NCBI GenBank assembly: GCA_017983635.1 | Contig: JAGOBA010000001.1 | Location: 62,001 to 126,000, forward strand | Origin: Alphaproteobacteria bacterium | GTDB taxonomy: Bacteria; Pseudomonadota; Alphaproteobacteria; Micropepsales; Micropepsaceae | Direction: 5' to 3' | Length of the DNA: 64,000 nt | Part shown: one piece after another, positions 1 to 64,000 of the stretch | Layout of the letters: every line of letters begins with the position of its first letter | Numbering within the stretch: position 1 is the first letter of the stretch | Program-made: the position numbers and the translations under genes | The notes under the pieces: generated by a model | The model's database searches: none | The model's input: only the letters and a program-made list of their open reading frames with translations | What the model was told of the DNA's origin: nothing

Positions 1-174
1 ACACATCGCCGCCTTCAGAGGCAAGCAGAACTAGGGTTGGGGTGCAGCCCTGTGGCAGCGGCCGAAATCTAGCGGCGCCGGACGGAGAATCCGGTCGACA
101 GGACATCCCGGCCACACCCGTCCCGGCACGGCTGCCAGTATATTTGGAGCAACAAAAAGCAGCGTGGGGTTGTC
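1..174. other. Upstream region with possible 3' tail of a truncated CDS
   Basis: No complete gene is visible. Frame 2 on the plus strand is open from the window edge to a TAG at 32-34 and would end in HIAAFRGKQN, so the last codons of a gene cut by the edge are possible but unproven. The remainder is the leader and promoter region of the outer-membrane protein gene starting at 175. I see no convincing -35/-10 pair. Confidence 0.25.
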
Positions 175-1200
175 ATGAAGCTCTTATCATTCGCGCCACA
201 GGCGCTGGTCCTTGCCGGACTCGTGTCGTCGCTCGGCGCCGTCAGCGCCTACGGCAAAGCCGGCGACAACGGCCAGTACTTCCTCATCGAAGGTCTCTAC
301 CTGTCGAAAGACGACGGCGACGTCGTAGCGTTGACGACGAATGATGGTGCGGGCGCTTTTGATCTCGTCACCAACGACGCGATCGAACTCGACGATGGCT
401 GGGGCGCACGCGCCGCGGCGCAGTTCGAAGCGTTTGGCACCACCTGGCAAGCAAGCGCCTTTGTGGCAACGTTCTCCGATCAAGACATGCTCGTCAGCGG
501 CCTCGAGGTCCCCTTAAACACGGATACAACCTATGCCAAGTTTGTCGGCGGCACTGATCCAACCGCTGGAGATCCAGTAAACTCCGACCTGCTGGAGGCC
601 ATCAGCGCCACGCAAGACGGAAGCCTCTACGGCGCTGAGTTCTCATGGGTAAAGAACCTGGGTGGTTGGGGCTGGCGCAATGTCGATTTCATCGCCGGCG
701 TTCGTTATATCCACTACGGTGAGGAACTTCGCGGCGCAGCGTTCGACGACCCGGACGACCTCACCGGCGCGGACAATGACATCGACCGTTTCGGCATCGA
801 GATCGAAAACGATCTCGTCGGCGTCCAGATCGGGTTGCAGGCGATGTGGGACATAACGCCCAGCGTCGCGATCGGCGGCACGTTGAAGGGCGGCGTCGCT
901 GCGAACTTCGCCAGCCGCGATCGCTCGTTCTCCGCCGACAACGGCAACTTCCCAGCCTATACCAATAGCAGCGACGACACCGACCTCGCCGAGTTCGCCG
1001 AATTCAACCCGCGCATCGACATCGCGCTTAGCCAATCGGCGAGCCTGACGATCGGCGGCACGGTTCTGTGGATCAACGAAACGTCCCGCGCGGTCTCGCA
1101 CTTTCAGACGGTCGCCAATAGCGCCGACTCGAACCTCCGGGCCGACGACGACCAACTGTTCTACGGCGCCTCGATCGGCCTGAAGCTGGCTCTGAACTGA
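175..1200 (+). CDS. Outer-membrane beta-barrel (porin-like) protein
   Basis: A 341-residue protein with an N-terminal signal peptide: Lys3, then a hydrophobic core, with probable cleavage after the small residues near positions 24-26 (VSA or AYG). The mature part alternates polar and hydrophobic residues, is rich in Asp, Gly, Asn and aromatic residues, and ends in a short amphipathic strand (LFYGASIGLKLALN), as expected of a transmembrane barrel inserted by BamA. The terminal residue is Asn rather than the common Phe. I infer a location in the outer membrane and a possible pore role; the substrate is unknown. The ATG is preceded by a G-rich stretch (gtgggg) of weak Shine-Dalgarno quality. The gene stands alone and is followed by a strong terminator at 1223-1250. 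It resembles the Lpg1974-type pore family only loosely, so the exact family is unresolved. Confidence 0.75.
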   Translation: MKLLSFAPQALVLAGLVSSLGAVSAYGKAGDNGQYFLIEGLYLSKDDGDVVALTTNDGAGAFDLVTNDAIELDDGWGARAAAQFEAFGTTWQASAFVATFSDQDMLVSGLEVPLNTDTTYAKFVGGTDPTAGDPVNSDLLEAISATQDGSLYGAEFSWVKNLGGWGWRNVDFIAGVRYIHYGEELRGAAFDDPDDLTGADNDIDRFGIEIENDLVGVQIGLQAMWDITPSVAIGGTLKGGVAANFASRDRSFSADNGNFPAYTNSSDDTDLAEFAEFNPRIDIALSQSASLTIGGTVLWINETSRAVSHFQTVANSADSNLRADDDQLFYGASIGLKLALN

Positions 1201-1222
1201 CGGCGGCCGGAAGCCGACTTGG

Positions 1223-1250
1223 GGGGCGGCAAATCAGCCGCCCCTTCTTC
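1223..1250 (+). terminator. Rho-independent terminator of the outer-membrane protein gene
   Basis: A perfect 8-bp stem GGGGCGGC (1223-1230) / GCCGCCCC (1237-1244) with loop AAATCA is followed by TTCTTCATTT. It lies 23 bases after the stop codon of the porin-like gene and should end its transcript before tRNA-Leu. Confidence 0.8.
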
Positions 1251-1339
1251 ATTTGGCAAAGGGGCTCGAAAGCCGGGGCGACCCACCCTTCACAAGCCCC
1301 CGCCCATCTGTTAAATGCCCGCCCCTTCCCCAAGACGTT

Positions 1340-1424
1340 GCGGTCATGGCGGAATTGGTAGACGCACTACCTTGAGGTGGTAGCGGGGCGACCCGTGGAA
1401 GTTCGAGTCTTCTTGACCGCACCA
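1340..1424 (+). tRNA. tRNA-Leu (GAG)
   Basis: An 85-nt class II tRNA. The acceptor stem GCGGTCA pairs with TGACCGC, the discriminator is A, and CCA is encoded (1422-1424). The anticodon stem CTACC/GGTAG encloses loop TTGAGGT, giving anticodon GAG, which reads CUC and CUU leucine codons. A long variable arm (about CGGGGCGACCCG) is typical of tRNA-Leu, and the T-loop GTTCGAGTC is canonical. Confidence 0.96.
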
Positions 1425-1517
1425 TTTTGGCCCTACCGGCCGGGGACGAAGTTCAGACATTGTTGAGTGGCGCCCGGTATCCTTGCGCCGCCCTCAACCC
1501 AACTACAGTTCCCACCC

Positions 1518-2909
1518 ATGGCCGACACCGCTAGCGACGTGAAGTTCGCCGCGCCCAGAGGGGCGCGCGACGTCGTGACGTCGGAGTTCCTGCGCGCAGT
1601 TCTGGACGCCTTGGAAGGTGGCGACGGCGCTGAACTGATGGGACTGATCGAGCCGCTCCACCCGGCCGACGTCGCGCAGCTGCTCGGTGCCATGGACGCC
1701 GCCGACCGGCGGACCTTGGTTACCACGCTCGGCTCTAACTTCGATCCGGAAATTCTCTCCGAACTCGACGAAGATCTGCGTACCGAATTGGTCCGCATGC
1801 TGGGCTCGAAGTCGCTGGCCGAGGCGGTGAAGGAGCTCGACGTCGAGGACGCGGCCTACGTCCTCGAAGACCTTGAGGACGCCGAGAAGCGCGAAGTCCT
1901 GGCACAGGTTCCGCTCGAAGATCGCGCCCAAGTCGTCGATGCGTTGCTGTTTCCGGAGGACTCCGCCGGCCGCCTGATGCACCGCGAGTTCGTCGCGGTG
2001 CCCAGCACCATGACCGTCGGCGAAGCGCTCATCCGTCTCACCATGGGCGATGTACCTGATGAATTTCAGGAACTTTATCTGCTCGACGCCGACCAACGTC
2101 CCACCGGATTCGTGGCGCTAAGCCGTCTGATCCGCGCCGACGCCGCAACGAAGCTCGCCGACATCGCTTCCAGCGAAATGAAGTTGATTCCGGCAGACAC
2201 CGACCGCAACGCGTTTGCATACTTGTTCGAGCACTACCACCTGAACTCGGCGCCCGTGACCGACGATCAAGGCCGCCTGGTGGGCCTGTTGAGCGCCGGC
2301 TCCGTCGTCGAAGTACTACAGGAAATGCACAAATCCGAAGTCCTCGCTCTGGGCGGTGTCGCCGATGGCGAAAGCCTCTCGGCCCCGATCATGAAGACCA
2401 GCTACCTTCGCTTCTCGTGGCTGTTCGTAAATCTCCTGACCGCCATTATGGCCTCGCTCGTGATCGGCTTCTTCGAGGCCTCGTTGCAGAAGGTCGTGGC
2501 GCTCGCGATCCTCATGCCGATTGTGGCTTCGATGGGGGGGAATGCTGGAACGCAAACGCTCACCATTGTGGTGCGCGCACTTGCAACAAAAGAGCTGAAC
2601 GAGGCGAATCTCTGGCGCGTGGTCAACCGCGAAATGTTGATGGGGGGCCTGAACGGCATCAGTTTCGCCTTGATCGCCGCCGGGGTAACATGGGTCTGGT
2701 TCAGGGATTGGCCTTTGGCCGGTGTGATCGCTGCGGCAATGACGATAAATCTGGCGGCGGCCGCTGCGGCGGGTATCTTGGTACCAGTGGGACTAAAGCG
2801 GGCGGGCGTAGACCCGGCCGTGTCATCGCCTGTATTCGTGACGACGGTAACCGACGTCGTAGGCTTCCTCTCGTTTTTAGGGTTGGCAACGTGGCTTCTT
2901 CTGCGCTGA
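1518..2909 (+). CDS. mgtE: Magnesium transporter MgtE
   Basis: A 463-residue Mg2+ channel/transporter of the inner membrane. Domains run in family order: a helical MgtE_N superhelix (about 20-150, with the repeat LHPADVAQLLGAMD), a tandem CBS pair that senses cytosolic Mg2+ (about 155-280), the connecting plug helix, and five membrane helices from about 320 to the end. The pore signature GGNAGTQ near residue 339 is intact. I chose the ATG at 1518 (MADTASD) because the upstream in-frame ATG at 1467 adds a proline-rich stretch with no family counterpart. The next gene starts inside the mgtE 3' end in another frame, implying cotranscription with the kelch protein and isovaleryl-CoA dehydrogenase. 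Mg2+-dependent gating by the CBS domains is family knowledge. Confidence 0.95.
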   Translation: MADTASDVKFAAPRGARDVVTSEFLRAVLDALEGGDGAELMGLIEPLHPADVAQLLGAMDAADRRTLVTTLGSNFDPEILSELDEDLRTELVRMLGSKSLAEAVKELDVEDAAYVLEDLEDAEKREVLAQVPLEDRAQVVDALLFPEDSAGRLMHREFVAVPSTMTVGEALIRLTMGDVPDEFQELYLLDADQRPTGFVALSRLIRADAATKLADIASSEMKLIPADTDRNAFAYLFEHYHLNSAPVTDDQGRLVGLLSAGSVVEVLQEMHKSEVLALGGVADGESLSAPIMKTSYLRFSWLFVNLLTAIMASLVIGFFEASLQKVVALAILMPIVASMGGNAGTQTLTIVVRALATKELNEANLWRVVNREMLMGGLNGISFALIAAGVTWVWFRDWPLAGVIAAAMTINLAAAAAAGILVPVGLKRAGVDPAVSSPVFVTTVTDVVGFLSFLGLATWLLLR

Positions 2910-3838
2910 CGAATTTCTACGGTGCCCTCGCGCTGCTGATCGCAACCACCGCATCCGCGGCGGCGGGCGGGTGGTCGGCCTCCGAGCGTCTCGACACGCC
3001 CCGCGCCGGTCTGGCAGCGACGGCGAGCGGAGATACAATCTATGTCGGCGGCGGCGCGGCCGCAGGCGATCCGGCCAACGCCTTCGACGCCTTTGACGCC
3101 GCGAAAGAAGCCTGGCGGCCGATGCCCGCGCTCCCCAAAGGGCTCACCAACTTCGCGATGGCGGCAACCAGTAATCTCATCGTCATTGCCGGGGGCTACG
3201 CCGCGGATACGCCCGGCGAGCCGCGCAAGGAAGTTTGGGCTTTCGACATCGCGAGCGCTTCTTGGTCGCGCCGGGCATCGATGCCCACCCCGCGCGCCAG
3301 CCACGCTATGGTCGGGGTCGGCGGCCGTATTTATGTGATCGGCGGCTTGGGACCCGATGCCGACAGAACGCTTGTCTACGATCCGGAAGCAGACAAATGG
3401 CAGACGACAACCGCTCTGCCGATACCGCGCCGTGCGCTCGCCGCCGCCACTGACGGCAAGCGGATCTATGCGGTCGGCGGCATCAAGGGCGACGGCAGCG
3501 TCTCAGCCGCGCTGGACGTCTTCGATCCCGCCACCGGCACCTGGTCGGCCTATCCGTCCATGCCCGGCGCCCGCGGCGCGCTGACCGCCGGAATCATCGG
3601 CAACCGGTTGCACGTTGCCGGCGGGGCGACGTGGAAGCCGCTCAGGACCTACGCAAGCCACAACGTCTTTGATCTCGCGTCGAAAACTTGGACGAACGGT
3701 CCCCCGCTCCCAACCGCCCGCCAAGGGCTGGCTTCCGGCGTCGCCGCCGGACGCTGGTGGGTGATCGGTGGCGGTGGCGGTGCCGGCGTCTTTGGCGTCT
3801 TCACCGCATCCGATGTCGTCGAAGCCTACGAGCCATGA
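2891..3838 (+). CDS. Exported kelch-repeat beta-propeller protein
   Basis: A 315-residue protein starting at a GTG that overlaps the mgtE 3' end by 19 bases. This start gives a good signal peptide ([20 protein letters not shown], cleavage after ASA near residue 25), so the product is probably periplasmic. About six kelch repeats follow, each with the double-glycine strand (YVGGGA, VIAGGY, YVIGGL, YAVGGI, HVAGGA, WVIGGG) and the spaced Trp/Tyr pattern (W-x6-P). That count fits one closed six-bladed propeller. No catalytic residues can be assigned. It could be a sialate-epimerase-like (NanM) sugar enzyme or a binding protein. Its stop overlaps the next gene start in an ATGA. A longer in-frame extension inside mgtE is rejected because it would be mgtE shadow. 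Confidence 0.8.
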
Positions 3839-5007
3839 TCCCAAACGCCTTTCGCGGACTGAATTTCGACCTTGGCGAGACCGCCGACGCTCTGCGCGAT
3901 ACGGTCGAACGCTTTACCGCCGACACGATCGCGCCGCGCGCCGCTGAAATCGATCGCACGAACCAATTCCCGCGCGACCTCTGGCCGAAGCTCGGCGAGC
4001 TTGGTCTGCTCGGCATTACCGTCGAAGAAGAATACGGCGGCGCGGGCCTTGGCTATCTCGAGCACGTCGTGGCCGTGGAGGAAATCAGCCGCGGCTCCGG
4101 CGCGGTCGGACTCTCATATGGCGCGCACTCGAATCTCTGCGTGAACCAAATCCGCCGCAACGGCGATCACGCACAGAAGAAGCACTACCTGCCGAAGCTC
4201 CTCTCCGGCGAACATCTGGGCGCGCTGGCCATGTCGGAGCCCGGCGCCGGCTCAGACGTGGTCGGCATGCGCACCCGCGCCGACAAAAAAGGCGACCGCT
4301 ACGTTCTCAACGGTTCGAAGATGTGGATCACGAACGGCCCGACCGCCGACGTCATCGTGGTCTATGCGAAGACCGAGCCGAATGCCGGCTCGCGCGGCAT
4401 CACCGCCTTCATCGTCGAAAAAGGCATGAAGGGTTTCGCAACGGCGCAGAAGCTCGACAAGCTTGGCATGCGCGGCTCCGACACGGGCGAACTCGTCTTT
4501 ACCGATTGCGAGGTGCCGGAAGAAAATGTGATCGGCCGCGTCAACGAAGGCGCACGCGTGTTGATGTCCGGCCTCGACTACGAACGCGCCGTGTTGGCCG
4601 CAGGCCCCTTAGGCCTCATGCGCAACGCGATGGACATCGTTCTGCCTTACGTGCACGAGCGCAAACAATTCAACCAACCGATCGGCAGCTTCCAGCTCAT
4701 GCAAGGCAAGCTCGCCGATATGTACACGCGCATGAACGCGGCGCGCGCCTACGTCTACACGGTGGCCAAAGCCTGCGATCGTGGCCAAACAACCCGCAAG
4801 GATGCCGCCGCCGCCATCCTGTTCGCGTCCGAGACCGCGACCTGGATGGCGCTTGAGGCCATCCAAGCGCTCGGCGGCAACGGCTACATCAACGACTACC
4901 CAACAGGCCGCCTCCTGCGCGACGCCAAACTCTACGAAATAGGCGCCGGCACCAGCGAAATTAGACGCATGCTGATCGGGCGGGAGTTGTTTGAGGAGAC
5001 AGCTTAG
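3835..5007 (+). CDS. Isovaleryl-CoA dehydrogenase (acyl-CoA dehydrogenase family)
   Basis: A 390-residue FAD flavoenzyme that oxidises isovaleryl-CoA to 3-methylcrotonyl-CoA in leucine degradation and passes electrons to ETF. The three acyl-CoA dehydrogenase segments are present: an N-terminal helical domain, a middle beta domain ([11 protein letters not shown] and [10 protein letters not shown]), and a C-terminal helical domain. The base is Glu250 in [10 protein letters not shown], the location typical of isovaleryl-CoA dehydrogenase rather than medium-chain enzymes. The C-terminal signature [17 protein letters not shown] also fits. The ATG at 3835 overlaps the kelch stop by 4 bases (ATGA). 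The usual leucine-pathway partners (methylcrotonyl-CoA carboxylase, HMG-CoA lyase) are not in the window, so the link is by family only. Confidence 0.9.
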
Positions 5008-5423
5008 TCTTTCGCGGGCCGCCACAGCGGTCCAACGGCGATAAGCAGAACAAGTACATTGAACGCAGCGTTCGACGCGTTGCCCGAAGCGATGGACCCG
5101 GCGCTATCCAGACAGAACCAGGCGAGCGTTCCGGTCAACACGGACCGGCGCACTTGCTCAGGCGCCAAGTCGTAGACCCACGCCGACAGGCACCAAATCG
5201 TTACGCCCCAGCCGAACAAAAACCCGCCCGTGAGCGCCGACAGAAACCGTGTGTCGGGGGACTCGTAAGTCGTTGCCCCGTCGATCGGCCAACTCAAGAT
5301 GTCGAGCGTCAGCCGCGCAGGCTCCAGCGTCGCCGCCATCGTGCCAAGAAAGAAGATCGGCCCGAACGACCCCACAACAACGGCCGTGACCTTCAACCAG
5401 AACTTATGAAACTCGCGCGTCAT
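5004..5423 (-). CDS. Small multipass membrane protein of unknown function
   Basis: A 139-residue protein with four predicted membrane helices: about residues 8-30 ([20 protein letters not shown]), 60-83 ([24 protein letters not shown]), 93-112 ([16 protein letters not shown]) and 117-133. The C-terminus ends in basic RPAKD, presumably cytoplasmic. I recognise no domain with a known job. The ATG has GAGG 8 bases upstream. Its stop overlaps the stop of the convergent isovaleryl-CoA dehydrogenase gene by 4 bases. It is monocistronic as far as I can see. Confidence 0.65.
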
Positions 5424-5503
5424 GGGCAGCCCTCATTTGACTGCGCACAGTAGAGACACGGCCGAGCGACAAAGCAATTACGCTGCAGGTAGTCGTAGCG
5501 CCG

Positions 5504-6310
5504 CTAAATCCCGTCACCCTCGATATTCTCGTGGATGCCGCATTCGTCCTTGTCGACGCCGGCCCAGCGGCCGGAACGGTAGTCTTCACCCTCTTTGACG
5601 CGTTGCGTGCATGGCATGCAGCCGATCGAGAGAAACCCGTCTTCCACCAACGGATGCCGTGGCAGATCATGCGCGAGGATGTGTTCCTTCAGGTCCTGCA
5701 GCGACCAGTTCCAGAGCGGGTTGATCACAAACCGCGAACCGTTGAGTTCGACCGGCGACATAGCCGTGCGCGCTTGCGTCTGGAAGCGTTTGCGCCCCGT
5801 AATCTCCGCCTCGAACCCCGCCAGCGCACGCCTGAGCGGCAATACCTTGCGGAAATTGCAGCATGAGTCCGGATCGCGCGCCCAAAGCGTACCCTCGGGG
5901 TCCAGCGCTCGCGTGTCGTCCGGATGCGGCCCGATTGCGCGCAGATCGGTCAGGCCCAGCTTCTCCTGCAAGCGGTCGCGATAGCGCAACGTCTCGCCGA
6001 AGAGCTTGCCCGTGTTCAGAAAAATCACCGGCACGCTCGGGTCGATTTCCGCAATCAGATGCAGAAGCACGACCGACTCCGAACCGAACGACGACACGGT
6101 TGTGATCTTGCCCGCGAACTCGTCTTTGATCATGACGCGCAGCAGTGTCCGCGCGTCGGCGCCCGCATAGCGCGTGCGCAGTGCCTCCAGCCGCTGCCTC
6201 AACGCTTCGGACGCGATGCCGCCATCGGTATGGTCGAAGATGCGCGGCGCTGGCGGCGCCGCTTTGCGCTTTGCCGGTCGCAACGCTTGAAAGGCCGCCT
6301 CGCCGCTCAT
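5504..6310 (-). CDS. cysH: Assimilatory adenylyl-sulfate (APS/PAPS) reductase
   Basis: A 268-residue enzyme that reduces activated sulfate (APS) to sulfite using thioredoxin. The PAPS-reductase fold starts near residue 65 with the nucleotide loop VSSFGSES. Two cysteine pairs, Cys150-Cys151 (DSCCNFRK) and Cys231/Cys234 (GCMPCTQR), are the [4Fe-4S] ligands that mark the APS-using type. The catalytic thiol is Cys257 in KDECGIH near the C-terminus. The ATG at 6310 overlaps the stop of the upstream Met8/CysG-N gene (ATGA), so the two are translationally coupled. No sulfite reductase, cysDN or DUF934 gene adjoins it, which is unusual for this operon type. The N-terminal 30 residues are basic and probably disordered. 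Confidence 0.92.
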   Translation of the reverse strand: MSGEAAFQALRPAKRKAAPPAPRIFDHTDGGIASEALRQRLEALRTRYAGADARTLLRVMIKDEFAGKITTVSSFGSESVVLLHLIAEIDPSVPVIFLNTGKLFGETLRYRDRLQEKLGLTDLRAIGPHPDDTRALDPEGTLWARDPDSCCNFRKVLPLRRALAGFEAEITGRKRFQTQARTAMSPVELNGSRFVINPLWNWSLQDLKEHILAHDLPRHPLVEDGFLSIGCMPCTQRVKEGEDYRSGRWAGVDKDECGIHENIEGDGI

Positions 6311-6879
6311 GCCGGCTCCTTTGATTTCAGCCAGCCCTCGCGCTCGATCAGCTCGTGGGTGCGCCGCGTGATGTCCGACTTCGCAATCCCTTCGGCGCGC
6401 CATTGCGAGCGCGCCTCACCGACGCGGCGAATGTTTTGGGTCCATTCCGGCCCGAACTGTTCCTGCAGATGCGCCTTTAGCTTCTGCGCCAAGCCGGGCG
6501 CCTTGCCCCCGGTCGACACCGTGATCAGCAAGTCGCCACGCCGCACGATCGCCGGTACATGAAAATCGCAAAACTCGGGTTGGTCCTCGGCATTGACGAG
6601 CGCGCCAACGGCCCGCCCATACGCAGCGATCTTCGCGGTCTCGTCCGGCGGCAATCCCGCGATCAGCACCACCGCCGCGCCCTCAAGATCGGCACGAACC
6701 GGCAAGCGCTCAAAGATCGCCGCCTCCGCATGACAGGCCCAGCCATCTTGATCGATCACATAGAGTGAGAGCTGATCGGCTCCGGCGTCCCGCGCATACT
6801 CATAGCGCTGCTGCGCCACGAGCCCGCGGCCAACGACGACGATCCTGCGCCCACGCAGATTCAATACCAGGGGAAGCAT
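6307..6879 (-). CDS. Precorrin-2 dehydrogenase / sirohydrochlorin ferrochelatase (Met8/CysG N-terminal type)
   Basis: A 190-residue cytosolic protein that turns precorrin-2 into sirohydrochlorin and inserts Fe2+ to make siroheme, the cofactor of sulfite and nitrite reductases. An N-terminal Rossmann fold (RRIVVVGRGLVAQQR, residues 11-25) is followed by the dimerisation and catalytic region (FCDFHVPAIVRRGDLLITVS, about 124-143). The usual GGG nucleotide loop reads GRG here, a change at a normally glycine position. No uroporphyrinogen methyltransferase domain is attached, so precorrin-2 must come from a separate CobA. The ATG has AAGGTGG a few bases upstream. It is first in a two-gene operon with cysH, which fits siroheme supply for sulfate assimilation. 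Confidence 0.88.
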   Translation of the reverse strand: MLPLVLNLRGRRIVVVGRGLVAQQRYEYARDAGADQLSLYVIDQDGWACHAEAAIFERLPVRADLEGAAVVLIAGLPPDETAKIAAYGRAVGALVNAEDQPEFCDFHVPAIVRRGDLLITVSTGGKAPGLAQKLKAHLQEQFGPEWTQNIRRVGEARSQWRAEGIAKSDITRRTHELIEREGWLKSKEPA

Positions 6880-6902
6880 GCGCCACCTTGCCTATTTACA
6901 AG

Positions 6903-6931
6903 CAGATAGCGTCTCAGACTGATTTACTCAA
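6903..6931 (-). promoter_or_regulatory. Candidate promoter of the siroheme-cysH operon
   Basis: On the minus strand, TTGAGT (6926-6931) and TATCTG (6903-6908) are separated by 17 bases, a plausible sigma-70 -35/-10 pair, placing the transcript start about 20 bases before the ATG at 6879. The surrounding 80 bases are clearly more AT-rich than the flanks. This is pattern-based only. Confidence 0.35.
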
Positions 6932-6974
6932 GAACTGGGCGTAAAATAAATTAATTACCAGATATGTATGTGAA

Positions 6975-7208
6975 TTATCCGTTGGCCTTCAAGGTGTCCG
7001 TGATCGAAACCCCGATTTTGTCACCCTGGACGACGATTTGTCCGCGGGCGATCGGTTTGTCGTTCGCTAATACCCAAACCTCGTCCGCCTGCTTGGAGTC
7101 GAGTTCGATGACTGCGCCACGGCCCATGCGCAGAAGCTGCTGCATCGGAAGCTTCGCCTTCCCCAGCACCACGGAGATTTCGACTTTCACACTATCCAGT
7201 GACGACAC
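6975..7208 (-). CDS. Orphan FliN/SpoA-domain protein
   Basis: A 77-residue protein that is almost entirely one SpoA (surface presentation of antigens) domain, the C-terminal domain of flagellar switch proteins FliN and FliM. The pattern is VKVEISVVLGKAKLPMQQLL, then GRGAVIELD, then the conserved DKPIARGQIVVQGDKIGVSI. In flagellar motors this domain forms the bottom of the C-ring. It starts at GTG with AAGGA 8 bases upstream, so the short length looks real. No other flagellar or secretion gene is in the window, and it is divergent from lipB across a 58-bp gap. It may serve the motor from a remote locus or act as a separate SpoA module. Confidence 0.82.
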   Translation of the reverse strand: MSSLDSVKVEISVVLGKAKLPMQQLLRMGRGAVIELDSKQADEVWVLANDKPIARGQIVVQGDKIGVSITDTLKANG

Positions 7209-7266
7209 GCCGATGGTCCTTGATCCGTTGGCCCCTGCGCACCCACTCTAGGAGCGGAGGCCTTAC

Positions 7267-7935
7267 GTGTTCGTTAAACCCGCGGAAACCATCGCCTGGC
7301 GCGTCAGCGACGGCCTTGTCGCCTATCCAGACGCCGTGGCCGCCATGGAAGCGCGCGCCGCCGCGGTCGCCGAAGGCCGCGCCAGCGAACTCGTCTGGCT
7401 GCTCGAACATCCCCCGCTCTACACCGCCGGCACCAGCGCCAAGAACGAAGACCTGCTCAGCCCCTCACGCTTTCCCGTCTACCCGACCGGTCGCGGCGGC
7501 CAGTTCACGTATCACGGCCCCGGACAACGCGTCGGTTACGTCATGATGGACGTGCGCCAACGCGACAACGACGTGCGCCGCTTCGTCCGCGATCTCGAGG
7601 AGTGGCTGATCAAGACGCTGGCCGCTTTCAACGTCCGCGGCGAGCGGCGCGACGGCCGCGTCGGCATCTGGGTCGCGCGCAAGGGCGGTCGCGAAGATAA
7701 GATCGCTGCCCTCGGCATCCGCGTTCGGCGCGGCGTGAGTTTTCACGGCGTGTCGTTCAACGTGGACCCGGATCTGGAACACTTCAGCGGCATCGTCCCT
7801 TGCGGCATTCAACAGCATGGTGTCACGAGCCTCGCCGACCTTGGCCTGACCGCCACGATGGCCGACGTCGACCTTGCCCTGCGTGCCGCGTTCGAAGACG
7901 TATTTGGCAGAACCAAGATCGAAGGCCAGCCATGA
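7267..7935 (+). CDS. lipB: Lipoyl(octanoyl) transferase LipB
   Basis: A 222-residue cytosolic enzyme that moves octanoyl groups from octanoyl-ACP to the lipoyl domains of 2-oxoacid dehydrogenases and GcvH. The family signature [14 protein letters not shown] is present, with the catalytic Lys145 (KIAALGIR) and the acyl-carrying Cys179 ([14 protein letters not shown]) both intact. The start is GTG with GGAG in the sequence GGAGCGGAGG just upstream. The stop overlaps the start of the AidB-like gene by 4 bases, which couples the two. LipA is not in the window. Confidence 0.95.
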
Positions 7936-9569
7936 GCCCGCTCAATCCACGCGCAACGCTTGCGACACACGAGGTCACGAACCAGCCGCCGCCGTTCGAG
8001 AACATCAACCTGTTCGCGACCGACACGGCGCTGCGCGACGCGGTCAAGCGCGAGGGCGGCGAACCGCACGCGGCTCACCTGAACAGCTTCGGCACCCGCG
8101 TCGGCTCCGCCGAAGTCATCGCCTGGGGCTTCGACGCCAACCGCAACGCGCCGGAACTGAAAACCTTCGATCGCTTCGGCCGCCGCATCGACGAGGTGAA
8201 CTTTCACCCGAGCTACCACAAGCTGATGGAATTGGGCCTCGAAGGCGGCGTCGCCTCGCTCGCGTGGACCGCACAGAACGGCGGTCACGTCGCGCACACC
8301 GCCATTCTCTACATGATGGCACAGATCGAGCAGGGCGTGTGCTGCCCGATGACGATGACCTACGCCGCGCTCCCCGCACTACGCCACCAGCCCGATCTCT
8401 CCCGGGAGTGGGAGCCGCGGATCACCGCCGGCCGCTATGACGCGAGCTCGCAACCGGCCGGCACCAAGCGCGGCGTCACGATCGGTATGGCGATGACGGA
8501 GAAGCAAGGCGGCTCCGACGTGCGCGCGAACACGACGAAGGCCACGCCGACCGGCGACGGCGCCTTCACGCTGACTGGCCACAAATGGTTCTGCTCCGCG
8601 CCGATGTGCGACGCGTTCCTGACGCTCGCCTATACCGATAAGGGCCTGACCTGCTTCCTCGTCCCGCGCTGGAAGCCCGACGGCGAGCGCAACGCGATGC
8701 ACATCATGCGCCTGAAAGACAAGCTCGGCGACCGCGCCAACGCCTCATCCGAGATCGAGTATCACGGTGCCTATGCGCGCCAAGTGGGCGAGGAAGGCCG
8801 CGGCGTGAAGACGATCATCGAGATGGTCCACCATACGCGCCTCGACTGCACGATCGCACCTGCAGCCTATATGCGCCAAGCGCTCGCGCAAGCGCTCTGG
8901 CACACCTCACACCGCACCGCGTTTCAGAAGAAGCTGATCGACCAACCGCTGATGGCGCGCGTGCTCGCCGACCTCGCGCTTGAGAGCGAAGCCGCAACTG
9001 CCCTCGCCTTTCGCATCGCCCGCTCGTTCGACGACGGCAAGAGCGCCGCCCTGTTCTCACGTCTCGCCACGCCGATCGGCAAGTACTGGCTCAACAAGCG
9101 CGTCGTGAACTTCGTCTACGAAGCGATGGAATGCCACGGCGGCGCCGGTTACGTCGAAGAATCCATCCTGCCGCGCCTGTTCCGCCAATCGCCGCTGAAC
9201 TCGATCTGGGAAGGCTCCGGCAACGTCATCTGCCTCGACGTCCTGCGCGCGCTGACCCGCGAACCCGAAACCGCCGACGCCCTCTTCGCCGAACTCGACC
9301 AAGCACGCGGCGCCTACGCGAGCCTGGATAAAGCGATCGACAACGCCAAACAAAGCCTCACCGCCGTCACCGAACCCGGCGCCCGCCGCCTCGTCGAAAC
9401 GCTGGCGCTGACACTGCAAGCCAGCCTCCTCGCCCGCCACGCCCCCACCGCCATCGCCGACGGCTTCATCGCGACGCGCTTGGGCGACACACCCTGGCGC
9501 ACCTACGGCGCGTTTGAGGCGGAGATCGATGTCGGCGCAATCGTTGCGCGGGCAATGCCGGCCGCCTAG
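7932..9569 (+). CDS. AidB-like acyl-CoA dehydrogenase family flavoprotein
   Basis: A 545-residue protein of the AidB branch, recognisable from the N-terminus ([18 protein letters not shown], then DAVKREGG), which matches the extra N-terminal domain of AidB and not ordinary acyl-CoA dehydrogenases. The core follows: [15 protein letters not shown] (about 190), the FAD/substrate sheets, and the C-terminal signature [31 protein letters not shown]. In E. coli AidB is an FAD protein of the adaptive response to DNA alkylation that binds DNA, with weak isovaleryl-CoA dehydrogenase activity. No ada, alkA or alkB gene is nearby; instead it is coupled to lipB by an ATGA overlap, so a metabolic role remains possible. 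Confidence 0.85.
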
Positions 9570-9599
9570 GCTCAACCAACAGACCACCGGGAGGCCTCC

Positions 9600-10022
9600 A
9601 TGCCGACAGTTCAGGTCGAACACATCTTCAATCTCCCCGCGCACGAGCTCTGGGACCTGCTCGGCGATTTCGGTGACACGGGAAGATGGTCCGGCCGCCC
9701 GCCAGAAGCCTGCGTGCAGGAAGGCCAAGGCATTGGCGCGCTCAGAACCCTGACGCTCGACGACGGCCGCAAGATCGTCGACCGCTTGGAGGCGCAAACC
9801 GCCAACAGCTACAGCTACTCGATTGTCACCGCGCCGCTGCCCTACAAATCCTATCGCGCGACAATGGCTGTTGCACCCATCGACGGCACGTCGAGCAAAT
9901 TCACCTGGACCGGCGTCTTCGAACCCGCCGGCATGACCGATGAGCAAGGTGTGGAATTCACCAAGGGTGTCTATCAGATGGGCATCGGCCTGATGGCGAA
10001 GACGATCGCGAAGCGGAGGTAA
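9600..10022 (+). CDS. SRPBCC (START/polyketide-cyclase-like) ligand-binding protein
   Basis: A 140-residue cytosolic protein with the helix-grip pattern: a first strand (VQVEHIFNLP), AHELWDLLGDFGDTGRWSG, a central antiparallel sheet (IGALRTLTLDDGRKIVDRLEAQ), SYSYSIVTAPLPYKSYRATMAV, and a long C-terminal helix (VEFTKGVYQMGIGLMAKTIAKRR). The family binds hydrophobic ligands in a cavity; the substrate cannot be told. GGGAGG lies 5 bases before the ATG. It follows the AidB-like gene by 30 bases and is probably the last gene of the lipB operon. Confidence 0.78.
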   Translation: MPTVQVEHIFNLPAHELWDLLGDFGDTGRWSGRPPEACVQEGQGIGALRTLTLDDGRKIVDRLEAQTANSYSYSIVTAPLPYKSYRATMAVAPIDGTSSKFTWTGVFEPAGMTDEQGVEFTKGVYQMGIGLMAKTIAKRR

Positions 10023-10035
10023 TGGTGAGGACAGC

Positions 10036-10070
10036 CGCGCTGCAGCGCAAGATTAAGCGCTTGCAGCGCG
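10036..10070. other. Hairpin between two convergent genes
   Basis: CGCGCTGCAGCGC (10036-10048) pairs with GCGCTTGCAGCGCG (10057-10070), leaving one bulged base. It spans the 3' end of the GST gene and follows the SRPBCC stop. There is no T-tract on either strand, so it may protect 3' ends rather than terminate by itself. Confidence 0.45.
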
Positions 10071-10655
10071 CTTGAAAGCATCGCGAGTTCTAAGGCGGTT
10101 CAGGTACCCAAGTGCGCTCGGATATTGACCATCCAACACCTTCAAACTCGTGAGCAGTTCGAGGGAATATCCCATCATGATATCTGCTGCACCAAAATTT
10201 GGACCGAGCAGAAAGTCGCGGTTCGCGACGGCTTGATCAACAACCTCCAGACAGGCACGTGTCTTTTGCTCTGCCTCGGCACTGAGCGATTCATGCGGTT
10301 CCACCTTGTGGCGTAGCAACCGGTTGACGCCAAGGGGACGGATCAGCGTCGCTTCACTAAACCAACACCACTGATGATGAAGGGCGCTCTCATCGGTCCC
10401 TCGAGGGGGGCACAATCTACCTTCGCCGTAACGCTCCAGAATATGATCGACCATCGCGCCAGATTCGAACATCGTCATGTCGCCGTCGGTCATTACAGGG
10501 ACTTTGCCTGCCGGACTAATCGCGCGCCACGCCGGCGAGTTCCGAAAAGCTGATGAAAAGTCGATCGGCTCTATCTCGATCGGCAAATTAAGTTCAAAGC
10601 AGAGCCAAATCGGACGCACCGAACGGGTACCCCGAACATGATAGACCTTGAGCAA
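10053..10655 (-). CDS. Glutathione S-transferase family protein
   Basis: About 200 residues with the GST two-domain plan: an N-terminal thioredoxin-like half (LKVYHVRGTRSVRPIWLCFELN, cis-Pro region AGKVPVMTDGDMTMFESGAMVDHILERYG) and an all-helical C-terminal half (LGPNFGAADIMMGYSLELL). The Glu-Ser pair of the glutathione site (FESGAM) is present. I place the start at a TTG (10655), where homologues begin (LKVYHV) and AGAAG lies 8 bases upstream; a GTG at 10691 would add 12 residues but has no ribosome-binding site. The likely role is cytosolic conjugation or peroxide detoxification. The gene looks less GC-rich than its neighbours, a mild hint of separate history. Confidence 0.85.
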   Translation of the reverse strand: MLKVYHVRGTRSVRPIWLCFELNLPIEIEPIDFSSAFRNSPAWRAISPAGKVPVMTDGDMTMFESGAMVDHILERYGEGRLCPPRGTDESALHHQWCWFSEATLIRPLGVNRLLRHKVEPHESLSAEAEQKTRACLEVVDQAVANRDFLLGPNFGAADIMMGYSLELLTSLKVLDGQYPSALGYLNRLRTRDAFKRAASA

Positions 10656-10735
10656 CGCGGAAACTTCTCGATCTGAGGAAGGTAAGTCCACAGGCTACTC
10701 GCGAAACATGCACTTGTCGCGCACGAACCGCCACC

Positions 10736-11653
10736 CTACCCCGCCGCGCGGTACTCGCGTACGAGGTTTGCGACGATCTCCGCTGCCGGTTCCACTTTGC
10801 GCACGAGGTCGATGCCTTGGCCCGCGGCCCAGGTGTCTTTCCAGCGTTTGTAGGCGTTCGTTGCGTCGGAGAAGTTCGGTGCCTCGCCTTTCGCCAATGC
10901 CGAGGGATCGAGCCCCGCCGCGACCAGGCTCGGTTTCAACCAGCTGCCCTTCACGCCGGTGATCGCGTTCGTCACGATCAAGTCCTCATGCGTCGAGGAC
11001 ACGACCATCTTTTTGTACCCGTCGGGCGCCAGCGACTCCTCGGCCGCGATGAACGGCGTGCCGATGTAGGCGAGGTCCGCGCCTAACATCTCGATCGCGC
11101 GGATTGCGCGGCCGCTGCCGATGGCGCCGCCCACCACGATGGGCCCATGGAAGATCCCGCGCACGGCGTGCACAAACGCAAACGGACTGAGCGCGCCCGT
11201 GTGCCCGCCCGCACCGGCACAGACGAGCACCAAGCCGTCGACGCCGGCGTCGAGCGCCTTCTTGGCAAACGACATCTCGATCACGTCGGCAAAGATCAAC
11301 CCGCCGTAGGAATGCACGGCTTCCACGACTGCGCGCGGACTTCCCAATGCGGTAATCACCAGCGGCGGCTTATGCTTGACGACGAGTTCCAACTCCGCAT
11401 GCAAACGTTCGTACGAGCGATGCGCCACGATGTTCAACGCCCACGGCACGTCGGCCTGCGCCAGATCATGACTGATCTCGCCCATCCACTGATCGAGCAC
11501 GTCGATGGTTCGCGCGTTCGGCGCCGGAAACGCTGCCGCCATGCCGGCCTTGGCGGTCGCGACGACGAGCTTTGGCCCTGACACCAAAAACATCGGCGCT
11601 GCGATGGCGGGGATTTTCAGCTTTTCCTTAAACGCAACCCAAGCCGACGCCAT
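10736..11653 (-). CDS. Nitronate monooxygenase / 2-nitropropane dioxygenase family FMN protein
   Basis: A 305-residue TIM-barrel flavoprotein. It has the N-terminal IAAPMFLVSGPKLVVATAKAGMAAAF, the central LVCAGAGGHTGALSPFAFV, which carries the histidine that acts as base in the family, and the phosphate-binding VVGGAIGSGRAIRAIEMLGADLAYIGT. The family oxidises alkyl nitronates and some quinone-like compounds with FMN. AAGGAG lies 7 bases before the ATG. It is 10 bases downstream of the SDR gene on the same strand and so probably shares its transcript (efp, SDR, NMO). The real substrate is unknown. Confidence 0.88.
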   Translation of the reverse strand: MASAWVAFKEKLKIPAIAAPMFLVSGPKLVVATAKAGMAAAFPAPNARTIDVLDQWMGEISHDLAQADVPWALNIVAHRSYERLHAELELVVKHKPPLVITALGSPRAVVEAVHSYGGLIFADVIEMSFAKKALDAGVDGLVLVCAGAGGHTGALSPFAFVHAVRGIFHGPIVVGGAIGSGRAIRAIEMLGADLAYIGTPFIAAEESLAPDGYKKMVVSSTHEDLIVTNAITGVKGSWLKPSLVAAGLDPSALAKGEAPNFSDATNAYKRWKDTWAAGQGIDLVRKVEPAAEIVANLVREYRAAG

Positions 11654-11663
11654 GCGAGACTCC

Positions 11664-12401
11664 TTATAAGATCAACCCGCCGTCCACCGGGATCGTCTGC
11701 CCGACCACATAAGCGGCCAGCGGCGACGCCAAGAACAGCGCAACACCCGCCATATCGTCCGGCGTGCCGAGACGCTTCAGCGGAATGCCTTGCAGCGACG
11801 CTTCAAGGCGTTCCGGATTCTCCGTGGTGACTTTCGTGAGTTTCGTGTCGACAAGCCCCGGTGCGATCCCGTTCACGCGGATGCCGTCGCCGGCCCACGC
11901 CTCGGCCAGCGTCCGCGTGAGCCCCACGGCGCCCGTCTTCGACGCGTTGTACGCCGGATTGCCGCGCGTCGAGTGATAGGCCGCCGTCGACGACACGGTG
12001 ATCAGCGAGCCTTTGCTGGCCGCCAGCATATCGTGAAACTTGATCGCGCAGGCCATCAGGCTGTTCAGATTGAGGTCCATGACCTTCTGAAAGCCGTCCA
12101 TCTGAAACTCGCCGCGCTTGTAGAGCACGGTGCCTTGGCTGAGCACGAGCACATCGAGCTTGCGGAAGTTCGGCCGCCAGGTCTCCACCGTTAGAAAATT
12201 CGACACGTCGACCTGCGCGTAGTGCAACCCGGTCAGGTCGGAGCCTTCTTCGATCTTGTACTCCGACGCGCTGAGCCGCGTGCCCCACACATGCACGTCC
12301 GCGCCCTGCCGTCGAAAGCCCTGTGCGATGCCGTTGCCGATGCCGCTCGACCCGCCGACGACGAGCACCGTCTTGCCGGTGAAATCGAGAGCGTCGGCCA
12401 T
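11664..12401 (-). CDS. Short-chain dehydrogenase/reductase
   Basis: A 245-residue classical SDR. The NAD(P)-binding glycine motif is GGSSGIG (16-22). The active site is complete: Ser138, Tyr151 and Lys155 in YNASK. The C-terminal PVDGGLIL is the family end signature. There is no signal peptide, so it is cytosolic. The substrate cannot be predicted. It is 3 bases downstream of the efp stop and 10 bases upstream of the nitronate monooxygenase gene, so these form one operon with efp first. Confidence 0.88.
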   Translation of the reverse strand: MADALDFTGKTVLVVGGSSGIGNGIAQGFRRQGADVHVWGTRLSASEYKIEEGSDLTGLHYAQVDVSNFLTVETWRPNFRKLDVLVLSQGTVLYKRGEFQMDGFQKVMDLNLNSLMACAIKFHDMLAASKGSLITVSSTAAYHSTRGNPAYNASKTGAVGLTRTLAEAWAGDGIRVNGIAPGLVDTKLTKVTTENPERLEASLQGIPLKRLGTPDDMAGVALFLASPLAAYVVGQTIPVDGGLIL

Positions 12402-12404
12402 GCG

Positions 12405-12974
12405 CTATTCCTTCGACCGCTCGACGTAGGAACCGTCTTCGGTGTTCACGACCACTTTCGTGCCGACACCGATATGCGGCGGCACCGCGGTCTTCACGCC
12501 GTTCGAGAGCCTTGCCGGCTTGAAAGACGAGGACGCGGTCTGCCCCTTCACCACCGGTTCGGTCTCGACGATCTCAAGCACCACGCGCGACGGCAGTTCG
12601 ATCGCGATCGGCACGCCGTTGTGCAGGCTCAATGTCACTTCCATATTTTCCTGCAGGTACTTCGCCTGATCGCCCAGGATCGCGGCCGAGACGTGCACTT
12701 GGTCGAAATTCTCCGGATCCATGAAGACGTACGCGTCGCCGTCTTGGTAAAGATAGTTGTTCGTACGCATGTCGACGAACGCCTTCTCAAGGCTGTCGGT
12801 CGTTTTGTAGCGGTCGTTGATCTTGACCCCGTCGCTGATCCGCCGCATTTCGATCTGCGTCGTCGGCGTACCTTTGCCGGGATGGAAGTTTTCAGCTGTC
12901 AAAACCACATAGAGCTTGCCATCCTTGTCGATGACGTTGCCTTTGCGCACATTGCTAGCGATGACCGAAACCAC
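12405..12974 (-). CDS. efp: Translation elongation factor P
   Basis: A 189-residue factor that rescues ribosomes stalled at polyproline motifs. It has three beta-barrel domains: KOW-like domain I (1-65), an OB domain II (about 68-130) and a C-terminal OB domain (about 132-189, [24 protein letters not shown]). The loop ENFHPGKGT puts a lysine at position 34, exactly the residue beta-lysylated by EpmA/EpmB. The start is GTG ([12 protein letters not shown]) with AAGGAG 7 bases upstream; the longer open frame reaching beyond 13 kb is an artefact of missing stops. The modification genes epmA and epmB lie divergently 141 bases away, so the complete EF-P activation pathway is clustered here. Confidence 0.96.
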
Positions 12975-13115
12975 GAGATACTCCTTGAATGAAAGTGCCC
13001 GGCGCCGCGCTGGCCAATGGGGCTGGCGCACCGGGCTCGAATTCGCGCGTGGGTGTAGCAGCGCCGGGCCCTGGCGCCAAGGTGCCAACGCCCCCCAAGG
13101 TGCCGCAGGCCTGCC

Positions 13116-14162
13116 ATGGTGACACGCTCGCCCTGGTGGTCGAAAGACAGGCACGCCGACCGTCGTCCGTTTCTCCTGGCGCGGAATCGCATCAAAGCGG
13201 CCATTCGCCAGCATTTCGAGACGCAAGGCTTTACCGAAGTGGAGTGCGCGGCGCTGCAAGTATCGCCAGGCAACGAGACCCACTTGCACGCCTTTGCGAC
13301 CGATGCAATCGGCCGCGATGGCTCGGCGCGATACTATCTGCACACCTCGCCCGAGTTCGCGTGCAAGAAATTGCTCGCTGCCGGGGAGCACAAGATCTTC
13401 GATTTCGCGCGCGTCTTCCGGAACCGCGAACACGCGCCCATCAACGTCCCCGAATTCACGATGCTGGAGTGGTATCGCGCGGACGAACCTTACGCCGCTG
13501 TGATCGCCGACAGCATTGCGCTCCTCCGGCTCGCCGCCGCGACTGCGGGCGCAACCCACTTCCGCTACCGCGATCACAAAGTGTTGGCTACCGCTGAGCC
13601 CGACCGATTGACTGTCGCCGAGGCTTTTCACCACCACGCCGGCATCGACCTATTGGCGACGTTGACGGCGGATATTGGCGACCGGATGGCCCTCGCCGCG
13701 CAAGCCGCGCGCGCCGGCGTCGCGGTTGCGAACGATGATACCTGGTCCGACATCTTCAGCCGCGTTCTGTCGGAGCGCATCGAACCGCATCTGGGTTTGG
13801 AACGCCCTACGGTCCTCGACGAATACCCGCGCGTGGAGGCGGCGCTCGCCCGCGGCTGTGCGCATGATCCCCGCGTCGCCGAACGCTTCGAGCTCTACGT
13901 CTGCGGCGTCGAGCTCGCGAACGGCTTCGGCGAGCTCACCGACGCGTCTGAACAACGCCGCCGCTTCGAACACGAGATGGCCGAGAAGCAACGTATCTAT
14001 GGCGAACGTTACCCCATCGACGAAGACTTCCTTGCCGCCCTCACCCACATGCCGCAAGCCAGCGGCGTAGCGCTCGGCTTCGACCGCCTTGTCATGCTCG
14101 CCACCGGCGCCCCGCATATCGAGCACGTGCTCTGGACGCCCCCAATCGGAAGAGCGACGTGA
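13116..14162 (+). CDS. epmA: EF-P beta-lysine ligase EpmA (GenX/PoxA)
   Basis: A 348-residue paralogue of the lysyl-tRNA synthetase catalytic core without the tRNA anticodon-binding domain. It adenylates (R)-beta-lysine and attaches it to the EF-P lysine. Class II motifs are visible: motif 2 [11 protein letters not shown], followed by the EpmA-specific [17 protein letters not shown], the ELANGFGEL segment, and motif 3 [12 protein letters not shown] near the end. The start ATG at 13116 gives an N-terminus (SPWWSKDR) matching the family beginning. Upstream is a 141-bp, very GC-rich region containing a duplicated CCAAGGTGCC. epmB follows after a 193-bp gap filled by a large inverted repeat. Confidence 0.93.
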
Positions 14163-14182
14163 CAGACGCGCTGACAATAGGT

Positions 14183-14340
14183 TCGTCATGGCCGGGCTTG
14201 ACCCGGCCACCCAGTGCGCGCACGTCCGTGCGCGCGAGAGACCGTCTTTGCATCGTGGGCGCTTGGCGAAAGAAAACTGAGTCTTCACGCCGCGCAGACG
14301 CGCGGCGACTGGGTGGCCGGGTCAAGCCCGGCCATGACGA
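14183..14340. repeat. REP-like inverted-repeat element between epmA and epmB
   Basis: Two 33-base arms, 14183-14215 and 14308-14340, are perfect reverse complements. Each arm contains a smaller palindrome, GGCCGGGCTTGACCCGGCC or its complement. The intervening 92 bases hold further GC palindromes. Elements with this core (atGGCCGGGcttgaCCCGGCCa) are a familiar intergenic repeat type in alphaproteobacteria. On RNA the arms would make a very stable stem. The element ends three bases before the epmB Shine-Dalgarno sequence, so it may affect epmB expression or mRNA decay. I saw no other copy in this window. Confidence 0.85.
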
Positions 14341-14355
14341 GCTTGGAGGTGCGTC

Positions 14356-15384
14356 GTGACACGCACCTTGCGAAGCGTCAAAGAACTCGCTGAAGCAAAC
14401 TTGATTTCACCCAGCGACCGCTTGAACGACGTCACCGCCCGCTACGCCGTCGCCATCTCACCGGCTATGGCAAACCTCATCACCGCCGTCGACGATCCCA
14501 TCGCGCGCCAGTTCCTCCCTGACCCGCGCGAACTCGAACAACGACCGGAAGAATCCGCCGATCCCATCGGCGATAGGCGTCACATGCCGGTGGAAGGCAT
14601 CGTGCATCGCTACCCCGATCGGGTGCTGCTGAAAGTGGTGCACGTCTGCCCGGTCTATTGCCGCTTCTGTTTCCGGCGCGAAATGGTTGGCCCCGATCGC
14701 GAACCAAGCCTCTCACCCGAGGCGCTCGACCGCGCCATCGCCTACATCGCGGAACACCGCGAAATTTCTGAAGTGATCCTCACTGGCGGCGACCCGTTCG
14801 TCCTGACTGCCCGTCGCGCCGCCGATCTGACCGCCCGCTTGAGCGGCATCGATCACGTGAAAGTCCTGCGCTGGCACACCCGCGTGCCTGTCGTCGATCC
14901 CGAGCACGTCACCGCGGACTTCGTCGCCGCGCTGAAATCAGCCCACGCCGTAACCTATGTCGCGCTGCACGCCAACCATGCCCGTGAGTTCACCGCAACA
15001 GCCCGTACCGCGATCGCCCGCATTGTCGACGCGGGCATCCCTATGTTGAGCCAGTCGGTTCTGTTGAAGGGCATCAACGACGATGCCGACACGCTCGCCG
15101 ACCTCATGCGCGCTTTCATCGAGAACCGCATCAAGCCGTACTACCTGCACCACGCCGACCTTGCACCCGGCACAGCACATTTTCGGACCACGATCGAGCA
15201 GGGCCAAGCGCTGATGCGCGAACTGCGCCGGCGCGTTTCCGGCATCGCGCTGCCGTCCTATGTGCTCGACATCCCCGGTGGCCACGCCAAAGCGAACCTC
15301 GAAACTTGCGACATCGAACGCGACGCCACGGGCGCGTTGCGCGTCCGCGACGACGAAGGCACCTGGCACGCCTACGCGGGTTAG
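14356..15384 (+). CDS. epmB: EF-P lysine 2,3-aminomutase EpmB (radical SAM)
   Basis: A 342-residue radical SAM, PLP-dependent enzyme that makes (R)-beta-lysine for EpmA. The [4Fe-4S] motif CPVYCRFCF has Cys98, Cys102 and Cys105. The SAM loop is LTGGDPF (about 141-147), and the C-terminal SYVLDIPGGHAK carries the PLP-binding region. The length matches EpmB and lacks the zinc-binding extension of clostridial lysine 2,3-aminomutase; the epmA and efp neighbours settle the assignment. The start is GTG with GGAGG about 7 bases upstream. Its stop directly abuts the stop of the convergent M16 protease gene. Confidence 0.92.
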   Translation: MTRTLRSVKELAEANLISPSDRLNDVTARYAVAISPAMANLITAVDDPIARQFLPDPRELEQRPEESADPIGDRRHMPVEGIVHRYPDRVLLKVVHVCPVYCRFCFRREMVGPDREPSLSPEALDRAIAYIAEHREISEVILTGGDPFVLTARRAADLTARLSGIDHVKVLRWHTRVPVVDPEHVTADFVAALKSAHAVTYVALHANHAREFTATARTAIARIVDAGIPMLSQSVLLKGINDDADTLADLMRAFIENRIKPYYLHHADLAPGTAHFRTTIEQGQALMRELRRRVSGIALPSYVLDIPGGHAKANLETCDIERDATGALRVRDDEGTWHAYAG

Positions 15385-18213
15385 CTAGTTCGGCAACACC
15401 CGAATATCGATCCGGCGCCTGTCGCTGAGATAGGTTTTCGCCGCGTCGATCACTTCGTCCGCAGTGATCGTTCCGTAGTCCTCCATCGCACTCCGCACGC
15501 GTTTCAGATTCCGCGGCTCCAACTGAATCTCTTGTAACGCCTCCAGCCAATACGAATTCGTCGATTCCGCCGCATAGTGCTGATAGAGCAGCGGCTTACG
15601 CGCCCGCTCCAACAAGTCGTCGGAGAGCTGACCGTCTCGCAGTTCTTGTACGATCTTATCCAGCGTCGTGAAGAAGAGATCGACCTGATCGGGCTTGGGT
15701 TCGACGCCGGCGAAAATGTAGCCGAAGCCGGGTAAGGCCGGCGACGAGTATGCGTTCCCGAACGGCGTGTACGTCCCGCCCTGCGCCTCCCGCACTTCGT
15801 CCAGAAGCCTGAGCTGCACGACCTCGTTTAGCACCTCGACCACGCGCTCGCGCCGCGTGTCACCGAAGCGATCGGGTCCAGGCCACGCCGCCGCCACCGC
15901 TGCCTGATCGGCGCGGCCCGCATGCCGAAGCTCAACCTCGCGCGACTTGGACGGAAACTGCACGCCATCAGCCGTTTGCGGCAGGTTGAAACCCGGGGGT
16001 CTTGGCGCGAACGCGCCGAATGTCTTCGCGATGGCGTCAATCGCGTCATCTACCCTCACGTTGCCGACGACCGTCACCTCGATCGGCGCGCCAGCAAGTG
16101 ACGGCGCGATCGCGGCCTTCACATCATCCATCGTCAGCGCGCGCATGTCCTCTAGCGTCGGCGCCGCCCAGCGATCGTCGTCATTGCGGACGAGTGCCGG
16201 CAGTGCGCGCGCCAGCCTCCCCATCGGCGATGATTTTTCCTGACCGAGCTGCCCCTCGCCCGCCGCCTGAATGCGCCGCAGACCGTCTGGCCGGTAGGCC
16301 GGGTCGGCGAAGAACGCTGCCAGCACCTGCAATTGCAAGAGCACGTCGCGCTGAACGGTCTCACCCGAGAGCTGGAACACTGCCTCATCGACGTCCAGGG
16401 AGATGCCCGCGAAGTGTCCGGGCTCCGTCTGCTCAAGTTCTTGGATATCGAGCTTGCCCAACCCGCCTTCGACGAACGCGAACGGCAGAGCCCAAGCGAT
16501 TCCGCGCTTCGTCTTCGGCAACGCCAGGTAGCCACCCGGGAACCGGACGATCACGCTGACCTTGTCCTTCTCAAACGTGGTCGATTTGACGTTTCCGCGC
16601 ACGCCATTCTGAAAGCGCACGAGCGTTGCATCCAAATCGGAGACAGTCTTGCGCTCGGCAATCGCCCCCTTCGGACCGAAGTCGCGATAGCTGAACGCTT
16701 TAATCGCACTCTCGGGCGCGGCCCGGACCGGCACCTTCGTGCTGTCCACGTAGGCCGCTCGGATCGCCGCATCGCCACCGCTCAGCTCGTGATCGCTGGT
16801 CAGAAAGATCAGCGGCCCCGCGCCGCCGACCGCCGCCTTCAGCGCCGCGGTAACCCGAGCCGCCTTCAAGTCCTTCGTACTGGTGGTGTAGAGGTCGAGG
16901 TCCGTCTTCGGATCGGTCGGCACCCGGTTGGCATCGATCGAGGCCAGCACCAGATCGGCGACATCGGCGTTCGACTGCGTTTTCGCGTTCGCTTCGAACA
17001 GGAGATATGGCGACCGCTGTTCCAGCGCTTCGCGCGTCACCTCGCTCTGCTGCAGGCCGTGTCTTAGCGCCCGCCTTAGCTCCTGCTCGGCCGCCGCCAG
17101 ACCCCGCGCCCACTGGCCCGCCCGCGTGCGTACCGACAAAGAGGTGACAATGCCTGCCCCGCCGACCTGCTGGCGGTCGATCCGGGCATCGATGAACGGC
17201 GGATTCTCTTGCCGCGATACCTTCGTCAACCGCCGGTTCAACACCGTAAAGGCGATCAGGCGCTCGTGAACTTCCCGCCGGCGCACCTTGGAATCGGGCC
17301 GGGCTTCCTCAGGAATTACCCAGTTGATTGCCACGTTCTCCTCAAGCCCGGGCTGCACCACATGTGCAGCCTCGAGCCCCCTCGGCTTTGGTTTGCCGAA
17401 GTCCACCGGCGCCGGCGACGGCCCCGGCTGGCTCCAAGTGCCGAAAACGGTCGCGATCTTGGCCGCCATCGTCTTCGGATCGACATCGCCGGCGACCACC
17501 AACAGCGACCGTTCCGGCCGGTAGTAGCGCTCATAGAAAGAGCGCAGCTGCGCCGAGGTGGCGTTGCGGATGAAGGCCGTATCGCCGATTGGAGCGCGGT
17601 CGGGGTACTTCTGGCCAGCAAAGAGGAGCTTCAGCTGCGCCGCGCTCGCCTGCTGGTCAGGCGTATCGCGCGACCGCTCCTCCGATAGGATGACCCCCCG
17701 CTCGCGCCCGATCGCTTCCGACGACAGGGTCAGCCGGTCCGCGATCTCCCTCAAAATATTGAACCCGTTGTCGAGCGTCTGCGCCCGCACGCTGGGCAGG
17801 GACAGCAGAAACGTCGTGTTGTCGAAATCGGTCGCCGCATTTGCGTTGGCGCCGATCTGCATCCCCATGCGCTGCAGCGCCTTGAACATCTCCCCTTCCG
17901 GGTAGTTCTTCGATCCGTTGAAGGCCATGTGCTCCAAGAAATGAGCAACACCCCGCTCGGCCTCGGTCTCGTGCAATGACCCTGCTCCTACCCGCAGCTT
18001 CAGCGTCACGGTCCCTTCAGGGTTCGCGTTCGGTTTGATTGCATAGCGCAGCCCGTTCGGCAGTACGCCGAACACGATCTCCGGATCGGCTTTGAGATCG
18101 CTATTGTCCTGGGGCCAAAGCCCGCCACGCGCCTGCGCCGGCAAAACCGCCACGAACAAGGCAAGCAGAAGCCAGCTCGCAACGAGCCCCCGCCGAACCA
18201 ACCGCTCTCGCAT
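15385..18213 (-). CDS. Exported M16 family zinc metallopeptidase (pitrilysin-like, full length)
   Basis: A 942-residue single-chain M16 peptidase with a signal peptide (LLLALFVAVLPAQA, cleavage near residue 28), hence periplasmic. The inverted zinc motif HFLEH (His91, Glu94, His95) and the third ligand Glu171 (76 residues on) are intact in the first M16 domain. Three further M16 domains follow, inactive as usual, giving the two-halves clam shape that degrades peptides. The C-terminus ends RRIDIRVLPN. It is transcribed alone, divergent from nrdJ across 551 bases, and meets epmB tail to tail. The peptide substrate is unknown; PqqL-like uptake-related roles are one possibility. Confidence 0.92.
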   Translation of the reverse strand: MRERLVRRGLVASWLLLALFVAVLPAQARGGLWPQDNSDLKADPEIVFGVLPNGLRYAIKPNANPEGTVTLKLRVGAGSLHETEAERGVAHFLEHMAFNGSKNYPEGEMFKALQRMGMQIGANANAATDFDNTTFLLSLPSVRAQTLDNGFNILREIADRLTLSSEAIGRERGVILSEERSRDTPDQQASAAQLKLLFAGQKYPDRAPIGDTAFIRNATSAQLRSFYERYYRPERSLLVVAGDVDPKTMAAKIATVFGTWSQPGPSPAPVDFGKPKPRGLEAAHVVQPGLEENVAINWVIPEEARPDSKVRRREVHERLIAFTVLNRRLTKVSRQENPPFIDARIDRQQVGGAGIVTSLSVRTRAGQWARGLAAAEQELRRALRHGLQQSEVTREALEQRSPYLLFEANAKTQSNADVADLVLASIDANRVPTDPKTDLDLYTTSTKDLKAARVTAALKAAVGGAGPLIFLTSDHELSGGDAAIRAAYVDSTKVPVRAAPESAIKAFSYRDFGPKGAIAERKTVSDLDATLVRFQNGVRGNVKSTTFEKDKVSVIVRFPGGYLALPKTKRGIAWALPFAFVEGGLGKLDIQELEQTEPGHFAGISLDVDEAVFQLSGETVQRDVLLQLQVLAAFFADPAYRPDGLRRIQAAGEGQLGQEKSSPMGRLARALPALVRNDDDRWAAPTLEDMRALTMDDVKAAIAPSLAGAPIEVTVVGNVRVDDAIDAIAKTFGAFAPRPPGFNLPQTADGVQFPSKSREVELRHAGRADQAAVAAAWPGPDRFGDTRRERVVEVLNEVVQLRLLDEVREAQGGTYTPFGNAYSSPALPGFGYIFAGVEPKPDQVDLFFTTLDKIVQELRDGQLSDDLLERARKPLLYQHYAAESTNSYWLEALQEIQLEPRNLKRVRSAMEDYGTITADEVIDAAKTYLSDRRRIDIRVLPN

Positions 18214-18348
18214 CGATTACTCCGAAAACTGAAACCCGAAGGACGGCGGGCGCGTGAAACCTACGTGAGGTAGTGATTCCATTATGCTTTTTCTGCCGGC
18301 GTTGTCGCTGCACGGATTCGCGACCTTTTCCGCCATTCGCGAGAATCG

Positions 18349-18357
18349 TTTTCCACA
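18349..18357 (+). promoter_or_regulatory. DnaA-box-like 9-mer upstream of nrdJ
   Basis: TTTTCCACA fits the relaxed DnaA consensus TTWTNCACA exactly. A second near-match, CTATCCACA (8 of 9 to TTATCCACA), lies at 18513-18521, just before the NrdR-like boxes. In E. coli the nrdAB promoter carries DnaA boxes, so a link between replication initiation and dNTP supply is plausible here. Two sites are too few to call an origin. Confidence 0.35.
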
Positions 18358-18538
18358 ACCTCCGATCGGTGCATCATCTGGTCGTCACATCCCGATTCGG
18401 ACCTTCCGCGAACGAGCTTCGTCGATGGTCGCGGGGGTGACATGCGAGCGATTTTCCATCGCTCCTTGTGGGCAACCAAAAGCCCTCGGCTGCGCAGGCG
18501 GCACCCGCGCCACTATCCACAGAGTTTGGATTCGGGAA

Positions 18539-18586
18539 CCACAAACTGTAGTGTTTACTAACGGCAGTTAACACAAAATCTATTGC
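18539..18586 (+). promoter_or_regulatory. Tandem NrdR-box-like operators of nrdJ
   Basis: Two 16-mers, CCACAAACTGTAGTGT (18539-18554) and ACACAAAATCTATTGC (18571-18586), each match 12 of 16 positions of the NrdR box consensus acaCwAtATaTwGtgt. Their starts are 32 bp apart, about three helical turns, which is the normal spacing of paired NrdR boxes. NrdR is the ATP-cone repressor of ribonucleotide reductase genes. The second box overlaps a possible -35 (TTGCGA, 18583-18588) with TAGATA (18607-18612) as a weak -10, so binding would block transcription. nrdR itself is not in the window. Confidence 0.6.
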
Positions 18587-18614
18587 GACGATCAAAATCT
18601 AGGTACTAGATAGG

Positions 18615-18701
18615 GGTCCCTGTTGGCCAAGAAATTTTGGGCGTCAGGGACCGGTGCGCGGGGGACTAGGTGAAGCGCGCACTGAGGTCCCGAGAAGCTC
18701 G
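18615..18701 (+). other. Structured 5' leader of nrdJ
   Basis: Perfect stems: GGTCCCTG (18615-18622) with CAGGGACC (18645-18652); GTGCGCG (18654-18660) with CGCGCAC (18676-18682); and a small CGAG/CTCG hairpin (18691-18701). GGTCCC recurs at 18686-18691 and can pair with the same GGGACC (18647-18652), giving a mutually exclusive fold; GGGAC in the second loop (18662-18666) can also pair with GTCCC (18687-18691). The alternative pairings suggest a switching leader. I do not see the conserved cobalamin riboswitch core, so the ligand, if any, is unknown. Confidence 0.4.
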
Positions 18702-18764
18702 AAGACGCCAAGGCCCACGGGGAAATCTGTTGGTCCAAGGGCAATCCGAGAGGGGCTTCATTCC

Positions 18765-21700
18765 ATGCGCATTGATCGCGTCTTCACCGCCGAAGGGCAA
18801 TCCGCCTACGAGGGCATTTCGTTCCGCACGCTCGCGAGCGAAATCCGTAACCCGGACGGCTCCGTCGTCTTCCGCCAAGACAGCATCGAAGTACCGGAGC
18901 GCTGGTCGCAAGTTGCCTCCGACGTGCTCGCGCAAAAGTACTTCCGCAAGGCCGGCATCGCCGCGCGTCTGAAACCGGTTGCCGAAGACAACGTGCCGGA
19001 ATGGCTCTGGCGCATGGCGCCTGACGAAGCCGCGCTCGCCAAGCTCAAGGACGAACCGAAGTCGGTCGGTGAAACCAGCGCTCGCCAAGTCTTCGACCGC
19101 CTTGCCGGCACCTGGACCTACTGGGGCTGGAAGGGTGGTTACTTCGACGAGGAAAGCGACGCCCGCGCCTTCTTCGACGAAATGCGCTACATGCTCGCTG
19201 CCCAAATGGCGGCGCCCAACAGCCCGCAATGGTTCAACACCGGCCTGCACTGGGCCTACGGCATCGACGGCCCCGCCCAAGGCCACCACTATGTCGACCA
19301 CTGGACCGGCGAACTGACTGCCTCGAGCAGTTCATACGAGCATCCGCAGCCGCACGCCTGCTTCATCCAGGGCATCAAGGACGACCTGGTGAACGAAGGC
19401 GGCATCATGGACCTCTGGGTTCGCGAGGCGCGCTTGTTCAAGTACGGCTCGGGCACCGGCTCGAACTTCTCGGCGCTGCGCGGCGTGAACGAAAAGCTCT
19501 CGGGCGGCGGCAAGTCGTCAGGCTTGATGAGCTTTTTGAAGATCGGCGACCGCGCGGCGGGCGCCATCAAGTCGGGCGGCACCACGCGCCGCGCGGCGAA
19601 GATGGTGATCGTCGACGCCGACCACCCCGACATCGAGAACTTCATCGACTGGAAGGTCAATGAAGAGCAGAAGGTTGCGGCCCTGGTTGCCGGCTCGCGA
19701 CTCCTCGACAAGCATCTCAACGCGATCATCAAAGCCTGCGTGAACTGCTCCGGCGACGGCGACAGCTGCTTCGACCCGCAGCAGAACCCGGCGCTGAAGC
19801 GCGAAATCAAAGCCGCCCGCAAGGCGATGATCCCCGACAACGCGGTTCAACGCGCGATCCAGTTCGCACGCCAAGGCTACACCTCAATCGAAATACCGGT
19901 TCTCGACACCGATTGGGACGGCGAGGCTTACTACACCGTCTCCGGTCAAAACTCGAACAACACCGTTCGCGTGACCGACGAGTTCCTGCGCGCCGTTGAA
20001 ACCGATGCCGAATGGAACCTGAAGCGCCGCATCGACGGCAAGCTGCACAAGACGGTCAAGGCCCGCGACCTCTGGGGCAAGATCGCCGAAGCCGCGTGGC
20101 AGTGCGCCGACCCGGGTCTGCAATTCCACACCACGATCAACGACTGGCACACCTGCCCGGCGTCCGGCCCGATCCGCGCGTCGAACCCTTGCTCCGAGTA
20201 TATGTTCCTCGACGATACGGCGTGCAACCTCGCCTCGTTGAACCTGCTCGCCTTCCGCAAGGATGGCGCCGACGGCCGCAAGACCTTCGACGTCGCCTCG
20301 TATGAGCATGCCGTCCGGCTCTGGACCATCGTCCTCGAAATCTCGGTGATGATGGCGCAGTTCCCGTCCAAGGAAATCGCGCAGCTCTCCTACGAGTATC
20401 GCACGCTGGGTCTCGGCTACGCCAACATCGGCGGCCTGCTCATGACTTCGGGCATCGCCTACGATTCCAAGCAAGGCCGCGCCGTCGCCGGTGCCCTCGC
20501 CGCCCTGATGACCGGCGCCTCGTACGCGACATCGGCCGCCATGGCCCGCGAACTTGGCGCCTTCAAGGGTTACGCGAAGAACGCGGAGCATATGCTGCGC
20601 GTCATCCGCAACCACCGCCGCGCCGCGCACGGCGCCGTCGACGGCTACGAAAAGCTGGCGATCAAGCCGGTGCCGCTGAACGCGATGGAAATGCCCTCGT
20701 CCGGCTTCGAAGGCCTGGTCGACCGTGCCCGCACGTCGTGGGACGAAGCGCTGAGCCAAGGCGCGCTCTACGGTTACCGCAACGCCCAGACGACCGTCAT
20801 CGCGCCCACCGGCACGATTGGCCTCGTCATGGATTGCGACACGACCGGCATCGAGCCCGACTTTGCGCTCGTGAAGTTCAAGAAGCTGGCCGGCGGCGGC
20901 TACTTCAAGATCATCAACCAATCGGTGCCCGAAGCGCTGCGCGTTCTTGGCTACCGTCAGGAACAGAGCGACGCGATCATCAACTACGCGGTTGGTCGCG
21001 GCACGCTGAAAGGCGCGCCTGGCGTGAACCACGAGTGGCTGAAGCTGAAGGGCTTCACCGACAAGGAACTCGACGCCGTCGAAGCCTCGCTCTCGACCGC
21101 CTTCGACATCTCCTTCGTGTTCAACCGCTGGACCTTGGGCGAAGAGTTCTGCGTGAAGACGCTGGGCATCGCGCCGGAGCGCCTCGACGCGCCGGACTTC
21201 AACCTGCTGATCGACGTCGGCTTCACGAAGGCCGAGATCGAAGCCGCAAACATCTACTGCTGCGGCGCCATGACCCTCGAAGGCGCCCCGCACCTGCGCG
21301 AAGAGCACCTGCCGGTGTTCGATTGCGCGAACCCCTGCGGCAAGCTCGGCAAGCGCTCGCTCTCGGTCGACAGCCACATCATGATGCTGGCCGCCGCCCA
21401 GCCGTTCATCTCGGGCGCGATCTCCAAGACGATCAACATGCCGAACGCGGCGACAGTGAAGGATTGCGCCGATGCCTACATGAAGTCGTGGAAGCTGGCG
21501 TTGAAGGCGAACGCCCTCTACCGCGACGGTTCCAAGCTCTCACAGCCCCTGGCCTCGTCCATCCTCGCGGATGAAAACGACGACGACGATCTGCAGGAAA
21601 CGCTCGCCGAGATGCCGCAAGCCGCCCGCGCGCAAGTGATGGCCGAACGCGTCGTCGAGCGCATCGTGGAAATCACGAAGCGCGACCGGGAGAAACTGCC

Positions 21701-22487
21701 GCATCGCCGCAAGGGTTACACACAAAAGGCTACCGTCGGCGGCCACAAAGTGTACCTGCGCACCGGCGAATACGACGACGGCCGCATCGGCGAGATCTTC
21801 ATCGACATGCACAAGGAAGGCGCCGCCTTCCGCAGCCTGATGAACAATTTCGCCATCGCGATCTCGATCGGCCTGCAATACGGCGTGCCGCTGGACGAGT
21901 TCGTGGAGGCCTTCACGTTCACGCGCTTCGAACCGGCCGGCATGGTCACGGGCAACGAAGCGATCAAGAACGCGACGTCGGTTCTCGACTACATCTTCCG
22001 CGAACTCGGCGTGTCGTATCTGGGCCGTCACGACCTGGCGCATGTCGTACCCGGTGGCGGCGACGGTTCGGAAATCGGCGGCGGCGACGGCGAAGGCCGC
22101 CGTCCCGCGGCACCCGCTCAAAGCACGGCCCGCATCGTCTCGGCCGGTCTCGTCCGCGGTCAGATCCCGCAGCAACTGATGGTCGTCGAAGGCGGCGCAG
22201 CTGTCCGTATGGATCCGGCGCAGATGATGCTGGCAACGGCGAGCGAGCTTGCGCTCGACGCCCAAACGGCACGCCGCCCGATGGCGAACCCGGTCGCGCA
22301 GCAGATCGAGATCGTCGAACGCGAAGTCACGGTCTCAACCGCAAACCTGCGCGCCCGCAAAGTCGCCGAGGCCCGCATCAAGGGCTACGAGGGCGATGCC
22401 TGCTCGAACTGCGGAAACTTCACGCTGGTCCGAAACGGCACCTGTTTGAAATGCGACAGCTGCGGCACCACGACCGGCTGCAGCTAA
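18765..22487 (+). CDS. nrdJ: Vitamin B12-dependent (class II) ribonucleotide reductase
   Basis: A 1240-residue adenosylcobalamin enzyme that reduces ribonucleotides to deoxyribonucleotides, oxygen-independent. It contains the ten-stranded RNR barrel with conserved [21 protein letters not shown]-type motifs (about 280-305), [22 protein letters not shown] (about 480-500, including an active-site cysteine region) and the substrate loop [20 protein letters not shown]. The C-terminus has a TSCPD-type domain (near 985-1105, [42 protein letters not shown]) and a terminal zinc-like [10 protein letters not shown]... CLKCDSCG tail. I chose the ATG at 18765 ([12 protein letters not shown]), which has GAGAGGGG upstream and matches family N-termini. 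The upstream region has NrdR-like boxes and a folded leader. No NrdAB is visible here. Confidence 0.96.
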
Positions 22488-22496
22488 CCGATTGAC

Positions 22497-22526
22497 GCGC
22501 GGGTGGGCCCTTGGGCCCGCCCGCGC
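22497..22526 (+). other. Intercistronic hairpin after nrdJ
   Basis: GCGCGGGTGGGCCC (22497-22510) pairs with GGGCCCGCCCGCGC (22513-22526) over 14 positions with one G-U pair. No T-tract follows, so it is more likely an mRNA-stabilising or partially attenuating stem between nrdJ and the small gene at 22596 than a full terminator. Confidence 0.6.
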
Positions 22527-22595
22527 ATGCCTCGACGAAGCGCGCGAGAAGAAAACTTCCGTGCGGGTGGGATTCAAACACATGGGACGCGAACG

Positions 22596-22913
22596 ATGAT
22601 CATCTGCTCCAAGCACGAAGGTAACGGCACCTACCGCGAGTTCATGCTCGACGACGCCGACATGGGCGACAAGGCGGCGGTGAAAACTCACGTCGCCCAA
22701 CGTGCGAACGGCGAAACGATCGCCGAAGACGACTGGCGCGAAGCCGGCGTCATCACCCGCGCCCAAAACGGCGTCGAAGTCGCGGTGCTGCGCTCCATCC
22801 GCCGCGGCCGCAACAGCGACTTCGTGAAGCTCGACCAGGTCTTTCCGAACGAAATAGCCGCCCTGCAAGCGATCGCGAAACACTACGTGCCGCAGAGTAC
22901 GCTCAAGAACTAA
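22596..22913 (+). CDS. Small conserved-looking protein of unknown function downstream of nrdJ
   Basis: A 105-residue soluble protein (MIICSKHEGNGTYREFML...), acidic in the first half (DDADMGDK, EDDW) and basic in the middle (RSIRRGRNSDF). It has no signal peptide, membrane helix or motif I recognise. The ATG has GGGACGC upstream. It follows nrdJ by 108 bases with a stable hairpin between, so it may be read through from the nrdJ promoter. Composition and codon use look like the neighbours, so I think it is a real gene. Confidence 0.65.
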   Translation: MIICSKHEGNGTYREFMLDDADMGDKAAVKTHVAQRANGETIAEDDWREAGVITRAQNGVEVAVLRSIRRGRNSDFVKLDQVFPNEIAALQAIAKHYVPQSTLKN

Positions 22914-22974
22914 GGCGGCTTGCCCGGCTCGCTGACGTGATGCAGTCTCCCCGCGCGAACAGGGGACGCGCGAC

Positions 22975-24162
22975 ATGCATCTCTTCGGCGATCCGGCCCG
23001 CATCGACACCGCACTCGATAGCCGCTCGATCAGCTTTGAGAACCCATCCGGCCGACGCGGCGGCGGGGGCACGGTCGCGGGCGGCCGCAAGGGCGCTCCG
23101 AACCGGCGAATTCAGCCCGGCGAGACCGTCGTCCTCGCAGAAATCGATGGGCCCGGTCGTATCCGACATATTTGGATGACGTTCATGGCGGCGCCGCCGG
23201 AAGAGATGCGCGCGGCCATGCTCGACGCGTTCTATGATGGGCGATCGGAGCCCAGCATCTCGGTCCCGGCGCTCGACTTTTTCGGCATGCCGCACGGGCG
23301 CACTGTCGCGTGCACAACGGCGCTGACGGCTGTGCAAGAGGCGCGCGGGTTCAACGCTTACTACCCGATGCCATTCCAGCGGCATTTTCGGCTCGTGCTG
23401 ACGAACCACGGCAAGCGGCCTATGAACCTCTACTATCAGGTCGACTACACGCTGGAGCCAATCGCCGAAGATGCGGGCTACTTGCACGTCACGTTCCGCC
23501 GCGAGAATCCGACGGTTCTTGGCCAAGACTTCACGATCGCCGAGGGGATCAAGGGGCCGGGTCGCTTCCTGGGCTGCGTCGTGGGGGTGCGTGTTCTGCC
23601 GGACGACATGGTTTGGTACGGCGAGGGCGAGTTCAAACTCTTCCGCGACGGAGACACCACCCATCCGACATATTGCGGCACCGGCCTTGAAGACTACGTC
23701 GGCACCGCATGGGGAATGGGCGCGCACACGACACCCTTTCAAGGGTCACCACTGATCGTGGCCCCGCCCGCCGATCCGCAGTCGCCGATGCCGCCGAAGC
23801 CGGACTTCGTCGGCTTCTATCGCTGGCACCTTCCGGACCCAATGGTGTTCGAGCGCGAGATGCGCGCAACCATCCAGCAGATCGGTGCGCTGATGGTGCC
23901 CAAAGGGGCTGAGCACCTGATGGCCGAATGGGGTCAGCGTTACACGCTCGCTGGCAACGGTTGGGTGACGGGCGAGGTGCTTGCAAACTCGCCCCTTCAT
24001 GCGTTCGCGATCGCCGAGCGCGTGGACGACTATTGTGCGGCCGCGTTCGTCTACGCCCGGGAAGCGCAAAGCGTACCGAGGCTCGACATCGCCGCGGCGC
24101 TGGCCGACATCGGCCGGCGGGACTATGAGCGCAAGCCGCGCGGCCTCGTGGCCGGCGCCTGA
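22975..24162 (+). CDS. DUF2961 / glycoside hydrolase family 172 protein
   Basis: A 395-residue protein beginning with the DUF2961 hallmark: SRSISFENPSGRRGGGG, then GETVVLAEIDGPGRIRHIWMTF. The double jelly-roll family (GH172) includes difructose-anhydride and arabinofuranan hydrolases acting on fructo- or arabinofuranosides. Later conserved blocks are YYQVDYTL and the glycine-rich GTGLEDYVGTAWGMG (about 225-245), which holds the family acidic residue in GLEDY. There is no signal peptide, so it is probably cytosolic. The ribokinase-like gene begins 8 bases after its stop, which suggests a furanoside hydrolase plus sugar kinase pair. Confidence 0.85.
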   Translation: MHLFGDPARIDTALDSRSISFENPSGRRGGGGTVAGGRKGAPNRRIQPGETVVLAEIDGPGRIRHIWMTFMAAPPEEMRAAMLDAFYDGRSEPSISVPALDFFGMPHGRTVACTTALTAVQEARGFNAYYPMPFQRHFRLVLTNHGKRPMNLYYQVDYTLEPIAEDAGYLHVTFRRENPTVLGQDFTIAEGIKGPGRFLGCVVGVRVLPDDMVWYGEGEFKLFRDGDTTHPTYCGTGLEDYVGTAWGMGAHTTPFQGSPLIVAPPADPQSPMPPKPDFVGFYRWHLPDPMVFEREMRATIQQIGALMVPKGAEHLMAEWGQRYTLAGNGWVTGEVLANSPLHAFAIAERVDDYCAAAFVYAREAQSVPRLDIAAALADIGRRDYERKPRGLVAGA

Positions 24163-24170
24163 GGCTCGTC

Positions 24171-25106
24171 ATGATCGTCGCATTCGGCTCTATCACGATC
24201 GACTTGATCACGCCGGTGCCGCATTTGCCGGCGCGCGGCGAAACGGTGCTGGGTCGCGACTACGCCGTGGTGCCGGGCGGCAAGGGTGCAAACCAGGCGC
24301 TTGCAGCCGCGCGGGGCGCACAAAGCGGACAACGCGTGGCGCTGGTCGGCACGGTTGGAAGCGACGCGTGGGGCGAGGCCGCGCTTGAACACGTACGAGC
24401 GGCAGGCGTCGACGTTTCCTCGGTCGCTCGCGGGCGCTTGCGGACAGCGTGCGGGTTCATTTCGGTCGATCCGCAAGGGCAGACCATCATTACCGCCGCG
24501 CCGGGTGCAAGCATGGAGACTCGCGCCGCACAACTTGACGGGCTGGTCCCGCGCTTGCGCGCCGGGGACTGGCTGATCCTGCAGATGGAAGTTCGGCTCG
24601 ACGAGAATTGGCGCGCACTTCGCGCGGCGAAGGCGGCGGGCGCACGAACGCTTCTGAACCTGGCGCCTGCAATGCCGGTGGATGCCGCGGTGCTTGGCGA
24701 TCTCAACATGCTTGTCGTCAACGAGCACGAGGCACGGACACTCGCCGATCTGTTCGGCGTTCCTGCCGTCGAGCACAAGGATATCGCACGCGCCCTGGCA
24801 TCGCGCTTCGACCTCACCTGCATTGTAACCTTGGGCGCGGCTGGGTCGATCGCCGTGGAGGCCACGGGCGCGACGTGGAGCGTTGGGGCGCTACCGGTTG
24901 CGGTGGTCGACACGACCGGCGCGGGCGATGCGTATGTCGGTTACCTCACGGCGGCGCTCGATTGCGGCTCGCCGCTCGGCGAGGCCATGCGGTTTGCGAG
25001 CGCGGGCGCAAGCCTCTCCTGCGAGGTCACAGGCGCGCAGACGGGCTATCGTGCGCGGGCAGACGTCGTTGCGCGTATGGTCGAGCTTGCGCCGACGCGA
25101 TCTTGA
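24171..25106 (+). CDS. Ribokinase-like PfkB family sugar kinase
   Basis: A 311-residue cytosolic kinase. The PfkB signatures are present: the N-terminal VPGGKGANQALAAAR (about residues 34-48) and the C-terminal DTTGAGDAYVGYLTAAL (about 244-260) with the GAGD anion hole and catalytic Asp. The N-terminal sequence GSITIDLITPVPHLPARGETVLG is ribokinase-like. Its position 8 bases downstream of the GH172 gene implies phosphorylation of the sugar released by that enzyme, possibly a pentose or fructose. It converges with the squalene/phytoene-synthase-like gene with a 3-base gap. Confidence 0.88.
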   Translation: MIVAFGSITIDLITPVPHLPARGETVLGRDYAVVPGGKGANQALAAARGAQSGQRVALVGTVGSDAWGEAALEHVRAAGVDVSSVARGRLRTACGFISVDPQGQTIITAAPGASMETRAAQLDGLVPRLRAGDWLILQMEVRLDENWRALRAAKAAGARTLLNLAPAMPVDAAVLGDLNMLVVNEHEARTLADLFGVPAVEHKDIARALASRFDLTCIVTLGAAGSIAVEATGATWSVGALPVAVVDTTGAGDAYVGYLTAALDCGSPLGEAMRFASAGASLSCEVTGAQTGYRARADVVARMVELAPTRS

Positions 25107-25109
25107 CCT

Positions 25110-25904
25110 TCAGACACGCCACATCAAATTGGCCAGCGCCAAGCGCGCAACACGCCGCCACGGCGCGTCATCCGCGGGCGCTAACGGATCGAACGTTCGC
25201 CGCGCCGTGACGGCAACCGCAATCGCAGGCATTGCCTTCAGCCGAAAGCGCGACCGGTTCACGCGATCGAGCGCGAACGCAGCCCTCGCCCTCGCCCGCC
25301 GGAACACGGCTTCAAGCGTTGCCGTTGTTGTCTCGGTCGCGAACGCATCCTCGGCGTTCAGCCCCGCCTCGTTCAACCAGGCTAACGGCAAGCGATAGCG
25401 GCGCAACCGGCGGGCCGCCGCGAACTCGCGCAATGCAGCACCATAGGCCGCCGCACGTCCGGCATGGTGTGCAACGTCGTCGATGCGATCCGCACCCAAC
25501 GCCCGCGCCGCCGTCAAGAGCAGACCTCCGCTTGTCGCATCAGCGTAAGCTTCGAATGCCGCCTCGTCCGCGAACGGTGTCTCTTCAAGGTCGTGCGCCC
25601 GGCCGTCGATGCAGCCCTCAAGAAGGGCCCGCGGCAGCTGCCACCGTGCCACCACGGCCGCCAGCGCCAGCGGCACAGGTGCATGAACCGGCCGGCCATC
25701 GTAAATCGCCGCGATCTGCTCGCGCCACCAGGCAAGGCGGATATGCCCCGCCATCGGCTCACGCACGGTCAGCCCGACGCGTCTAAGTTCGTTGTCGAAA
25801 GAGTAAAGCGCGGTCAGCGCCGGCCGTGCAGCAGCAGGCGCAAAGAAGTTCGCGACGTAACGGTCAGGGTCCTGGTCTGCCAGCGCGCTATCAAGCTCGT
25901 TCAC
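25110..25904 (-). CDS. Squalene/phytoene synthase family protein, probably not catalytic
   Basis: A 264-residue protein with the SQS_PSY helical fold (NFFAPAAARPALTALYSFDNELRRV, then LAWWREQIAAIYDG). Real synthases carry two DxxxD magnesium motifs; here the first site reads FDNELRRV and the second, in the segment AAYGAALREFAAARRL, has no aspartates. It therefore resembles the NDUFAF6 group, assembly factors for respiratory complex I, more than an enzyme. It normally closes the yajC-secDF block in alphaproteobacteria, as it does here. A good terminator at 25920-25949 lies between it and the upstream gene, so it must have its own promoter or rely on read-through. Confidence 0.8.
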   Translation of the reverse strand: MNELDSALADQDPDRYVANFFAPAAARPALTALYSFDNELRRVGLTVREPMAGHIRLAWWREQIAAIYDGRPVHAPVPLALAAVVARWQLPRALLEGCIDGRAHDLEETPFADEAAFEAYADATSGGLLLTAARALGADRIDDVAHHAGRAAAYGAALREFAAARRLRRYRLPLAWLNEAGLNAEDAFATETTTATLEAVFRRARARAAFALDRVNRSRFRLKAMPAIAVAVTARRTFDPLAPADDAPWRRVARLALANLMWRV

Positions 25905-25919
25905 GGCCGCTCACCAACG

Positions 25920-25949
25920 AAAAAGGGCCGTGCTCATCGCACAGCCCTT
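25920..25949 (-). terminator. Rho-independent terminator after the Urate_ox_N gene
   Basis: On the minus strand GGGCTGTGC pairs with GCACGGCCC (one T-G pair), loop GATGA, followed by TTTTT and then CGTT. It lies about 20 bases beyond the stop of the gene at 25971-26603 and before the squalene/phytoene-synthase-like gene. Confidence 0.85.
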
Positions 25950-25970
25950 CATTCCTGTCACCCGGGCGTC

Positions 25971-26603
25971 TCAGCCCAGGTTTTGGGCGCCGACCATGGC
26001 GAAGAGCATCGGCACCGACAGCATAAAGTTCGTGCGCGAGAACAACATGGCCGTACGCCCGTGCGCCGCGCGTTGATCCTTGCTGAGGTCCGGGAACCTG
26101 TTCTCTATGTTCAGGGCTCGTTGCTGGTTCGGCCAAATGACGAACCAAACGTTGAACCACATGATGGTGCCCAGCCACATGCCGATCCCGATCAGCGTAT
26201 AGGACGGTGTCGAGAAGCCCGACGTCGCGCCCAGCGTGATCGCGTCCAGCAAATAGCCGTTCAGCGCCGCCAGGATCAGACCGGTCGCGATCGTCGCCAT
26301 CGCCGCCCAGCGGAAGTACCAGAGCGCTTCCGGCGCGATGAACTTCGAAACCGCCGGCTTCTGATCGTCGGGGATCTTCGGCATCATCGGTATCTGGACG
26401 AAGTTGAAATAGTAGAGCAGCCCGATCCACAAAATGCCCGAAAGCACGTGCAGCCAGCGGAACACAAAGGCCCAGAACAACTGCCCGCGGAGCGTATCGG
26501 TCACCGAATAACCGCCCACGACAATGAAGATAATGAACACCAGCAGCGCGAGCACGAAGCCTGCGATCAGCGTGTTACGGACATTGGTCAATAGCGGCGC
26601 CAT
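25971..26603 (-). CDS. Urate_ox_N (PuuD N-terminal type) membrane protein
   Basis: A 210-residue integral membrane protein with about five helices. Conserved blocks are RWLHVLSGILWIGLLYYFNFVQIPMM, APEALWYFRWAAMATIATGLIL, and GIGMWLGTIMWFNVWFVIWPNQQRAL, characteristic of the membrane part of the urate hydroxylase PuuD. The His in WLHVLSG is a candidate haem ligand. PuuD proteins usually carry a C-terminal cytochrome c domain; this one ends at helix five without CxxCH. I start at ATG 26603, where GGGAGG is 8 bases upstream. It sits where secF normally follows secD. A urate role is unproven because no other purine gene is nearby. Confidence 0.8.
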   Translation of the reverse strand: MAPLLTNVRNTLIAGFVLALLVFIIFIVVGGYSVTDTLRGQLFWAFVFRWLHVLSGILWIGLLYYFNFVQIPMMPKIPDDQKPAVSKFIAPEALWYFRWAAMATIATGLILAALNGYLLDAITLGATSGFSTPSYTLIGIGMWLGTIMWFNVWFVIWPNQQRALNIENRFPDLSKDQRAAHGRTAMLFSRTNFMLSVPMLFAMVGAQNLG

Positions 26604-26722
26604 GGACCGGACCCTCCCCTCAATAAGCCGACTCAATCGGCGGAGAGTGAAGGATACACGCGCGCCCTGCGTCAATCGACCTGCACGGGTAAAAGCCCAT
26701 GTGACATGCGGGATTTACGCCC

Positions 26723-28351
26723 TCAAATCGGCAATTCCGTCCGTCGGCCACTCCTTAACCACCAGATCACCTGCAATCGGGTGACATAGACGGCGGTGAA
26801 CACCGAGGTCACAATGCCCAACGACAACGCCACGGCGAAGCCGCGAACCGGTCCGGTACCCATCATCAGCAGGATCAAACCGGCGAGCAGCGTCGTCAGG
26901 TTCGAGTCGATAATCGTCGACATGGCCCGTTCGAACCCGGCGTCGACCGCGGCCATGATCGACTTCCCGTTGCGCTGCTCCTCGCGAATCCGCTCGTAGA
27001 TCAAAACGTTCGCGTCGACCGCCATACCCATCGTCAACACGAAGGCCGCGATACCCGGCAACGTAAGCGTCGCCCCGATCGCGGTCATGATGCCCAACAG
27101 CAACATTAAATTCGCGAGCAATGCGACATCCGCGAACACGCCGAATAGCCGATACTGCAGGATCATAAACGCGACGACCAAGATCAGGCCGCCAAGCGCA
27201 GCATATTGACCGGCATTGACCGAGTCTTGGCCGAGCTCCGCACCGACCGTGCGGTTTTCTTCCGCCTTCAGCGGCACGAACAGCGCGCCGGAATTCAACA
27301 ACACCGCCGTCTCGTTCGCCTCTTCGATCGTGAAGTTGCCTTCGATCTGCCCGGTGCCGCCGAGGATCGGCGAGCGGATCACCGGCGCGGTCACGACCTT
27401 GCCGTCGAGTACGGCGGCGAAGCGTTTACCGACGCTGTTCTTCGTCACGTCCGCAAAGCGGCGAGAGCCCTGCGCATTGAACTTGAATGAGATGATCGGC
27501 GACTGCGTTTGCGAATCGAACGTGCCCTGCGCCTTCTCAAGCATGTCGCCAGTAATGATCGCGCGCTCTTTTATCACGATCGGTTGTTCAGTCGCGTTCG
27601 GTCCGCGGCCCACCTTCTCGAAGAGCAACTTCGAACCGGGCGGGATGCGTTTGGCGTCGATGTCGGCTTGAGATACGCTTTCGTCGACCATGTGAAACGT
27701 CAGCTTCGCCGCCGTTTCCGCCACGTGAATGATCTTTTGCGGATCGCTTTCGCCCGGCACTTGCACGATAATGCGATTGGCACCCTGGGGCTGGATCGTG
27801 ACTTCCTTGGTGCCTTCCGGGTCGATGCGCTTACGCAAGATCTCAACCGACTGAGACATGGCATTCGCCCGGATCTGTTCCCGCCCGGCAGCCGTCACCG
27901 CAATCGTTGCGTCGCCTTCATCCGACACGCGGACGTCGTAATCCGACGTGTTGATGCCGGCGATGCCGCCGCCGATCGGCGACGCCAATCCGCGCAAAAA
28001 CGTCCGCGCCTCGGCTAGCTTTTCCAGTTCGACGATCTTGACCGAAACCGTGTCGGCGGTGGCGCTTAAGCCCGAATAGGTAATCTTCTCCTTGCGCAGG
28101 CCCTTACGAATATCGTCCAGAAGACCTTGCATCTTGTCCTTGATCGCCACCTCGATCTCGGCCTCAAACAGCACGTACGAGCCGCCCTGAAGGTCCAAAC
28201 CCAACGTCACCGGCCGGTGCGGTACGAAACTCGCGTTGCGCGCGATCCACGTCTGCCAGGCGACCGGCATGACATTCGGAAACGCCGTCACCAGCCCCAA
28301 CAGGCAAACGAACAGTACGAGAGCAATCTTCCAAGGCTGAAACTGAAGCAT
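26723..28351 (-). CDS. secD: Protein translocase subunit SecD
   Basis: A 542-residue inner-membrane protein that uses the proton gradient to help SecYEG release and pull exported proteins. Helix 1 is at residues 8-28. The periplasmic part begins with TLGLDLQGGSYVLFE (D1 signature) and runs to about residue 365, including the P1 head. Five C-terminal helices include MTMGMAVDANVLIYERIREE, the conserved D4 proton-path segment (VLTMGMAVDANVLIYERI). The protein ends after helix six, so it is SecD alone, not a SecDF fusion. secF does not follow, which is unusual. yajC lies 31 bases upstream. Confidence 0.95.
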   Translation of the reverse strand: MLQFQPWKIALVLFVCLLGLVTAFPNVMPVAWQTWIARNASFVPHRPVTLGLDLQGGSYVLFEAEIEVAIKDKMQGLLDDIRKGLRKEKITYSGLSATADTVSVKIVELEKLAEARTFLRGLASPIGGGIAGINTSDYDVRVSDEGDATIAVTAAGREQIRANAMSQSVEILRKRIDPEGTKEVTIQPQGANRIIVQVPGESDPQKIIHVAETAAKLTFHMVDESVSQADIDAKRIPPGSKLLFEKVGRGPNATEQPIVIKERAIITGDMLEKAQGTFDSQTQSPIISFKFNAQGSRRFADVTKNSVGKRFAAVLDGKVVTAPVIRSPILGGTGQIEGNFTIEEANETAVLLNSGALFVPLKAEENRTVGAELGQDSVNAGQYAALGGLILVVAFMILQYRLFGVFADVALLANLMLLLGIMTAIGATLTLPGIAAFVLTMGMAVDANVLIYERIREEQRNGKSIMAAVDAGFERAMSTIIDSNLTTLLAGLILLMMGTGPVRGFAVALSLGIVTSVFTAVYVTRLQVIWWLRSGRRTELPI

Positions 28352-28382
28352 GTCGGCGTGATCCGTGCGCTAGCGCGCGTCC

Positions 28383-28751
28383 TTATTTCTTGTCTTCGTC
28401 GTCGCCCTTGGACTTCGAGTCCGCGGCGACCGGTTCCGTCTTCGAGCGCACGTCCGCGATCGTCGACTTGATGACCCTGATTCGGACGTCTTCGGCGATC
28501 TCGACCATCACCTCGTCGTTCTCAAGCACCTTCACCACCTTGCCGATGATGCCGCCGGAGGTCACGACGACGTCGCCGCGCTTGATCGCGGCGACAAGCT
28601 GCTGATGCGCCTTCAAGCGCTGCTGCTGCGGCCGGATCACCAGAAAGTACATGACCGCGATGATCAGGACGAACGGCATCAACTGCAGGAAGATATCGCC
28701 AGCGCCGCCTGGTCCAGGTGCAGCTTGCGCGTAGGCAGGAGAGATGAACAT
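28383..28751 (-). CDS. yajC: Sec translocon accessory protein YajC
   Basis: A 122-residue single-pass membrane protein. An N-terminal periplasmic stub (MFISPAYAQAAPG) is followed by a helix at about 23-41 (LQLMPFVLIIAVMYFLVIRP) and the hallmark RPQQQRLKAHQQLVAAIKRGDVVVTSGGIIGKV. The charged C-terminus is disordered. YajC binds SecDF and YidC in the holotranslocon. It is first in the yajC-secD operon; no clear ribosome-binding site precedes the ATG. Confidence 0.94.
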   Translation of the reverse strand: MFISPAYAQAAPGPGGAGDIFLQLMPFVLIIAVMYFLVIRPQQQRLKAHQQLVAAIKRGDVVVTSGGIIGKVVKVLENDEVMVEIAEDVRIRVIKSTIADVRSKTEPVAADSKSKGDDEDKK

Positions 28752-28896
28752 GAGTGCGCGGGTCCGTTAACTCTTTTGGAGGGCGGGGCTGATTTCGGGG
28801 CGGACTATAGCGGCCAAGAGTGCCAATGCAACCAAGCGAAAGCCCTTCATTTCCGCCCCACTGGCCCATCCGCCAGCCATCTAGTAGTCAGTGCGA

Positions 28897-29748
28897 ATGA
28901 GCAACGACCAGACTGCGCTGTTGGAGCGCATCGCCAGCGCCCTCGAACGCCTCGCGCCGGCGCCGCCACTGGAGCCGCAATGGCCGGCGTCCGAAGGCTT
29001 CGTCTGGGACGCCGCCCATCAAACGCTTCAGCCGTTGGCCAAGATCGCCCGCGTGCCGCTCGCCCTGCTGAAAGGCATCGACCGCCAGCGCGACCAGCTG
29101 CTGGCCAACACCCAACGCTTCGCCAAAGGCCTGCCCGCCAACAACGCACTGCTCTGGGGTGCGCGCGGCACCGGCAAGAGCGCGCTGGTCAAGGCCGTCC
29201 ACGCCACCGTCGCGCAGGAAACCGGCGCACCGCTTAAGCTCGTCGAGATCCACCGCGAAGACATCGCGACGTTGGGCCAACTGCTCACGCTCATCGCCCG
29301 TGCGCCGATCCGCACAGTTCTGTTCTGCGACGACCTCTCCTTCGACGCGCACGACGCCGCGTACCGTCCGCTGAAGACGGTGCTCGAAGGCGGCCTCGCC
29401 GGCCGGCCGGAAAACGTGATCTTCTACGCGACCTCGAACCGACGCCATCTGATGCCGCGCGACATGATCGAAAACGAACGCTCGACCGCGATCCACCCCG
29501 ACGAAGCGATCGAAGAAACAATCTCCCTCTCCGATCGCTTCGGCCTCTGGCTCGGCTTCCACAACGTGAGCCAGCAAGACTACCTCGCCATTGTCGAAGC
29601 CTACGCCAAACACTTCAACCTGAAGATCCAAGCCGAAGACCTAAAGCGCCGCGCCCTAGAATGGTCGGTCACCCGAGGCAGCCGCTCCGGCCGCGTCGCC
29701 TGGCAGTTCATCGAAGATTTGGCGGGGACGTTGGGGCAGAAGTTGTAA
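28897..29748 (+). CDS. DUF815 family AAA+ ATPase
   Basis: A 283-residue cytosolic P-loop protein. Walker A is GARGTGKS (88-95), the Walker B region is RTVLFCDDLSF (about 140-150), and sensor 1 is VIFYATSNRRHL with the downstream arginine-rich block. This layout and the GLPANNALLWG lead-in are DUF815. The family is widespread next to yajC in alphaproteobacteria, but its biological role is not established. I prefer ATG 28897 over the GTG two codons upstream. It diverges from yajC and converges with the LysM-M23 gene, 7 bases apart. Confidence 0.88.
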   Translation: MSNDQTALLERIASALERLAPAPPLEPQWPASEGFVWDAAHQTLQPLAKIARVPLALLKGIDRQRDQLLANTQRFAKGLPANNALLWGARGTGKSALVKAVHATVAQETGAPLKLVEIHREDIATLGQLLTLIARAPIRTVLFCDDLSFDAHDAAYRPLKTVLEGGLAGRPENVIFYATSNRRHLMPRDMIENERSTAIHPDEAIEETISLSDRFGLWLGFHNVSQQDYLAIVEAYAKHFNLKIQAEDLKRRALEWSVTRGSRSGRVAWQFIEDLAGTLGQKL

Positions 29749-29755
29749 CTCTCCC

Positions 29756-30802
29756 TCACCGGCTCGCGGTCTGTCTCACTAGAAACCGGTTTGGATCGAC
29801 CGCGCGGTCGCCCTTGCGGATTTCGAAATGGAGTTGCGGCTCTTCTACGTCGCCGGTGGCGCCGACGAGGGCGATCGTTTCGCCCTGTTTGACCCTGTCG
29901 CCGCGATCGACCAGCAGCTTCTTGTTGTGCGCATAGGCGGTCACGTAGCCGCTCGCGTGCCTGACCAGAAGCAGATTGCCGTAACCGGCCAGCTCGTTGC
30001 CGGCGTAGACGACAACGCCGCCGTCGGCCGCGCGCACCGGCGTGTTTGGCTCGGCCGCGATGTTGATCCCGTCGTTATGCATGCCCGAGCCACGGCGCCC
30101 GAAGCCCAGGAGGACCTTGCCGCGCACGGGCCAAATGAATTGCCCACTCGACGATGCCTCACCGACCGGCTCGGCCTTTGGCTTCGCGCGCACCTTCGCC
30201 TTCGCGGCGCGCGGATCGTACGGCGCATCGAGATCGATTGAAGCAACGCGTTCCTCACGCGGCGGCGGCGCGAAGAACTCCGGCCCGCCCTGCCCGTCAA
30301 GCACCGGCTTCGACCGTGGCGTGCCAAGTGCGTAGTAGCGCGCACCGAGCAGCCGCGGATCCGGTTGCGGCTCATCCGCCTCGACGATGGGCTTCATCGT
30401 CGGAGACGGCAGTGCTTGAGCAACCACACGCGGCGCTACCGGCGCCGGTCGCGGCGCCGCCATCCGCGGACGTGAGGTCACAAAAGGAATGGTCAATCGT
30501 TGCCCACGGCGCAGGCTGTCCGGATCGTCGATGTCGTTCGCGTCGACGATCGCCTGGCGCGGAACGCCATAGCTGCGCGCGATCGAATTCAACGTCTCGC
30601 CGGGAGCAACAGAGTGGACGGTGGCCGGCATCGGCCGGCGCGCAGGCGGGCGCGCATACGCGCCGTTGTACGGCGGCGTATCAATGGTCGCACAGCCGCT
30701 CGCTGTGCCCAACAACAGCGCCGCGATCAGCGACTGCGCCGTCTGCTCTGCACGCTTGCGGTTCGAGCGACGTTTGCGCGGATCATTCGACCGCTCCACC
30801 AC
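29756..30802 (-). CDS. LysM-M23 (NlpD/LytM-type) cell-envelope protein
   Basis: A 348-residue envelope protein. The N-terminus has a basic stretch, a hydrophobic segment and the lipobox-like GTASGC, suggesting a lipoprotein with lipidated Cys37. A LysM peptidoglycan-binding domain follows (about 63-107, HSVAPGETLNSIARSYGVP), then a proline-rich linker, then an M23 domain (about 222-345). In M23 the first motif reads GMHNDGINIAA, with Asn where the zinc-binding Asp of HxGxD normally sits; the final LHFEIR is normal. A non-hydrolytic amidase activator like NlpD/EnvC is therefore likely, acting in cell separation. Its start overlaps the end of pcm by 20 bases. Confidence 0.87.
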   Translation of the reverse strand: MVERSNDPRKRRSNRKRAEQTAQSLIAALLLGTASGCATIDTPPYNGAYARPPARRPMPATVHSVAPGETLNSIARSYGVPRQAIVDANDIDDPDSLRRGQRLTIPFVTSRPRMAAPRPAPVAPRVVAQALPSPTMKPIVEADEPQPDPRLLGARYYALGTPRSKPVLDGQGGPEFFAPPPREERVASIDLDAPYDPRAAKAKVRAKPKAEPVGEASSSGQFIWPVRGKVLLGFGRRGSGMHNDGINIAAEPNTPVRAADGGVVVYAGNELAGYGNLLLVRHASGYVTAYAHNKKLLVDRGDRVKQGETIALVGATGDVEEPQLHFEIRKGDRAVDPNRFLVRQTASR

Positions 30803-31439
30803 TCTTCGCCACGCCTTCCAACAAAGGCACGAACTTCACGGGCAAAAGATCCGTGCTCTGAAAACCTTGGGCTGTCCGTCTTATGCGGACTAGCACCTGC
30901 CCATCGACACCACGATCTATGGGAATAACAAGGGAGCCCTTAATATTGAGTTGATTAAGCAATTCTTGAGGAGCGCTGTCTCGCGCTGCCGCAGTCACGA
31001 TGATTCGATCGAACGGCGCCTGCCCCGGCCAACCACGCATCCCGTCGCTGTTCCGCACGTCGATGTTAAACAGGAGTAACTTCTTGAGCCGCTCCTGCGC
31101 GGCCTGCGCCAATTCGGGAATCCGCTCGATCGTGTAGACCCGCTTCACCAGCCGCGCCAAAACCGCCGCCTGATAGCCCGACCCCGTGCCAATCTCGAGA
31201 ACCCGCAACGTCGGTTTCAGCTCAAGCGCCGCCGTCATATACGCGACGACAATCGGCTGGCTGATCGTCTGCCCGCAGTCGATCGGCAGCGCCGTGTTGT
31301 CGAACGACCGGTCGCGGAACATCTCCGGCACGAACACCTCGCGCGGCGTCTGCTCCATCGCCGACAGCACCTCCGTGTCTGTGATGCCTTGCCGCCGCAA
31401 GTCCATCAGCAGCTGAATCATCCGTACGTCGGTCGTCAT
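30783..31439 (-). CDS. pcm: Protein-L-isoaspartate O-methyltransferase
   Basis: About 218 residues. The SAM-binding motif is LRVLEIGTGSGYQAAVLA, preceded by the family signature DCGQTISQPIVVAYMT, which carries the isoaspartyl-binding serine. It methylates isoaspartyl residues in aged proteins so they can revert to aspartate. I prefer the ATG at 31439 (MTTDVRM), 7 bases after GTGAGG, over the GTG at 31451 that lacks a ribosome-binding site. surE-pcm adjacency is a classical stress pair, and the LysM-M23 gene overlaps its 3' end. Confidence 0.93.
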   Translation of the reverse strand: MTTDVRMIQLLMDLRRQGITDTEVLSAMEQTPREVFVPEMFRDRSFDNTALPIDCGQTISQPIVVAYMTAALELKPTLRVLEIGTGSGYQAAVLARLVKRVYTIERIPELAQAAQERLKKLLLFNIDVRNSDGMRGWPGQAPFDRIIVTAAARDSAPQELLNQLNIKGSLVIPIDRGVDGQVLVRIRRTAQGFQSTDLLPVKFVPLLEGVAKSGGAVE

Positions 31440-31462
31440 CGGATGCCTCACGGGTTGAAAGA

Positions 31463-32269
31463 TCAGTCGGCCTTCGGCGCGCCGTTCAGATGCTGCGCCA
31501 GCGCCTTACGCGCACGCTCCTCGGTCAGGTTCAAATGCAAAGGCGTCACTGAAATCCGGCCGTCATAGATCGCCCGCAAGTCAGTCCCTTCCGGTGGGTT
31601 CGAGCGCATCCGCGTAAAGCCCAGCCAAAAATAGGGGTTTCCGCGTCCATCGATACGCTCGATCAGATTGGTCAGCGACTGGTCGCGCTTACCCTGCGAC
31701 GTCACCTCGACCCGTTCTACCGACCCTGGAAGCGCGTCGGGAAAGTTGATGTTGATCAACACGTCCTTCGGCCAACCGACCTCCAGCAACTGGCGGATCA
31801 ACCATGGCCCGTGATGTTCGGCGCAAGACCACTTCACGGGCTTGCCCTCTTCCCAGCCATAGGCCTGGCTGAGCGCGATCGACGGAATGCCGAGCCCCGT
31901 GCCCTCCATCGCCGCCGCGATCGTACCCGAGTAGGTCACATCGTCGGCAATGTTCGAACCGCGATTCACGCCCGAGAGCACCAAGCCCGGCTTCTGATCC
32001 TTCATCACGTGCATCACGCCCATGAGCACGCTGTCCGTCGGCGTACCCTGCACCGCGAACTTCTGCTTGCTGATCTCGCGCAAGCGCAACGGCTCAGTCA
32101 GCGTCAGCTTGCGCGACGCGCCGCTCTCTTCGGTCTCCGGCGCGACGACCCATACGTCGTCGGAAAGCTCATGCGCGATCTTCTCAAGCGCCTTCAGCCC
32201 CGGCGCGTTGATCCCGTCGTCGTTCGACAACAGGATGCGAATGTCGAGCTTGCCCGATTTACGCGCCAT
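31463..32269 (-). CDS. surE: 5'/3'-nucleotidase SurE
   Basis: A 268-residue metal-dependent phosphatase of nucleoside monophosphates. The metal site is built from [13 protein letters not shown] (Asn-Asp-Asp), the serine loop ESGASRK and [25 protein letters not shown]. The C-terminal half has the swapped hairpin seen in SurE dimers. The start ATG at 32269 overlaps the serS 3' end by 11 bases. It belongs to the serS-surE-pcm-M23 run on the minus strand. Confidence 0.94.
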
Positions 32270-33545
32270 GAGCTGCAATCATGTCGGCACCGCCCATGTA
32301 AGGTTTCAAAACATCGGGGATCGCAATCGATCCATCGGCCTGCTGATAGTTCTCGAGCACCGCGACCAGCGTCCGCCCAACCGCTAGGCCCGACCCGTTC
32401 AGCGTATGCACGAACCGCGTCCCTTTCTCGTCCTTCGACCGGAAACGCGCATCCATGCGCCGCGCTTGAAAGTCGCCGCAGTTCGAACAGCTGGAAATCT
32501 CGCGATAGGTGTTCTGCCCCGGCAACCAAACCTCGATGTCGTAGGTCTTGCGCGCCGCGAAGCCCATGTCGCCCGAGCACAATACCATCGTGCGGAACGG
32601 CAGGCCAAGCCGCTTCAATATCTCTTCCGCACAACCGGTCATGCGATCGTGCTCGGCATCGGATTGATCGGGCGTCGTTATCGACACCAACTCCACCTTC
32701 GAGAACTGATGCATGCGGATCATTCCGCGCGTGTCCTTACCCGCAGCCCCTGCCTCGGAACGGAAACACGGCGTCCAGGCCGTGAAGCGCATCGGCAAGT
32801 GGCTCTCGTCCAAAATCGTCTCGCGCACTTGGTTCGTGAGCGAAACTTCCGCCGTCGGGATCAACCAGTATCCGTTCGTGGTGCCGAACTGCTCGTCGCG
32901 AAATTTCGGCAATTGTGCCGTCCCGAACATCGCCTGATCGCGCACGAGATAAGGCGGCACACATTCCTGATACCCAAAGGTCCCCGTGTGCACGTCCAGC
33001 ATGAAGTTCGCGAGCGCCCGCTCAAGCCGCGCCAACTGCCCACGCAACAGCACGAACCGTGCGCCGGACATCTTCGCCGCCGCCTCGAAGTCCATCAACT
33101 TCAAGAGTTCGCCCAAGTCGAAGTGTTGCTTCGCCGCGAAGTTCATCGACCGCGGCTCGCCGACCCGGCGCACCTCTTTGTTCGCTGTTTCGTCTGCGCC
33201 ATCCGGAACGTCGGCCGCCGGAAGGTTCGGAATGGCGCTCAACACTTCGTTCAACGTCTCTTCGGACTCGCGCACGCGAAGTTCTGTCGCCGGAACCTCG
33301 TCCTTCAGCCGCGCAACCTCGGCCATAAGGCGCTGCGCCTCAGCCTCGTTCTTTTGCTGCTTGGCCTGCCCGATCTTCTTCGAAGCCTCGTTGCGCAGCG
33401 TCTGCATCTCCTGCAACCGCTGGATCGCCGCGCGCCATTCCTGATCGAGCCCCAGAATCTCCGACGACATCGCGCTGATCCCCCGGCGCGCGAGGCCGTG
33501 GTCGAAAGCTGCGGGATTGTCGCGAATGAAGCGGATATCGTGCAT
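32259..33545 (-). CDS. serS: Seryl-tRNA synthetase
   Basis: A 428-residue class II synthetase that charges tRNA-Ser (and the selenocysteine tRNA if present). The N-terminal long coiled-coil arm (about 30-100, [25 protein letters not shown] region) grips the tRNA long arm. Class II motif 2 is [21 protein letters not shown] and motif 3 [16 protein letters not shown] near residues 385-400. It starts [11 protein letters not shown], the canonical beginning. It lies 66 bases downstream of tatC and overlaps surE. Confidence 0.96.
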
Positions 33546-33611
33546 GGGAGAACGCGCCGGACGAAGTGGAGGCGGCTTCTTACCTGCTTCGCCCCAGCCG
33601 CCACAACAGGG

Positions 33612-34415
33612 CTAAACGGCGCTTTCGGCCCTTTTTGCCGCGTTCGACCGCTCCTTTTCGATCAAGCGGACGCTGACGATCGAAACCTCGTAGAGCAGCA
33701 GCAGCGGAATCGCGAGTGCGAACTGGCTCAGGATATCGGGCGGCGTCAGGATCGCGGCGACCACGAAGGCAAAAACGATCGCATAGCGCCGATTTTTCTT
33801 CAGAAAATCCGAGGACACGATCCCAACGCGCCCGAGCAGCGTCAAGAGCACGGGCAACTGAAAGCTAAGTCCAAACGCGAAGATGAACGTCATCACCAGA
33901 TCGAGATAGTCGGCGACCTTCGCTTCCAACTGAATCGGCAAGGTCCCTTCGCCGCCCGGCGTTTCAAAGCCCAGGAAGAAATGGATCATCACGGGCATCA
34001 CGCCGTAGTAGACGAGCGCCGCACCCATGGTGAACAACACCGGTGTCGCAATTAGGAAAGGCAGAAACGCCTTGCGCTCGTTGCGATAGAGCCCCGGTGC
34101 GACGAACATGTAGATCTGCGTCGCGATGACGGGAAACGAGATGCAGAGCGCGCCAAACGCCGCGACCTTCAGATACGTGAAGAACGTCTCGTAGAGCGCT
34201 GTGAAGATCATCCGCCGTCCCTGCTGCCCCTCAAAGGCAACCGCCAGCGGATGCGTCAAGAACGAGTAAATCTGTTTGGCAAAAAAGTAACAGAATACGA
34301 ACGCGACCAAGAACCCGACCGCCGACCATATCAAGCGTTGGCGCAGCTCGATCAGATGATCGAGCAGCGGCGCGCGCGACGCCTCGATATGCGCCTCATC
34401 GTCGTCTTTCGTCAT
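33612..34415 (-). CDS. tatC: Sec-independent protein translocase TatC
   Basis: A 267-residue inner-membrane protein with six helices that recognises twin-arginine signal peptides. It has the conserved N-terminal PLLDHLIELRQRL (about 17-29), the first periplasmic loop FTALYETFFTYLKVA with the essential Glu, and the late FQLPVLLTLLGRVGIV and LTPPDILSQF motifs. The start overlaps the tatB stop in ATGA, so tatABC are translationally linked. Confidence 0.96.
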   Translation of the reverse strand: MTKDDDEAHIEASRAPLLDHLIELRQRLIWSAVGFLVAFVFCYFFAKQIYSFLTHPLAVAFEGQQGRRMIFTALYETFFTYLKVAAFGALCISFPVIATQIYMFVAPGLYRNERKAFLPFLIATPVLFTMGAALVYYGVMPVMIHFFLGFETPGGEGTLPIQLEAKVADYLDLVMTFIFAFGLSFQLPVLLTLLGRVGIVSSDFLKKNRRYAIVFAFVVAAILTPPDILSQFALAIPLLLLYEVSIVSVRLIEKERSNAAKRAESAV

Positions 34416-34744
34416 GGGGCGGGCGGAGCAGGCAATGGCGCGTCGGTTGGGGGCGGCGGCTCCACTGGCGGCTCCATCTTAGGCTTCCCCGTTCGGCCGG
34501 CCATCAATTCGTTCTCTAAGCCGTCCGGCGGCCGTGTCATGTCGTTGAACTCGCGCTTCATGTCGTCGACCTGCGTCTCGCGCATCAGATCTTCGACGTG
34601 GTCTTGGAATTCGCGCGCCATCGCACGCGCCTTTGCGGCCCATCGGCCCGCTGTGCGCAGCGCAAACGGCAAATCCTTCGGCCCGATCACCACGAGGGCG
34701 ACACAAGCAATGACCAGGAGCTCGCCCCAACCAATGTCGAACAT
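34412..34744 (-). CDS. tatB: Sec-independent protein translocase TatB
   Basis: A 110-residue protein with a single N-terminal helix (MFDIGWGELLVIACVALVVIG), a Glu at position 8 as in TatB, the hinge GPKDLP, an amphipathic helix to about residue 70, and a proline-rich disordered tail. With TatC it forms the receptor for folded twin-arginine substrates. It is 13 bases after tatA and overlaps tatC. Confidence 0.93.
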   Translation of the reverse strand: MFDIGWGELLVIACVALVVIGPKDLPFALRTAGRWAAKARAMAREFQDHVEDLMRETQVDDMKREFNDMTRPPDGLENELMAGRTGKPKMEPPVEPPPPTDAPLPAPPAP

Positions 34745-34757
34745 GGGAACCCGCGCG

Positions 34758-34949
34758 TTAGTTCTTCACGCTGTCCTTGTTCGCTTCCTTTTGCTCAAGC
34801 GGCTTGTCGTCGTCCGCCAAACCCTTGCGGAAGCTCTTGATCCCCTTGGCGACGTCGCCCATCAGTTCGGAGATTTTTCCGCGCCCGCCGAACAAGATCA
34901 GAACGATCGCGCCAACGACGAGCCAATGCCAAATCGACATGGTGCCCAT
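34758..34949 (-). CDS. tatA: Sec-independent protein translocase TatA
   Basis: A 63-residue pore subunit: a membrane helix ([19 protein letters not shown]), the [25 protein letters not shown] hinge and amphipathic helix, and a short charged tail. I chose ATG 34949 (MGTMSIWHW), 10 bases after AAAGGG; the ATG three codons later is also possible. The longer frame to 35048 adds no homologous sequence. It is first of tatABC. Confidence 0.93.
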
Positions 34950-35090
34950 GACTGAAATACCCTTTGCAGGCTGCGGGCGAAGGCCGCCGTGGCCAACGCT
35001 AACCGGTTGCTTGAGCCCGATTGTCCCAAATGGGACGCGGCGGCGCAATCGACCAGTACGCCGCCCCCAAAAACGTGTTTAAGCCGCGGG

Positions 35091-35840
35091 CTATTCCGCC
35101 GAATTCTTGGCGTCGGGCTCCGGCACCTCAGGCTCGAACAGCTCGCCATTGTCGCCAATGTCCAAGGGGTCTTCGTCCATGGTCAACGAGTCGCTGGGCG
35201 ACGGCACGTTGAAGCTCGCCGGAATCCGCCCTTCCATGAGCCCTGCGGCGCGCAGCTCTTCTAGGCCCGGCAGATCGGAAATCTTGTCCAGCCCAAAGTG
35301 CATCAAGAACGCGTCCGAGGTCCCGTAGGTTACGGGCCGCCCCGGCGCCCTGCGCCGGCCGCGCATCTTTACCCAGCCCAGTTCCAACAGGATGTCGAGG
35401 GTACCCTTGTTGATCGTCACCCCGCGGATCTCTTCGATTTCCGCCCGCGTGACTGGCTGATGGTAGGCGACGATCGCCAGCGTCTCCATCGCCGCTCGCG
35501 ACAGGCGCTTCTGCTCCACCGCATGCTTGTGCAGCAGATGCGCGAGATCCGGCGCCGTGCGAAACGCCCAACGCCCCGCGAGCTTGACCAAGTTCACGCC
35601 ACGCTTCGCGTAGACTTGAGCCAGCTCCTCAACGAGCGCCGGCACGTTCGCGTCCGGCGGCAATCGCTCGATCAACGACGCCTCGTCCAGCGGTTCCGCC
35701 GCCGCAAACAAGATCGCCTCCAGCATCCGCAAATGCGCGGCGGCTGCCGGGATCGCATCGCCCGGAAACAGCCGCGTCACCGTTCCGTCGTTTGCCTCTT
35801 TGTCGTCGAGCTTCATGGCACGCACCGGTCCTGGCGTCAT
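35091..35840 (-). CDS. scpB: Segregation and condensation protein ScpB
   Basis: A 249-residue protein with two winged-helix domains that dimerises and, with ScpA, bridges the heads of the SMC complex that compacts chromosomes. Family blocks are MLEAILFAAAEPLDEASL, RLSRAAMETLAIVAYHQPVTRAEIEEIRGV and KGTLDILLELGWVKMRGRR...GRPVTYGTSDAFLMHFGL. The acidic C-terminal 50 residues look disordered. It overlaps the scpA stop in ATGA. Confidence 0.94.
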   Translation of the reverse strand: MTPGPVRAMKLDDKEANDGTVTRLFPGDAIPAAAAHLRMLEAILFAAAEPLDEASLIERLPPDANVPALVEELAQVYAKRGVNLVKLAGRWAFRTAPDLAHLLHKHAVEQKRLSRAAMETLAIVAYHQPVTRAEIEEIRGVTINKGTLDILLELGWVKMRGRRRAPGRPVTYGTSDAFLMHFGLDKISDLPGLEELRAAGLMEGRIPASFNVPSPSDSLTMDEDPLDIGDNGELFEPEVPEPDAKNSAE

Positions 35841-36637
35841 GTCGCAGCCTCTTGTTCGGTTTCGGGCTCTCGACGCCGCACATAGAGCGGCGCAAACGGA
35901 GCCATTTGACGAAGTTCAACCAGCCCATCGCGGGCCAAATCAAGGCTTGCCGACAACACGCTGGCAAGCCCCGACCGGCGCGATTTGCCGGTCGAAAATT
36001 CTTCCGGCATCAACATCTCGATCGTCGACCAATCGATGATAACGCCGAGCATGCGCTCCAGACGATGGCGCGCCTCTTCGATCGCAAACACCGGCATACG
36101 TTGCAGGGCATAGTTGCCATGGGCGATCGTCTTAACGCGCTGTGTCGAATAAGCCTTCAACAGATCGATCAGCGTGTCCGCGTACTTCGGGGATTTAATC
36201 ACGCGGATTCCTTCGGGCGACCCGCGCAGGAATACCTCGGTCCCCAACCGCTCGCGCGACATCAGCCGCGCTGCCGCGATCCGGATCGCCTCAAGCCGTT
36301 GCAGCTGCAACGTCAAGCGCTCCGCCAACTCCTCCGCCGACGGTTCGCCCTCTTTCTCCTGCTCCGGCAACAGCAGTTTCGACTTGAGATAGGCAAGCCA
36401 GCACGCCATCACGAGATAGTCGGCCGCCAGATCCAGCTGCCGCTTCCGCGCCTCAGCGACGAAGATCAGATACTGCTCCGCCAGCGCCAGGATCGAGATC
36501 TTGCGCAGGTCCACCTTCTGCGCCCGCGCGAGGGCAAGCAAAACGTCAAGCGGCCCCTCATAGCCGTCAACATCGATGATCAAGGCCTCATCGGGTTTCG
36601 GTTCGGCGGGAACGGGTGTGTCAAACTCAAGCGTCAT
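35837..36637 (-). CDS. scpA: Segregation and condensation protein ScpA (kleisin)
   Basis: A 266-residue kleisin. The N-terminal VDGYEGPLDVLLALARAQKVDLRKISI (about 25-50) is the family signature that binds the SMC neck; the central region is helical and acidic; the C-terminal winged helix includes SRRSGLASVLSASLDLARDG. ATG 36637 starts two bases after the nagZ stop codon in the transcribed sense, giving tight coupling; an upstream in-frame start would lie inside nagZ. Confidence 0.93.
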   Translation of the reverse strand: MTLEFDTPVPAEPKPDEALIIDVDGYEGPLDVLLALARAQKVDLRKISILALAEQYLIFVAEARKRQLDLAADYLVMACWLAYLKSKLLLPEQEKEGEPSAEELAERLTLQLQRLEAIRIAAARLMSRERLGTEVFLRGSPEGIRVIKSPKYADTLIDLLKAYSTQRVKTIAHGNYALQRMPVFAIEEARHRLERMLGVIIDWSTIEMLMPEEFSTGKSRRSGLASVLSASLDLARDGLVELRQMAPFAPLYVRRREPETEQEAAT

Positions 36638-36638
36638 C

Positions 36639-37655
36639 TCAGGCCACCCGCGATAGAGCGGCGTCGACGCGCGCCTGGGCTTCGGCAACAACGAACGGCT
36701 TCGGTTCCTTCAGGGCGGCGAGCGCACGCTCGGTCCGCTGCAGCGCCTTGCCGCTCAGGATGGGCACCATGGCCGCAATCTCGCGCATCTCGTCCATATC
36801 GCGCGAGCAATGCAGAACCAAGTCGCAGCCCGCCGCTATCGACGCGCGCACGCGATCGGTCTGCGATCCCTTCAGTGCCCGCATCGTCAAATCGTCCGTC
36901 ATCAACGCGCCGTCAAACCCTATGAAACCGCGAACAATTTCGTCGATCACCCGCTTGCTTGTCGTTGCCGGCGATGTCGCATCGAGGTCCGTATAGACGA
37001 CATGGGCGGTCATCCCCAACGGCGCATGCGCCAGGGCCCGAAATGGCGCAAAATCGCTACGCTCCAGCTCGGCCCGCGGCGAATCGACCACCGGCAATTC
37101 CAAATGACTGTCCGATCGCGCCCGCCCGTGTCCGGGGATATGCTTGATGACCGGTAGCACCCCACCGTCGAGCATCCCGTCGATCACCGCTTGGCCAAGC
37201 GATGCCACGACCCAGGGGTCCCGCCCGAACGCGCGGTCGCCGATGATGTCGTGCGACCCTTCGACCGGCACATCAATGCACGGCGTGCAGTCGACATTGA
37301 CGCCAAGGTCCTTCAGCTCTGCCGCCATCACCCGCGCATTGTCGTAAGCGAGATCGCGCGCGTTCCCCGGGTTCTGGCGGCTGACTGATCCGAACGACGC
37401 AGCCGCAGGGCGCTTGCGCCAGTGCTCGCCGCGTAGACGCTGCACCCGACCGCCTTCTTGATCGATCAGGATCGGCGCGTTCTCACGGCCGACGCATTCG
37501 CGCAGCGCCGCCGTCAGTCGCCGAATCTGTTCCGGCGAGCCGCAGTTGCGTTGGAACAGGATGAAGCCCCACGGCTTCGCCTCGCGAAAGAACGCGCGCT
37601 CTGCCGCCGTCAACTCATGGCCATCGCAGCCGAATATCACGGCACGCACGGTCAC
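36639..37655 (-). CDS. nagZ: Beta-N-acetylhexosaminidase NagZ
   Basis: A 338-residue cytosolic GH3 enzyme that removes GlcNAc from recycled cell-wall anhydro-muropeptides. The signature KHIPGHGRARSDSHLELPVV (about residues 165-184) contains the catalytic His-Asp loop, and the nucleophile Asp is in FDGALMTDDLTM (Asp257 or so). The start is GTG, with GAAGG a few bases upstream. NagZ products can regulate ampC-type beta-lactamases elsewhere; none is seen here. Confidence 0.94.
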   Translation of the reverse strand: MTVRAVIFGCDGHELTAAERAFFREAKPWGFILFQRNCGSPEQIRRLTAALRECVGRENAPILIDQEGGRVQRLRGEHWRKRPAAASFGSVSRQNPGNARDLAYDNARVMAAELKDLGVNVDCTPCIDVPVEGSHDIIGDRAFGRDPWVVASLGQAVIDGMLDGGVLPVIKHIPGHGRARSDSHLELPVVDSPRAELERSDFAPFRALAHAPLGMTAHVVYTDLDATSPATTSKRVIDEIVRGFIGFDGALMTDDLTMRALKGSQTDRVRASIAAGCDLVLHCSRDMDEMREIAAMVPILSGKALQRTERALAALKEPKPFVVAEAQARVDAALSRVA

Positions 37656-37713
37656 AGACCTTCACTCCCCTCGAACGCGAGTATCCCCCCTCGCGTACGT
37701 CCCTGCGCTTAGA

Positions 37714-38754
37714 TCACTTGGCTGCGATGATGCAAGCCTGACCCGCCGCCGTCAGCTGCGCACAAACGCTCTGCGCCGCCGCCTTATCGGCAAATCCACC
37801 GACGCGCAGACGGTACCACGTGCCCTTGCCCGGAATCTCGGCCGGCTTGATGACAGGGCTGTACTCGGCCAACAGGTCCTGGTTCGCCGACTTGATCTTC
37901 GACCATGACGACGCCGCCAGGCCGCTGTTCGGGAACGAGCCCAACTGGATCATCGTACCTGTGGGTGTCGCCGCAGACGCGCTTTCAGGCGCTGCCAAGG
38001 GCGCAGGCGCCGGTTCGACAGCTGCGGGCTTCGGCGGCGCAGGTACCGCAACAGAAATCGGCTTAGCCGGTGTTAGAGCTGCAGGCTTCTGCACCGGCGC
38101 CGTCGCCGTCGTTACCGGTGCCACCGCACGCGGCGTTGCCGACTGCACCGTCGGAAGCTGCTGCGTAATGTCCTCGCTGCCGATGACCGGCGGCGGCGTG
38201 TTGGTCGGTATCTCACGCGGCGTGGCGCTGACCGCACCCGTGCTCGAAGAGATTGCACCGACCGTCTGATCCATCCCCGGAACAACGTCGCCGGATTCCT
38301 TCGGCGCCTCGAAATCGGTCGCCTTGTCGCCGTACTTACCGCCCGCCGCCCCGATCGTGGGGTTGCCGGCCGCGGCAAGCTCTTGCGGCGCAGGCACTGT
38401 GCGCGGTTGTTCCGGCTTCGGCAGAATATTGACCTGCTCGCCTTCCGGCTGATCGTTGAGCAGACGATCATAGGCTTTGTCCGGTGCCGGATTCATGGTC
38501 GGCGACGAGCCATCGCTCTCAGGCACAATCCGGGTCGGGCCCGCATCGGCCGTCAACAGCGGCACGCCTTGCTGACCCTGCTTCACGCCTTGGTTATAGG
38601 CGACCCAAACAACGCCCGCGAACGCGGCAAGCACCACGATGCCGAGCAATACGACGAGAGGCCGGCTGCGCGGACGCTCCGGCTCAAGATCGCTGTCATA
38701 GAGCAGCGCATCATCGTACGGCGGCTCATACAAATTGCGATCTGGATTGACCAT
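37714..38754 (-). CDS. SPOR-domain membrane protein
   Basis: A 346-residue bitopic protein. A cytoplasmic N-terminus of about 30 residues, one helix (residues 32-54, PLVVLLGIVVLAAFAGVVWVAYN), a long Pro/Ala/Thr-rich periplasmic linker, and a C-terminal SPOR domain (about 268-346, MIQLGSFPNSGLAASSWSKIKS). SPOR domains bind denuded septal glycan, so the protein probably localises to the division site. It lies in the conserved slot between argS and nagZ, but argS is missing here. Confidence 0.9.
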   Translation of the reverse strand: MVNPDRNLYEPPYDDALLYDSDLEPERPRSRPLVVLLGIVVLAAFAGVVWVAYNQGVKQGQQGVPLLTADAGPTRIVPESDGSSPTMNPAPDKAYDRLLNDQPEGEQVNILPKPEQPRTVPAPQELAAAGNPTIGAAGGKYGDKATDFEAPKESGDVVPGMDQTVGAISSSTGAVSATPREIPTNTPPPVIGSEDITQQLPTVQSATPRAVAPVTTATAPVQKPAALTPAKPISVAVPAPPKPAAVEPAPAPLAAPESASAATPTGTMIQLGSFPNSGLAASSWSKIKSANQDLLAEYSPVIKPAEIPGKGTWYRLRVGGFADKAAAQSVCAQLTAAGQACIIAAK

Positions 38755-38864
38755 GATCTAGAATCCCCTCAACGCGTCGACAGGCGACTGTGGCTTACGA
38801 ATCGTGACGTGCCCACGCCAGAGTACACCGATAAGTTTCCGATTTCTGAATGCTTTTCTTAACA

Positions 38865-40055
38865 TCAGATATCGACCTCAATCGCGAACAAGCGGCGATG
38901 CTCTTCCAGTGCGAAACGGTCCGTCATACCGGCGATGTAGTCGGACACGACACGCGCCGTACGAGTTGTACCCGCTGCATCGCACAATTGATTCCACTGT
39001 GTCGGCAGAACTCCAGGTTCGCTCAAGAACAGCGCGAAAAGGTCCGTCACCACACGCTTTGCTTTGCTCAGCATACGGTTGACCTTAAAGTGCCGGTACA
39101 TGTTCTTGAACAAAAAGGCCTTCAGCGCCCTGTCGTTTGCGCGCATCGAATCGCTGAACGAAACCAGTGTTTTGCCACAACTGCGCACATCGTCCGCGCT
39201 CTGCAACTTCAGCTCGTTTATGCGACGCTGCGTCTCGTGAAGTGCATCGTCGATCATTGCCGTGATCAATCGCCGCACGCTTTCATGAACGAGCCGCGAG
39301 CGTTCAAGACCCGGATACTTGTCGGCCACCGCCGTGAAGATTCCGCCGACCAGAGGGACCGATTCAAGCTCTTCAATTGTGAACAGCCCGGCTCGTAATC
39401 CGTCATCGATGTCGTGGTTGTTGTAGGCGATGTCGTCGGCCAGCGCCGCCACCTGCGCCTCCGCGCTCGCAAACGTGTCGAGCTTGAGGTCGAACGCGGC
39501 GTTGAACTCCGCCATCGATTGCGGCAACGGCTCTTGTTTCGACAGCGGCCCCGTCAGCGGACCGTTGTGCTTCACGATCCCTTCGAGCGTCTCCCACGAA
39601 AGGTTGAGCCCGTCGAACTCCGCGTAGCGTTGCTCCAACTTCGTGACCAAGCGCAGCGAATGCGCGTTGTGATCGAATCCGCCGAACGGCTTCATTGCGG
39701 CCGCGAGCGCATCTTCGCCGGCGTGCCCGAACGGCGCATGCCCCAAGTCGTGCGCCAGTGCCAACGCCTCGGCTAGATCTTCATCGAGCCGCATCACCCG
39801 ACAAATCGAACGCGCAATCTGCGCGACCTCAAGCGAGTGCGTCAGCCGCGTCCGATAGTAGTCGCCCTCGTGATAAACAAAGACCTGCGTTTTGTGCTTC
39901 ATCCGGCGGAAGGCGCCCGAATGAATCACCCGGTCGCGATCGCGCATATACGGTGAGCGGGTCACACTCTCGGGCTCGTTCCATTGCCGTCCGCGGCTCG
40001 TCTCCGCGCGGGAGGCGAACGGCGCCAGGTCTTGGGAGGGGCGAAAACCGCTCAA
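38865..40055 (-). CDS. Deoxyguanosinetriphosphate triphosphohydrolase-like HD protein
   Basis: About 396 residues. The HD metal site is complete: RLTHSLEVAQIARS (His), ALAHDLGHAPFGHAGE (His-Asp), and the later Asp in DIAYNNHDIDDGL. The N-terminal SRGRQWNEPESVTRSPYMRDRDRVIHSGAFRRMKHKTQVF is the family signature. The enzyme cleaves dNTPs to nucleoside and triphosphate, controlling dNTP pools. I place the start at a TTG (40055) with GGAAAGG 8 bases upstream; an ATG at 40124 adds 23 residues without ribosome-binding site or homology. Confidence 0.92.
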   Translation of the reverse strand: MSGFRPSQDLAPFASRAETSRGRQWNEPESVTRSPYMRDRDRVIHSGAFRRMKHKTQVFVYHEGDYYRTRLTHSLEVAQIARSICRVMRLDEDLAEALALAHDLGHAPFGHAGEDALAAAMKPFGGFDHNAHSLRLVTKLEQRYAEFDGLNLSWETLEGIVKHNGPLTGPLSKQEPLPQSMAEFNAAFDLKLDTFASAEAQVAALADDIAYNNHDIDDGLRAGLFTIEELESVPLVGGIFTAVADKYPGLERSRLVHESVRRLITAMIDDALHETQRRINELKLQSADDVRSCGKTLVSFSDSMRANDRALKAFLFKNMYRHFKVNRMLSKAKRVVTDLFALFLSEPGVLPTQWNQLCDAAGTTRTARVVSDYIAGMTDRFALEEHRRLFAIEVDI

Positions 40056-40168
40056 ATCGAAGCACCTTTCCGCGAAAGCGCCATTCCCCTCGCAGGGGGC
40101 TTGGATGCGACGGCTCGCGCGCATAGATAGAGTGCTGTGCCCGGCCTCATTAGCGGCCTGAAGGTTAA

Positions 40169-40522
40169 ATGATCGTTACCATGGAAGCCACCGCCCAGAT
40201 CCCCGTCCGCGTGAGCGCGAGCGCCGCCAAGCGCATCGCCACCTTGACCGCTGCCGAAGGCACCGGCGTGATGTTCCGCGTCGCGGTCAACGGCGGCGGC
40301 TGCTCCGGCTATCAATACGAGTTCACGTTCGACGACACCAAGACCGGCGACGACGTCCTGATCGAACAAGACGGCGCCCGCGTGCTCATCGACCAAGTGT
40401 CACTCGAGTTCCTCGGCGGCTCCGAAGTCGACTTCATCGAAGGCCTCATGGGCTCCCACTTCGAAATCAAAAACCCGAACGCCAAGTCGTCGTGCGGCTG
40501 CGGGACGAGTTTTTCCGTCTAA
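40169..40522 (+). CDS. erpA: ErpA/HesB-type iron-sulfur cluster insertion protein
   Basis: A 117-residue A-type carrier. The three cluster cysteines are in GGGCSGYQYEF (about 45) and the C-terminal SSCGCGTSF (about 108-113). It delivers Fe-S clusters to apoproteins. GAAGG lies 5 bases before the ATG. It is divergent from dgt, as is usual in alphaproteobacteria, and its stop overlaps the convergent cupin stop by 4 bases. Confidence 0.92.
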   Translation: MIVTMEATAQIPVRVSASAAKRIATLTAAEGTGVMFRVAVNGGGCSGYQYEFTFDDTKTGDDVLIEQDGARVLIDQVSLEFLGGSEVDFIEGLMGSHFEIKNPNAKSSCGCGTSFSV

Positions 40523-41019
40523 CCCGTCTCTTCGCCGTCCCAATAGTCGCGCGTTGCGGCGCGGTCGTAGATCTCGCGCCGGCCGAGCGAGCGGACCAGC
40601 GCCTTGTTTGAGTCCGTGTAGACGACCACCTCGTTCGGGTTGCGCTCGCCGACGATGATGTAGCGGCAGACGTTGTCCGTGTTGTTGATCAGGCAGTGTC
40701 CCGCCTTCTGGCCCGCTGGGAAACATACATAGTCGCCGGCCTTCAGCTGGTGCGTCTCCGCGCCGAGCCTGAGCGTCGCCGAACCGTCGAGCACGTAGAT
40801 GTGCTCCTCTTCCAGCATGTGATAGTGCGCCGGCACCGTCTGCTTGCCCGGCGACAACTCCTCGATCGCAAAACCCACGTGATAATTCTCGCCGATGGCC
40901 GCGCTCGTCAGATGCCGGTAGCGCATGCCGAACCGCGGCACCTCGTTCCACTCCGTCCACGCCACGCTGTCCGCGGCGATCGGCGGGCGCGGCGGCGCCG
41001 GCTTTTCTTCTGTTGACAC
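40519..41019 (-). CDS. Cupin-domain protein
   Basis: A 166-residue single-cupin protein. Motif 1 is VPAHYHMLEEEHIYVLDGSATLRLG with the metal ligands His-x-His and Glu, and motif 2 is KAGDYVCFPAGQKAGHCLIN with the final His. The C-terminus (YDRAATRDYWDGEETG) is reminiscent of sugar- or small-molecule-binding cupins. It is cytosolic; the substrate is unknown. It is transcribed alone. Confidence 0.85.
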   Translation of the reverse strand: MSTEEKPAPPRPPIAADSVAWTEWNEVPRFGMRYRHLTSAAIGENYHVGFAIEELSPGKQTVPAHYHMLEEEHIYVLDGSATLRLGAETHQLKAGDYVCFPAGQKAGHCLINNTDNVCRYIIVGERNPNEVVVYTDSNKALVRSLGRREIYDRAATRDYWDGEETG

Positions 41020-41080
41020 GTTTCACATCCTCATCCGGTGAACTGGCGCGAAGTCTAACGCGTGCGCTACACTCGCGCCC

Positions 41081-41863
41081 ATGAAAATAGCGACCTTCAA
41101 CGTCAACTCGATCAAGGCCCGGCTCGAGACGATCACGACCTGGTTCAAACAGGCCGCGCCCGACATCGCCTGCCTGCAAGAAATCAAATGCGAGTCGAAC
41201 GCCTTCCCAGCGCTCGAATTCGAAGCGATGGGCTATCACTGCGCGATCTTGGGCCAGAAGAGCTACAACGGTGTCGCCCTGCTTTCGAGGTACAAGATTG
41301 AAGACGTCCGCATGGGCCTGCCCGGCGACAACGCCGACGAGCAGGCACGCTACATCGAAGGTGTCGTGACGACGAAGACGGGCGCTCTCCGCGTCGCCTC
41401 GATCTACGCCCCTAACGGCAATCCGGTCGACACGGACAAGTATCCGTACAAGCTGAAATGGATGGACCGCCTGATCGCGCATACGACGAAGCTTCTCGAA
41501 GACGAGGAACCGTTTGTGCTCGGCGGCGACTACAACGTCATCCCAACCGGCGGCGACTGCTACGATCCCAAAGTCTGGGCCGACGACGCGTTGTTCAAGC
41601 TCGAAACCCGTCGCAAGTTGCGTGCGTTCGCGAACCTCGGCCTCACAGACGCCTTCCGCGCCTGCAATGCCGCCTCGCACCAGTACACGTTTTGGGATTA
41701 CCAAGCCGGCGCGTGGCAGAAGGACAACGGCATCCGCATCGACTTTCTCATGCTGTCCCCGCAAGCTGCCGACCGCCTGCAAACCGCCGCCATCGACAAG
41801 CACGTCCGTGGCTGGGAAAAACCCTCCGACCACGTGCCGGTGTGGTGCGAGCTCAGGGTATGA
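41081..41863 (+). CDS. xthA: Exodeoxyribonuclease III / AP endonuclease
   Basis: A 260-residue Mg2+-dependent DNA repair nuclease. The EEP fold is recognised by MKIATFNVNSIKAR, CLQEIKC (metal Glu), the YAPNGN loop, GGDYNVIP (Asp-Asn) and RIDFLMLS plus SDHVPVW (catalytic His) at the end. It cleaves at abasic sites in base excision repair. Its stop overlaps the start of the GFA gene by 4 bases, beginning a chain of four coupled genes. Confidence 0.95.
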   Translation: MKIATFNVNSIKARLETITTWFKQAAPDIACLQEIKCESNAFPALEFEAMGYHCAILGQKSYNGVALLSRYKIEDVRMGLPGDNADEQARYIEGVVTTKTGALRVASIYAPNGNPVDTDKYPYKLKWMDRLIAHTTKLLEDEEPFVLGGDYNVIPTGGDCYDPKVWADDALFKLETRRKLRAFANLGLTDAFRACNAASHQYTFWDYQAGAWQKDNGIRIDFLMLSPQAADRLQTAAIDKHVRGWEKPSDHVPVWCELRV

Positions 41864-42273
41864 GCGTGGGCGAACTCGACGGTGGATGCCTCTGCGGCGC
41901 CGTCCGATATCGCCTACAGGCCGGCGCAATCGAAGAGTCGGCGTACTGCCACTGCCGCATCTGCCAACGGCAAAGCGGCGCGCCGGTCGTGGCCTGGTTC
42001 TCGATCCCGCCGTCACGTTTCACCTACACCAAGGGCGCGCCGAGAGGCTTCCGCGCCTCCAGCCGTGCCACGCGCGAGTTCTGCGGCAACTGCGGCACCT
42101 ATCTTCTGTTCCGCGAAGACGACGCGACAGCAACACTCGGCGTAAACACGGCGACGCTCGACGAACCCGCGAAGGTTCCGCCGACGTTCCACATCTGGCA
42201 CCGGAGCCGCGTCGCCTGGTTCGAGACCGCCGACGCGTTTCCACGCTTCCCGCAGGGGAAACACGAACCATGA
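41860..42273 (+). CDS. GFA family (glutathione-dependent formaldehyde-activating-like) protein
   Basis: A 137-residue zinc protein. The cysteine pattern is GGCLCGAVRY, then CHCRICQRQSGAP, then FCGNCGTYL, the two-zinc arrangement of the GFA/CENP-V family. The catalytic role in GSH-formaldehyde adduct formation is disputed, so only the family is certain. The ATG at 41860 overlaps the xthA stop, and its own stop overlaps the EthD gene, so expression is coupled. Confidence 0.88.
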   Translation: MSVGELDGGCLCGAVRYRLQAGAIEESAYCHCRICQRQSGAPVVAWFSIPPSRFTYTKGAPRGFRASSRATREFCGNCGTYLLFREDDATATLGVNTATLDEPAKVPPTFHIWHRSRVAWFETADAFPRFPQGKHEP

Positions 42274-42638
42274 TCAAGCTCACCTTCTGCCTCATGCGTC
42301 TGCCGAAGCTGACGCGCCAGGAATTTCAGGCGTACTGGCTCGACAAGCACGCCCCTCTCGTGCGCAGCCATCAAGCGGTGCTCGGCATCCGCCGCTATGT
42401 TCAACTCCATTCGTTCGATCCCGCGCTAAGCGCCGATACCCGCGCCTCCCGTGGCGGTCCGGAGCAATACGACGGCGTCGCCCAACTCTGGTGGGACAGC
42501 TTCGAAGACCTCGCCAAACACCTAGCGAGCCCAAGCGCCACCGAAGCCGGCCGCGCGCTCCTCGAAGACGAACGCAAATTCATCGACCTCGAACGTTCGC
42601 CGCTGTGGTGGGGCGAGGAACGCGAGATCATCGGTTGA
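42270..42638 (+). CDS. EthD-domain (dimeric alpha/beta barrel) protein
   Basis: A 122-residue protein that starts like EthD proteins (MIKLTFCLMRLPKLTRQEFQAYWLDKHAPLV), with the family RLxxLSxxEFxxYW pattern and the conserved HAPLV. The fold usually binds small aromatic or ether compounds or acts in their degradation. It overlaps the GFA stop by 4 bases and the DUF4291 gene start by 4 bases. Confidence 0.82.
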   Translation: MIKLTFCLMRLPKLTRQEFQAYWLDKHAPLVRSHQAVLGIRRYVQLHSFDPALSADTRASRGGPEQYDGVAQLWWDSFEDLAKHLASPSATEAGRALLEDERKFIDLERSPLWWGEEREIIG

Positions 42639-43216
42639 CGGCCGCCAATACACCCGAGCGCCAAATTCGCGCCGTCTATGACGAGGCGACGATCCGCGTC
42701 TATCAAGCCTATCGCGACGACATTGCCGACACCGCGCTCGCGCGCGGCTCGTTTGTGTCGCCCCCGTTCAGCATGACGCGCATGACCTGGATCAAGCCGT
42801 CGTTCCTTTGGATGATGTACCGCGCCGGCTGGGGACACAAAGACGACGGTCAGAAGCGCATTCTCGCGATCGACATCACGCGCGAGGGCTTTGAATGGGC
42901 CCTCACCAACAGCTCGCTTAGCCACGAGCGCACCACCGACGCCTCGCCGCCGGTCCGCATTCAATGGGACCCCGAACGGGACTATCATCACCGCGCGCTC
43001 GGCCATCGTTCGATTCAAATCGGCCTCAGCGGCACGGCGGCCCAGAAATATGTGCACGAATGGACACGCCGCATCACCGAAATCACGCCGCTGACCCACA
43101 AGATCCACGAACTCATCACGAACGATCAGCTGGACGCAGCAAAGGCTCTTCACCCGGCCGAGCGCCCGTACCCCGTTCGCGAGCAGTTGCAGCGTCATCT
43201 TCAAATGATCGAGTGA
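42635..43216 (+). CDS. DUF4291 family protein
   Basis: A 193-residue soluble protein read from a TTG that overlaps the EthD stop by 4 bases (TTGA). The family blocks are RQIRAVYDEATIRVYQAY, then PFSMTRMTWIKPSFLWMMYRAGWG, QKRILAIDITREGFEW and VRIQWDPERDYHHRALGHRSIQIGL. Upstream in-frame ATG codons would run through the EthD gene and give no homology. The biochemical role is unknown. It is the last of the xthA-GFA-EthD-DUF4291 chain. Confidence 0.82.
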   Translation: MTAANTPERQIRAVYDEATIRVYQAYRDDIADTALARGSFVSPPFSMTRMTWIKPSFLWMMYRAGWGHKDDGQKRILAIDITREGFEWALTNSSLSHERTTDASPPVRIQWDPERDYHHRALGHRSIQIGLSGTAAQKYVHEWTRRITEITPLTHKIHELITNDQLDAAKALHPAERPYPVREQLQRHLQMIE

Positions 43217-43228
43217 CCACATTTGTCG

Positions 43229-44725
43229 CTACCCTCCCGGCATCAGCCGCAGACCCGGTTTCAGCTTGCGGTAAGTCAAGTCGCGGTGGTCGGCGAAGAC
43301 GGGGCCTGGTGACTTTACGACCATCACCGTGCGGGCGAGCGGTTCGAAGTCGGCGCGGTAGTGGACTGTGCTTTTTACGATCAGGATCGGCACCGTCGCG
43401 GGCTCGATGCCGAAGATGCGTAGCTGTTCCTGATCGAGGCATTGACCTTTGCCCGAGATTACCGCCACGCGCACGCCGCCTTGGCTGAGTAGTGCCGACG
43501 TCCCCATCTTGAAATGCCACCCACGTGCCATCGGGCCGGTCCCGTGGGTGTCGCCGTTGTTGATTTGCTCGACCGTCCAAGGCCCGTCGACGGGCACCTC
43601 GCCAGCCCACCCGGTCTTCGCGCCGAGACCCGCATTCAACACCGCCCCGACACCCGCGCGATGGGCTTCGCGGGCGACGTCGGGGTCCCAAATATGCGCA
43701 ACGACTGCGCCCTCGGCGCCTTCGTCCAGTAGGGCGCGCAAGACACCCACTGTGTCCCCGTTTCCGCCACCGCCGGGATTGTCCTGCGTGTCGGCGAGCA
43801 CGACCGGCCCGCGGCCGGGCGCGCGCGCCAGACGCATCGCCTCGCGCACAGCCGCGCGCGGGTCCCAAAGCTCCTGTGCGAAGCGCGATTCCGACGCGGC
43901 GAACAATGCCGCGAGTTCATCCGCCGCCGCGTCCGCCGCGCCTTGATTGTCGGCGTAGACGGTGATCGTCGGCCGACACATCGGCACGTCGGCCAGCGGA
44001 AAGCACGGCGCCATTGCGATGGTCGAAACCCTCGCGTTGCCGATCGTGGCCCCTTCCAGCGTCGCGGCACGGGCGTAGATCGACTTCAACGGCTCGCTCG
44101 CCGTCGCCTGCCCCGCCGCCGGAATGAGAAAGTCGATATCCCGCGTCGCCTTCGCCTGCCGCGGCAACCCCTCCGTCATCTTCTTCAAATGTACCGCCGC
44201 ACGCTTACCCGTCGCCGCCAGATCGACATGCGGATAGGTGCGATAGATGAACATCGCGTCCGAGAGCGCCACCATCTCCGCCGACACGTTCGCGTGAAAA
44301 TCGAGGCTGATCACGATCGGCATCGCAGGTCCCACGACCGCGCGCACGCGCTTCAGCAACTCGCCTTCGCCGTCGTCCAGATGCTCGGCCACCATCGCGC
44401 CGTGCAAATCGAGGTAGACCGCATCGACCGGTAACGCCGCTTTCAGATCGTCGATGATCATGCCCGCGATCGTCTCATAGGCCTCGCGCGTCACTTGCGC
44501 CGACGGCACCGCCCCCGCGCCGGTCAGCGGTACGACCTCCCAGCCGCAGGACTGCGCCTCCTTAGTGAAACCGGCATATGGCAAGTTCACGCCGGTGTTG
44601 CGGATCAAATCGGCCCCGTGCCGGATACCGCCAAATGCACCCGCCTGCCGAAATGCGTCGAGATCGGCTTTCGCCGGCGCGAACGTGTTCGTCTCGTGAA
44701 AGAAGAAGGCAAGCGCGACGCGCAT
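43229..44725 (-). CDS. M81 family (MlrC-type) metallopeptidase
   Basis: A 498-residue protein of the microcystinase C family. The N-terminal domain starts MRVALAFFFHETNTFAP, holds DLHGAMVAEHLDDGEGELL and the metal ligands around ISLDFHANVS (about 143-152); the C-terminal domain has VLADTQDNPGGGGNGDTVGVL and GKGQCLDQEQL. MlrC cleaves linearised microcystin, but most family members have unknown substrates. There is no signal peptide. It lies downstream of ilvD on the same strand, 49 bases apart with a hairpin between. Confidence 0.9.
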   Translation of the reverse strand: MRVALAFFFHETNTFAPAKADLDAFRQAGAFGGIRHGADLIRNTGVNLPYAGFTKEAQSCGWEVVPLTGAGAVPSAQVTREAYETIAGMIIDDLKAALPVDAVYLDLHGAMVAEHLDDGEGELLKRVRAVVGPAMPIVISLDFHANVSAEMVALSDAMFIYRTYPHVDLAATGKRAAVHLKKMTEGLPRQAKATRDIDFLIPAAGQATASEPLKSIYARAATLEGATIGNARVSTIAMAPCFPLADVPMCRPTITVYADNQGAADAAADELAALFAASESRFAQELWDPRAAVREAMRLARAPGRGPVVLADTQDNPGGGGNGDTVGVLRALLDEGAEGAVVAHIWDPDVAREAHRAGVGAVLNAGLGAKTGWAGEVPVDGPWTVEQINNGDTHGTGPMARGWHFKMGTSALLSQGGVRVAVISGKGQCLDQEQLRIFGIEPATVPILIVKSTVHYRADFEPLARTVMVVKSPGPVFADHRDLTYRKLKPGLRLMPGG

Positions 44726-44733
44726 CTTCAGCT

Positions 44734-44767
44734 CCCCTCACCCTTCCGGAATCGGAAGGGCGAGGGG
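44734..44767 (-). other. Intergenic hairpin between ilvD and the M81 gene
   Basis: CCCCTCACCCTTCCG (44734-44748) and CGGAAGGGCGAGGGG (44753-44767) pair over 15 positions with one mismatch, loop GAAT. There is no T-tract on the minus strand. It may be a stabilising stem or a small REP-like repeat between cotranscribed genes; I saw no second copy. Confidence 0.55.
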
Positions 44768-44774
44768 TGTTGGA

Positions 44775-46496
44775 TCAAATATCCGCATACACATGCCCCT
44801 CACCCTTACCGCCCGGATGCGTTACCGCACCGGCGCGGGCGGGGCCGACGCCGACTGCGTATTTGTGCAGCACGCCTGATGTGTACATCGTCGTGCGCGG
44901 CTTCCACGCCGCCTTGCGGCGCGCGAGTTCGTCGGCGGTGAACTCCACGTCGAGCGTGCCCTTCGCGGCGTCGATGGCGATCATGTCCCCGTCACGCAAG
45001 AGCCCGATCGGCCCACCGACAGCTGCCTCCGGTCCCACATGCCCGATGCACATGCCGCGCGTGGCGCCGGAAAAGCGTCCGTCGGTGATCAGCGCGTAAT
45101 GCTCGCTCTCGCCTTGGCCATAGAGCGCGGCGGTCGTCGAGAGCATCTCGCGCATGCCAGGTCCGCCTTTCGGTCCTTCGTAGCGGATGACGATCACCTC
45201 GCCGCGGACGATCCGGTTTTCGGTCACGGCGGCGAATGCCTCTTCCTCACTATCGAAGCAGCGCGCGGGGCCGCGGAACTGCAAGTTCTTCATGCCCGCG
45301 ACCTTCACGATCGCCCCGTCCGGTGCCAGCGTCCCGCGCAAGCCCACCACACCGCCCGTCGGCGACAGCGGATTCGACACCGGCCGGATCACCTCTTGCT
45401 TTGCATCAAAGCGTACGTTCGCGAGGTTCTCCGCCAGCGTCTTGCCGGTCACCGTCATGCAGTCGCCGTGCAAATAGCCGCCGTCGAGCAGCACCTTCAG
45501 CAGCATCGGCACGCCGCCCGCCTCGAACATGTCCTTGGCCACGAACCGTCCGCCGGGCTTCAAATCGGCGAGGTACGGCGTCTTCTTGAAAATCTCGGCG
45601 ACCGCAAAGAGATCAAAATCGATCCCCGCCTCATGCGCGATCGCGGGCAGATGCAGCGCCCCGTTCGTCGAGCCGCCCGTCGCCGCAACCACAACCGCAG
45701 CATTCTCAAGCGACTTGCGCGTCACGATATCCCGTGGCCGGATTCCACGCGCAAGCAACTCCATCACCGCCTTGCCGCTCGCCGTGCCGTATTCGTCGCG
45801 CGAGGTATACTCCGCGGGCGGGCCCGCCGAGTACGGCAGCGCCAGGCCCATCGCCTCAGACACGCAAGCCATCGTATTCGCGGTGAATTGTCCGCCGCAC
45901 GCGCCGGCACCGGGACACGCGTGGCACTCAAGCTCATGCAAGTCAGCATCCGACATCTTGCCCGCCGCGTGTTGCCCCACGCCTTCGAAGATGTCGACGA
46001 CGGTGACGTCTTTGCCCTTGAACTTGCCCGGCAAGATCGAGCCGCCATACATGAACACCGACGGCACGTTCAGACGCACCATCGCCATCATCAATCCCGG
46101 CAACGACTTATCGCAGCCCGCAAGCCCCACGATCGCGTCGTAGCAATGCCCGCGCACGGTGAGTTCCACCGAATCCGCGATGACCTCGCGGCTGACGAGC
46201 GAGGACTTCATCCCCTGGTGCCCCATCGCGATTCCGTCTGTCACCGTGATGGTGCAGAACTCACGCGGTGTGCCGCCCGCTTCCTTCACACCCACTTTCA
46301 CCGACTGCGCCTGACGCATCAGCGCAATGTTGCAGGGCGCCGCCTCGTTCCAGCACGAGACGACGCCGACGAACGGGCGCGCGATCTCCTCCGCGGTCAA
46401 TCCCATCGCGTAGTAGTACGAGCGATGCGGCGCCCGCGCGGGGCCCTCGGTCACGTGGCGGGACGGCAATTTCGATTTGTCGAACGAGCGGGTCAT
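44775..46496 (-). CDS. ilvD: Dihydroxy-acid dehydratase
   Basis: A 573-residue Fe-S enzyme of branched-chain amino acid and pantothenate synthesis that dehydrates dihydroxy-isovalerate and dihydroxy-methylvalerate. Cluster cysteines are in SCWNEAAPCN, GCDKSLPGLMMAM and CPGAGACGGQFTANTMA. The C-terminal beta-barrel has ALITDGRFSGATRGMCIGHVGPEA. The length matches the IlvD/Edd family, and the cysteine context fits dihydroxy-acid rather than phosphogluconate dehydratase; sugar-acid dehydratase activity cannot be excluded by sequence alone. Confidence 0.92.
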   Translation of the reverse strand: MTRSFDKSKLPSRHVTEGPARAPHRSYYYAMGLTAEEIARPFVGVVSCWNEAAPCNIALMRQAQSVKVGVKEAGGTPREFCTITVTDGIAMGHQGMKSSLVSREVIADSVELTVRGHCYDAIVGLAGCDKSLPGLMMAMVRLNVPSVFMYGGSILPGKFKGKDVTVVDIFEGVGQHAAGKMSDADLHELECHACPGAGACGGQFTANTMACVSEAMGLALPYSAGPPAEYTSRDEYGTASGKAVMELLARGIRPRDIVTRKSLENAAVVVAATGGSTNGALHLPAIAHEAGIDFDLFAVAEIFKKTPYLADLKPGGRFVAKDMFEAGGVPMLLKVLLDGGYLHGDCMTVTGKTLAENLANVRFDAKQEVIRPVSNPLSPTGGVVGLRGTLAPDGAIVKVAGMKNLQFRGPARCFDSEEEAFAAVTENRIVRGEVIVIRYEGPKGGPGMREMLSTTAALYGQGESEHYALITDGRFSGATRGMCIGHVGPEAAVGGPIGLLRDGDMIAIDAAKGTLDVEFTADELARRKAAWKPRTTMYTSGVLHKYAVGVGPARAGAVTHPGGKGEGHVYADI

Positions 46497-46766
46497 GGCG
46501 ATTCCGTGTGAAGAGCGAACGCCAAGCTATCGGACACAACGCCCGCGAAGGGAAGCTTCGGCGCTGTGGCACGGAATCTTGCATAAACTGACCCGAAACG
46601 CCGAAACAATGGCTGATTTGAGCCATTTTTCGCGTAACAAAGCCGAAACATCGCCGTTACTTGTAACGGGCTCAGGCTTTGGCGGGTGACGGAGGGAGGG
46701 CGACGGTGGATCAACGACGGACGCATAAGAACGAATATAGAACAAACGCTCCAAAAGTCAACCACA
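46497..46766. other. Intergenic region between divergent ilvD and membrane-protein genes
   Basis: 270 bases holding the leaders of both genes. It is clearly more AT-rich between about 46590 and 46760. I see no leader peptide with branched-chain codons, no terminator-antiterminator pair and no confident promoter motif. Confidence 0.5.
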
Positions 46767-47402
46767 ATGTCTCACGCTTTCGAGCACGGGCGCTCTATGC
46801 AATCCTCGCGTGACGTGACGAGGGGGCAGGAATTGGATCTGACCAACGCATTGCTGCGCGATCGGCTTGAGTCATTTGTCCGCCTCAGGGGCGGCTATAC
46901 GTTTCCGCTCGCGGGCGCGATCTATTGGGGCGTGTTGGCATACCTCGGCACGATGGATATCCCGCTGGAGACGTTTCTCACCATCGCCTTCATCGGCAGC
47001 GGCATGATCTTCCCAATGGCTTGGGGCTTGTCCAGCCTCGCCGGCGTCAACTTCATGGGCGACAAGTCGGCGGCGGGCAGCATCGTCGCACCGGCCATGT
47101 TCGGCATGCTGCTCTTTTGGCCGATGGCGGCACTCGCGTTCTGGACCGCTCCCGATCTCGCCCTACCGATTCTCGCGATCGGCATGTCGATGCACTGGCC
47201 GGTCATCGGCTGGAGCTATGGCCGCACCGCACTCTACACCGCCCACGCCGTCGCCCGCGCGCTCATCGTCGCAGCGCTCTTCATGTTCGAACCAGAAAAC
47301 CGAATGGTGCTCATCCCGGCTTCGGTCGCATTCGTCTACCTCGCAACCGTGCTCGGCATCTGGGTCGACCTGCCGGCGGTCGCGCGCTCACTAAAGACAT
47401 AA
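46767..47402 (+). CDS. Multipass inner-membrane protein of unknown function
   Basis: About 211 residues (start ATG 46767; ATG 46797 is equally possible and neither has a good ribosome-binding site). After a polar N-terminus of about 50 residues come six or so membrane helices: FPLAGAIYWGVLAYLG, FLTIAFIGSGMIFPMAWGLSSL, GSIVAPAMFGMLLFWPMAALAFW, LALPILAIGMSMHWPVIGWSYG, and two more toward the end. I do not recognise a transporter motif. It converges with the alpha/beta hydrolase gene. Confidence 0.72.
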   Translation: MSHAFEHGRSMQSSRDVTRGQELDLTNALLRDRLESFVRLRGGYTFPLAGAIYWGVLAYLGTMDIPLETFLTIAFIGSGMIFPMAWGLSSLAGVNFMGDKSAAGSIVAPAMFGMLLFWPMAALAFWTAPDLALPILAIGMSMHWPVIGWSYGRTALYTAHAVARALIVAALFMFEPENRMVLIPASVAFVYLATVLGIWVDLPAVARSLKT

Positions 47403-47422
47403 GCGCGCGACCGGAATCTAGA

Positions 47423-48250
47423 TCAGGCGGCGCGCAGCGCGTTGACCCGCGCAACCTGCTTCAGCCAGATCGCAATATCCGTCGCGACCTTGACCGGCAA
47501 TTCCCAGTGCACCGCGTGGCCAATGCCCGGATACACCAGAAGCCGCGAATTCTCGAAAACCTTTGCTAATGCGTCCTGGTCGGCGCGGGTGCAGAAAGCG
47601 TCCTTGTCGCCCCACGCGATCAGCGTCGGAACGAGCGAACCCGCGCCGGTGAACGTTCGGTCCCGCGCCATAAGGCCGGCAAGCGCGTCGCGGAAGACGC
47701 GTGCCGGCACCTTCTTCGTTTCCGCGATCACCATCTCGAAGAAATCGTCCGGCACCGGCGTGCCCAGTGAACCCTGCTGCCACTCGCGCGCGAAGTCGTC
47801 CGGGATCTCCTCACCCAGCGCATCCACGGCGTCGAACACCTCCTGCACCGTGGGGTTCGCATGCAGCGACGAGAACGCACCGAGGAGGCCGAGCCCTAGC
47901 GCGCGCCCCGGATAAGCGTGCGCGAACGCCCGCGCGACGATCGAGCCCATCGAGTGGCCGACAATCACCGCGCGATCGATCCCTTGCGCATCCAGAAACG
48001 CGGCCACGTCCGCCGCCATATTCTCCGGCACATAGCCGCTCGCCGGTTTTGAGGCATCACCATGTCCGCGCATGGTGAGCACGAACATGTGGTAGCTCTC
48101 GGGCATCGCTTCGATCATCGGCCCATAGGACAAGTGCGAGTCCGTCAGGCCGTGAACGAAAACGACAGGCATCCCGCCGCTCGCACCAAGCTCGAAGTAA
48201 GGCATCGTCACGCCCGTCACGAGCGCCACTGATTTGGTCAGAGACTTCAC
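47423..48250 (-). CDS. Alpha/beta-fold hydrolase
   Basis: A 275-residue hydrolase with an intact catalytic triad: nucleophile Ser100 in GHSMGS, an acid in AWGDKDAF (Asp215 or Asp217) and His245 in PGIGHAVHWE. The oxyanion region is FVHGLTDS. The lid domain spans about 130-200. The order and motifs resemble haloalkane-dehalogenase-like esterases and C-C hydrolases; substrate unknown. It follows the TTC38 gene by 36 bases on the same strand, suggesting cotranscription. Confidence 0.87.
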   Translation of the reverse strand: MKSLTKSVALVTGVTMPYFELGASGGMPVVFVHGLTDSHLSYGPMIEAMPESYHMFVLTMRGHGDASKPASGYVPENMAADVAAFLDAQGIDRAVIVGHSMGSIVARAFAHAYPGRALGLGLLGAFSSLHANPTVQEVFDAVDALGEEIPDDFAREWQQGSLGTPVPDDFFEMVIAETKKVPARVFRDALAGLMARDRTFTGAGSLVPTLIAWGDKDAFCTRADQDALAKVFENSRLLVYPGIGHAVHWELPVKVATDIAIWLKQVARVNALRAA

Positions 48251-48286
48251 TGTTCTTCTCCTGCGTTCGGCAAGGCGGCAGGCGGC

Positions 48287-49627
48287 TCAAGCCGCCTGCT
48301 TCCGATTGAGTTTCGCCGCACGCGTGGCCCAAGCGCGGTTAACCGGGCTTTCCGGTTTTCCCGCCAGCCGCTCGGCGACGAACGCATCCGCCAAAGCGCG
48401 ATCACCCAGTCGAATGGCCGCTTCCGTCAGCGTCCACGAGAACATGTCGCGCTGCGCGTGGCTGCCGCCGTAGCGATTGGCCTTGCCGCGCACCGGCAGC
48501 AACAGATCTATCGCCTTGGCGTATTCGCCCCGACCGAACGCCGCGAAGCCTTCGCACGCGGGCAGGCCCACCTCGCGCGACATCATCGCGTTCGTTCCTT
48601 GGCCGCTCGCCGCGCGTTTGACGGCCGCGATCAAGCGGTTCTGAGCCGCAACATTGCCGGTCGCCGCAAACGCCATCATCGCGTTGACGTCATTGAACAC
48701 GTAGTAGCCGTGGTCGACGCGGCTCTCCCACTTCGCGGAGATGTCGTCCCAGCGCTTGCCGACGTCGTGGCCAAGCAAGTGCAGCCGCCAAAGCAACGCC
48801 GAACCGTCGATCAGCTCAAGCGCCTGACCGAAACCACCGGCGGAGACCTTTTCGTCAAAGAGCCTGAGCGCGCTCTTCGCATCGTGCATGTCCAAATGGA
48901 AGAGTGCCTTGTGCCACCACAGATGATAGGCAAATCCGCTGCCCGGCTCCCAACCGGCCGACGTAGCCGCAAGAAAGTCGGCGCCGTCCTTCGCACGACC
49001 CTGCATCTCAAAGACGTGCGCGACTGCGTGCGCGGCCCAGCCGTCTTGAGCATTGATGCTGACGGCCTCGCGGCCATGCTCGTCGGCGGCGGCATAGTCA
49101 CCGGACTCCTCAAGCCCAAACGCGTACATGCCCTGGATGAAGCCGTAGCCGGGCACATTTCGACTCCACTGCGGCAGCACGCGCGCCACACGATCGCGCA
49201 GCATGTGCGAGTAGCCCAGAAAGAAGTCGCCCGCGTGCGCGAACTGCAGCGCCGTCAAGTCGCGCGGATAGAGCATCGAGGCGCGCCCCCAAGACTCAAC
49301 GCCATTCTCCAAGTCGCCGCGAAGCCAGGCCCCGCAACCGGCAATGAGCAGTTGCTCGCGCTCATTGGCACCGGAGGCCAACGCCTCGGCCGACTTGAGG
49401 CTGCTCAACGCCTCATCCTCGAATGCCTTGTCGGTGGCCGTTGCGAGCGCGCCCGCGCGCATGGCATGCGCCAGCGCGAAGTCCGGATGCTCGGCGATAA
49501 CCGCATCGATCGCGCCCAGCGTGTCGGCCTGATAGGCCGCAAGCATGTCCGCCGCGTGATCCAGCTTCTCGATCGCGGCCTGCGACCCATAGGAAACGGG
49601 GTTGCCGCGCTTGTCGTGCTTTTTCAT
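48287..49627 (-). CDS. TTC38-like tetratricopeptide repeat protein
   Basis: A 446-residue soluble, all-helical protein. It aligns by eye with the tetratricopeptide repeat 38 family: YQADTLGAIDAVIAEHPDFALAHAM at about 33-57, YPRDLTALQFAHAGDFFLG, AVSINAQDGWAAHAVAHVFEMQGR, HLWWHKALFHLD. Function is unknown in bacteria. GAGGAG lies 6 bases before the ATG. It diverges from the TetR-family gene, with a palindrome in the 219-bp gap, and precedes the hydrolase gene; the three may form one regulated unit. Confidence 0.85.
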   Translation of the reverse strand: MKKHDKRGNPVSYGSQAAIEKLDHAADMLAAYQADTLGAIDAVIAEHPDFALAHAMRAGALATATDKAFEDEALSSLKSAEALASGANEREQLLIAGCGAWLRGDLENGVESWGRASMLYPRDLTALQFAHAGDFFLGYSHMLRDRVARVLPQWSRNVPGYGFIQGMYAFGLEESGDYAAADEHGREAVSINAQDGWAAHAVAHVFEMQGRAKDGADFLAATSAGWEPGSGFAYHLWWHKALFHLDMHDAKSALRLFDEKVSAGGFGQALELIDGSALLWRLHLLGHDVGKRWDDISAKWESRVDHGYYVFNDVNAMMAFAATGNVAAQNRLIAAVKRAASGQGTNAMMSREVGLPACEGFAAFGRGEYAKAIDLLLPVRGKANRYGGSHAQRDMFSWTLTEAAIRLGDRALADAFVAERLAGKPESPVNRAWATRAAKLNRKQAA

Positions 49628-49789
49628 GTCGCTTCTCCTCGAATTTCTCTTGCCTCGGACACGCCGAGGCTGATGGGCGAATACCTAGACATCGCAGAAC
49701 CGGCGCTCTAGCCGTCCCATGGTACGGCCCGGCCGAGAAATCTGAAGTAATTGAAAATCAATGAGATAGAAGGTTTCTAGCGCCGGGAA

Positions 49790-49805
49790 CGTGACCACAG
49801 TCACG
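49790..49805. promoter_or_regulatory. Candidate TetR operator palindrome
   Basis: CGTGACCACAGTCACG is a perfect 6-bp inverted repeat (CGTGAC/GTCACG) with a 4-base spacer, 41 bases before the TetR-family start and within the divergent region shared with the TTC38 gene. TetR repressors usually bind such sites and regulate themselves and the divergent neighbour. Confidence 0.45.
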
Positions 49806-49846
49806 CGCGCCATCAGCTCTCACTGCACTTATGGTACACTCGACCG

Positions 49847-50470
49847 ATGACCGCCACCGCCAAACTCAAACCCGCGTCCAACCGCGAGCGCCTGCTCGAG
49901 CTCGCCGAACAGCTCGTGCTGCAAAAAGGCTTCGCCTCGACCTCGATCGAAGAACTGATCGCGGGCGTCGGCATCACGAAGAGCGGATTCTTCTACCACT
50001 TCAAGGACAAGAACGACCTGGCGCGCGCGATGATGCAGCGCTACCTCGACGAGAATAAGCGCCAACTCGATGACATCTTCGACCGCGCGGCGGAGCTGCA
50101 CGACGACCCGCTGCACAGCTTCCTGATCGGCCTAAAGCTCTTTGCCGAACTGATGGGCAAGGTCCACAACGTTCACCCCGGCTGCATCGCCGCCGCGGTC
50201 GTCTACCAGGATCAGTTGTTCGACACGGAAGTCCGCAATCTCAACGGCGAAGGAATGCTCGCCTGGCGCCACCGCTTCCGCGGCTATCTCGACAGGATCG
50301 CCGAGCGGTACCCGCCCAAGATCGATGTCGACTTCGACTCCCTCGCCGACATGATCAGCGCGCTCGTCGACGGCGGCATCATCCTCTCGCGCGCATTACG
50401 CGACCGCACCACTCTACCCGCGCAGATCATGCAGTACCGCAACTACATCAAGCTGTTGTTTGAGCCCTAG
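49847..50470 (+). CDS. TetR family transcriptional regulator
   Basis: A 207-residue repressor. The N-terminal HTH (about 12-58) reads NRERLLELAEQLVLQKGFASTSIEELIAGVGITKSGFFYHFKDK, which is diagnostic. The C-terminal ligand and dimer domain is unremarkable (TetR_C type near CIAAAVVYQDQLF). It probably represses the divergent TTC38-hydrolase pair through the palindrome at 49790-49805. Its stop is two bases from the stop of valS on the opposite strand. Confidence 0.92.
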   Translation: MTATAKLKPASNRERLLELAEQLVLQKGFASTSIEELIAGVGITKSGFFYHFKDKNDLARAMMQRYLDENKRQLDDIFDRAAELHDDPLHSFLIGLKLFAELMGKVHNVHPGCIAAAVVYQDQLFDTEVRNLNGEGMLAWRHRFRGYLDRIAERYPPKIDVDFDSLADMISALVDGGIILSRALRDRTTLPAQIMQYRNYIKLLFEP

Positions 50471-50472
50471 GC

Positions 50473-53121
50473 TCAGCCCAGCCGCGCCAACGCCTCCGCC
50501 AGCTTCGCGCGCTGCGCGTCGTACTCGGCGCGCTTCTCGCGTTGCTCTTCGATCACCTCTTCGGGTGCCTTCGCGACGAACGCCTCGTTGCCCAACTTCG
50601 CATCGATGCGGCCGATTTCGGCTTCGGCTTTTTGCATGTCCTTCGACAACCGCGCGCGTTCTTTCGCAAAGTCAATCACGCCCTCGAGCGCGAGCCCTGC
50701 CGTCCCCTGCCCCACGACGATCTGCGCCGAGCCTTTGGCAAGCTCTCCCGTCGTCGCCGTTTCAAGCCGCGCCAGTCGCAACACGAGTTCGTTGTGCTGT
50801 GCGAGCCACGCCGCCTCTTCCCCGGCGCCGGTCTTTAGCGTGAGCGGCAGCTTCGCCGACGGCGGCACGTTCATTTCCGCGCGCACCGAGCGCACCTCGG
50901 AGATCAACGACTTCACCCAATTCATCTCAGCGGCAGCATCCTTGTCGTGCGGGATCGCTTCGTAGTTCGGCCAGTCGGCCGAGATCAGCATCGTCGTCCG
51001 CTTCGGCCCATGCTCGCCCGTCGCGCGCCAAAGCTCCTCGGTGATAAAGGGAATGAACGGATGGGCGAGCTTCAGCATCTCATCCATTACCCACGCCGCC
51101 GTCGCCCGCGTCTCCGCCTTTTGATGTTCGTCGTGGCCCATGAGGATCGGCTTGATGAACTCAAGATACCAATCGCAATAGACGTTCCACACGAACTCGT
51201 AGAGCGCGCCGGCCGCGTCGTTGAAGCGGAACGCCTCGATCGCGGCGGTGAGTTCGTTGCGCGCGCGCACGAGCTCGCCCACGATCCAGCGGTTGACGGT
51301 CGAGGTCAGCTTCGCCGGATCGAAGTTCGCCGTGCGCTTGCACTCGTTCATCTCGCAAAATCGCGCGGCGTTCCAAATTTTCGTGCAGAAATTGCGATAG
51401 ATCTCGACGCGGCTGCGTCCCATGCGCAGGTCCTTGCCCGCCGCCGCCGCAATCGCGAGCGCAAAGCGCAACGCGTCGGCGCCGAATTCGTCGATCAGCG
51501 TCAACGGATCGACGACATTGCCTCGCGTCTTCGACATCTTCTGACCCTTCTCGTCGACGACGCGAGGGTGGATGTAGACCGTGTGGAACGGCACCTTGTT
51601 CGTAAAATGCAGCCCGAACATCATCATCCGCGCCACCCAGAAAAAGATGATGTCGAACATCGTGACGAGAACATCGGTCTTGTAGTAACGGCGCAGCTCC
51701 GGCGTGTCCTCGGGCCAACCCAACGTCGAAAACGGCCAAAGCCCCGACGAGAACCACGTATCGAGCACGTCGGGATCGCGCCGAAGCGTGACGTCGCGCC
51801 CGTGCTTCGCTTTCGCGGCAGCGTGAGCCTCCGCTTCGGTTTCCTCGACGAAGATGTTGCCCTGATCGTCGTACCAAGCGGGGATCTGATGCCCCCACCA
51901 TAGTTGGCGCGACACGCACCACGGCTGAATGCTCTCGAGCCAACGGTAGTACGTGTCAGCAAACCGCTCAGGCACGAACACCGTCTCGCCCTCGCGCACT
52001 GCTTTCAGCGCCCGTTCCGCCAGCGGCTTCACGTTCAAATACCACTGCTCGGTCAGCATTGGCTCGATTACGATCGTCTTCGTCTTCTCGTCGTGCGGCA
52101 CTGCATGCGTCACCGGCTCGATCTTCTCGATGAGCCCGAGCGCCTCCAGATCGGCCACGATCCGCTTGCGCGCCTCGAACCGGTCGAGTCCGCGATAGGC
52201 CGCCGGCGCCTTGTCGTTGATCTTGCCGTCGAGCGTCAGAATGTTCAGCGCTTCAAGCTTGTGCCGGCGCCCGACCTCATAGTCGTTGAAGTCGTGCGCG
52301 GGCGTGATCTTCACAGCGCCCGAACCCTTCTCCGGGTCCGCATAGTCGTCCGCCACGATCGGGATCAGCCGGTCGCTGAGCGGCAAGCGCACCTGCATGC
52401 CGACCAACGCCTTGTAGCGCTCGTCGTCCGGATGCACCGCGATCGCCGTGTCGCCCAGCATCGTCTCCGGCCGCGTTGTCGCGATCGTAATGGTCTGATC
52501 GCTGCCCTCGATCGGATACTTGATGTGCCAGAGGTTGCCCTTGATCTCGATATTCTCGACCTCAAGATCGCTGACCGCCGTCTGCAACTTCGGATCCCAA
52601 TTCACGAGCCGCGTGTCTTTGTACATCAGCCCCTGTTTGTGACAGGCGACGAAGACCTTCAGCACGGCCTTGCTCAGACCCTCGTCCAGCGTGAAGCGCT
52701 CGCGCGACCAGTCGCACGACGCGCCGAGGCGGCGCAGCTGGCGATTGATCATGCCGCCCGATTCCGCCTTCCACTCCCACACCCGCTTCACGAACTCTTC
52801 GCGCCCGATCTTCTGGCGCGAGGTCTGCCGCTCCGCGAGCTGCCGCTCGACCACGATCTGCGTCGAGATGCCCGCATGGTCGAGCCCCGGCTGCCAGAGA
52901 ACGTCCTTGCCGCGCATCCGTTCGAACCGGCAGAGAATGTCTTGCACCGTGTTGTTGAGTGCGTGCCCCATGTGCAGCGCACCCGTCACGTTGGGCGGCG
53001 GGATCACGATCGTGAACGGCTTCGCGTTCGGCCGGTTGCCCGCACGGAAGGCGCCGGACGCCTCCCACGCTTGGTAGAGCCGGTCTTCAACGTCTTTTGG
53101 GGTGTAGGTTTTTTCCAGCAT
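50473..53121 (-). CDS. valS: Valyl-tRNA synthetase
   Basis: An 882-residue class I synthetase with editing domain. The HIGH motif is HMGH (50-53, within NVTGALHMGHALNN), the CP1 editing domain covers about 185-335, and KMSKS appears as KMSKTRGNVVDP near residue 530. A C-terminal coiled coil (about 820-882) is the ValS tRNA arm. I use ATG 53121 (MLEKTYTP); the frame continues upstream without homology. popZ lies 86 bases upstream and tolC beyond it, the normal alphaproteobacterial order. Confidence 0.96.
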   Translation of the reverse strand: MLEKTYTPKDVEDRLYQAWEASGAFRAGNRPNAKPFTIVIPPPNVTGALHMGHALNNTVQDILCRFERMRGKDVLWQPGLDHAGISTQIVVERQLAERQTSRQKIGREEFVKRVWEWKAESGGMINRQLRRLGASCDWSRERFTLDEGLSKAVLKVFVACHKQGLMYKDTRLVNWDPKLQTAVSDLEVENIEIKGNLWHIKYPIEGSDQTITIATTRPETMLGDTAIAVHPDDERYKALVGMQVRLPLSDRLIPIVADDYADPEKGSGAVKITPAHDFNDYEVGRRHKLEALNILTLDGKINDKAPAAYRGLDRFEARKRIVADLEALGLIEKIEPVTHAVPHDEKTKTIVIEPMLTEQWYLNVKPLAERALKAVREGETVFVPERFADTYYRWLESIQPWCVSRQLWWGHQIPAWYDDQGNIFVEETEAEAHAAAKAKHGRDVTLRRDPDVLDTWFSSGLWPFSTLGWPEDTPELRRYYKTDVLVTMFDIIFFWVARMMMFGLHFTNKVPFHTVYIHPRVVDEKGQKMSKTRGNVVDPLTLIDEFGADALRFALAIAAAAGKDLRMGRSRVEIYRNFCTKIWNAARFCEMNECKRTANFDPAKLTSTVNRWIVGELVRARNELTAAIEAFRFNDAAGALYEFVWNVYCDWYLEFIKPILMGHDEHQKAETRATAAWVMDEMLKLAHPFIPFITEELWRATGEHGPKRTTMLISADWPNYEAIPHDKDAAAEMNWVKSLISEVRSVRAEMNVPPSAKLPLTLKTGAGEEAAWLAQHNELVLRLARLETATTGELAKGSAQIVVGQGTAGLALEGVIDFAKERARLSKDMQKAEAEIGRIDAKLGNEAFVAKAPEEVIEEQREKRAEYDAQRAKLAEALARLG

Positions 53122-53207
53122 GGCGATCTCTTGAAACAAAAGGGGATACGCGCGCAAGCCCATGGGGCTTACGCGGGGGTCCTGTCGAGCGTTCGGCTTA
53201 GATCAGT

Positions 53208-53786
53208 TTAGCGGCGGCGGCCGCTGCTCCGGGAAGCGCGCTCGACTTCCTGCTGTACGACGCGCTCTACGATTTCGGGCAGATGCTCTTCCAGCCATGC
53301 CGCCAGCATGGGTTTCATCATCTGGGTGACGATGTCTTCCAACGCCACCCCCGAGCCGACCGATACATCCCGCTCGCGGCTCAACATGCCGAACGCGTTC
53401 GTAACGGCCGACGAAGCCTGCGAAGACAGAATGCCTTCACGATCATCTTTTTCAACCATGTCAAAGTCCGATTGATTGCGCATGTGACGGGGTGGTTCTG
53501 GCGGTGGGGCCGAGCGACGCTGCACGCGCGGTTCCGGCGCGCGCATCGGCTCGGGCTCGGGACGCGGTGCGGCACGCCGGCGAGGCGGTTCGGGTTGCGA
53601 GGGGCTGCCGATCGTGCCGTCGTCGTGCACGACGTTCGTCAGTTCCAACACTTCGCCTTCGTGCGACGCGGACGCCGCCGCCGGCCCCGGGGCCTTACCG
53701 GGCTCCGCATCCTCGGAAATGATCCGCCGGATGGAGGCCAGAATCTCCTCCATCGTCGGTTCTTGTTGTGCCGCCGGACTTGGCAT
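53208..53786 (-). CDS. popZ: Polar organising protein PopZ (DUF2497)
   Basis: A 192-residue protein. The N-terminal helix EPTMEEILASIRRIISEDAE (about 9-28) is the PopZ client-binding motif. A proline- and acid-rich disordered middle follows, and the C-terminal helices LEDIVTQMMKPMLAAWLEEHLPEIVERVVQQEVER drive oligomerisation. PopZ condensates at the pole anchor ParB-parS and cell-cycle kinases. ATG 53786 has AGGAA upstream. The valS-popZ-tolC context is typical. Confidence 0.9.
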   Translation of the reverse strand: MPSPAAQQEPTMEEILASIRRIISEDAEPGKAPGPAAASASHEGEVLELTNVVHDDGTIGSPSQPEPPRRRAAPRPEPEPMRAPEPRVQRRSAPPPEPPRHMRNQSDFDMVEKDDREGILSSQASSAVTNAFGMLSRERDVSVGSGVALEDIVTQMMKPMLAAWLEEHLPEIVERVVQQEVERASRSSGRRR

Positions 53787-53926
53787 CGTTCCTAAAACCT
53801 CATCGCGCTCCCAGCGCGCCGTCTGTTTGGGGAAAACTAAGCCATGCACGCGGCAATTGCCAGTAGCCCTGTGAGGTCTACCAGGCAACCGCTCGCATTA
53901 CGGTGAACGGCCGAAAAGGCTCGGAT

Positions 53927-55336
53927 TCAGTATGTCGCTCCGCCGACCGGACGCCAGGTCTGCATGTAGTAATTGTCCGTCGGGTCGTAGAGCTGGACCG
54001 GAAGCTGCAATTCACCCGCCGTCAACTTGCCGATCGCGGCCATCAGCGAATAGCTGGCCACGACTTCGTCGCGCTCGCTTCGAACGAGCGCTACGCGTGC
54101 ATTCAGCAACTCCTGCTGCTGATCCAGCACGTCCAGCGTGGTCCGGGAGCCCACTTCAAGCTCCTGCTGCACGCCCTCAAAGGCAATTTCCGACGCCTTG
54201 ACCTGCTCCCGATTCGCCTCGGACGACGCTTTCGCTGCCCGGTAGGCTTCCCACGCGTTTGAAACGTTTTGGTCCGTGGACCTGCGCGCGTCTTCCGTGT
54301 CGAGCCGTGCCTTGTTGTTGAGCTCCTTGGCCTGGCGGATCTGCGCCCACTCGGCGCCGCCCTGGTAAAGCGGTACCGTGGCCGTCGCGGTCACCCGCGC
54401 GTCGTCGCCAACCGTCTCCGGTCCGCGCTCCTGGCCGCTACGGCCATAGCTCGCCTGCACCGTGACCGTCGGGAGCATCTGACCTACCGCGAGGTCGACG
54501 GCATGGCCGGCCGCTTCTTCTGATGCGCGCGCCGCGACCAAGTTCGGATTCTGCGCGTTTGCGATCGTGCGCGCCATTTCCTCGTTCTCCGGCACGGTCG
54601 GCACTGCCGGCTTCTGCTCCAGCGTTCCCGGCGCCTCGCCGACAATCCGCTCGTACGACAAGCGGCTTGCCTTCAGATTTGCTTCGGCGGCTGTCTGTGC
54701 GGATAAGCCCGCCGCGAGGCGCGCTTCGGCTTGCGCCACATCCGTCCGCGTGATCTCGCCGACGTCAAAGCGGGCTTGTGCCGCTTCGCGTTGCTTCTTC
54801 AACAGTTCGACGTTGGATTGATTCAGCTTAAGCACGGCCTCATCGCGAACCACGTTCATGTAGGCCGAGACCGCGTCCAGGAACACACCCTGCTCCGTCG
54901 CGTGCAGCCGCGCGCGGCCCGCGTCGACGCGCGAGTCGGCCTGGCGGCGCTGCGCCAAGATGCGCCCGCCCGCGAAAATGGTCTGCGTCGCCGTGACGTC
55001 GGCACTCCATGGCTCGGTTTTCTGGTGCGTGGGCAGCCCCAGGGGATTGAGCGGCGACGGATCGTTCTTCGCATCGCTGTGGATCTTCGAATAGTCCGCG
55101 CTCAAGGTCACGCGCGGCCGCCACTGTGCGATCGCTTTCGAAACCTCTTCGTCGGTCGCGCGCAAGTTCGCGCGCTCCGCCAAGAGTTGCGGATTGGACT
55201 GATACGCCTTCACGAGGGCATCGGTCAGCGAATCAGCTTGCGCGCTCGGCAACCAAAGCGCCGTCGCAAGCAAGGCCGCACGAAGGCCGATAATCGTCGG
55301 CCTGTGGAAAACCGACATGTTTTCCCCTGAACGCAT
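53927..55336 (-). CDS. tolC: TolC family outer-membrane channel
   Basis: About 469 residues. The signal peptide is ATALWLPSAQA, cleaved before DSLTDALVKAY. The two OEP repeats form a trimeric barrel-and-tunnel that works with tripartite efflux pumps and type I secretion. Repeats include QVKASEIAFEGVQQELEVGSRTTLDVLDQQQELLNARVALVRSERDEVVASYSLM in the C-terminal half. I start at ATG 55336 with GGGAGG just upstream; ATG 55318 has AGGGG and is equally usable. No pump gene is in the window. Confidence 0.93.
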   Translation of the reverse strand: MRSGENMSVFHRPTIIGLRAALLATALWLPSAQADSLTDALVKAYQSNPQLLAERANLRATDEEVSKAIAQWRPRVTLSADYSKIHSDAKNDPSPLNPLGLPTHQKTEPWSADVTATQTIFAGGRILAQRRQADSRVDAGRARLHATEQGVFLDAVSAYMNVVRDEAVLKLNQSNVELLKKQREAAQARFDVGEITRTDVAQAEARLAAGLSAQTAAEANLKASRLSYERIVGEAPGTLEQKPAVPTVPENEEMARTIANAQNPNLVAARASEEAAGHAVDLAVGQMLPTVTVQASYGRSGQERGPETVGDDARVTATATVPLYQGGAEWAQIRQAKELNNKARLDTEDARRSTDQNVSNAWEAYRAAKASSEANREQVKASEIAFEGVQQELEVGSRTTLDVLDQQQELLNARVALVRSERDEVVASYSLMAAIGKLTAGELQLPVQLYDPTDNYYMQTWRPVGGATY

Positions 55337-55434
55337 ACTACTCCCTCCCATAATCGGGGATGAAGTTAACAACCTGATCGTAAACTTCAGATTAGCGTTT
55401 AGGATTAAACGTGCGTTTGAACAACAAGAATCAC

Positions 55435-56091
55435 TTAGAAAACAAAGACTTTAGGACGCTCAAAAGAGGGAAGTAGCGGAACGTTCGCATCAAAAGCAAC
55501 TCTAGCGCTCAACGCACCCCCACGCTTCACGCAGAAGTTGGCCTGGCCCACAGGACCACTTTTGAAAATCGAGACGAGTCGTCCACCATCCTTCAGTTGG
55601 TCGACCCACGTCGCCGGAACTTCTTCAACGGCGCCATTCACGAAAATCACGTCGAACGGTGCCTGACTCGGCGCGCCAGCCTTGTGCGGCCCGACCACGC
55701 CATAGAGGCGCCCGAGCTTGTTCGCGCTGCGCAGTAAGGGCGCCGCGAACTTTGCCAACTCTTCGTCTTCTTCAAGTGCCACGACATCCGCCGACATCGT
55801 GCTCAACACCGCGGCTGAGTAACCTGTCGCACATGCAACATCGAGTACGCGATCGCTTTCCTTAATCTCCGCCAACTGCACCAGCTTCGAAAAGCTGCGC
55901 GGATCGAGCAAGAACCGCCCCGGCTTCACCTCGACGCATAGATCCGCATAGGCGACCGCCTTCAGCGCTGCCGGCACGAACCGTTCACGCTCGATCTTCA
56001 GCATCGCTTCGGTGATGCGTGTGTCGGTGACGTCGTTCGTACGCACCTGACCTTCGACCATGGAAGTACGCGCGGCGGACATGTCGGACAT
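55435..56091 (-). CDS. Second protein-L-isoaspartate O-methyltransferase family protein
   Basis: About 218 residues, related to Pcm but divergent. The start region (ARTSMVEGQVRTNDVTDTRITEAMLKIERERFVP) is the subtype found upstream of tolC in alphaproteobacteria. The SAM loop reads VLDVACATGYSAAVLS, where the canonical first pcm of this window has EIGTGSGY, so the glycine-rich motif is altered and activity on isoaspartyl proteins is doubtful. The start ATG 56091 fits homologous length; the open frame continues upstream. Confidence 0.8.
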   Translation of the reverse strand: MSDMSAARTSMVEGQVRTNDVTDTRITEAMLKIERERFVPAALKAVAYADLCVEVKPGRFLLDPRSFSKLVQLAEIKESDRVLDVACATGYSAAVLSTMSADVVALEEDEELAKFAAPLLRSANKLGRLYGVVGPHKAGAPSQAPFDVIFVNGAVEEVPATWVDQLKDGGRLVSIFKSGPVGQANFCVKRGGALSARVAFDANVPLLPSFERPKVFVF

Positions 56092-56163
56092 CGCGAAAGA
56101 ATCCAAAAAAGACCGGGAATCTGCGCCGCTTATATCGGCGCGGAGGCCATGTGACAACCGCCC

Positions 56164-57153
56164 CTATCTAAGCGTCGCAGAGAACGTCTCGTCGAGCATA
56201 ATCAGCCCGTCGCGCTCCAGCTTGTAGCGCGCGCGATAAACGCCTGCAGGCCATGCCGCACCCGTCCGCTTTCTCCCGGCAAAACTCAGCCACTGAACCT
56301 TGGCCTTGGCCAGCGGCGACGGGCCCTTCGAAACGAAAGCGTTTCCGTCAGGCCCAATAACGGTGAGCGTTTCAATGTCTCCCGCGCGCACGCCCAACAC
56401 ACGAACATAGGCAACAAGCGCCGGGCTCCGCAGGCCTGGAGCTGCCGGCGGCGCCCGCTCCAACGATGGCAAATCGAGTCCACGATCGGCAAACCCGCCA
56501 ACCAACAAGGCTGCGGGCTTGTACGCGATAGCAGCTGCGGCGGAGGCCTCCCACAAGCCGCTCGACGAGAGCCCGCACACTGTTGTTCCACTCGCCATGC
56601 CGGTGAACGGATCGACGACCGTCTCGCCCTTGCGCAGTTCGAAATGCAAATGCGCGAACTCGGTATCACCCGACAGCCCGACCAAGCCGAGTGCCCCACC
56701 GCGCGCTACTTTATCGCCAGCCTTCACCCGCACGCTGCCGCGGCGCATATGGCAGTATTGCGTCACCCAACCGTCGCCGTGCTCGACCACAACGCCATTG
56801 CCGCACTCGCGCCCCTTGATGTCGGGGGCTCCAGCATCGCGGATCGAGACATCGGCCATCTCGTCGCGCACGCCCTTCACGGTGCCATCAGCCGCAGCGC
56901 GGACCACGACGCCGGCATTCATCGCCGCCGCATCGCGCAGCCGGATGTCGGTCCCTTTGTGCCCATCATAGGTCAGCCCACCGCACGCAAAGTCCCGCGC
57001 GCCGGGTCCGGCGTCTTTGTCGACATAGTTCTGAACCTGACAGCCCTGCCCGATCGTGCAGCCGATCGGCAGCGACAGGCTTGGGGTCTCGCCGGCACGC
57101 ACCGGCAAGGAAAGCGCCACAGCCGCCGCGATGACCACAAAAGTCCTGCTCAT
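56164..57153 (-). CDS. Secreted M23 family metallopeptidase
   Basis: A 329-residue protein with signal peptide (MSRTFVVIAAAVALSLPVRA). The M23 domain has the zinc motif DGHKGTDI (His and Asp), WVTQYCHM and AHLHFELRKGETVVDPF, so unlike the LysM-M23 protein at 29756 its ligands look complete and it should hydrolyse peptidoglycan cross-links. A C-terminal region (about 240-329) of immunoglobulin-like strands follows. ATG 57153 is the only start with a signal peptide. It is divergent from tRNA-Cys by 91 bases. Confidence 0.86.
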   Translation of the reverse strand: MSRTFVVIAAAVALSLPVRAGETPSLSLPIGCTIGQGCQVQNYVDKDAGPGARDFACGGLTYDGHKGTDIRLRDAAAMNAGVVVRAAADGTVKGVRDEMADVSIRDAGAPDIKGRECGNGVVVEHGDGWVTQYCHMRRGSVRVKAGDKVARGGALGLVGLSGDTEFAHLHFELRKGETVVDPFTGMASGTTVCGLSSSGLWEASAAAAIAYKPAALLVGGFADRGLDLPSLERAPPAAPGLRSPALVAYVRVLGVRAGDIETLTVIGPDGNAFVSKGPSPLAKAKVQWLSFAGRKRTGAAWPAGVYRARYKLERDGLIMLDETFSATLR

Positions 57154-57244
57154 CCGCCCATTGGAACACAGCGGGCCCCGAAAGACCAAAGCCGTTTGTG
57201 GCGGCGGGGCCGCTCTGCTATAGCACCGCCCCGCGCTGAGATAG

Positions 57245-57318
57245 GGCCACGTGGCGGAGTGGTTACGCAGAGGTCTGCAAAACCTCGTACCCCGGTTCAA
57301 TTCCGGGCGTGGCCTCCA
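57245..57318 (+). tRNA. tRNA-Cys (GCA)
   Basis: A 74-nt tRNA. Acceptor GGCCACG pairs with CGTGGCC; discriminator U73 (a tRNA-Cys identity base) and CCA are encoded (57316-57318). Anticodon stem GAGGT/ACCTC with loop CTGCAAA gives GCA. T-arm GTTCAATTC is canonical. The last ten bases overlap the apparent start of the DUF3095 gene. Confidence 0.96.
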
Positions 57319-58460
57319 GCGCTTTACCTGCGGACTGCACCTTGGACGCCACCACCGTCACAAGCTTCGCCGACGTCTTGAACCCCGCCAACTATGTGAG
57401 CGTGCCGGACGGCTGGTTCGTCGCTGTCGGTGACGTCATCCAATCGACTTCAGCCATTGCCGCGGGCCGCTACAAGGACGTGAACCTGGCCGGCGCCGCG
57501 ACGATCGTCGGGATTCTGAACGCGTGCCCCGGGCGCGAGTTGCCCTACGCCTTCGGCGGCGACGGCGGCGTCGTGCTGATCCCGCCCGACCTCGCCGCGC
57601 AAGCCCGCAGTGCGCTTGCCGGCGTTCAGCAGATCGCGCGCAACGCGCTTGCTCTCGACATTCGTTGCGCGCTCGTTCCTCTCAGCGCCATCCGCGCCCA
57701 AAGCCGCGATGTGCGCGTCGCGTATCAAACGCTGGCGCCCGCGCGAAAGCTCGCGATGATGGCGGGCGGTGGCATCGACTGCGCGGAAGCGTTGTGCAAA
57801 TCGCAAGCGGGCGCCCCATTCGTCGTTGCGGCCGACACTAAAACCGCCGATGCCGATCTCTCCGGTCTTTCCTGCCGGTGGCAGCCATTGCTCTCGCGCC
57901 GCGGCGTGATGCTGACGGCTATCGTCCGCGCCAAGGACGACGCCGCGACGCTCGCCCCCGCCTACGCGCAAGTCTATGACAGCATCCAACACGCCACCTC
58001 GCGCGACGTCTGTCCGGTCGCGCTCTCGAATCTGCGCTCCACCTGGCCACCGCAGGGTGCCAGCCACGAACGCGCCTTCGGCCGCACGCTGTTCGAGGTC
58101 TACGGCCAGTCGCTGCTGGGCCTGATTTCGGAGAAAACGGGCCTTAAGATCGGCGGCTTCAACGGCGAGGCCTACATCAACGCGCTCCCGTCGCACTCCG
58201 ATTATCGCAAGTACGCCGACTCGTTACGCATGGTCATCGACTGCTCGACTCGGGAAGCCGATGGAATCGAGGCGATTCTCAGAGACTCGAAAGCCGCCGG
58301 TTTGATCGACTTCGGCCTCCATCGGGCCTCATCCGCGCTCATGACCTGCTTCGTGAGCTCAACGGACGACGGCGGCCATGTACATTTTATCGACGGTGCC
58401 GATGGTGGCTATGCGATGGCAGCACAAGAACTTAAGAGCCAAACCGCACCTCAGGTGTAA
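57309..58460 (+). CDS. DUF3095 protein with nucleotidyl-cyclase-like motifs
   Basis: A 383-residue soluble protein. Family blocks are TSFADVLNPANYVSVPDGWFVAVGDVIQSTSAI (20-50), GRYKDVNLAG (53-62) and LPYAFGGDGGVVLIP (78-92). The Asp42 in GDVIQST and Asp85 in GGDGG resemble the two metal aspartates of class III adenylate cyclase and GGDEF folds (D-x-x-x-S-T and GGD). The central and C-terminal parts (MAGGGIDCAEALCK; HVHFIDGADGGYAMAAQ) have no recognised motif. The start is uncertain: GTG 57309 lies inside tRNA-Cys, TTG 57342 is the next option; neither has a ribosome-binding site. Function is not established. Confidence 0.72.
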   Translation: MASSALPADCTLDATTVTSFADVLNPANYVSVPDGWFVAVGDVIQSTSAIAAGRYKDVNLAGAATIVGILNACPGRELPYAFGGDGGVVLIPPDLAAQARSALAGVQQIARNALALDIRCALVPLSAIRAQSRDVRVAYQTLAPARKLAMMAGGGIDCAEALCKSQAGAPFVVAADTKTADADLSGLSCRWQPLLSRRGVMLTAIVRAKDDAATLAPAYAQVYDSIQHATSRDVCPVALSNLRSTWPPQGASHERAFGRTLFEVYGQSLLGLISEKTGLKIGGFNGEAYINALPSHSDYRKYADSLRMVIDCSTREADGIEAILRDSKAAGLIDFGLHRASSALMTCFVSSTDDGGHVHFIDGADGGYAMAAQELKSQTAPQV

Positions 58461-58498
58461 GCCGGGTTACCGCAATTCATCGACTTGCGCCGATGTCG

Positions 58499-58514
58499 TT
58501 AACCCTTTGTTAAC
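58499..58514. promoter_or_regulatory. CtrA-binding-site match
   Basis: TTAACCCTTTGTTAAC matches the CtrA full site TTAA-N7-TTAAC exactly and, being palindromic, in both orientations. CtrA is the cell-cycle master regulator of alphaproteobacteria. The site is 39 bases after the DUF3095 stop and about 60 bases before a terminator, so it may control a very short plus-strand transcript. Confidence 0.5.
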
Positions 58515-58529
58515 CACCTCAGGCCAAAG

Positions 58530-58605
58530 TCTCCCTCGTCTTCCCATGAAGACACCCCACCATTTACCCAACTTTGGGCCCTGGTTCGCCAGGGCCCTTT
58601 TTCTT
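58530..58605 (+). ncRNA. Candidate small RNA with two hairpins
   Basis: Between the CtrA-like site and the stop of the next gene lie a 6-bp hairpin GTCTTC (58538-58543) / GAAGAC (58548-58553) with loop CCAT, a C-rich single-stranded linker (58554-58575), and the terminator hairpin at 58576-58597 followed by U-rich sequence. The layout (stem, unpaired C-rich seed, terminator) is that of a base-pairing small RNA. The boundaries are inferred; transcription has not been shown. Confidence 0.3.
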
Positions 58606-58607
58606 TC
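58576..58607 (+). terminator. Rho-independent terminator with UUCG loop
   Basis: A perfect 9-bp stem GGGCCCTGG (58576-58584) / CCAGGGCCC (58589-58597) capped by the extra-stable TTCG tetraloop, followed by TTTTTCTTTC. It acts on the plus strand, ending either the DUF3095 transcript or the candidate small RNA, and reaches the stop codon of the convergent small membrane gene. Confidence 0.9.
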
Positions 58608-58854
58608 AAGGGGTTGGCGGAGCCTGACGGGATCGCCACCAGCGCACGACTTTGACCTCGTTCACCCGTCGAAAACGCCGGACGCGGGCCGAATCCACCG
58701 ACAGCACCAAAAGGCCCGCCGGCAGCATCCAAAGCCCAAACACCGGGAGAACCGCGAGCGCGCTGCCCGCGACCAGGCCACCGCCTAGAGCCCGCCGCGC
58801 CATCTTGGATTTGGGCAGCTTCACCCGGAATTTTCCAACCTTCACGTGCGACAC
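58606..58854 (-). CDS. Small membrane protein of unknown function
   Basis: About 82 residues. A basic N-terminus (VKVGKFRVKLPKSKMARRALGGG) is followed by one or two membrane segments (LVAGSALAVLPVFGLWMLPAGLLVLSVD) and a strongly basic end (ARVRRFRRVNEVKVVRWWRSRQ). Comparable short proteins are common beside tRNA-Asn in alphaproteobacteria. I start at GTG 58854 with GGAGG 7 bases upstream; TTG 58878 and GTG 58845 are alternatives. No function is known to me. Confidence 0.72.
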   Translation of the reverse strand: MSHVKVGKFRVKLPKSKMARRALGGGLVAGSALAVLPVFGLWMLPAGLLVLSVDSARVRRFRRVNEVKVVRWWRSRQAPPTP

Positions 58855-58955
58855 GAGCGAGCCTCCGATGCAGGTCAAATTTTCTTTCGCGATTAACCTC
58901 GCTCTGATATAGGCACGGCCCTGCCGTCAGGAAAGCCAAGCGCTTTCTTCAATGT

Positions 58956-59030
58956 TCCTCGGTAGCTCAGTGGTAGAGCATCCGACTGTTAATCGGATGG
59001 TCGCTGGTTCGAATCCAGCCCGGGGAGCCA
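58956..59030 (+). tRNA. tRNA-Asn (GTT)
   Basis: A 75-nt tRNA including encoded CCA (59028-59030). Acceptor TCCTCGG pairs with CCGGGGA, one T-G pair. The anticodon loop in CCGACTGTTAATCGG gives GTT; discriminator G and T-loop GTTCGAATC are standard. The 59031-59184 stretch after it holds no gene that I can support. Confidence 0.96.
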
Positions 59031-59184
59031 TCTCGTTTCGCCAGAGAGCGAAACGAGCTCAGCGAGACTTATGTCCGCCGAAACCCACTGCGCGAGTACG
59101 GACGGTACAGCGTGCGCATTTCGAAAAACTCATGCTGCAAACGGACGAAGAGCTCGATCGGTGCGACGCGCGTACAATCGCGGC

Positions 59185-59215
59185 AAAAGAAAACGGCCGG
59201 CGTTTCGGCCGGCCG
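59185..59215 (-). terminator. Rho-independent terminator of the alanine-proline-rich protein gene
   Basis: On the minus strand CGGCCGGC pairs with GCCGGCCG around loop CGAAAC and is followed by TTTTCTTTT (59185-59193). It lies 25 bases after the stop at 59241. Confidence 0.88.
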
Positions 59216-59240
59216 CTGGTTCTGTAGACCTGCGTCGCTC

Positions 59241-59537
59241 TTATTGAGCGGGCGGGGTCGCGGGCGCTGCCGGGTCGGCCGGAGCCGCTGCCGGGTCGGC
59301 CGGAGCCGCTGCCGGATCGGCCGGAGCCGCCGCCGGATCAACCGCCGCCGGATCGGCGGGAGCTGCCGCCGGGTCGGCCGGAGCCGCCGCCGGATCAACC
59401 GCGGCCGGATCGGTCGCCGCCGCCGGATCAGTCGCCGCCGCCGGATCGACCGGCGCAGCAGCTTTGTTCTGCATGTAGTAGTAAGCACCACCGCCCGCGA
59501 GCGCGAGCACGATCAGTGCGATAACAGTTCTGTTCAT
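59241..59537 (-). CDS. Membrane-anchored Ala/Pro/Asp repeat protein
   Basis: A 98-residue protein: an N-terminal hydrophobic segment (MNRTVIALIVLALAGGGAYYY, a signal anchor) followed by a low-complexity tail built of DPAAAPA and DPAAAT units, ending PATPPAQ. The tail should be extended and envelope-facing. The tail is encoded by near-perfect DNA tandem repeats, so its length may vary between strains. It has its own terminator at 59185-59215. No function is known to me; a spacer or cell-wall role is only a guess. Confidence 0.72.
   Translation of the reverse strand: MNRTVIALIVLALAGGGAYYYMQNKAAAPVDPAAATDPAAATDPAAVDPAAAPADPAAAPADPAAVDPAAAPADPAAAPADPAAAPADPAAPATPPAQ
59266..59456. repeat. Tandem repeat encoding the Ala/Pro/Asp tail
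   Basis: A 21-bp unit (plus-strand sense GCTGCCGGGTCGGCCGGAGCC, split here as GCTGCCGGGTCGG and CCGGAGCC) recurs from 59266, 59287 and 59308 with few changes, then degenerates into 15-18-bp variants (gccgccggatca...). Whole-codon periods keep the reading frame of the overlapping gene. The near-identity of the first three copies suggests recent slippage. Confidence 0.85.
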
Positions 59538-59894
59538 TCGTTCTCTCCAAAAGATGTCGTCTGCGCTTAACCCATGACCGTGTCACGATCATGAAGCCCC
59601 CCGCCGGCTAGGGCCCTGCCTGTTCTCACAAGCGTCCCAGCGCGACGCAGGGATAAGCCTAGTGGCTACCCCACCCCTCAACAAGCCGAGGGGGAGCGGG
59701 CGTAGTGCCGCATGGTCACTATGTGTTTTTGCAAGCGCGAAGGGGACGAAAAAGCACATTTCTGGGGCGCGAAATGAGGTTCCGCCAAAGGCCTGATGGA
59801 TAATATCAGCGCAAACACCCGCGCAATTGACAGGCGACACGTCGTCGTTTGTGCCCGCTGAACGCGGCACCCCGGCCGAACCTCTCGATGCGCA
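59538..59894. other. Intergenic region without a supported gene
   Basis: 357 bases upstream of the repeat-protein gene and beyond the 3' end of the membrane-protein gene at 59895. A near-palindrome, ATGTGTTTTTG (59720-59730) with AAAAAGCACAT, is visible, but short open frames here have unconvincing composition and no ribosome-binding site. It presumably holds the promoter of the repeat-protein gene. Confidence 0.5.
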
Positions 59895-60755
59895 TTAATC
59901 GCGTGCATCGGCTCCAAGTGACGCAGAGCGAAATGCCTCGTCGACTTCAAGCCCGCCCTCCCACGCCAGCTTCAGCGCTTCAACGATTTCCCGCCCTTCG
60001 GCGAGGTAGATTGCATGCTCTGCCTCGCCGAGAAAGTGCCCGGACGCTGGATCTTCGTCGTTGTAGGTCATCTGAAACGTGTCGTCCCACTCGTCGATCT
60101 TCACCGCGAGATCCACGGGCAGCCCAAGCCTAAACACGCTGACGGGCACACCGGTATCTGCATCGCAAAGCGGTGAGGCATTCCAAGTTGGCGACAATCT
60201 CAGCCGGCGCGGTAGCGACTCAGCGTCAGTCGAAACCACATCGTTGCCTGCTGCGCGTCCACGCAAAGGAAACCTGATCGACGCCCACACCACGAACAAA
60301 GCGACCACCACGATCACGGCATCACTTGCGGTGGACGATCCCCACGCCCGCAGCAATACGACAAAAGCGAGCCAACCCACAAACGCCGTCGCGAACGCGT
60401 AGACGACAAATGCATTCTTCGTCTGCTGCCGCCCACGGCGATCGTCGTCATCCTCCGGCGGCAACGCGCGATCGGCCCAGAACAGGTATCCGCCCTGCCA
60501 CGCCGCGTTGGCAATGAAGAGCGGCAGCGCGAGCGGGCTCAACAACACAAGCGCCACCCCGGACGCGAGCGTCAGATAAGCACCCACCGTCAATGCGCGC
60601 GTCCGCACCTTCTCCTTCGCGGCCGAAGGATCGGCCAGCGCTTGCAGCAACGCATCCATCACGCTTTCAAGCGCGATCTTACGAGCGACGAGAACACCCG
60701 CGAACGTATAGAACGCACCGACAACGATTGCAGCGAACTGTGACAAGGACAACAT
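59895..60755 (-). CDS. Membrane protein of unknown function
   Basis: A 286-residue protein with about five helices: SLSQFAAIVVGAFYTFAGVLVA (about 3-24), TVGAYLTLASGVALVLLSPLALPLFIANAAW (about 56-86, two helices), VVYAFATAFVGWLAFVVLLRAW, and DAVIVVVALFVVWASIRFP. The C-terminal 110 residues are soluble (VFRLGLPVDLAVKIDEWDDTFQMTY, LAEGREIVEALKLAWEGGLEVDEAF). No family recognised. It diverges from the histidine phosphatase gene by 54 bases. Confidence 0.75.
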   Translation of the reverse strand: MLSLSQFAAIVVGAFYTFAGVLVARKIALESVMDALLQALADPSAAKEKVRTRALTVGAYLTLASGVALVLLSPLALPLFIANAAWQGGYLFWADRALPPEDDDDRRGRQQTKNAFVVYAFATAFVGWLAFVVLLRAWGSSTASDAVIVVVALFVVWASIRFPLRGRAAGNDVVSTDAESLPRRLRLSPTWNASPLCDADTGVPVSVFRLGLPVDLAVKIDEWDDTFQMTYNDEDPASGHFLGEAEHAIYLAEGREIVEALKLAWEGGLEVDEAFRSASLGADARD

Positions 60756-60809
60756 TTCCCGTTCCTACCGTGCGATTGGCGCCGCTGCAAACCGTGCTAA
60801 GAAGCGCCA

Positions 60810-61544
60810 ATGGACCTCACCCTGCCCTTCGACCGTACGCGCCGGCGGCGCATCTACCTCATGCGCCATGCGGAGGCCGAATACGTTCGCCCCGACGGAA
60901 CGCGCGCGCCGGACTCGCGCGTCGTGCCGCTCACCGCACGCGGCCGCGAGGAAGCTGTCGCCATGGGCAAGTTACTCTGCGACGTGCCGTTTGATCGCGC
61001 GGTCTGCTCCGGCCTGCTTCGTACGCGCGAGACGGCGGGGTTCGTGTTGCAGGACCGCACGCTCGATCTCGGCATCGTTCCCGACCTCGAAGAGATTCGT
61101 GGGGGCGATGCGATCGCGCGTGCGAGGTTGAGCCCGGTCGACTATGCCTACGCGATGTTCAAGGCGGGCGAGCCGGGCGCTTGCTACGCTGCGGGCGAAC
61201 CTTTCGCGGATTTCGTCGGCCGGGTCGTCCCGGCCTTCACCGCGATCACCAACGACCCCAGCTGGACGACGTTGCTGCTCGTCTGCCACGGCGGCGTGAA
61301 TCGCGCGATCCTGACCGACATCACGAGTGCCAGCCTTGCCGCTTTCGGCGCCTTCGAGCAGGACTCCGCCTGCCTGAACTTGATCGACGTCGACACCTGC
61401 CTCGACACGGGTGCCGTCCTCCGGCGCATCCTACGTGGCGTTAACATCACCGCCGAGGACCCGATCAAGAAGACCCGCCGTCTGCTGACGCTGGAGGGTA
61501 TGACCAAGCGCTTCGTAGAGGCCGGCGCGATGAAGGAAGCCTAA
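60810..61544 (+). CDS. Histidine phosphatase family protein
   Basis: A 244-residue cytosolic phosphoglycerate-mutase-like enzyme. The phospho-accepting His20 is in LMRHAEAEY, the arginine in SGLLRTRETA contacts phosphate, and the second active-site histidine is in LLVCHGGVNRA. The substrate (sugar phosphate, RNA precursor or other) is not evident. About 95 bases separate it from the FAD oxidoreductase gene, with a 7-bp hairpin ACTCGGG (61592-61598) / CCCGAGT (61608-61614). Confidence 0.87.
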   Translation: MDLTLPFDRTRRRRIYLMRHAEAEYVRPDGTRAPDSRVVPLTARGREEAVAMGKLLCDVPFDRAVCSGLLRTRETAGFVLQDRTLDLGIVPDLEEIRGGDAIARARLSPVDYAYAMFKAGEPGACYAAGEPFADFVGRVVPAFTAITNDPSWTTLLLVCHGGVNRAILTDITSASLAAFGAFEQDSACLNLIDVDTCLDTGAVLRRILRGVNITAEDPIKKTRRLLTLEGMTKRFVEAGAMKEA

Positions 61545-61639
61545 GGCATCCAATTCAGGCCGCATTACGTATGACCTCTCTGAACGACAAAACTCGGGCA
61601 AATCCGCCCCGAGTGTCCAACTTAGGGTAGTCTCTCCCC

Positions 61640-62944
61640 ATGCGTATTGCGATCGTCGGCTCGGGAATTGCGGGCTTGGGGGCGGCCTGGGCGCTGCATC
61701 GCGATCACGAGATCGTGGTTTATGAGAAGGACAGCCGAGTCGGCGGCCACAGCCATACGGTCGATGTCGACTACGATGGCAAGCGCATTGCGGTCGACAC
61801 CGGCTTCATCGTTTACAACGAACTGAACTACCCGAACCTGACGGCATTGTTCGGCGAGCTTCGAGTCCCGACGATCGCGGCCTGGATGACGTTCGGCTTC
61901 AGTTCGCAAAACGGCGGCCTGGAATGGCAGGGCAACAGCGTCCGAAGCCTGTTCGCGCAAAAGCGCAACGTGCTCAGCCTCTCGTTCCATCGCATGTGGC
62001 TCGACATCCTACGCTTCCGCCGCGATGGCCTTATCGACTTGCACGCCGGCCGCACCGACGGACACTCGCTCGGCTCCTACCTCAAAGCGAACAATTACAG
62101 CGACACGTTCCGCGACAACTGCGTCATCCCGATGGGCGCCGCGATCTGGTCGTCGAGTGCGTCGGAAATGCTGGCCTTCCCGGCGCAGAGCTTCATTCGA
62201 TTCTTCGAGAACCATCGCCTCTTCTATTTCGACAAGCCCGCCTGGCGCACCGTGAAGGGCGGCTCGCGCGAGTATGTGACACGCCTCGTCGCGCCGTTCG
62301 CGAACCGCATCCGCCCGTCGACCGCCGTCGCCAAGATCGAGCGCCCCGGCCAAACTGTCCACATCACCGACCATCGCGGTAACGTCGAGGTTTTCGATCA
62401 GGTGATCATTGCCTCTCACAGCGACCAAGCCCTGCCGCTGCTCGCCGACGCCAGCGACGCCGAGCGCCAGATCTTAGGGCCGATGCGCTATGCGCCGAAC
62501 CAAGTCTATCTGCACCGCGACCCGTCGCTGATGCCGAAGCGCAAGTCCGTGTGGTCGAGCTGGAATTACCTTGCCCGCGACACAGTGGCCGGCGGCGCGG
62601 TCTCCGTCACCTATTGGATGAATGCGCTGCAGTCGATAGACGAACGCTATCCGCTGTTCGTGTCCCTGAATCCGCCGAAGGCGCCGGCGCCGGAACTCAC
62701 GTTCCGCACGTTCACCTACGACCATCCGCAATTCGACGCCGCCGCTCTTGTCGCGCAGCGCCGCCTGCACATGATCCAAGGCGCCGGGCGCACCTGGTTC
62801 TGCGGCGCGTATGCCGGCTATGGATTCCACGAAGATGGCTTGACCGCCGGTCTCGAAGTGGCCGCCCGCCTCGGTGCGAAGCTACCGTGGGGCAAGGTCG
62901 CGAGCCCGCGCGTATTCGCGGAAATCCGCGAAGCGGCCGAGTGA
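61640..62944 (+). CDS. FAD-dependent oxidoreductase of the cyclopropane-fatty-acid gene cluster
   Basis: A 434-residue flavoprotein. The dinucleotide motif is VGSGIAGLGAAWAL (residues 6-19), followed by YEKDSRVGGHSHTVDVDYDG, and the C-terminal FCGAYAGYGFHEDGLTAGLEVAARLG closes the FAD site. It belongs to the COG2907 amine-oxidase-like group usually adjacent to DUF1365 and a cyclopropane-fatty-acid-synthase-like methyltransferase. Here the synthase follows directly (65-base gap) and DUF1365 is not between them. The substrate is thought to be a modified fatty acid, by context only. Confidence 0.87.
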   Translation: MRIAIVGSGIAGLGAAWALHRDHEIVVYEKDSRVGGHSHTVDVDYDGKRIAVDTGFIVYNELNYPNLTALFGELRVPTIAAWMTFGFSSQNGGLEWQGNSVRSLFAQKRNVLSLSFHRMWLDILRFRRDGLIDLHAGRTDGHSLGSYLKANNYSDTFRDNCVIPMGAAIWSSSASEMLAFPAQSFIRFFENHRLFYFDKPAWRTVKGGSREYVTRLVAPFANRIRPSTAVAKIERPGQTVHITDHRGNVEVFDQVIIASHSDQALPLLADASDAERQILGPMRYAPNQVYLHRDPSLMPKRKSVWSSWNYLARDTVAGGAVSVTYWMNALQSIDERYPLFVSLNPPKAPAPELTFRTFTYDHPQFDAAALVAQRRLHMIQGAGRTWFCGAYAGYGFHEDGLTAGLEVAARLGAKLPWGKVASPRVFAEIREAAE

Positions 62945-63009
62945 CCGGCGTGATCCACGTCAAGTCAGGTCAGTCGTCCTATGATAGCGTGTCGTCAGCG
63001 GAGCGATCC

Positions 63010-64000
63010 ATGATCCCGCAAACGAGCGCACACACCATCAGAATCCGGCCCGACGCTTTCCCGGACACCAGCGGCTTGCCCTATTTCGTACGCTTGCTGC
63101 TTCCGGTGACCGCGCGCCTGACGTGGGGCAGCGTGGCCGTCACGCTTCCCGACGGCCGGCGCATCGAGATCGAAGGCACTGTCCCCGGAAAACACGCAGA
63201 ACTGAACATTCGCAACTACGCCTGCCTCTGGCGCCTCGTTCGCACCGGCAATCTGGGTTTCGCCGAAGGTTATCTGGCGCACGAATGGGACACACCCGAT
63301 CTGTCCGCCGCGCTAGAAGTCTTCGCCCGCAACGCCGACGCGATGAACGAGCTCTTCGAAGGCAAATGGTGGGCGAAGCTCGCAGGCCGTGTCGCGCACG
63401 CGTTCAATCGCAACACACGCGCGGGCTCGCGCCGCAACATCCACGCCCATTACGACCTTGGCAACGCGTTTTACGAGCGCTGGCTCGATACCAGCATGAC
63501 CTACTCGTCGGCGAAGTTCGAAAAGCCCGGCCAATCCCTGACGGAAGCGCAGCGCCACAAGTACGAAAGCCTCGCTCGCCGCATGGAGCTCAACTCCGAC
63601 CACAGACTGCTGGAGATCGGCTGCGGCTGGGGAGGCTTTGCCGAGTTCGCGGCCAAGGAAGTCGGCTGCAAAGTCACAGGCATCACGATCAGCCGCGAAC
63701 AGCACGACTTCGCGAAGGCGCGCTTGTTCAAAGCCGGCCTCGCCGACAAGACCGACATCCGCCTCGAAGACTACCGCGACGTCAAAGGCACGTTCGACCG
63801 CATCGCCTCGATCGAGATGTTCGAAGCCGTCGGCGAAGAATACTGGCCGGCCTATTTCGACAAGATCCAATCGTCGCTCGCACCGGACGGCCAAGCGGGC
63901 CTACAGATCATCACGATCGACGAGCGCTACTTCGACGGCTACCGCAGCAGCGTCGACTTCATTCAGAAATACATCTTCCCCGGCGGCATGCTGCCCTCGA
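63010..64000 (+). CDS. cfa: Cyclopropane-fatty-acyl-phospholipid synthase (3' end cut by window)
   Basis: 330 residues are visible and the frame is still open at 64000. After an N-terminal region (about 1-140, LNIRNYACLWRLVRTGNLGFAEGYLAHEWDTPDL) comes the methyltransferase: NIHAHYDLGNAFYERWLDTSMTYSSAKFE, the SAM loop LEIGCGWGG (201-209), TGITISREQHDFA, and IASIEMFEAVGEEYWP with the family Glu. The enzyme transfers a methylene from SAM to membrane unsaturated acyl chains. The ATG at 63010 is the first in frame. The missing end should hold the last 60-90 residues. Confidence 0.9.
   Translation, partial: MIPQTSAHTIRIRPDAFPDTSGLPYFVRLLLPVTARLTWGSVAVTLPDGRRIEIEGTVPGKHAELNIRNYACLWRLVRTGNLGFAEGYLAHEWDTPDLSAALEVFARNADAMNELFEGKWWAKLAGRVAHAFNRNTRAGSRRNIHAHYDLGNAFYERWLDTSMTYSSAKFEKPGQSLTEAQRHKYESLARRMELNSDHRLLEIGCGWGGFAEFAAKEVGCKVTGITISREQHDFAKARLFKAGLADKTDIRLEDYRDVKGTFDRIASIEMFEAVGEEYWPAYFDKIQSSLAPDGQAGLQIITIDERYFDGYRSSVDFIQKYIFPGGMLPS

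Follow-up and report, generated by a model that had tools for sequence, protein, structure and literature searches.

The DUF3095 protein encoded within the analysed stretch of alphaproteobacterial DNA (64,000 nucleotides; hereafter the window) is quite probably a soluble two-domain homologue of class III cyclases, equipped with one composite site for ATP and metal. According to the proposed mechanism, the protein would be a stand-alone soluble chain whose two class III domains form an intramolecular pseudo-heterodimer, similarly to the C1/C2 core of mammalian enzymes. Asp31 and Asp74 of domain 1 would hold two divalent metals, and Lys290 and Asp351 of domain 2 would recognise adenine, which together would make up a single nucleotide site. 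We infer that the protein binds Mg/Mn-NTP, with ATP as the likeliest nucleotide. The preliminary description of this DNA had proposed NTP and metal binding and, possibly, synthesis of a nucleotide signal; the predicted structure is in line with both proposals, in that binding of ATP and metal is probable and a signal may be made. The predicted attack of the 3'-OH on the alpha-phosphate, which would yield a cyclic nucleotide, is uncertain, and we consider it a nearly balanced prospect that leans slightly to the negative.

The open reading frame spanning positions 57309–58460 covers the full length of PF11294/DUF3095 (357 bits against a cut-off of 22.2; profile positions 7–378 of 378) and encodes the sole DUF3095 protein of the source genome. 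The GTG codon at 57309, from which this frame was originally read, is a wrong start, because it lies inside a tRNA-Cys(GCA) gene (57245–57318, forward strand), which thus overlaps the beginning of the frame and ends 23 nt 5' of the DUF3095 gene proper. The same tRNA-Cys-then-DUF3095 layout is present in two relatives (loci L032 and L033), both 71% identical to the protein of the window. The TTG codon at 57342 aligns with TTG in L032 and with GTG in L033, and L032 carries a stop codon between the tRNA-Cys gene and the aligned start codon. The gene was therefore delimited to positions 57342–58460 of the forward strand (372 aa; PF11294 E-value 1.5e-106), with TTG 57342 as the probable start. Under the resulting numbering, the residues formerly designated Asp42 and Asp85 become Asp31 (D31) and Asp74 (D74), respectively. 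Differences from the nearest relative, L032, at the three codon positions (0.23/0.17/0.47) show a signature of purifying selection on the gene. A tRNA-Asn gene is located downstream (58956–59030; the whole region occupies 57245–59030 of the window), and the tRNA-Cys and tRNA-Asn genes flank the DUF3095 gene in L032 and L033 as well. Given this close flanking, common to both relatives, the DUF3095 gene may be co-transcribed with tRNA-Cys.

The preliminary description was based on three motifs, GDVIQSTSAI, GRYKDVN and AFGGDGG, whose order had been likened to that of the metal-binding aspartates in class III cyclases and GGDEF domains. All three occur in frame at the positions reported, and the two Asp residues had been numbered correctly. 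Their conservation was assessed in a sample of 56 DUF3095 members and fragments, collected by genome searches. The Asp motifs are not a product of chance: D31 is Asp in 54 of 54 homologues and D74 in 53 of 54, and the two are separated by 43 residues in 51 of 53. In comparison sets from the same class of bacteria, class III cyclases mostly show a spacing of 44 residues, and GGDEF proteins one of 43. Asp31 (57432–57434, forward strand), the putative first metal ligand, lies at the end of strand 1 (residues 26–32 according to DSSP) and is followed by x-x-x-Ser-Thr; Asp74 (57561–57563, forward strand), the putative second one, lies in the GGDG hairpin that connects strand 2 (69–71) with strand 3 (75–80). 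The GRYKDVN motif (residues 42–48; 57465–57485, forward strand), found 17 residues downstream of the first Asp, marks the start of helix alpha-1 and ends with the invariant N48. It is indeed conserved, but does not occupy a metal ligand position. In the GGDEF domain of PleD, the FKxIND motif lies 8 residues after the Asp, and GRYKDVN is out of register with it (17 versus 8 residues). Further residues invariant in the family are S35, N48, R108, K153, T335, C336, H348 and Y357.

Profile comparison provided evidence that is independent of the predicted model. When the profile of the N-terminal half was aligned with that of 37 class III domains (hhalign), a score of 34.0 over 123 columns was obtained, with D31 placed on the class III metal Asp and D74 on the class III GDG. 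None of 200 column-shuffled controls reached 34.0 (mean 12.9, maximum 22.0), and the reversed profile scored 20.3. Other searches did not reveal this relationship: the protein had no match to PF00211 up to an E-value of 10, none in PHROGs or NCBIfam, and searches of PDB sequences, with the single protein as well as with the profile, gave chance-level matches only (filamin; urocanate hydratase, E-value 0.0075).

A model of the protein was generated with AlphaFold2 from an alignment of 20 rows, and was predicted with high confidence (pLDDT 90, pTM 0.90). Its N-terminal half has the order beta(26–32)-alpha(44–61)-beta(69–71)-beta(75–80)-alpha(82–103)-beta(107–113), i.e. that of the cyclase palm, and defines a predicted catalytic-type cyclase homology domain (domain 1, residues about 20–165; 57399–57836, forward strand). 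Structure prediction had been suggested as a check of the original idea, and the confident model has the cyclase core, with both Asp residues placed where class III cyclases bind their metals. The predicted fold and metal site are well supported. What did not hold was the treatment of GGDEF domains as equally close relatives.

Beyond what had been described before, the C-terminal half of the protein is predicted to form a second, degenerate cyclase homology domain (domain 2, residues about 186–372; 57897–58457, forward strand). In VIA-align comparisons, residues 1–370 superimposed on the tandem cyclase 6yii (Z 13.6; 265 aligned residues, 4.2 A), and whole-chain matches were also obtained with human AC9 C1/C2 (Z 12.9), AC8 (12.2), AC5 (11.6) and the soluble adenylyl cyclase of humans (about 11). 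Cyclase domains in isolation covered the N-terminal half alone, with Z of about 9; examples are Ma1120 (Z 9.2, 115 aligned residues, 2.7 A) and Rv1900c (Z 8.9, 121 aligned residues, 2.8 A). As the whole-chain Z of 13.6 exceeds the value of about 9 seen for isolated domains, the tandem packing adds to the score, which suggests that the two halves of the model pack as a class III dimer. The only two Foldseek matches below 1e-3 were human soluble adenylyl cyclase and AC9. The C-terminal half modelled alone (pLDDT 83.5) matched mostly cyclase domains and Cas10 palms (Z 6.6–7.7; about 7 for bPAC and for the second domain of soluble adenylyl cyclase), although the search tool grades a Z of about 7 as possibly just a common arrangement, and this match taken alone is weak. 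Profile comparison gave no significant sequence match of domain 2 to cyclases. The profiles of the two halves shared nothing beyond a 16-column match, so the duplication is visible in structure only.

Domain 2 contains a helical insertion (residues about 248–282; 58083–58187, forward strand), which is missing from a natural paralogue (L119) that has nevertheless kept D31, D74, K290 and D351; the insertion therefore lies outside the conserved core. This short paralogue (L119:6813-8086, genome G107) has counterparts in genomes G043 and G253, as indicated by profile coverage. All three genomes carry the short form as a second copy, in addition to a full-length gene.

In two-domain adenylyl cyclases, the first domain provides the metal ligands, and the second provides the Lys/Asp pair of the base pocket together with the transition-state Asn/Arg. 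In DUF3095, Lys290 (58209–58211, forward strand) is located in strand 2 of domain 2 (DSSP strands 289–292/295–301) and is K in 51 and R in 3 of 54 homologues; by its secondary-structure register it would correspond to the Lys of K-T-I-G-D. Asp351 (58392–58394, forward strand), conserved in 53 of 53 homologues, directly precedes helix alpha-4 of the same domain (strand 345–352, helix 356–368). Judging from the register of secondary structure only, these two residues would sit at the places of the adenine-recognising Lys and Asp. No metal Asp is conserved in domain 2 itself, and one site per chain is therefore expected. Helix 356–368 contains no conserved Asn or Arg at the transition-state positions, where variable Ala/Thr residues are aligned; among the 37 class III domains, 32 keep the Asn and 33 the Arg. 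Because this canonical pair is missing, we regard DUF3095 as a class III cyclase-like family rather than as canonical class III cyclases, and the predicted synthesis of a nucleotide signal is uncertain. For the same reason, turnover would be slow or would proceed via Thr335, Cys336, His346, His348, Tyr357 or Lys365. The lack of an Asn equivalent is compatible with activity, since established cyclases without it exist, e.g. Rv1900c (PMC4886424). The most far-reaching version of this reading, a widespread bacterial second-messenger enzyme, i.e. a one-chain tmAC-like cyclase with catalysis via Thr335, Cys336, His348 and Tyr357, seems to us rather unlikely. If true, it would mean that a different catalytic route, without the canonical Asn/Arg, has arisen on the class III fold.

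Two other explanations concern the ancestry of the protein. A coincidental occurrence of the Asp motifs in an unrelated fold would agree with the lack of a significant PDB sequence match, but the model, the fold search, the profile comparison and the conservation pattern all point the other way, which makes it very improbable. We consider it hardly credible that DUF3095 is a relative of diguanylate cyclases (GGDEF), even though the Asp spacing of 43 residues matches that of GGDEF proteins, the loop reads GGDG, and GGDEF structures appear among the structural matches (3icl, Z 8.9). The hhalign score against GGDEF domains was 20.1, a value reached by 5 of 200 shuffles; the protein carries no GGDEF/GGEEF signature and lacks the FKxIND register, and tandem cyclases score far higher. 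As its profile score falls inside the shuffle range, the GGDEF relationship was rejected, and by these comparisons domain 1 is a relative of class III cyclases instead.

The remaining explanations accept the class III fold and differ as to its chemistry. DUF3095 might be a pseudo-cyclase, which binds ATP and metal without turnover and acts as an ATP/nucleotide sensor or as the allosteric partner of some other protein; in rhizobia, this might be one of the class III cyclases whose genes lie in the vicinity. The loss of the transition-state Asn/Arg with retention of the metal and putative base positions speaks for this possibility, as do the class III cyclase gene found two genes away in Rhizobiaceae/Phyllobacteriaceae and the title 'adenylyl cyclase-like ATP-binding protein', under which 6YII, the closest structure, was deposited. 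However, a nearly exceptionless pair of metal Asp residues would be unusual in a protein that serves binding only, some established cyclases also lack the Asn equivalent (Rv1900c, PMC4886424), and the cyclase neighbour is limited to one lineage. We therefore treat the pseudo-cyclase as a minority possibility. Still less probable is another type of NTP chemistry on the same fold, either ring opening of the GTP cyclohydrolase III type or nucleotidyl transfer, performed by His/Cys/Thr of domain 2. Foldseek lists GTP cyclohydrolase III (2qv6, probability 0.35), Cas10 and Thg1-like proteins, and Thr335, Cys336, His348 and Asp351 are invariant, but these matches score far under the tandem cyclases and no neighbouring gene indicates a supporting pathway.

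The preferred reading, a tandem class III cyclase homologue, may be set against known systems. The best whole-chain structural match, 6YII, is PaPycC of Pseudomonas aeruginosa, which belongs to clade A of the Pycsar cyclases (PMC11224242). In PaPycC, as in DUF3095, one chain spans both domains, but the two proteins share 9% identity. The protein had no match in PADLOC up to an E-value of 10, the Pycsar cyclase included, and no cNMP-binding, TIR or PycTM-type domain was found among the DUF3095 neighbours scanned. The mammalian C1/C2 cores of AC9, AC8 and AC5, as well as human AC10, share with DUF3095 the tandem domains (Z 10–13), the metal Asp residues in the first domain and, by predicted register, the base-recognition positions in the second. 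In contrast to them, DUF3095 lacks the Asn/Arg pair, is composed of 372 aa and, within domain 2, carries the helical insertion. Bacterial single-domain class III cyclases (PF00211; Rv1900c, Ma1120, CyaB, CyaC) have the fold and profile of domain 1 in common with DUF3095, as well as both the D-x-x-x-S/F-T and GDG motifs; however, they form homodimers, and DUF3095 escapes PF00211. A precedent is DUF2652, which computational work had placed among the class III cyclase-like proteins (PMC4886424). Its transition-state set is likewise incomplete, but it constitutes a different Pfam family, with one domain of about 250 aa and the Arg kept. GGDEF diguanylate cyclases share a related palm fold and the Asp spacing, but not the signature loop or the FKxIND register, and their profile similarity to DUF3095 is not above chance.

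These predictions provide a testable function for a Pfam family without an assigned role. We found no mention of DUF3095, PF11294 or IPR021445 in the papers searched. Pfam's entry for the family reportedly describes some members as annotated adenylate cyclases, without confirmation, which would lower the novelty. If a cyclic nucleotide is made, the family would constitute an extra second-messenger source overlooked by cyclase annotation, since PF00211 fails to detect it; if none is made, DUF3095 would show that a cyclase core can be retained in nature for binding only. In addition, the occurrence of such a tandem arrangement in bacteria is relevant to the question of how two-domain cyclases originated.

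Of 299 genomes sampled within the source phylum, 45 contain DUF3095, which was also detected in Verrucomicrobia. In addition, it occurs in 249 plasmid records, most of which come from Rhizobium and Sinorhizobium. Phage records yielded no match with the relative L036 as the query, and a viral structure library none below 1e-3. In the neighbourhoods searched there was no obligate partner gene beside DUF3095, which indicates that it is not part of a Pycsar operon; the neighbours are mostly housekeeping genes, and no conserved receptor or effector gene adjoined DUF3095 among those scanned. Genes for MBL-fold, HD-domain and class III cyclase proteins do recur, each within a narrow lineage, and the cyclases probably reflect cyclase-rich genomes; for these reasons, the recurrent neighbours were not counted as functional evidence. 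The class III cyclase gene, two genes from DUF3095, was found in L034, L118, L120, L122 and L134 (Rhizobiaceae/Phyllobacteriaceae; one lineage). In L118 it lies about 1.5 kb upstream of DUF3095 (L118:9681-11399, minus strand), and in its product the cyclase domain is preceded by a 2Fe-2S ferredoxin domain (Fer2).

A gene of the MBL-GAF-HD type is placed directly 3' of DUF3095 in the alphaproteobacterial loci L036, L039 and L049 (L036:7126-9579, L039:7134-9551, L049:7150-9593), where it overlaps or abuts the DUF3095 stop codon. The L036 product consists of MBL-fold (Lactamase_B_2), GAF and HD_5 (HD-GYP-like) domains; the homologous stretch of L049 is divided between two ORFs. In the lineage concerned, this protein could act as a partner with nucleotide phosphodiesterase activity. 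Two different DUF3095 genes are arranged tail to tail in L038 (L038:5917-8223), and in L131 (L131:6983-8003, genome G064) a DUF3095 gene occupies three overlapping frames and is probably decayed or mis-assembled. Finally, a small ORF on the minus strand of the window (59241–59537) encodes a product with a single hydrophobic stretch at its N-terminus and, after it, roughly twelve repeats of the DPAA type.
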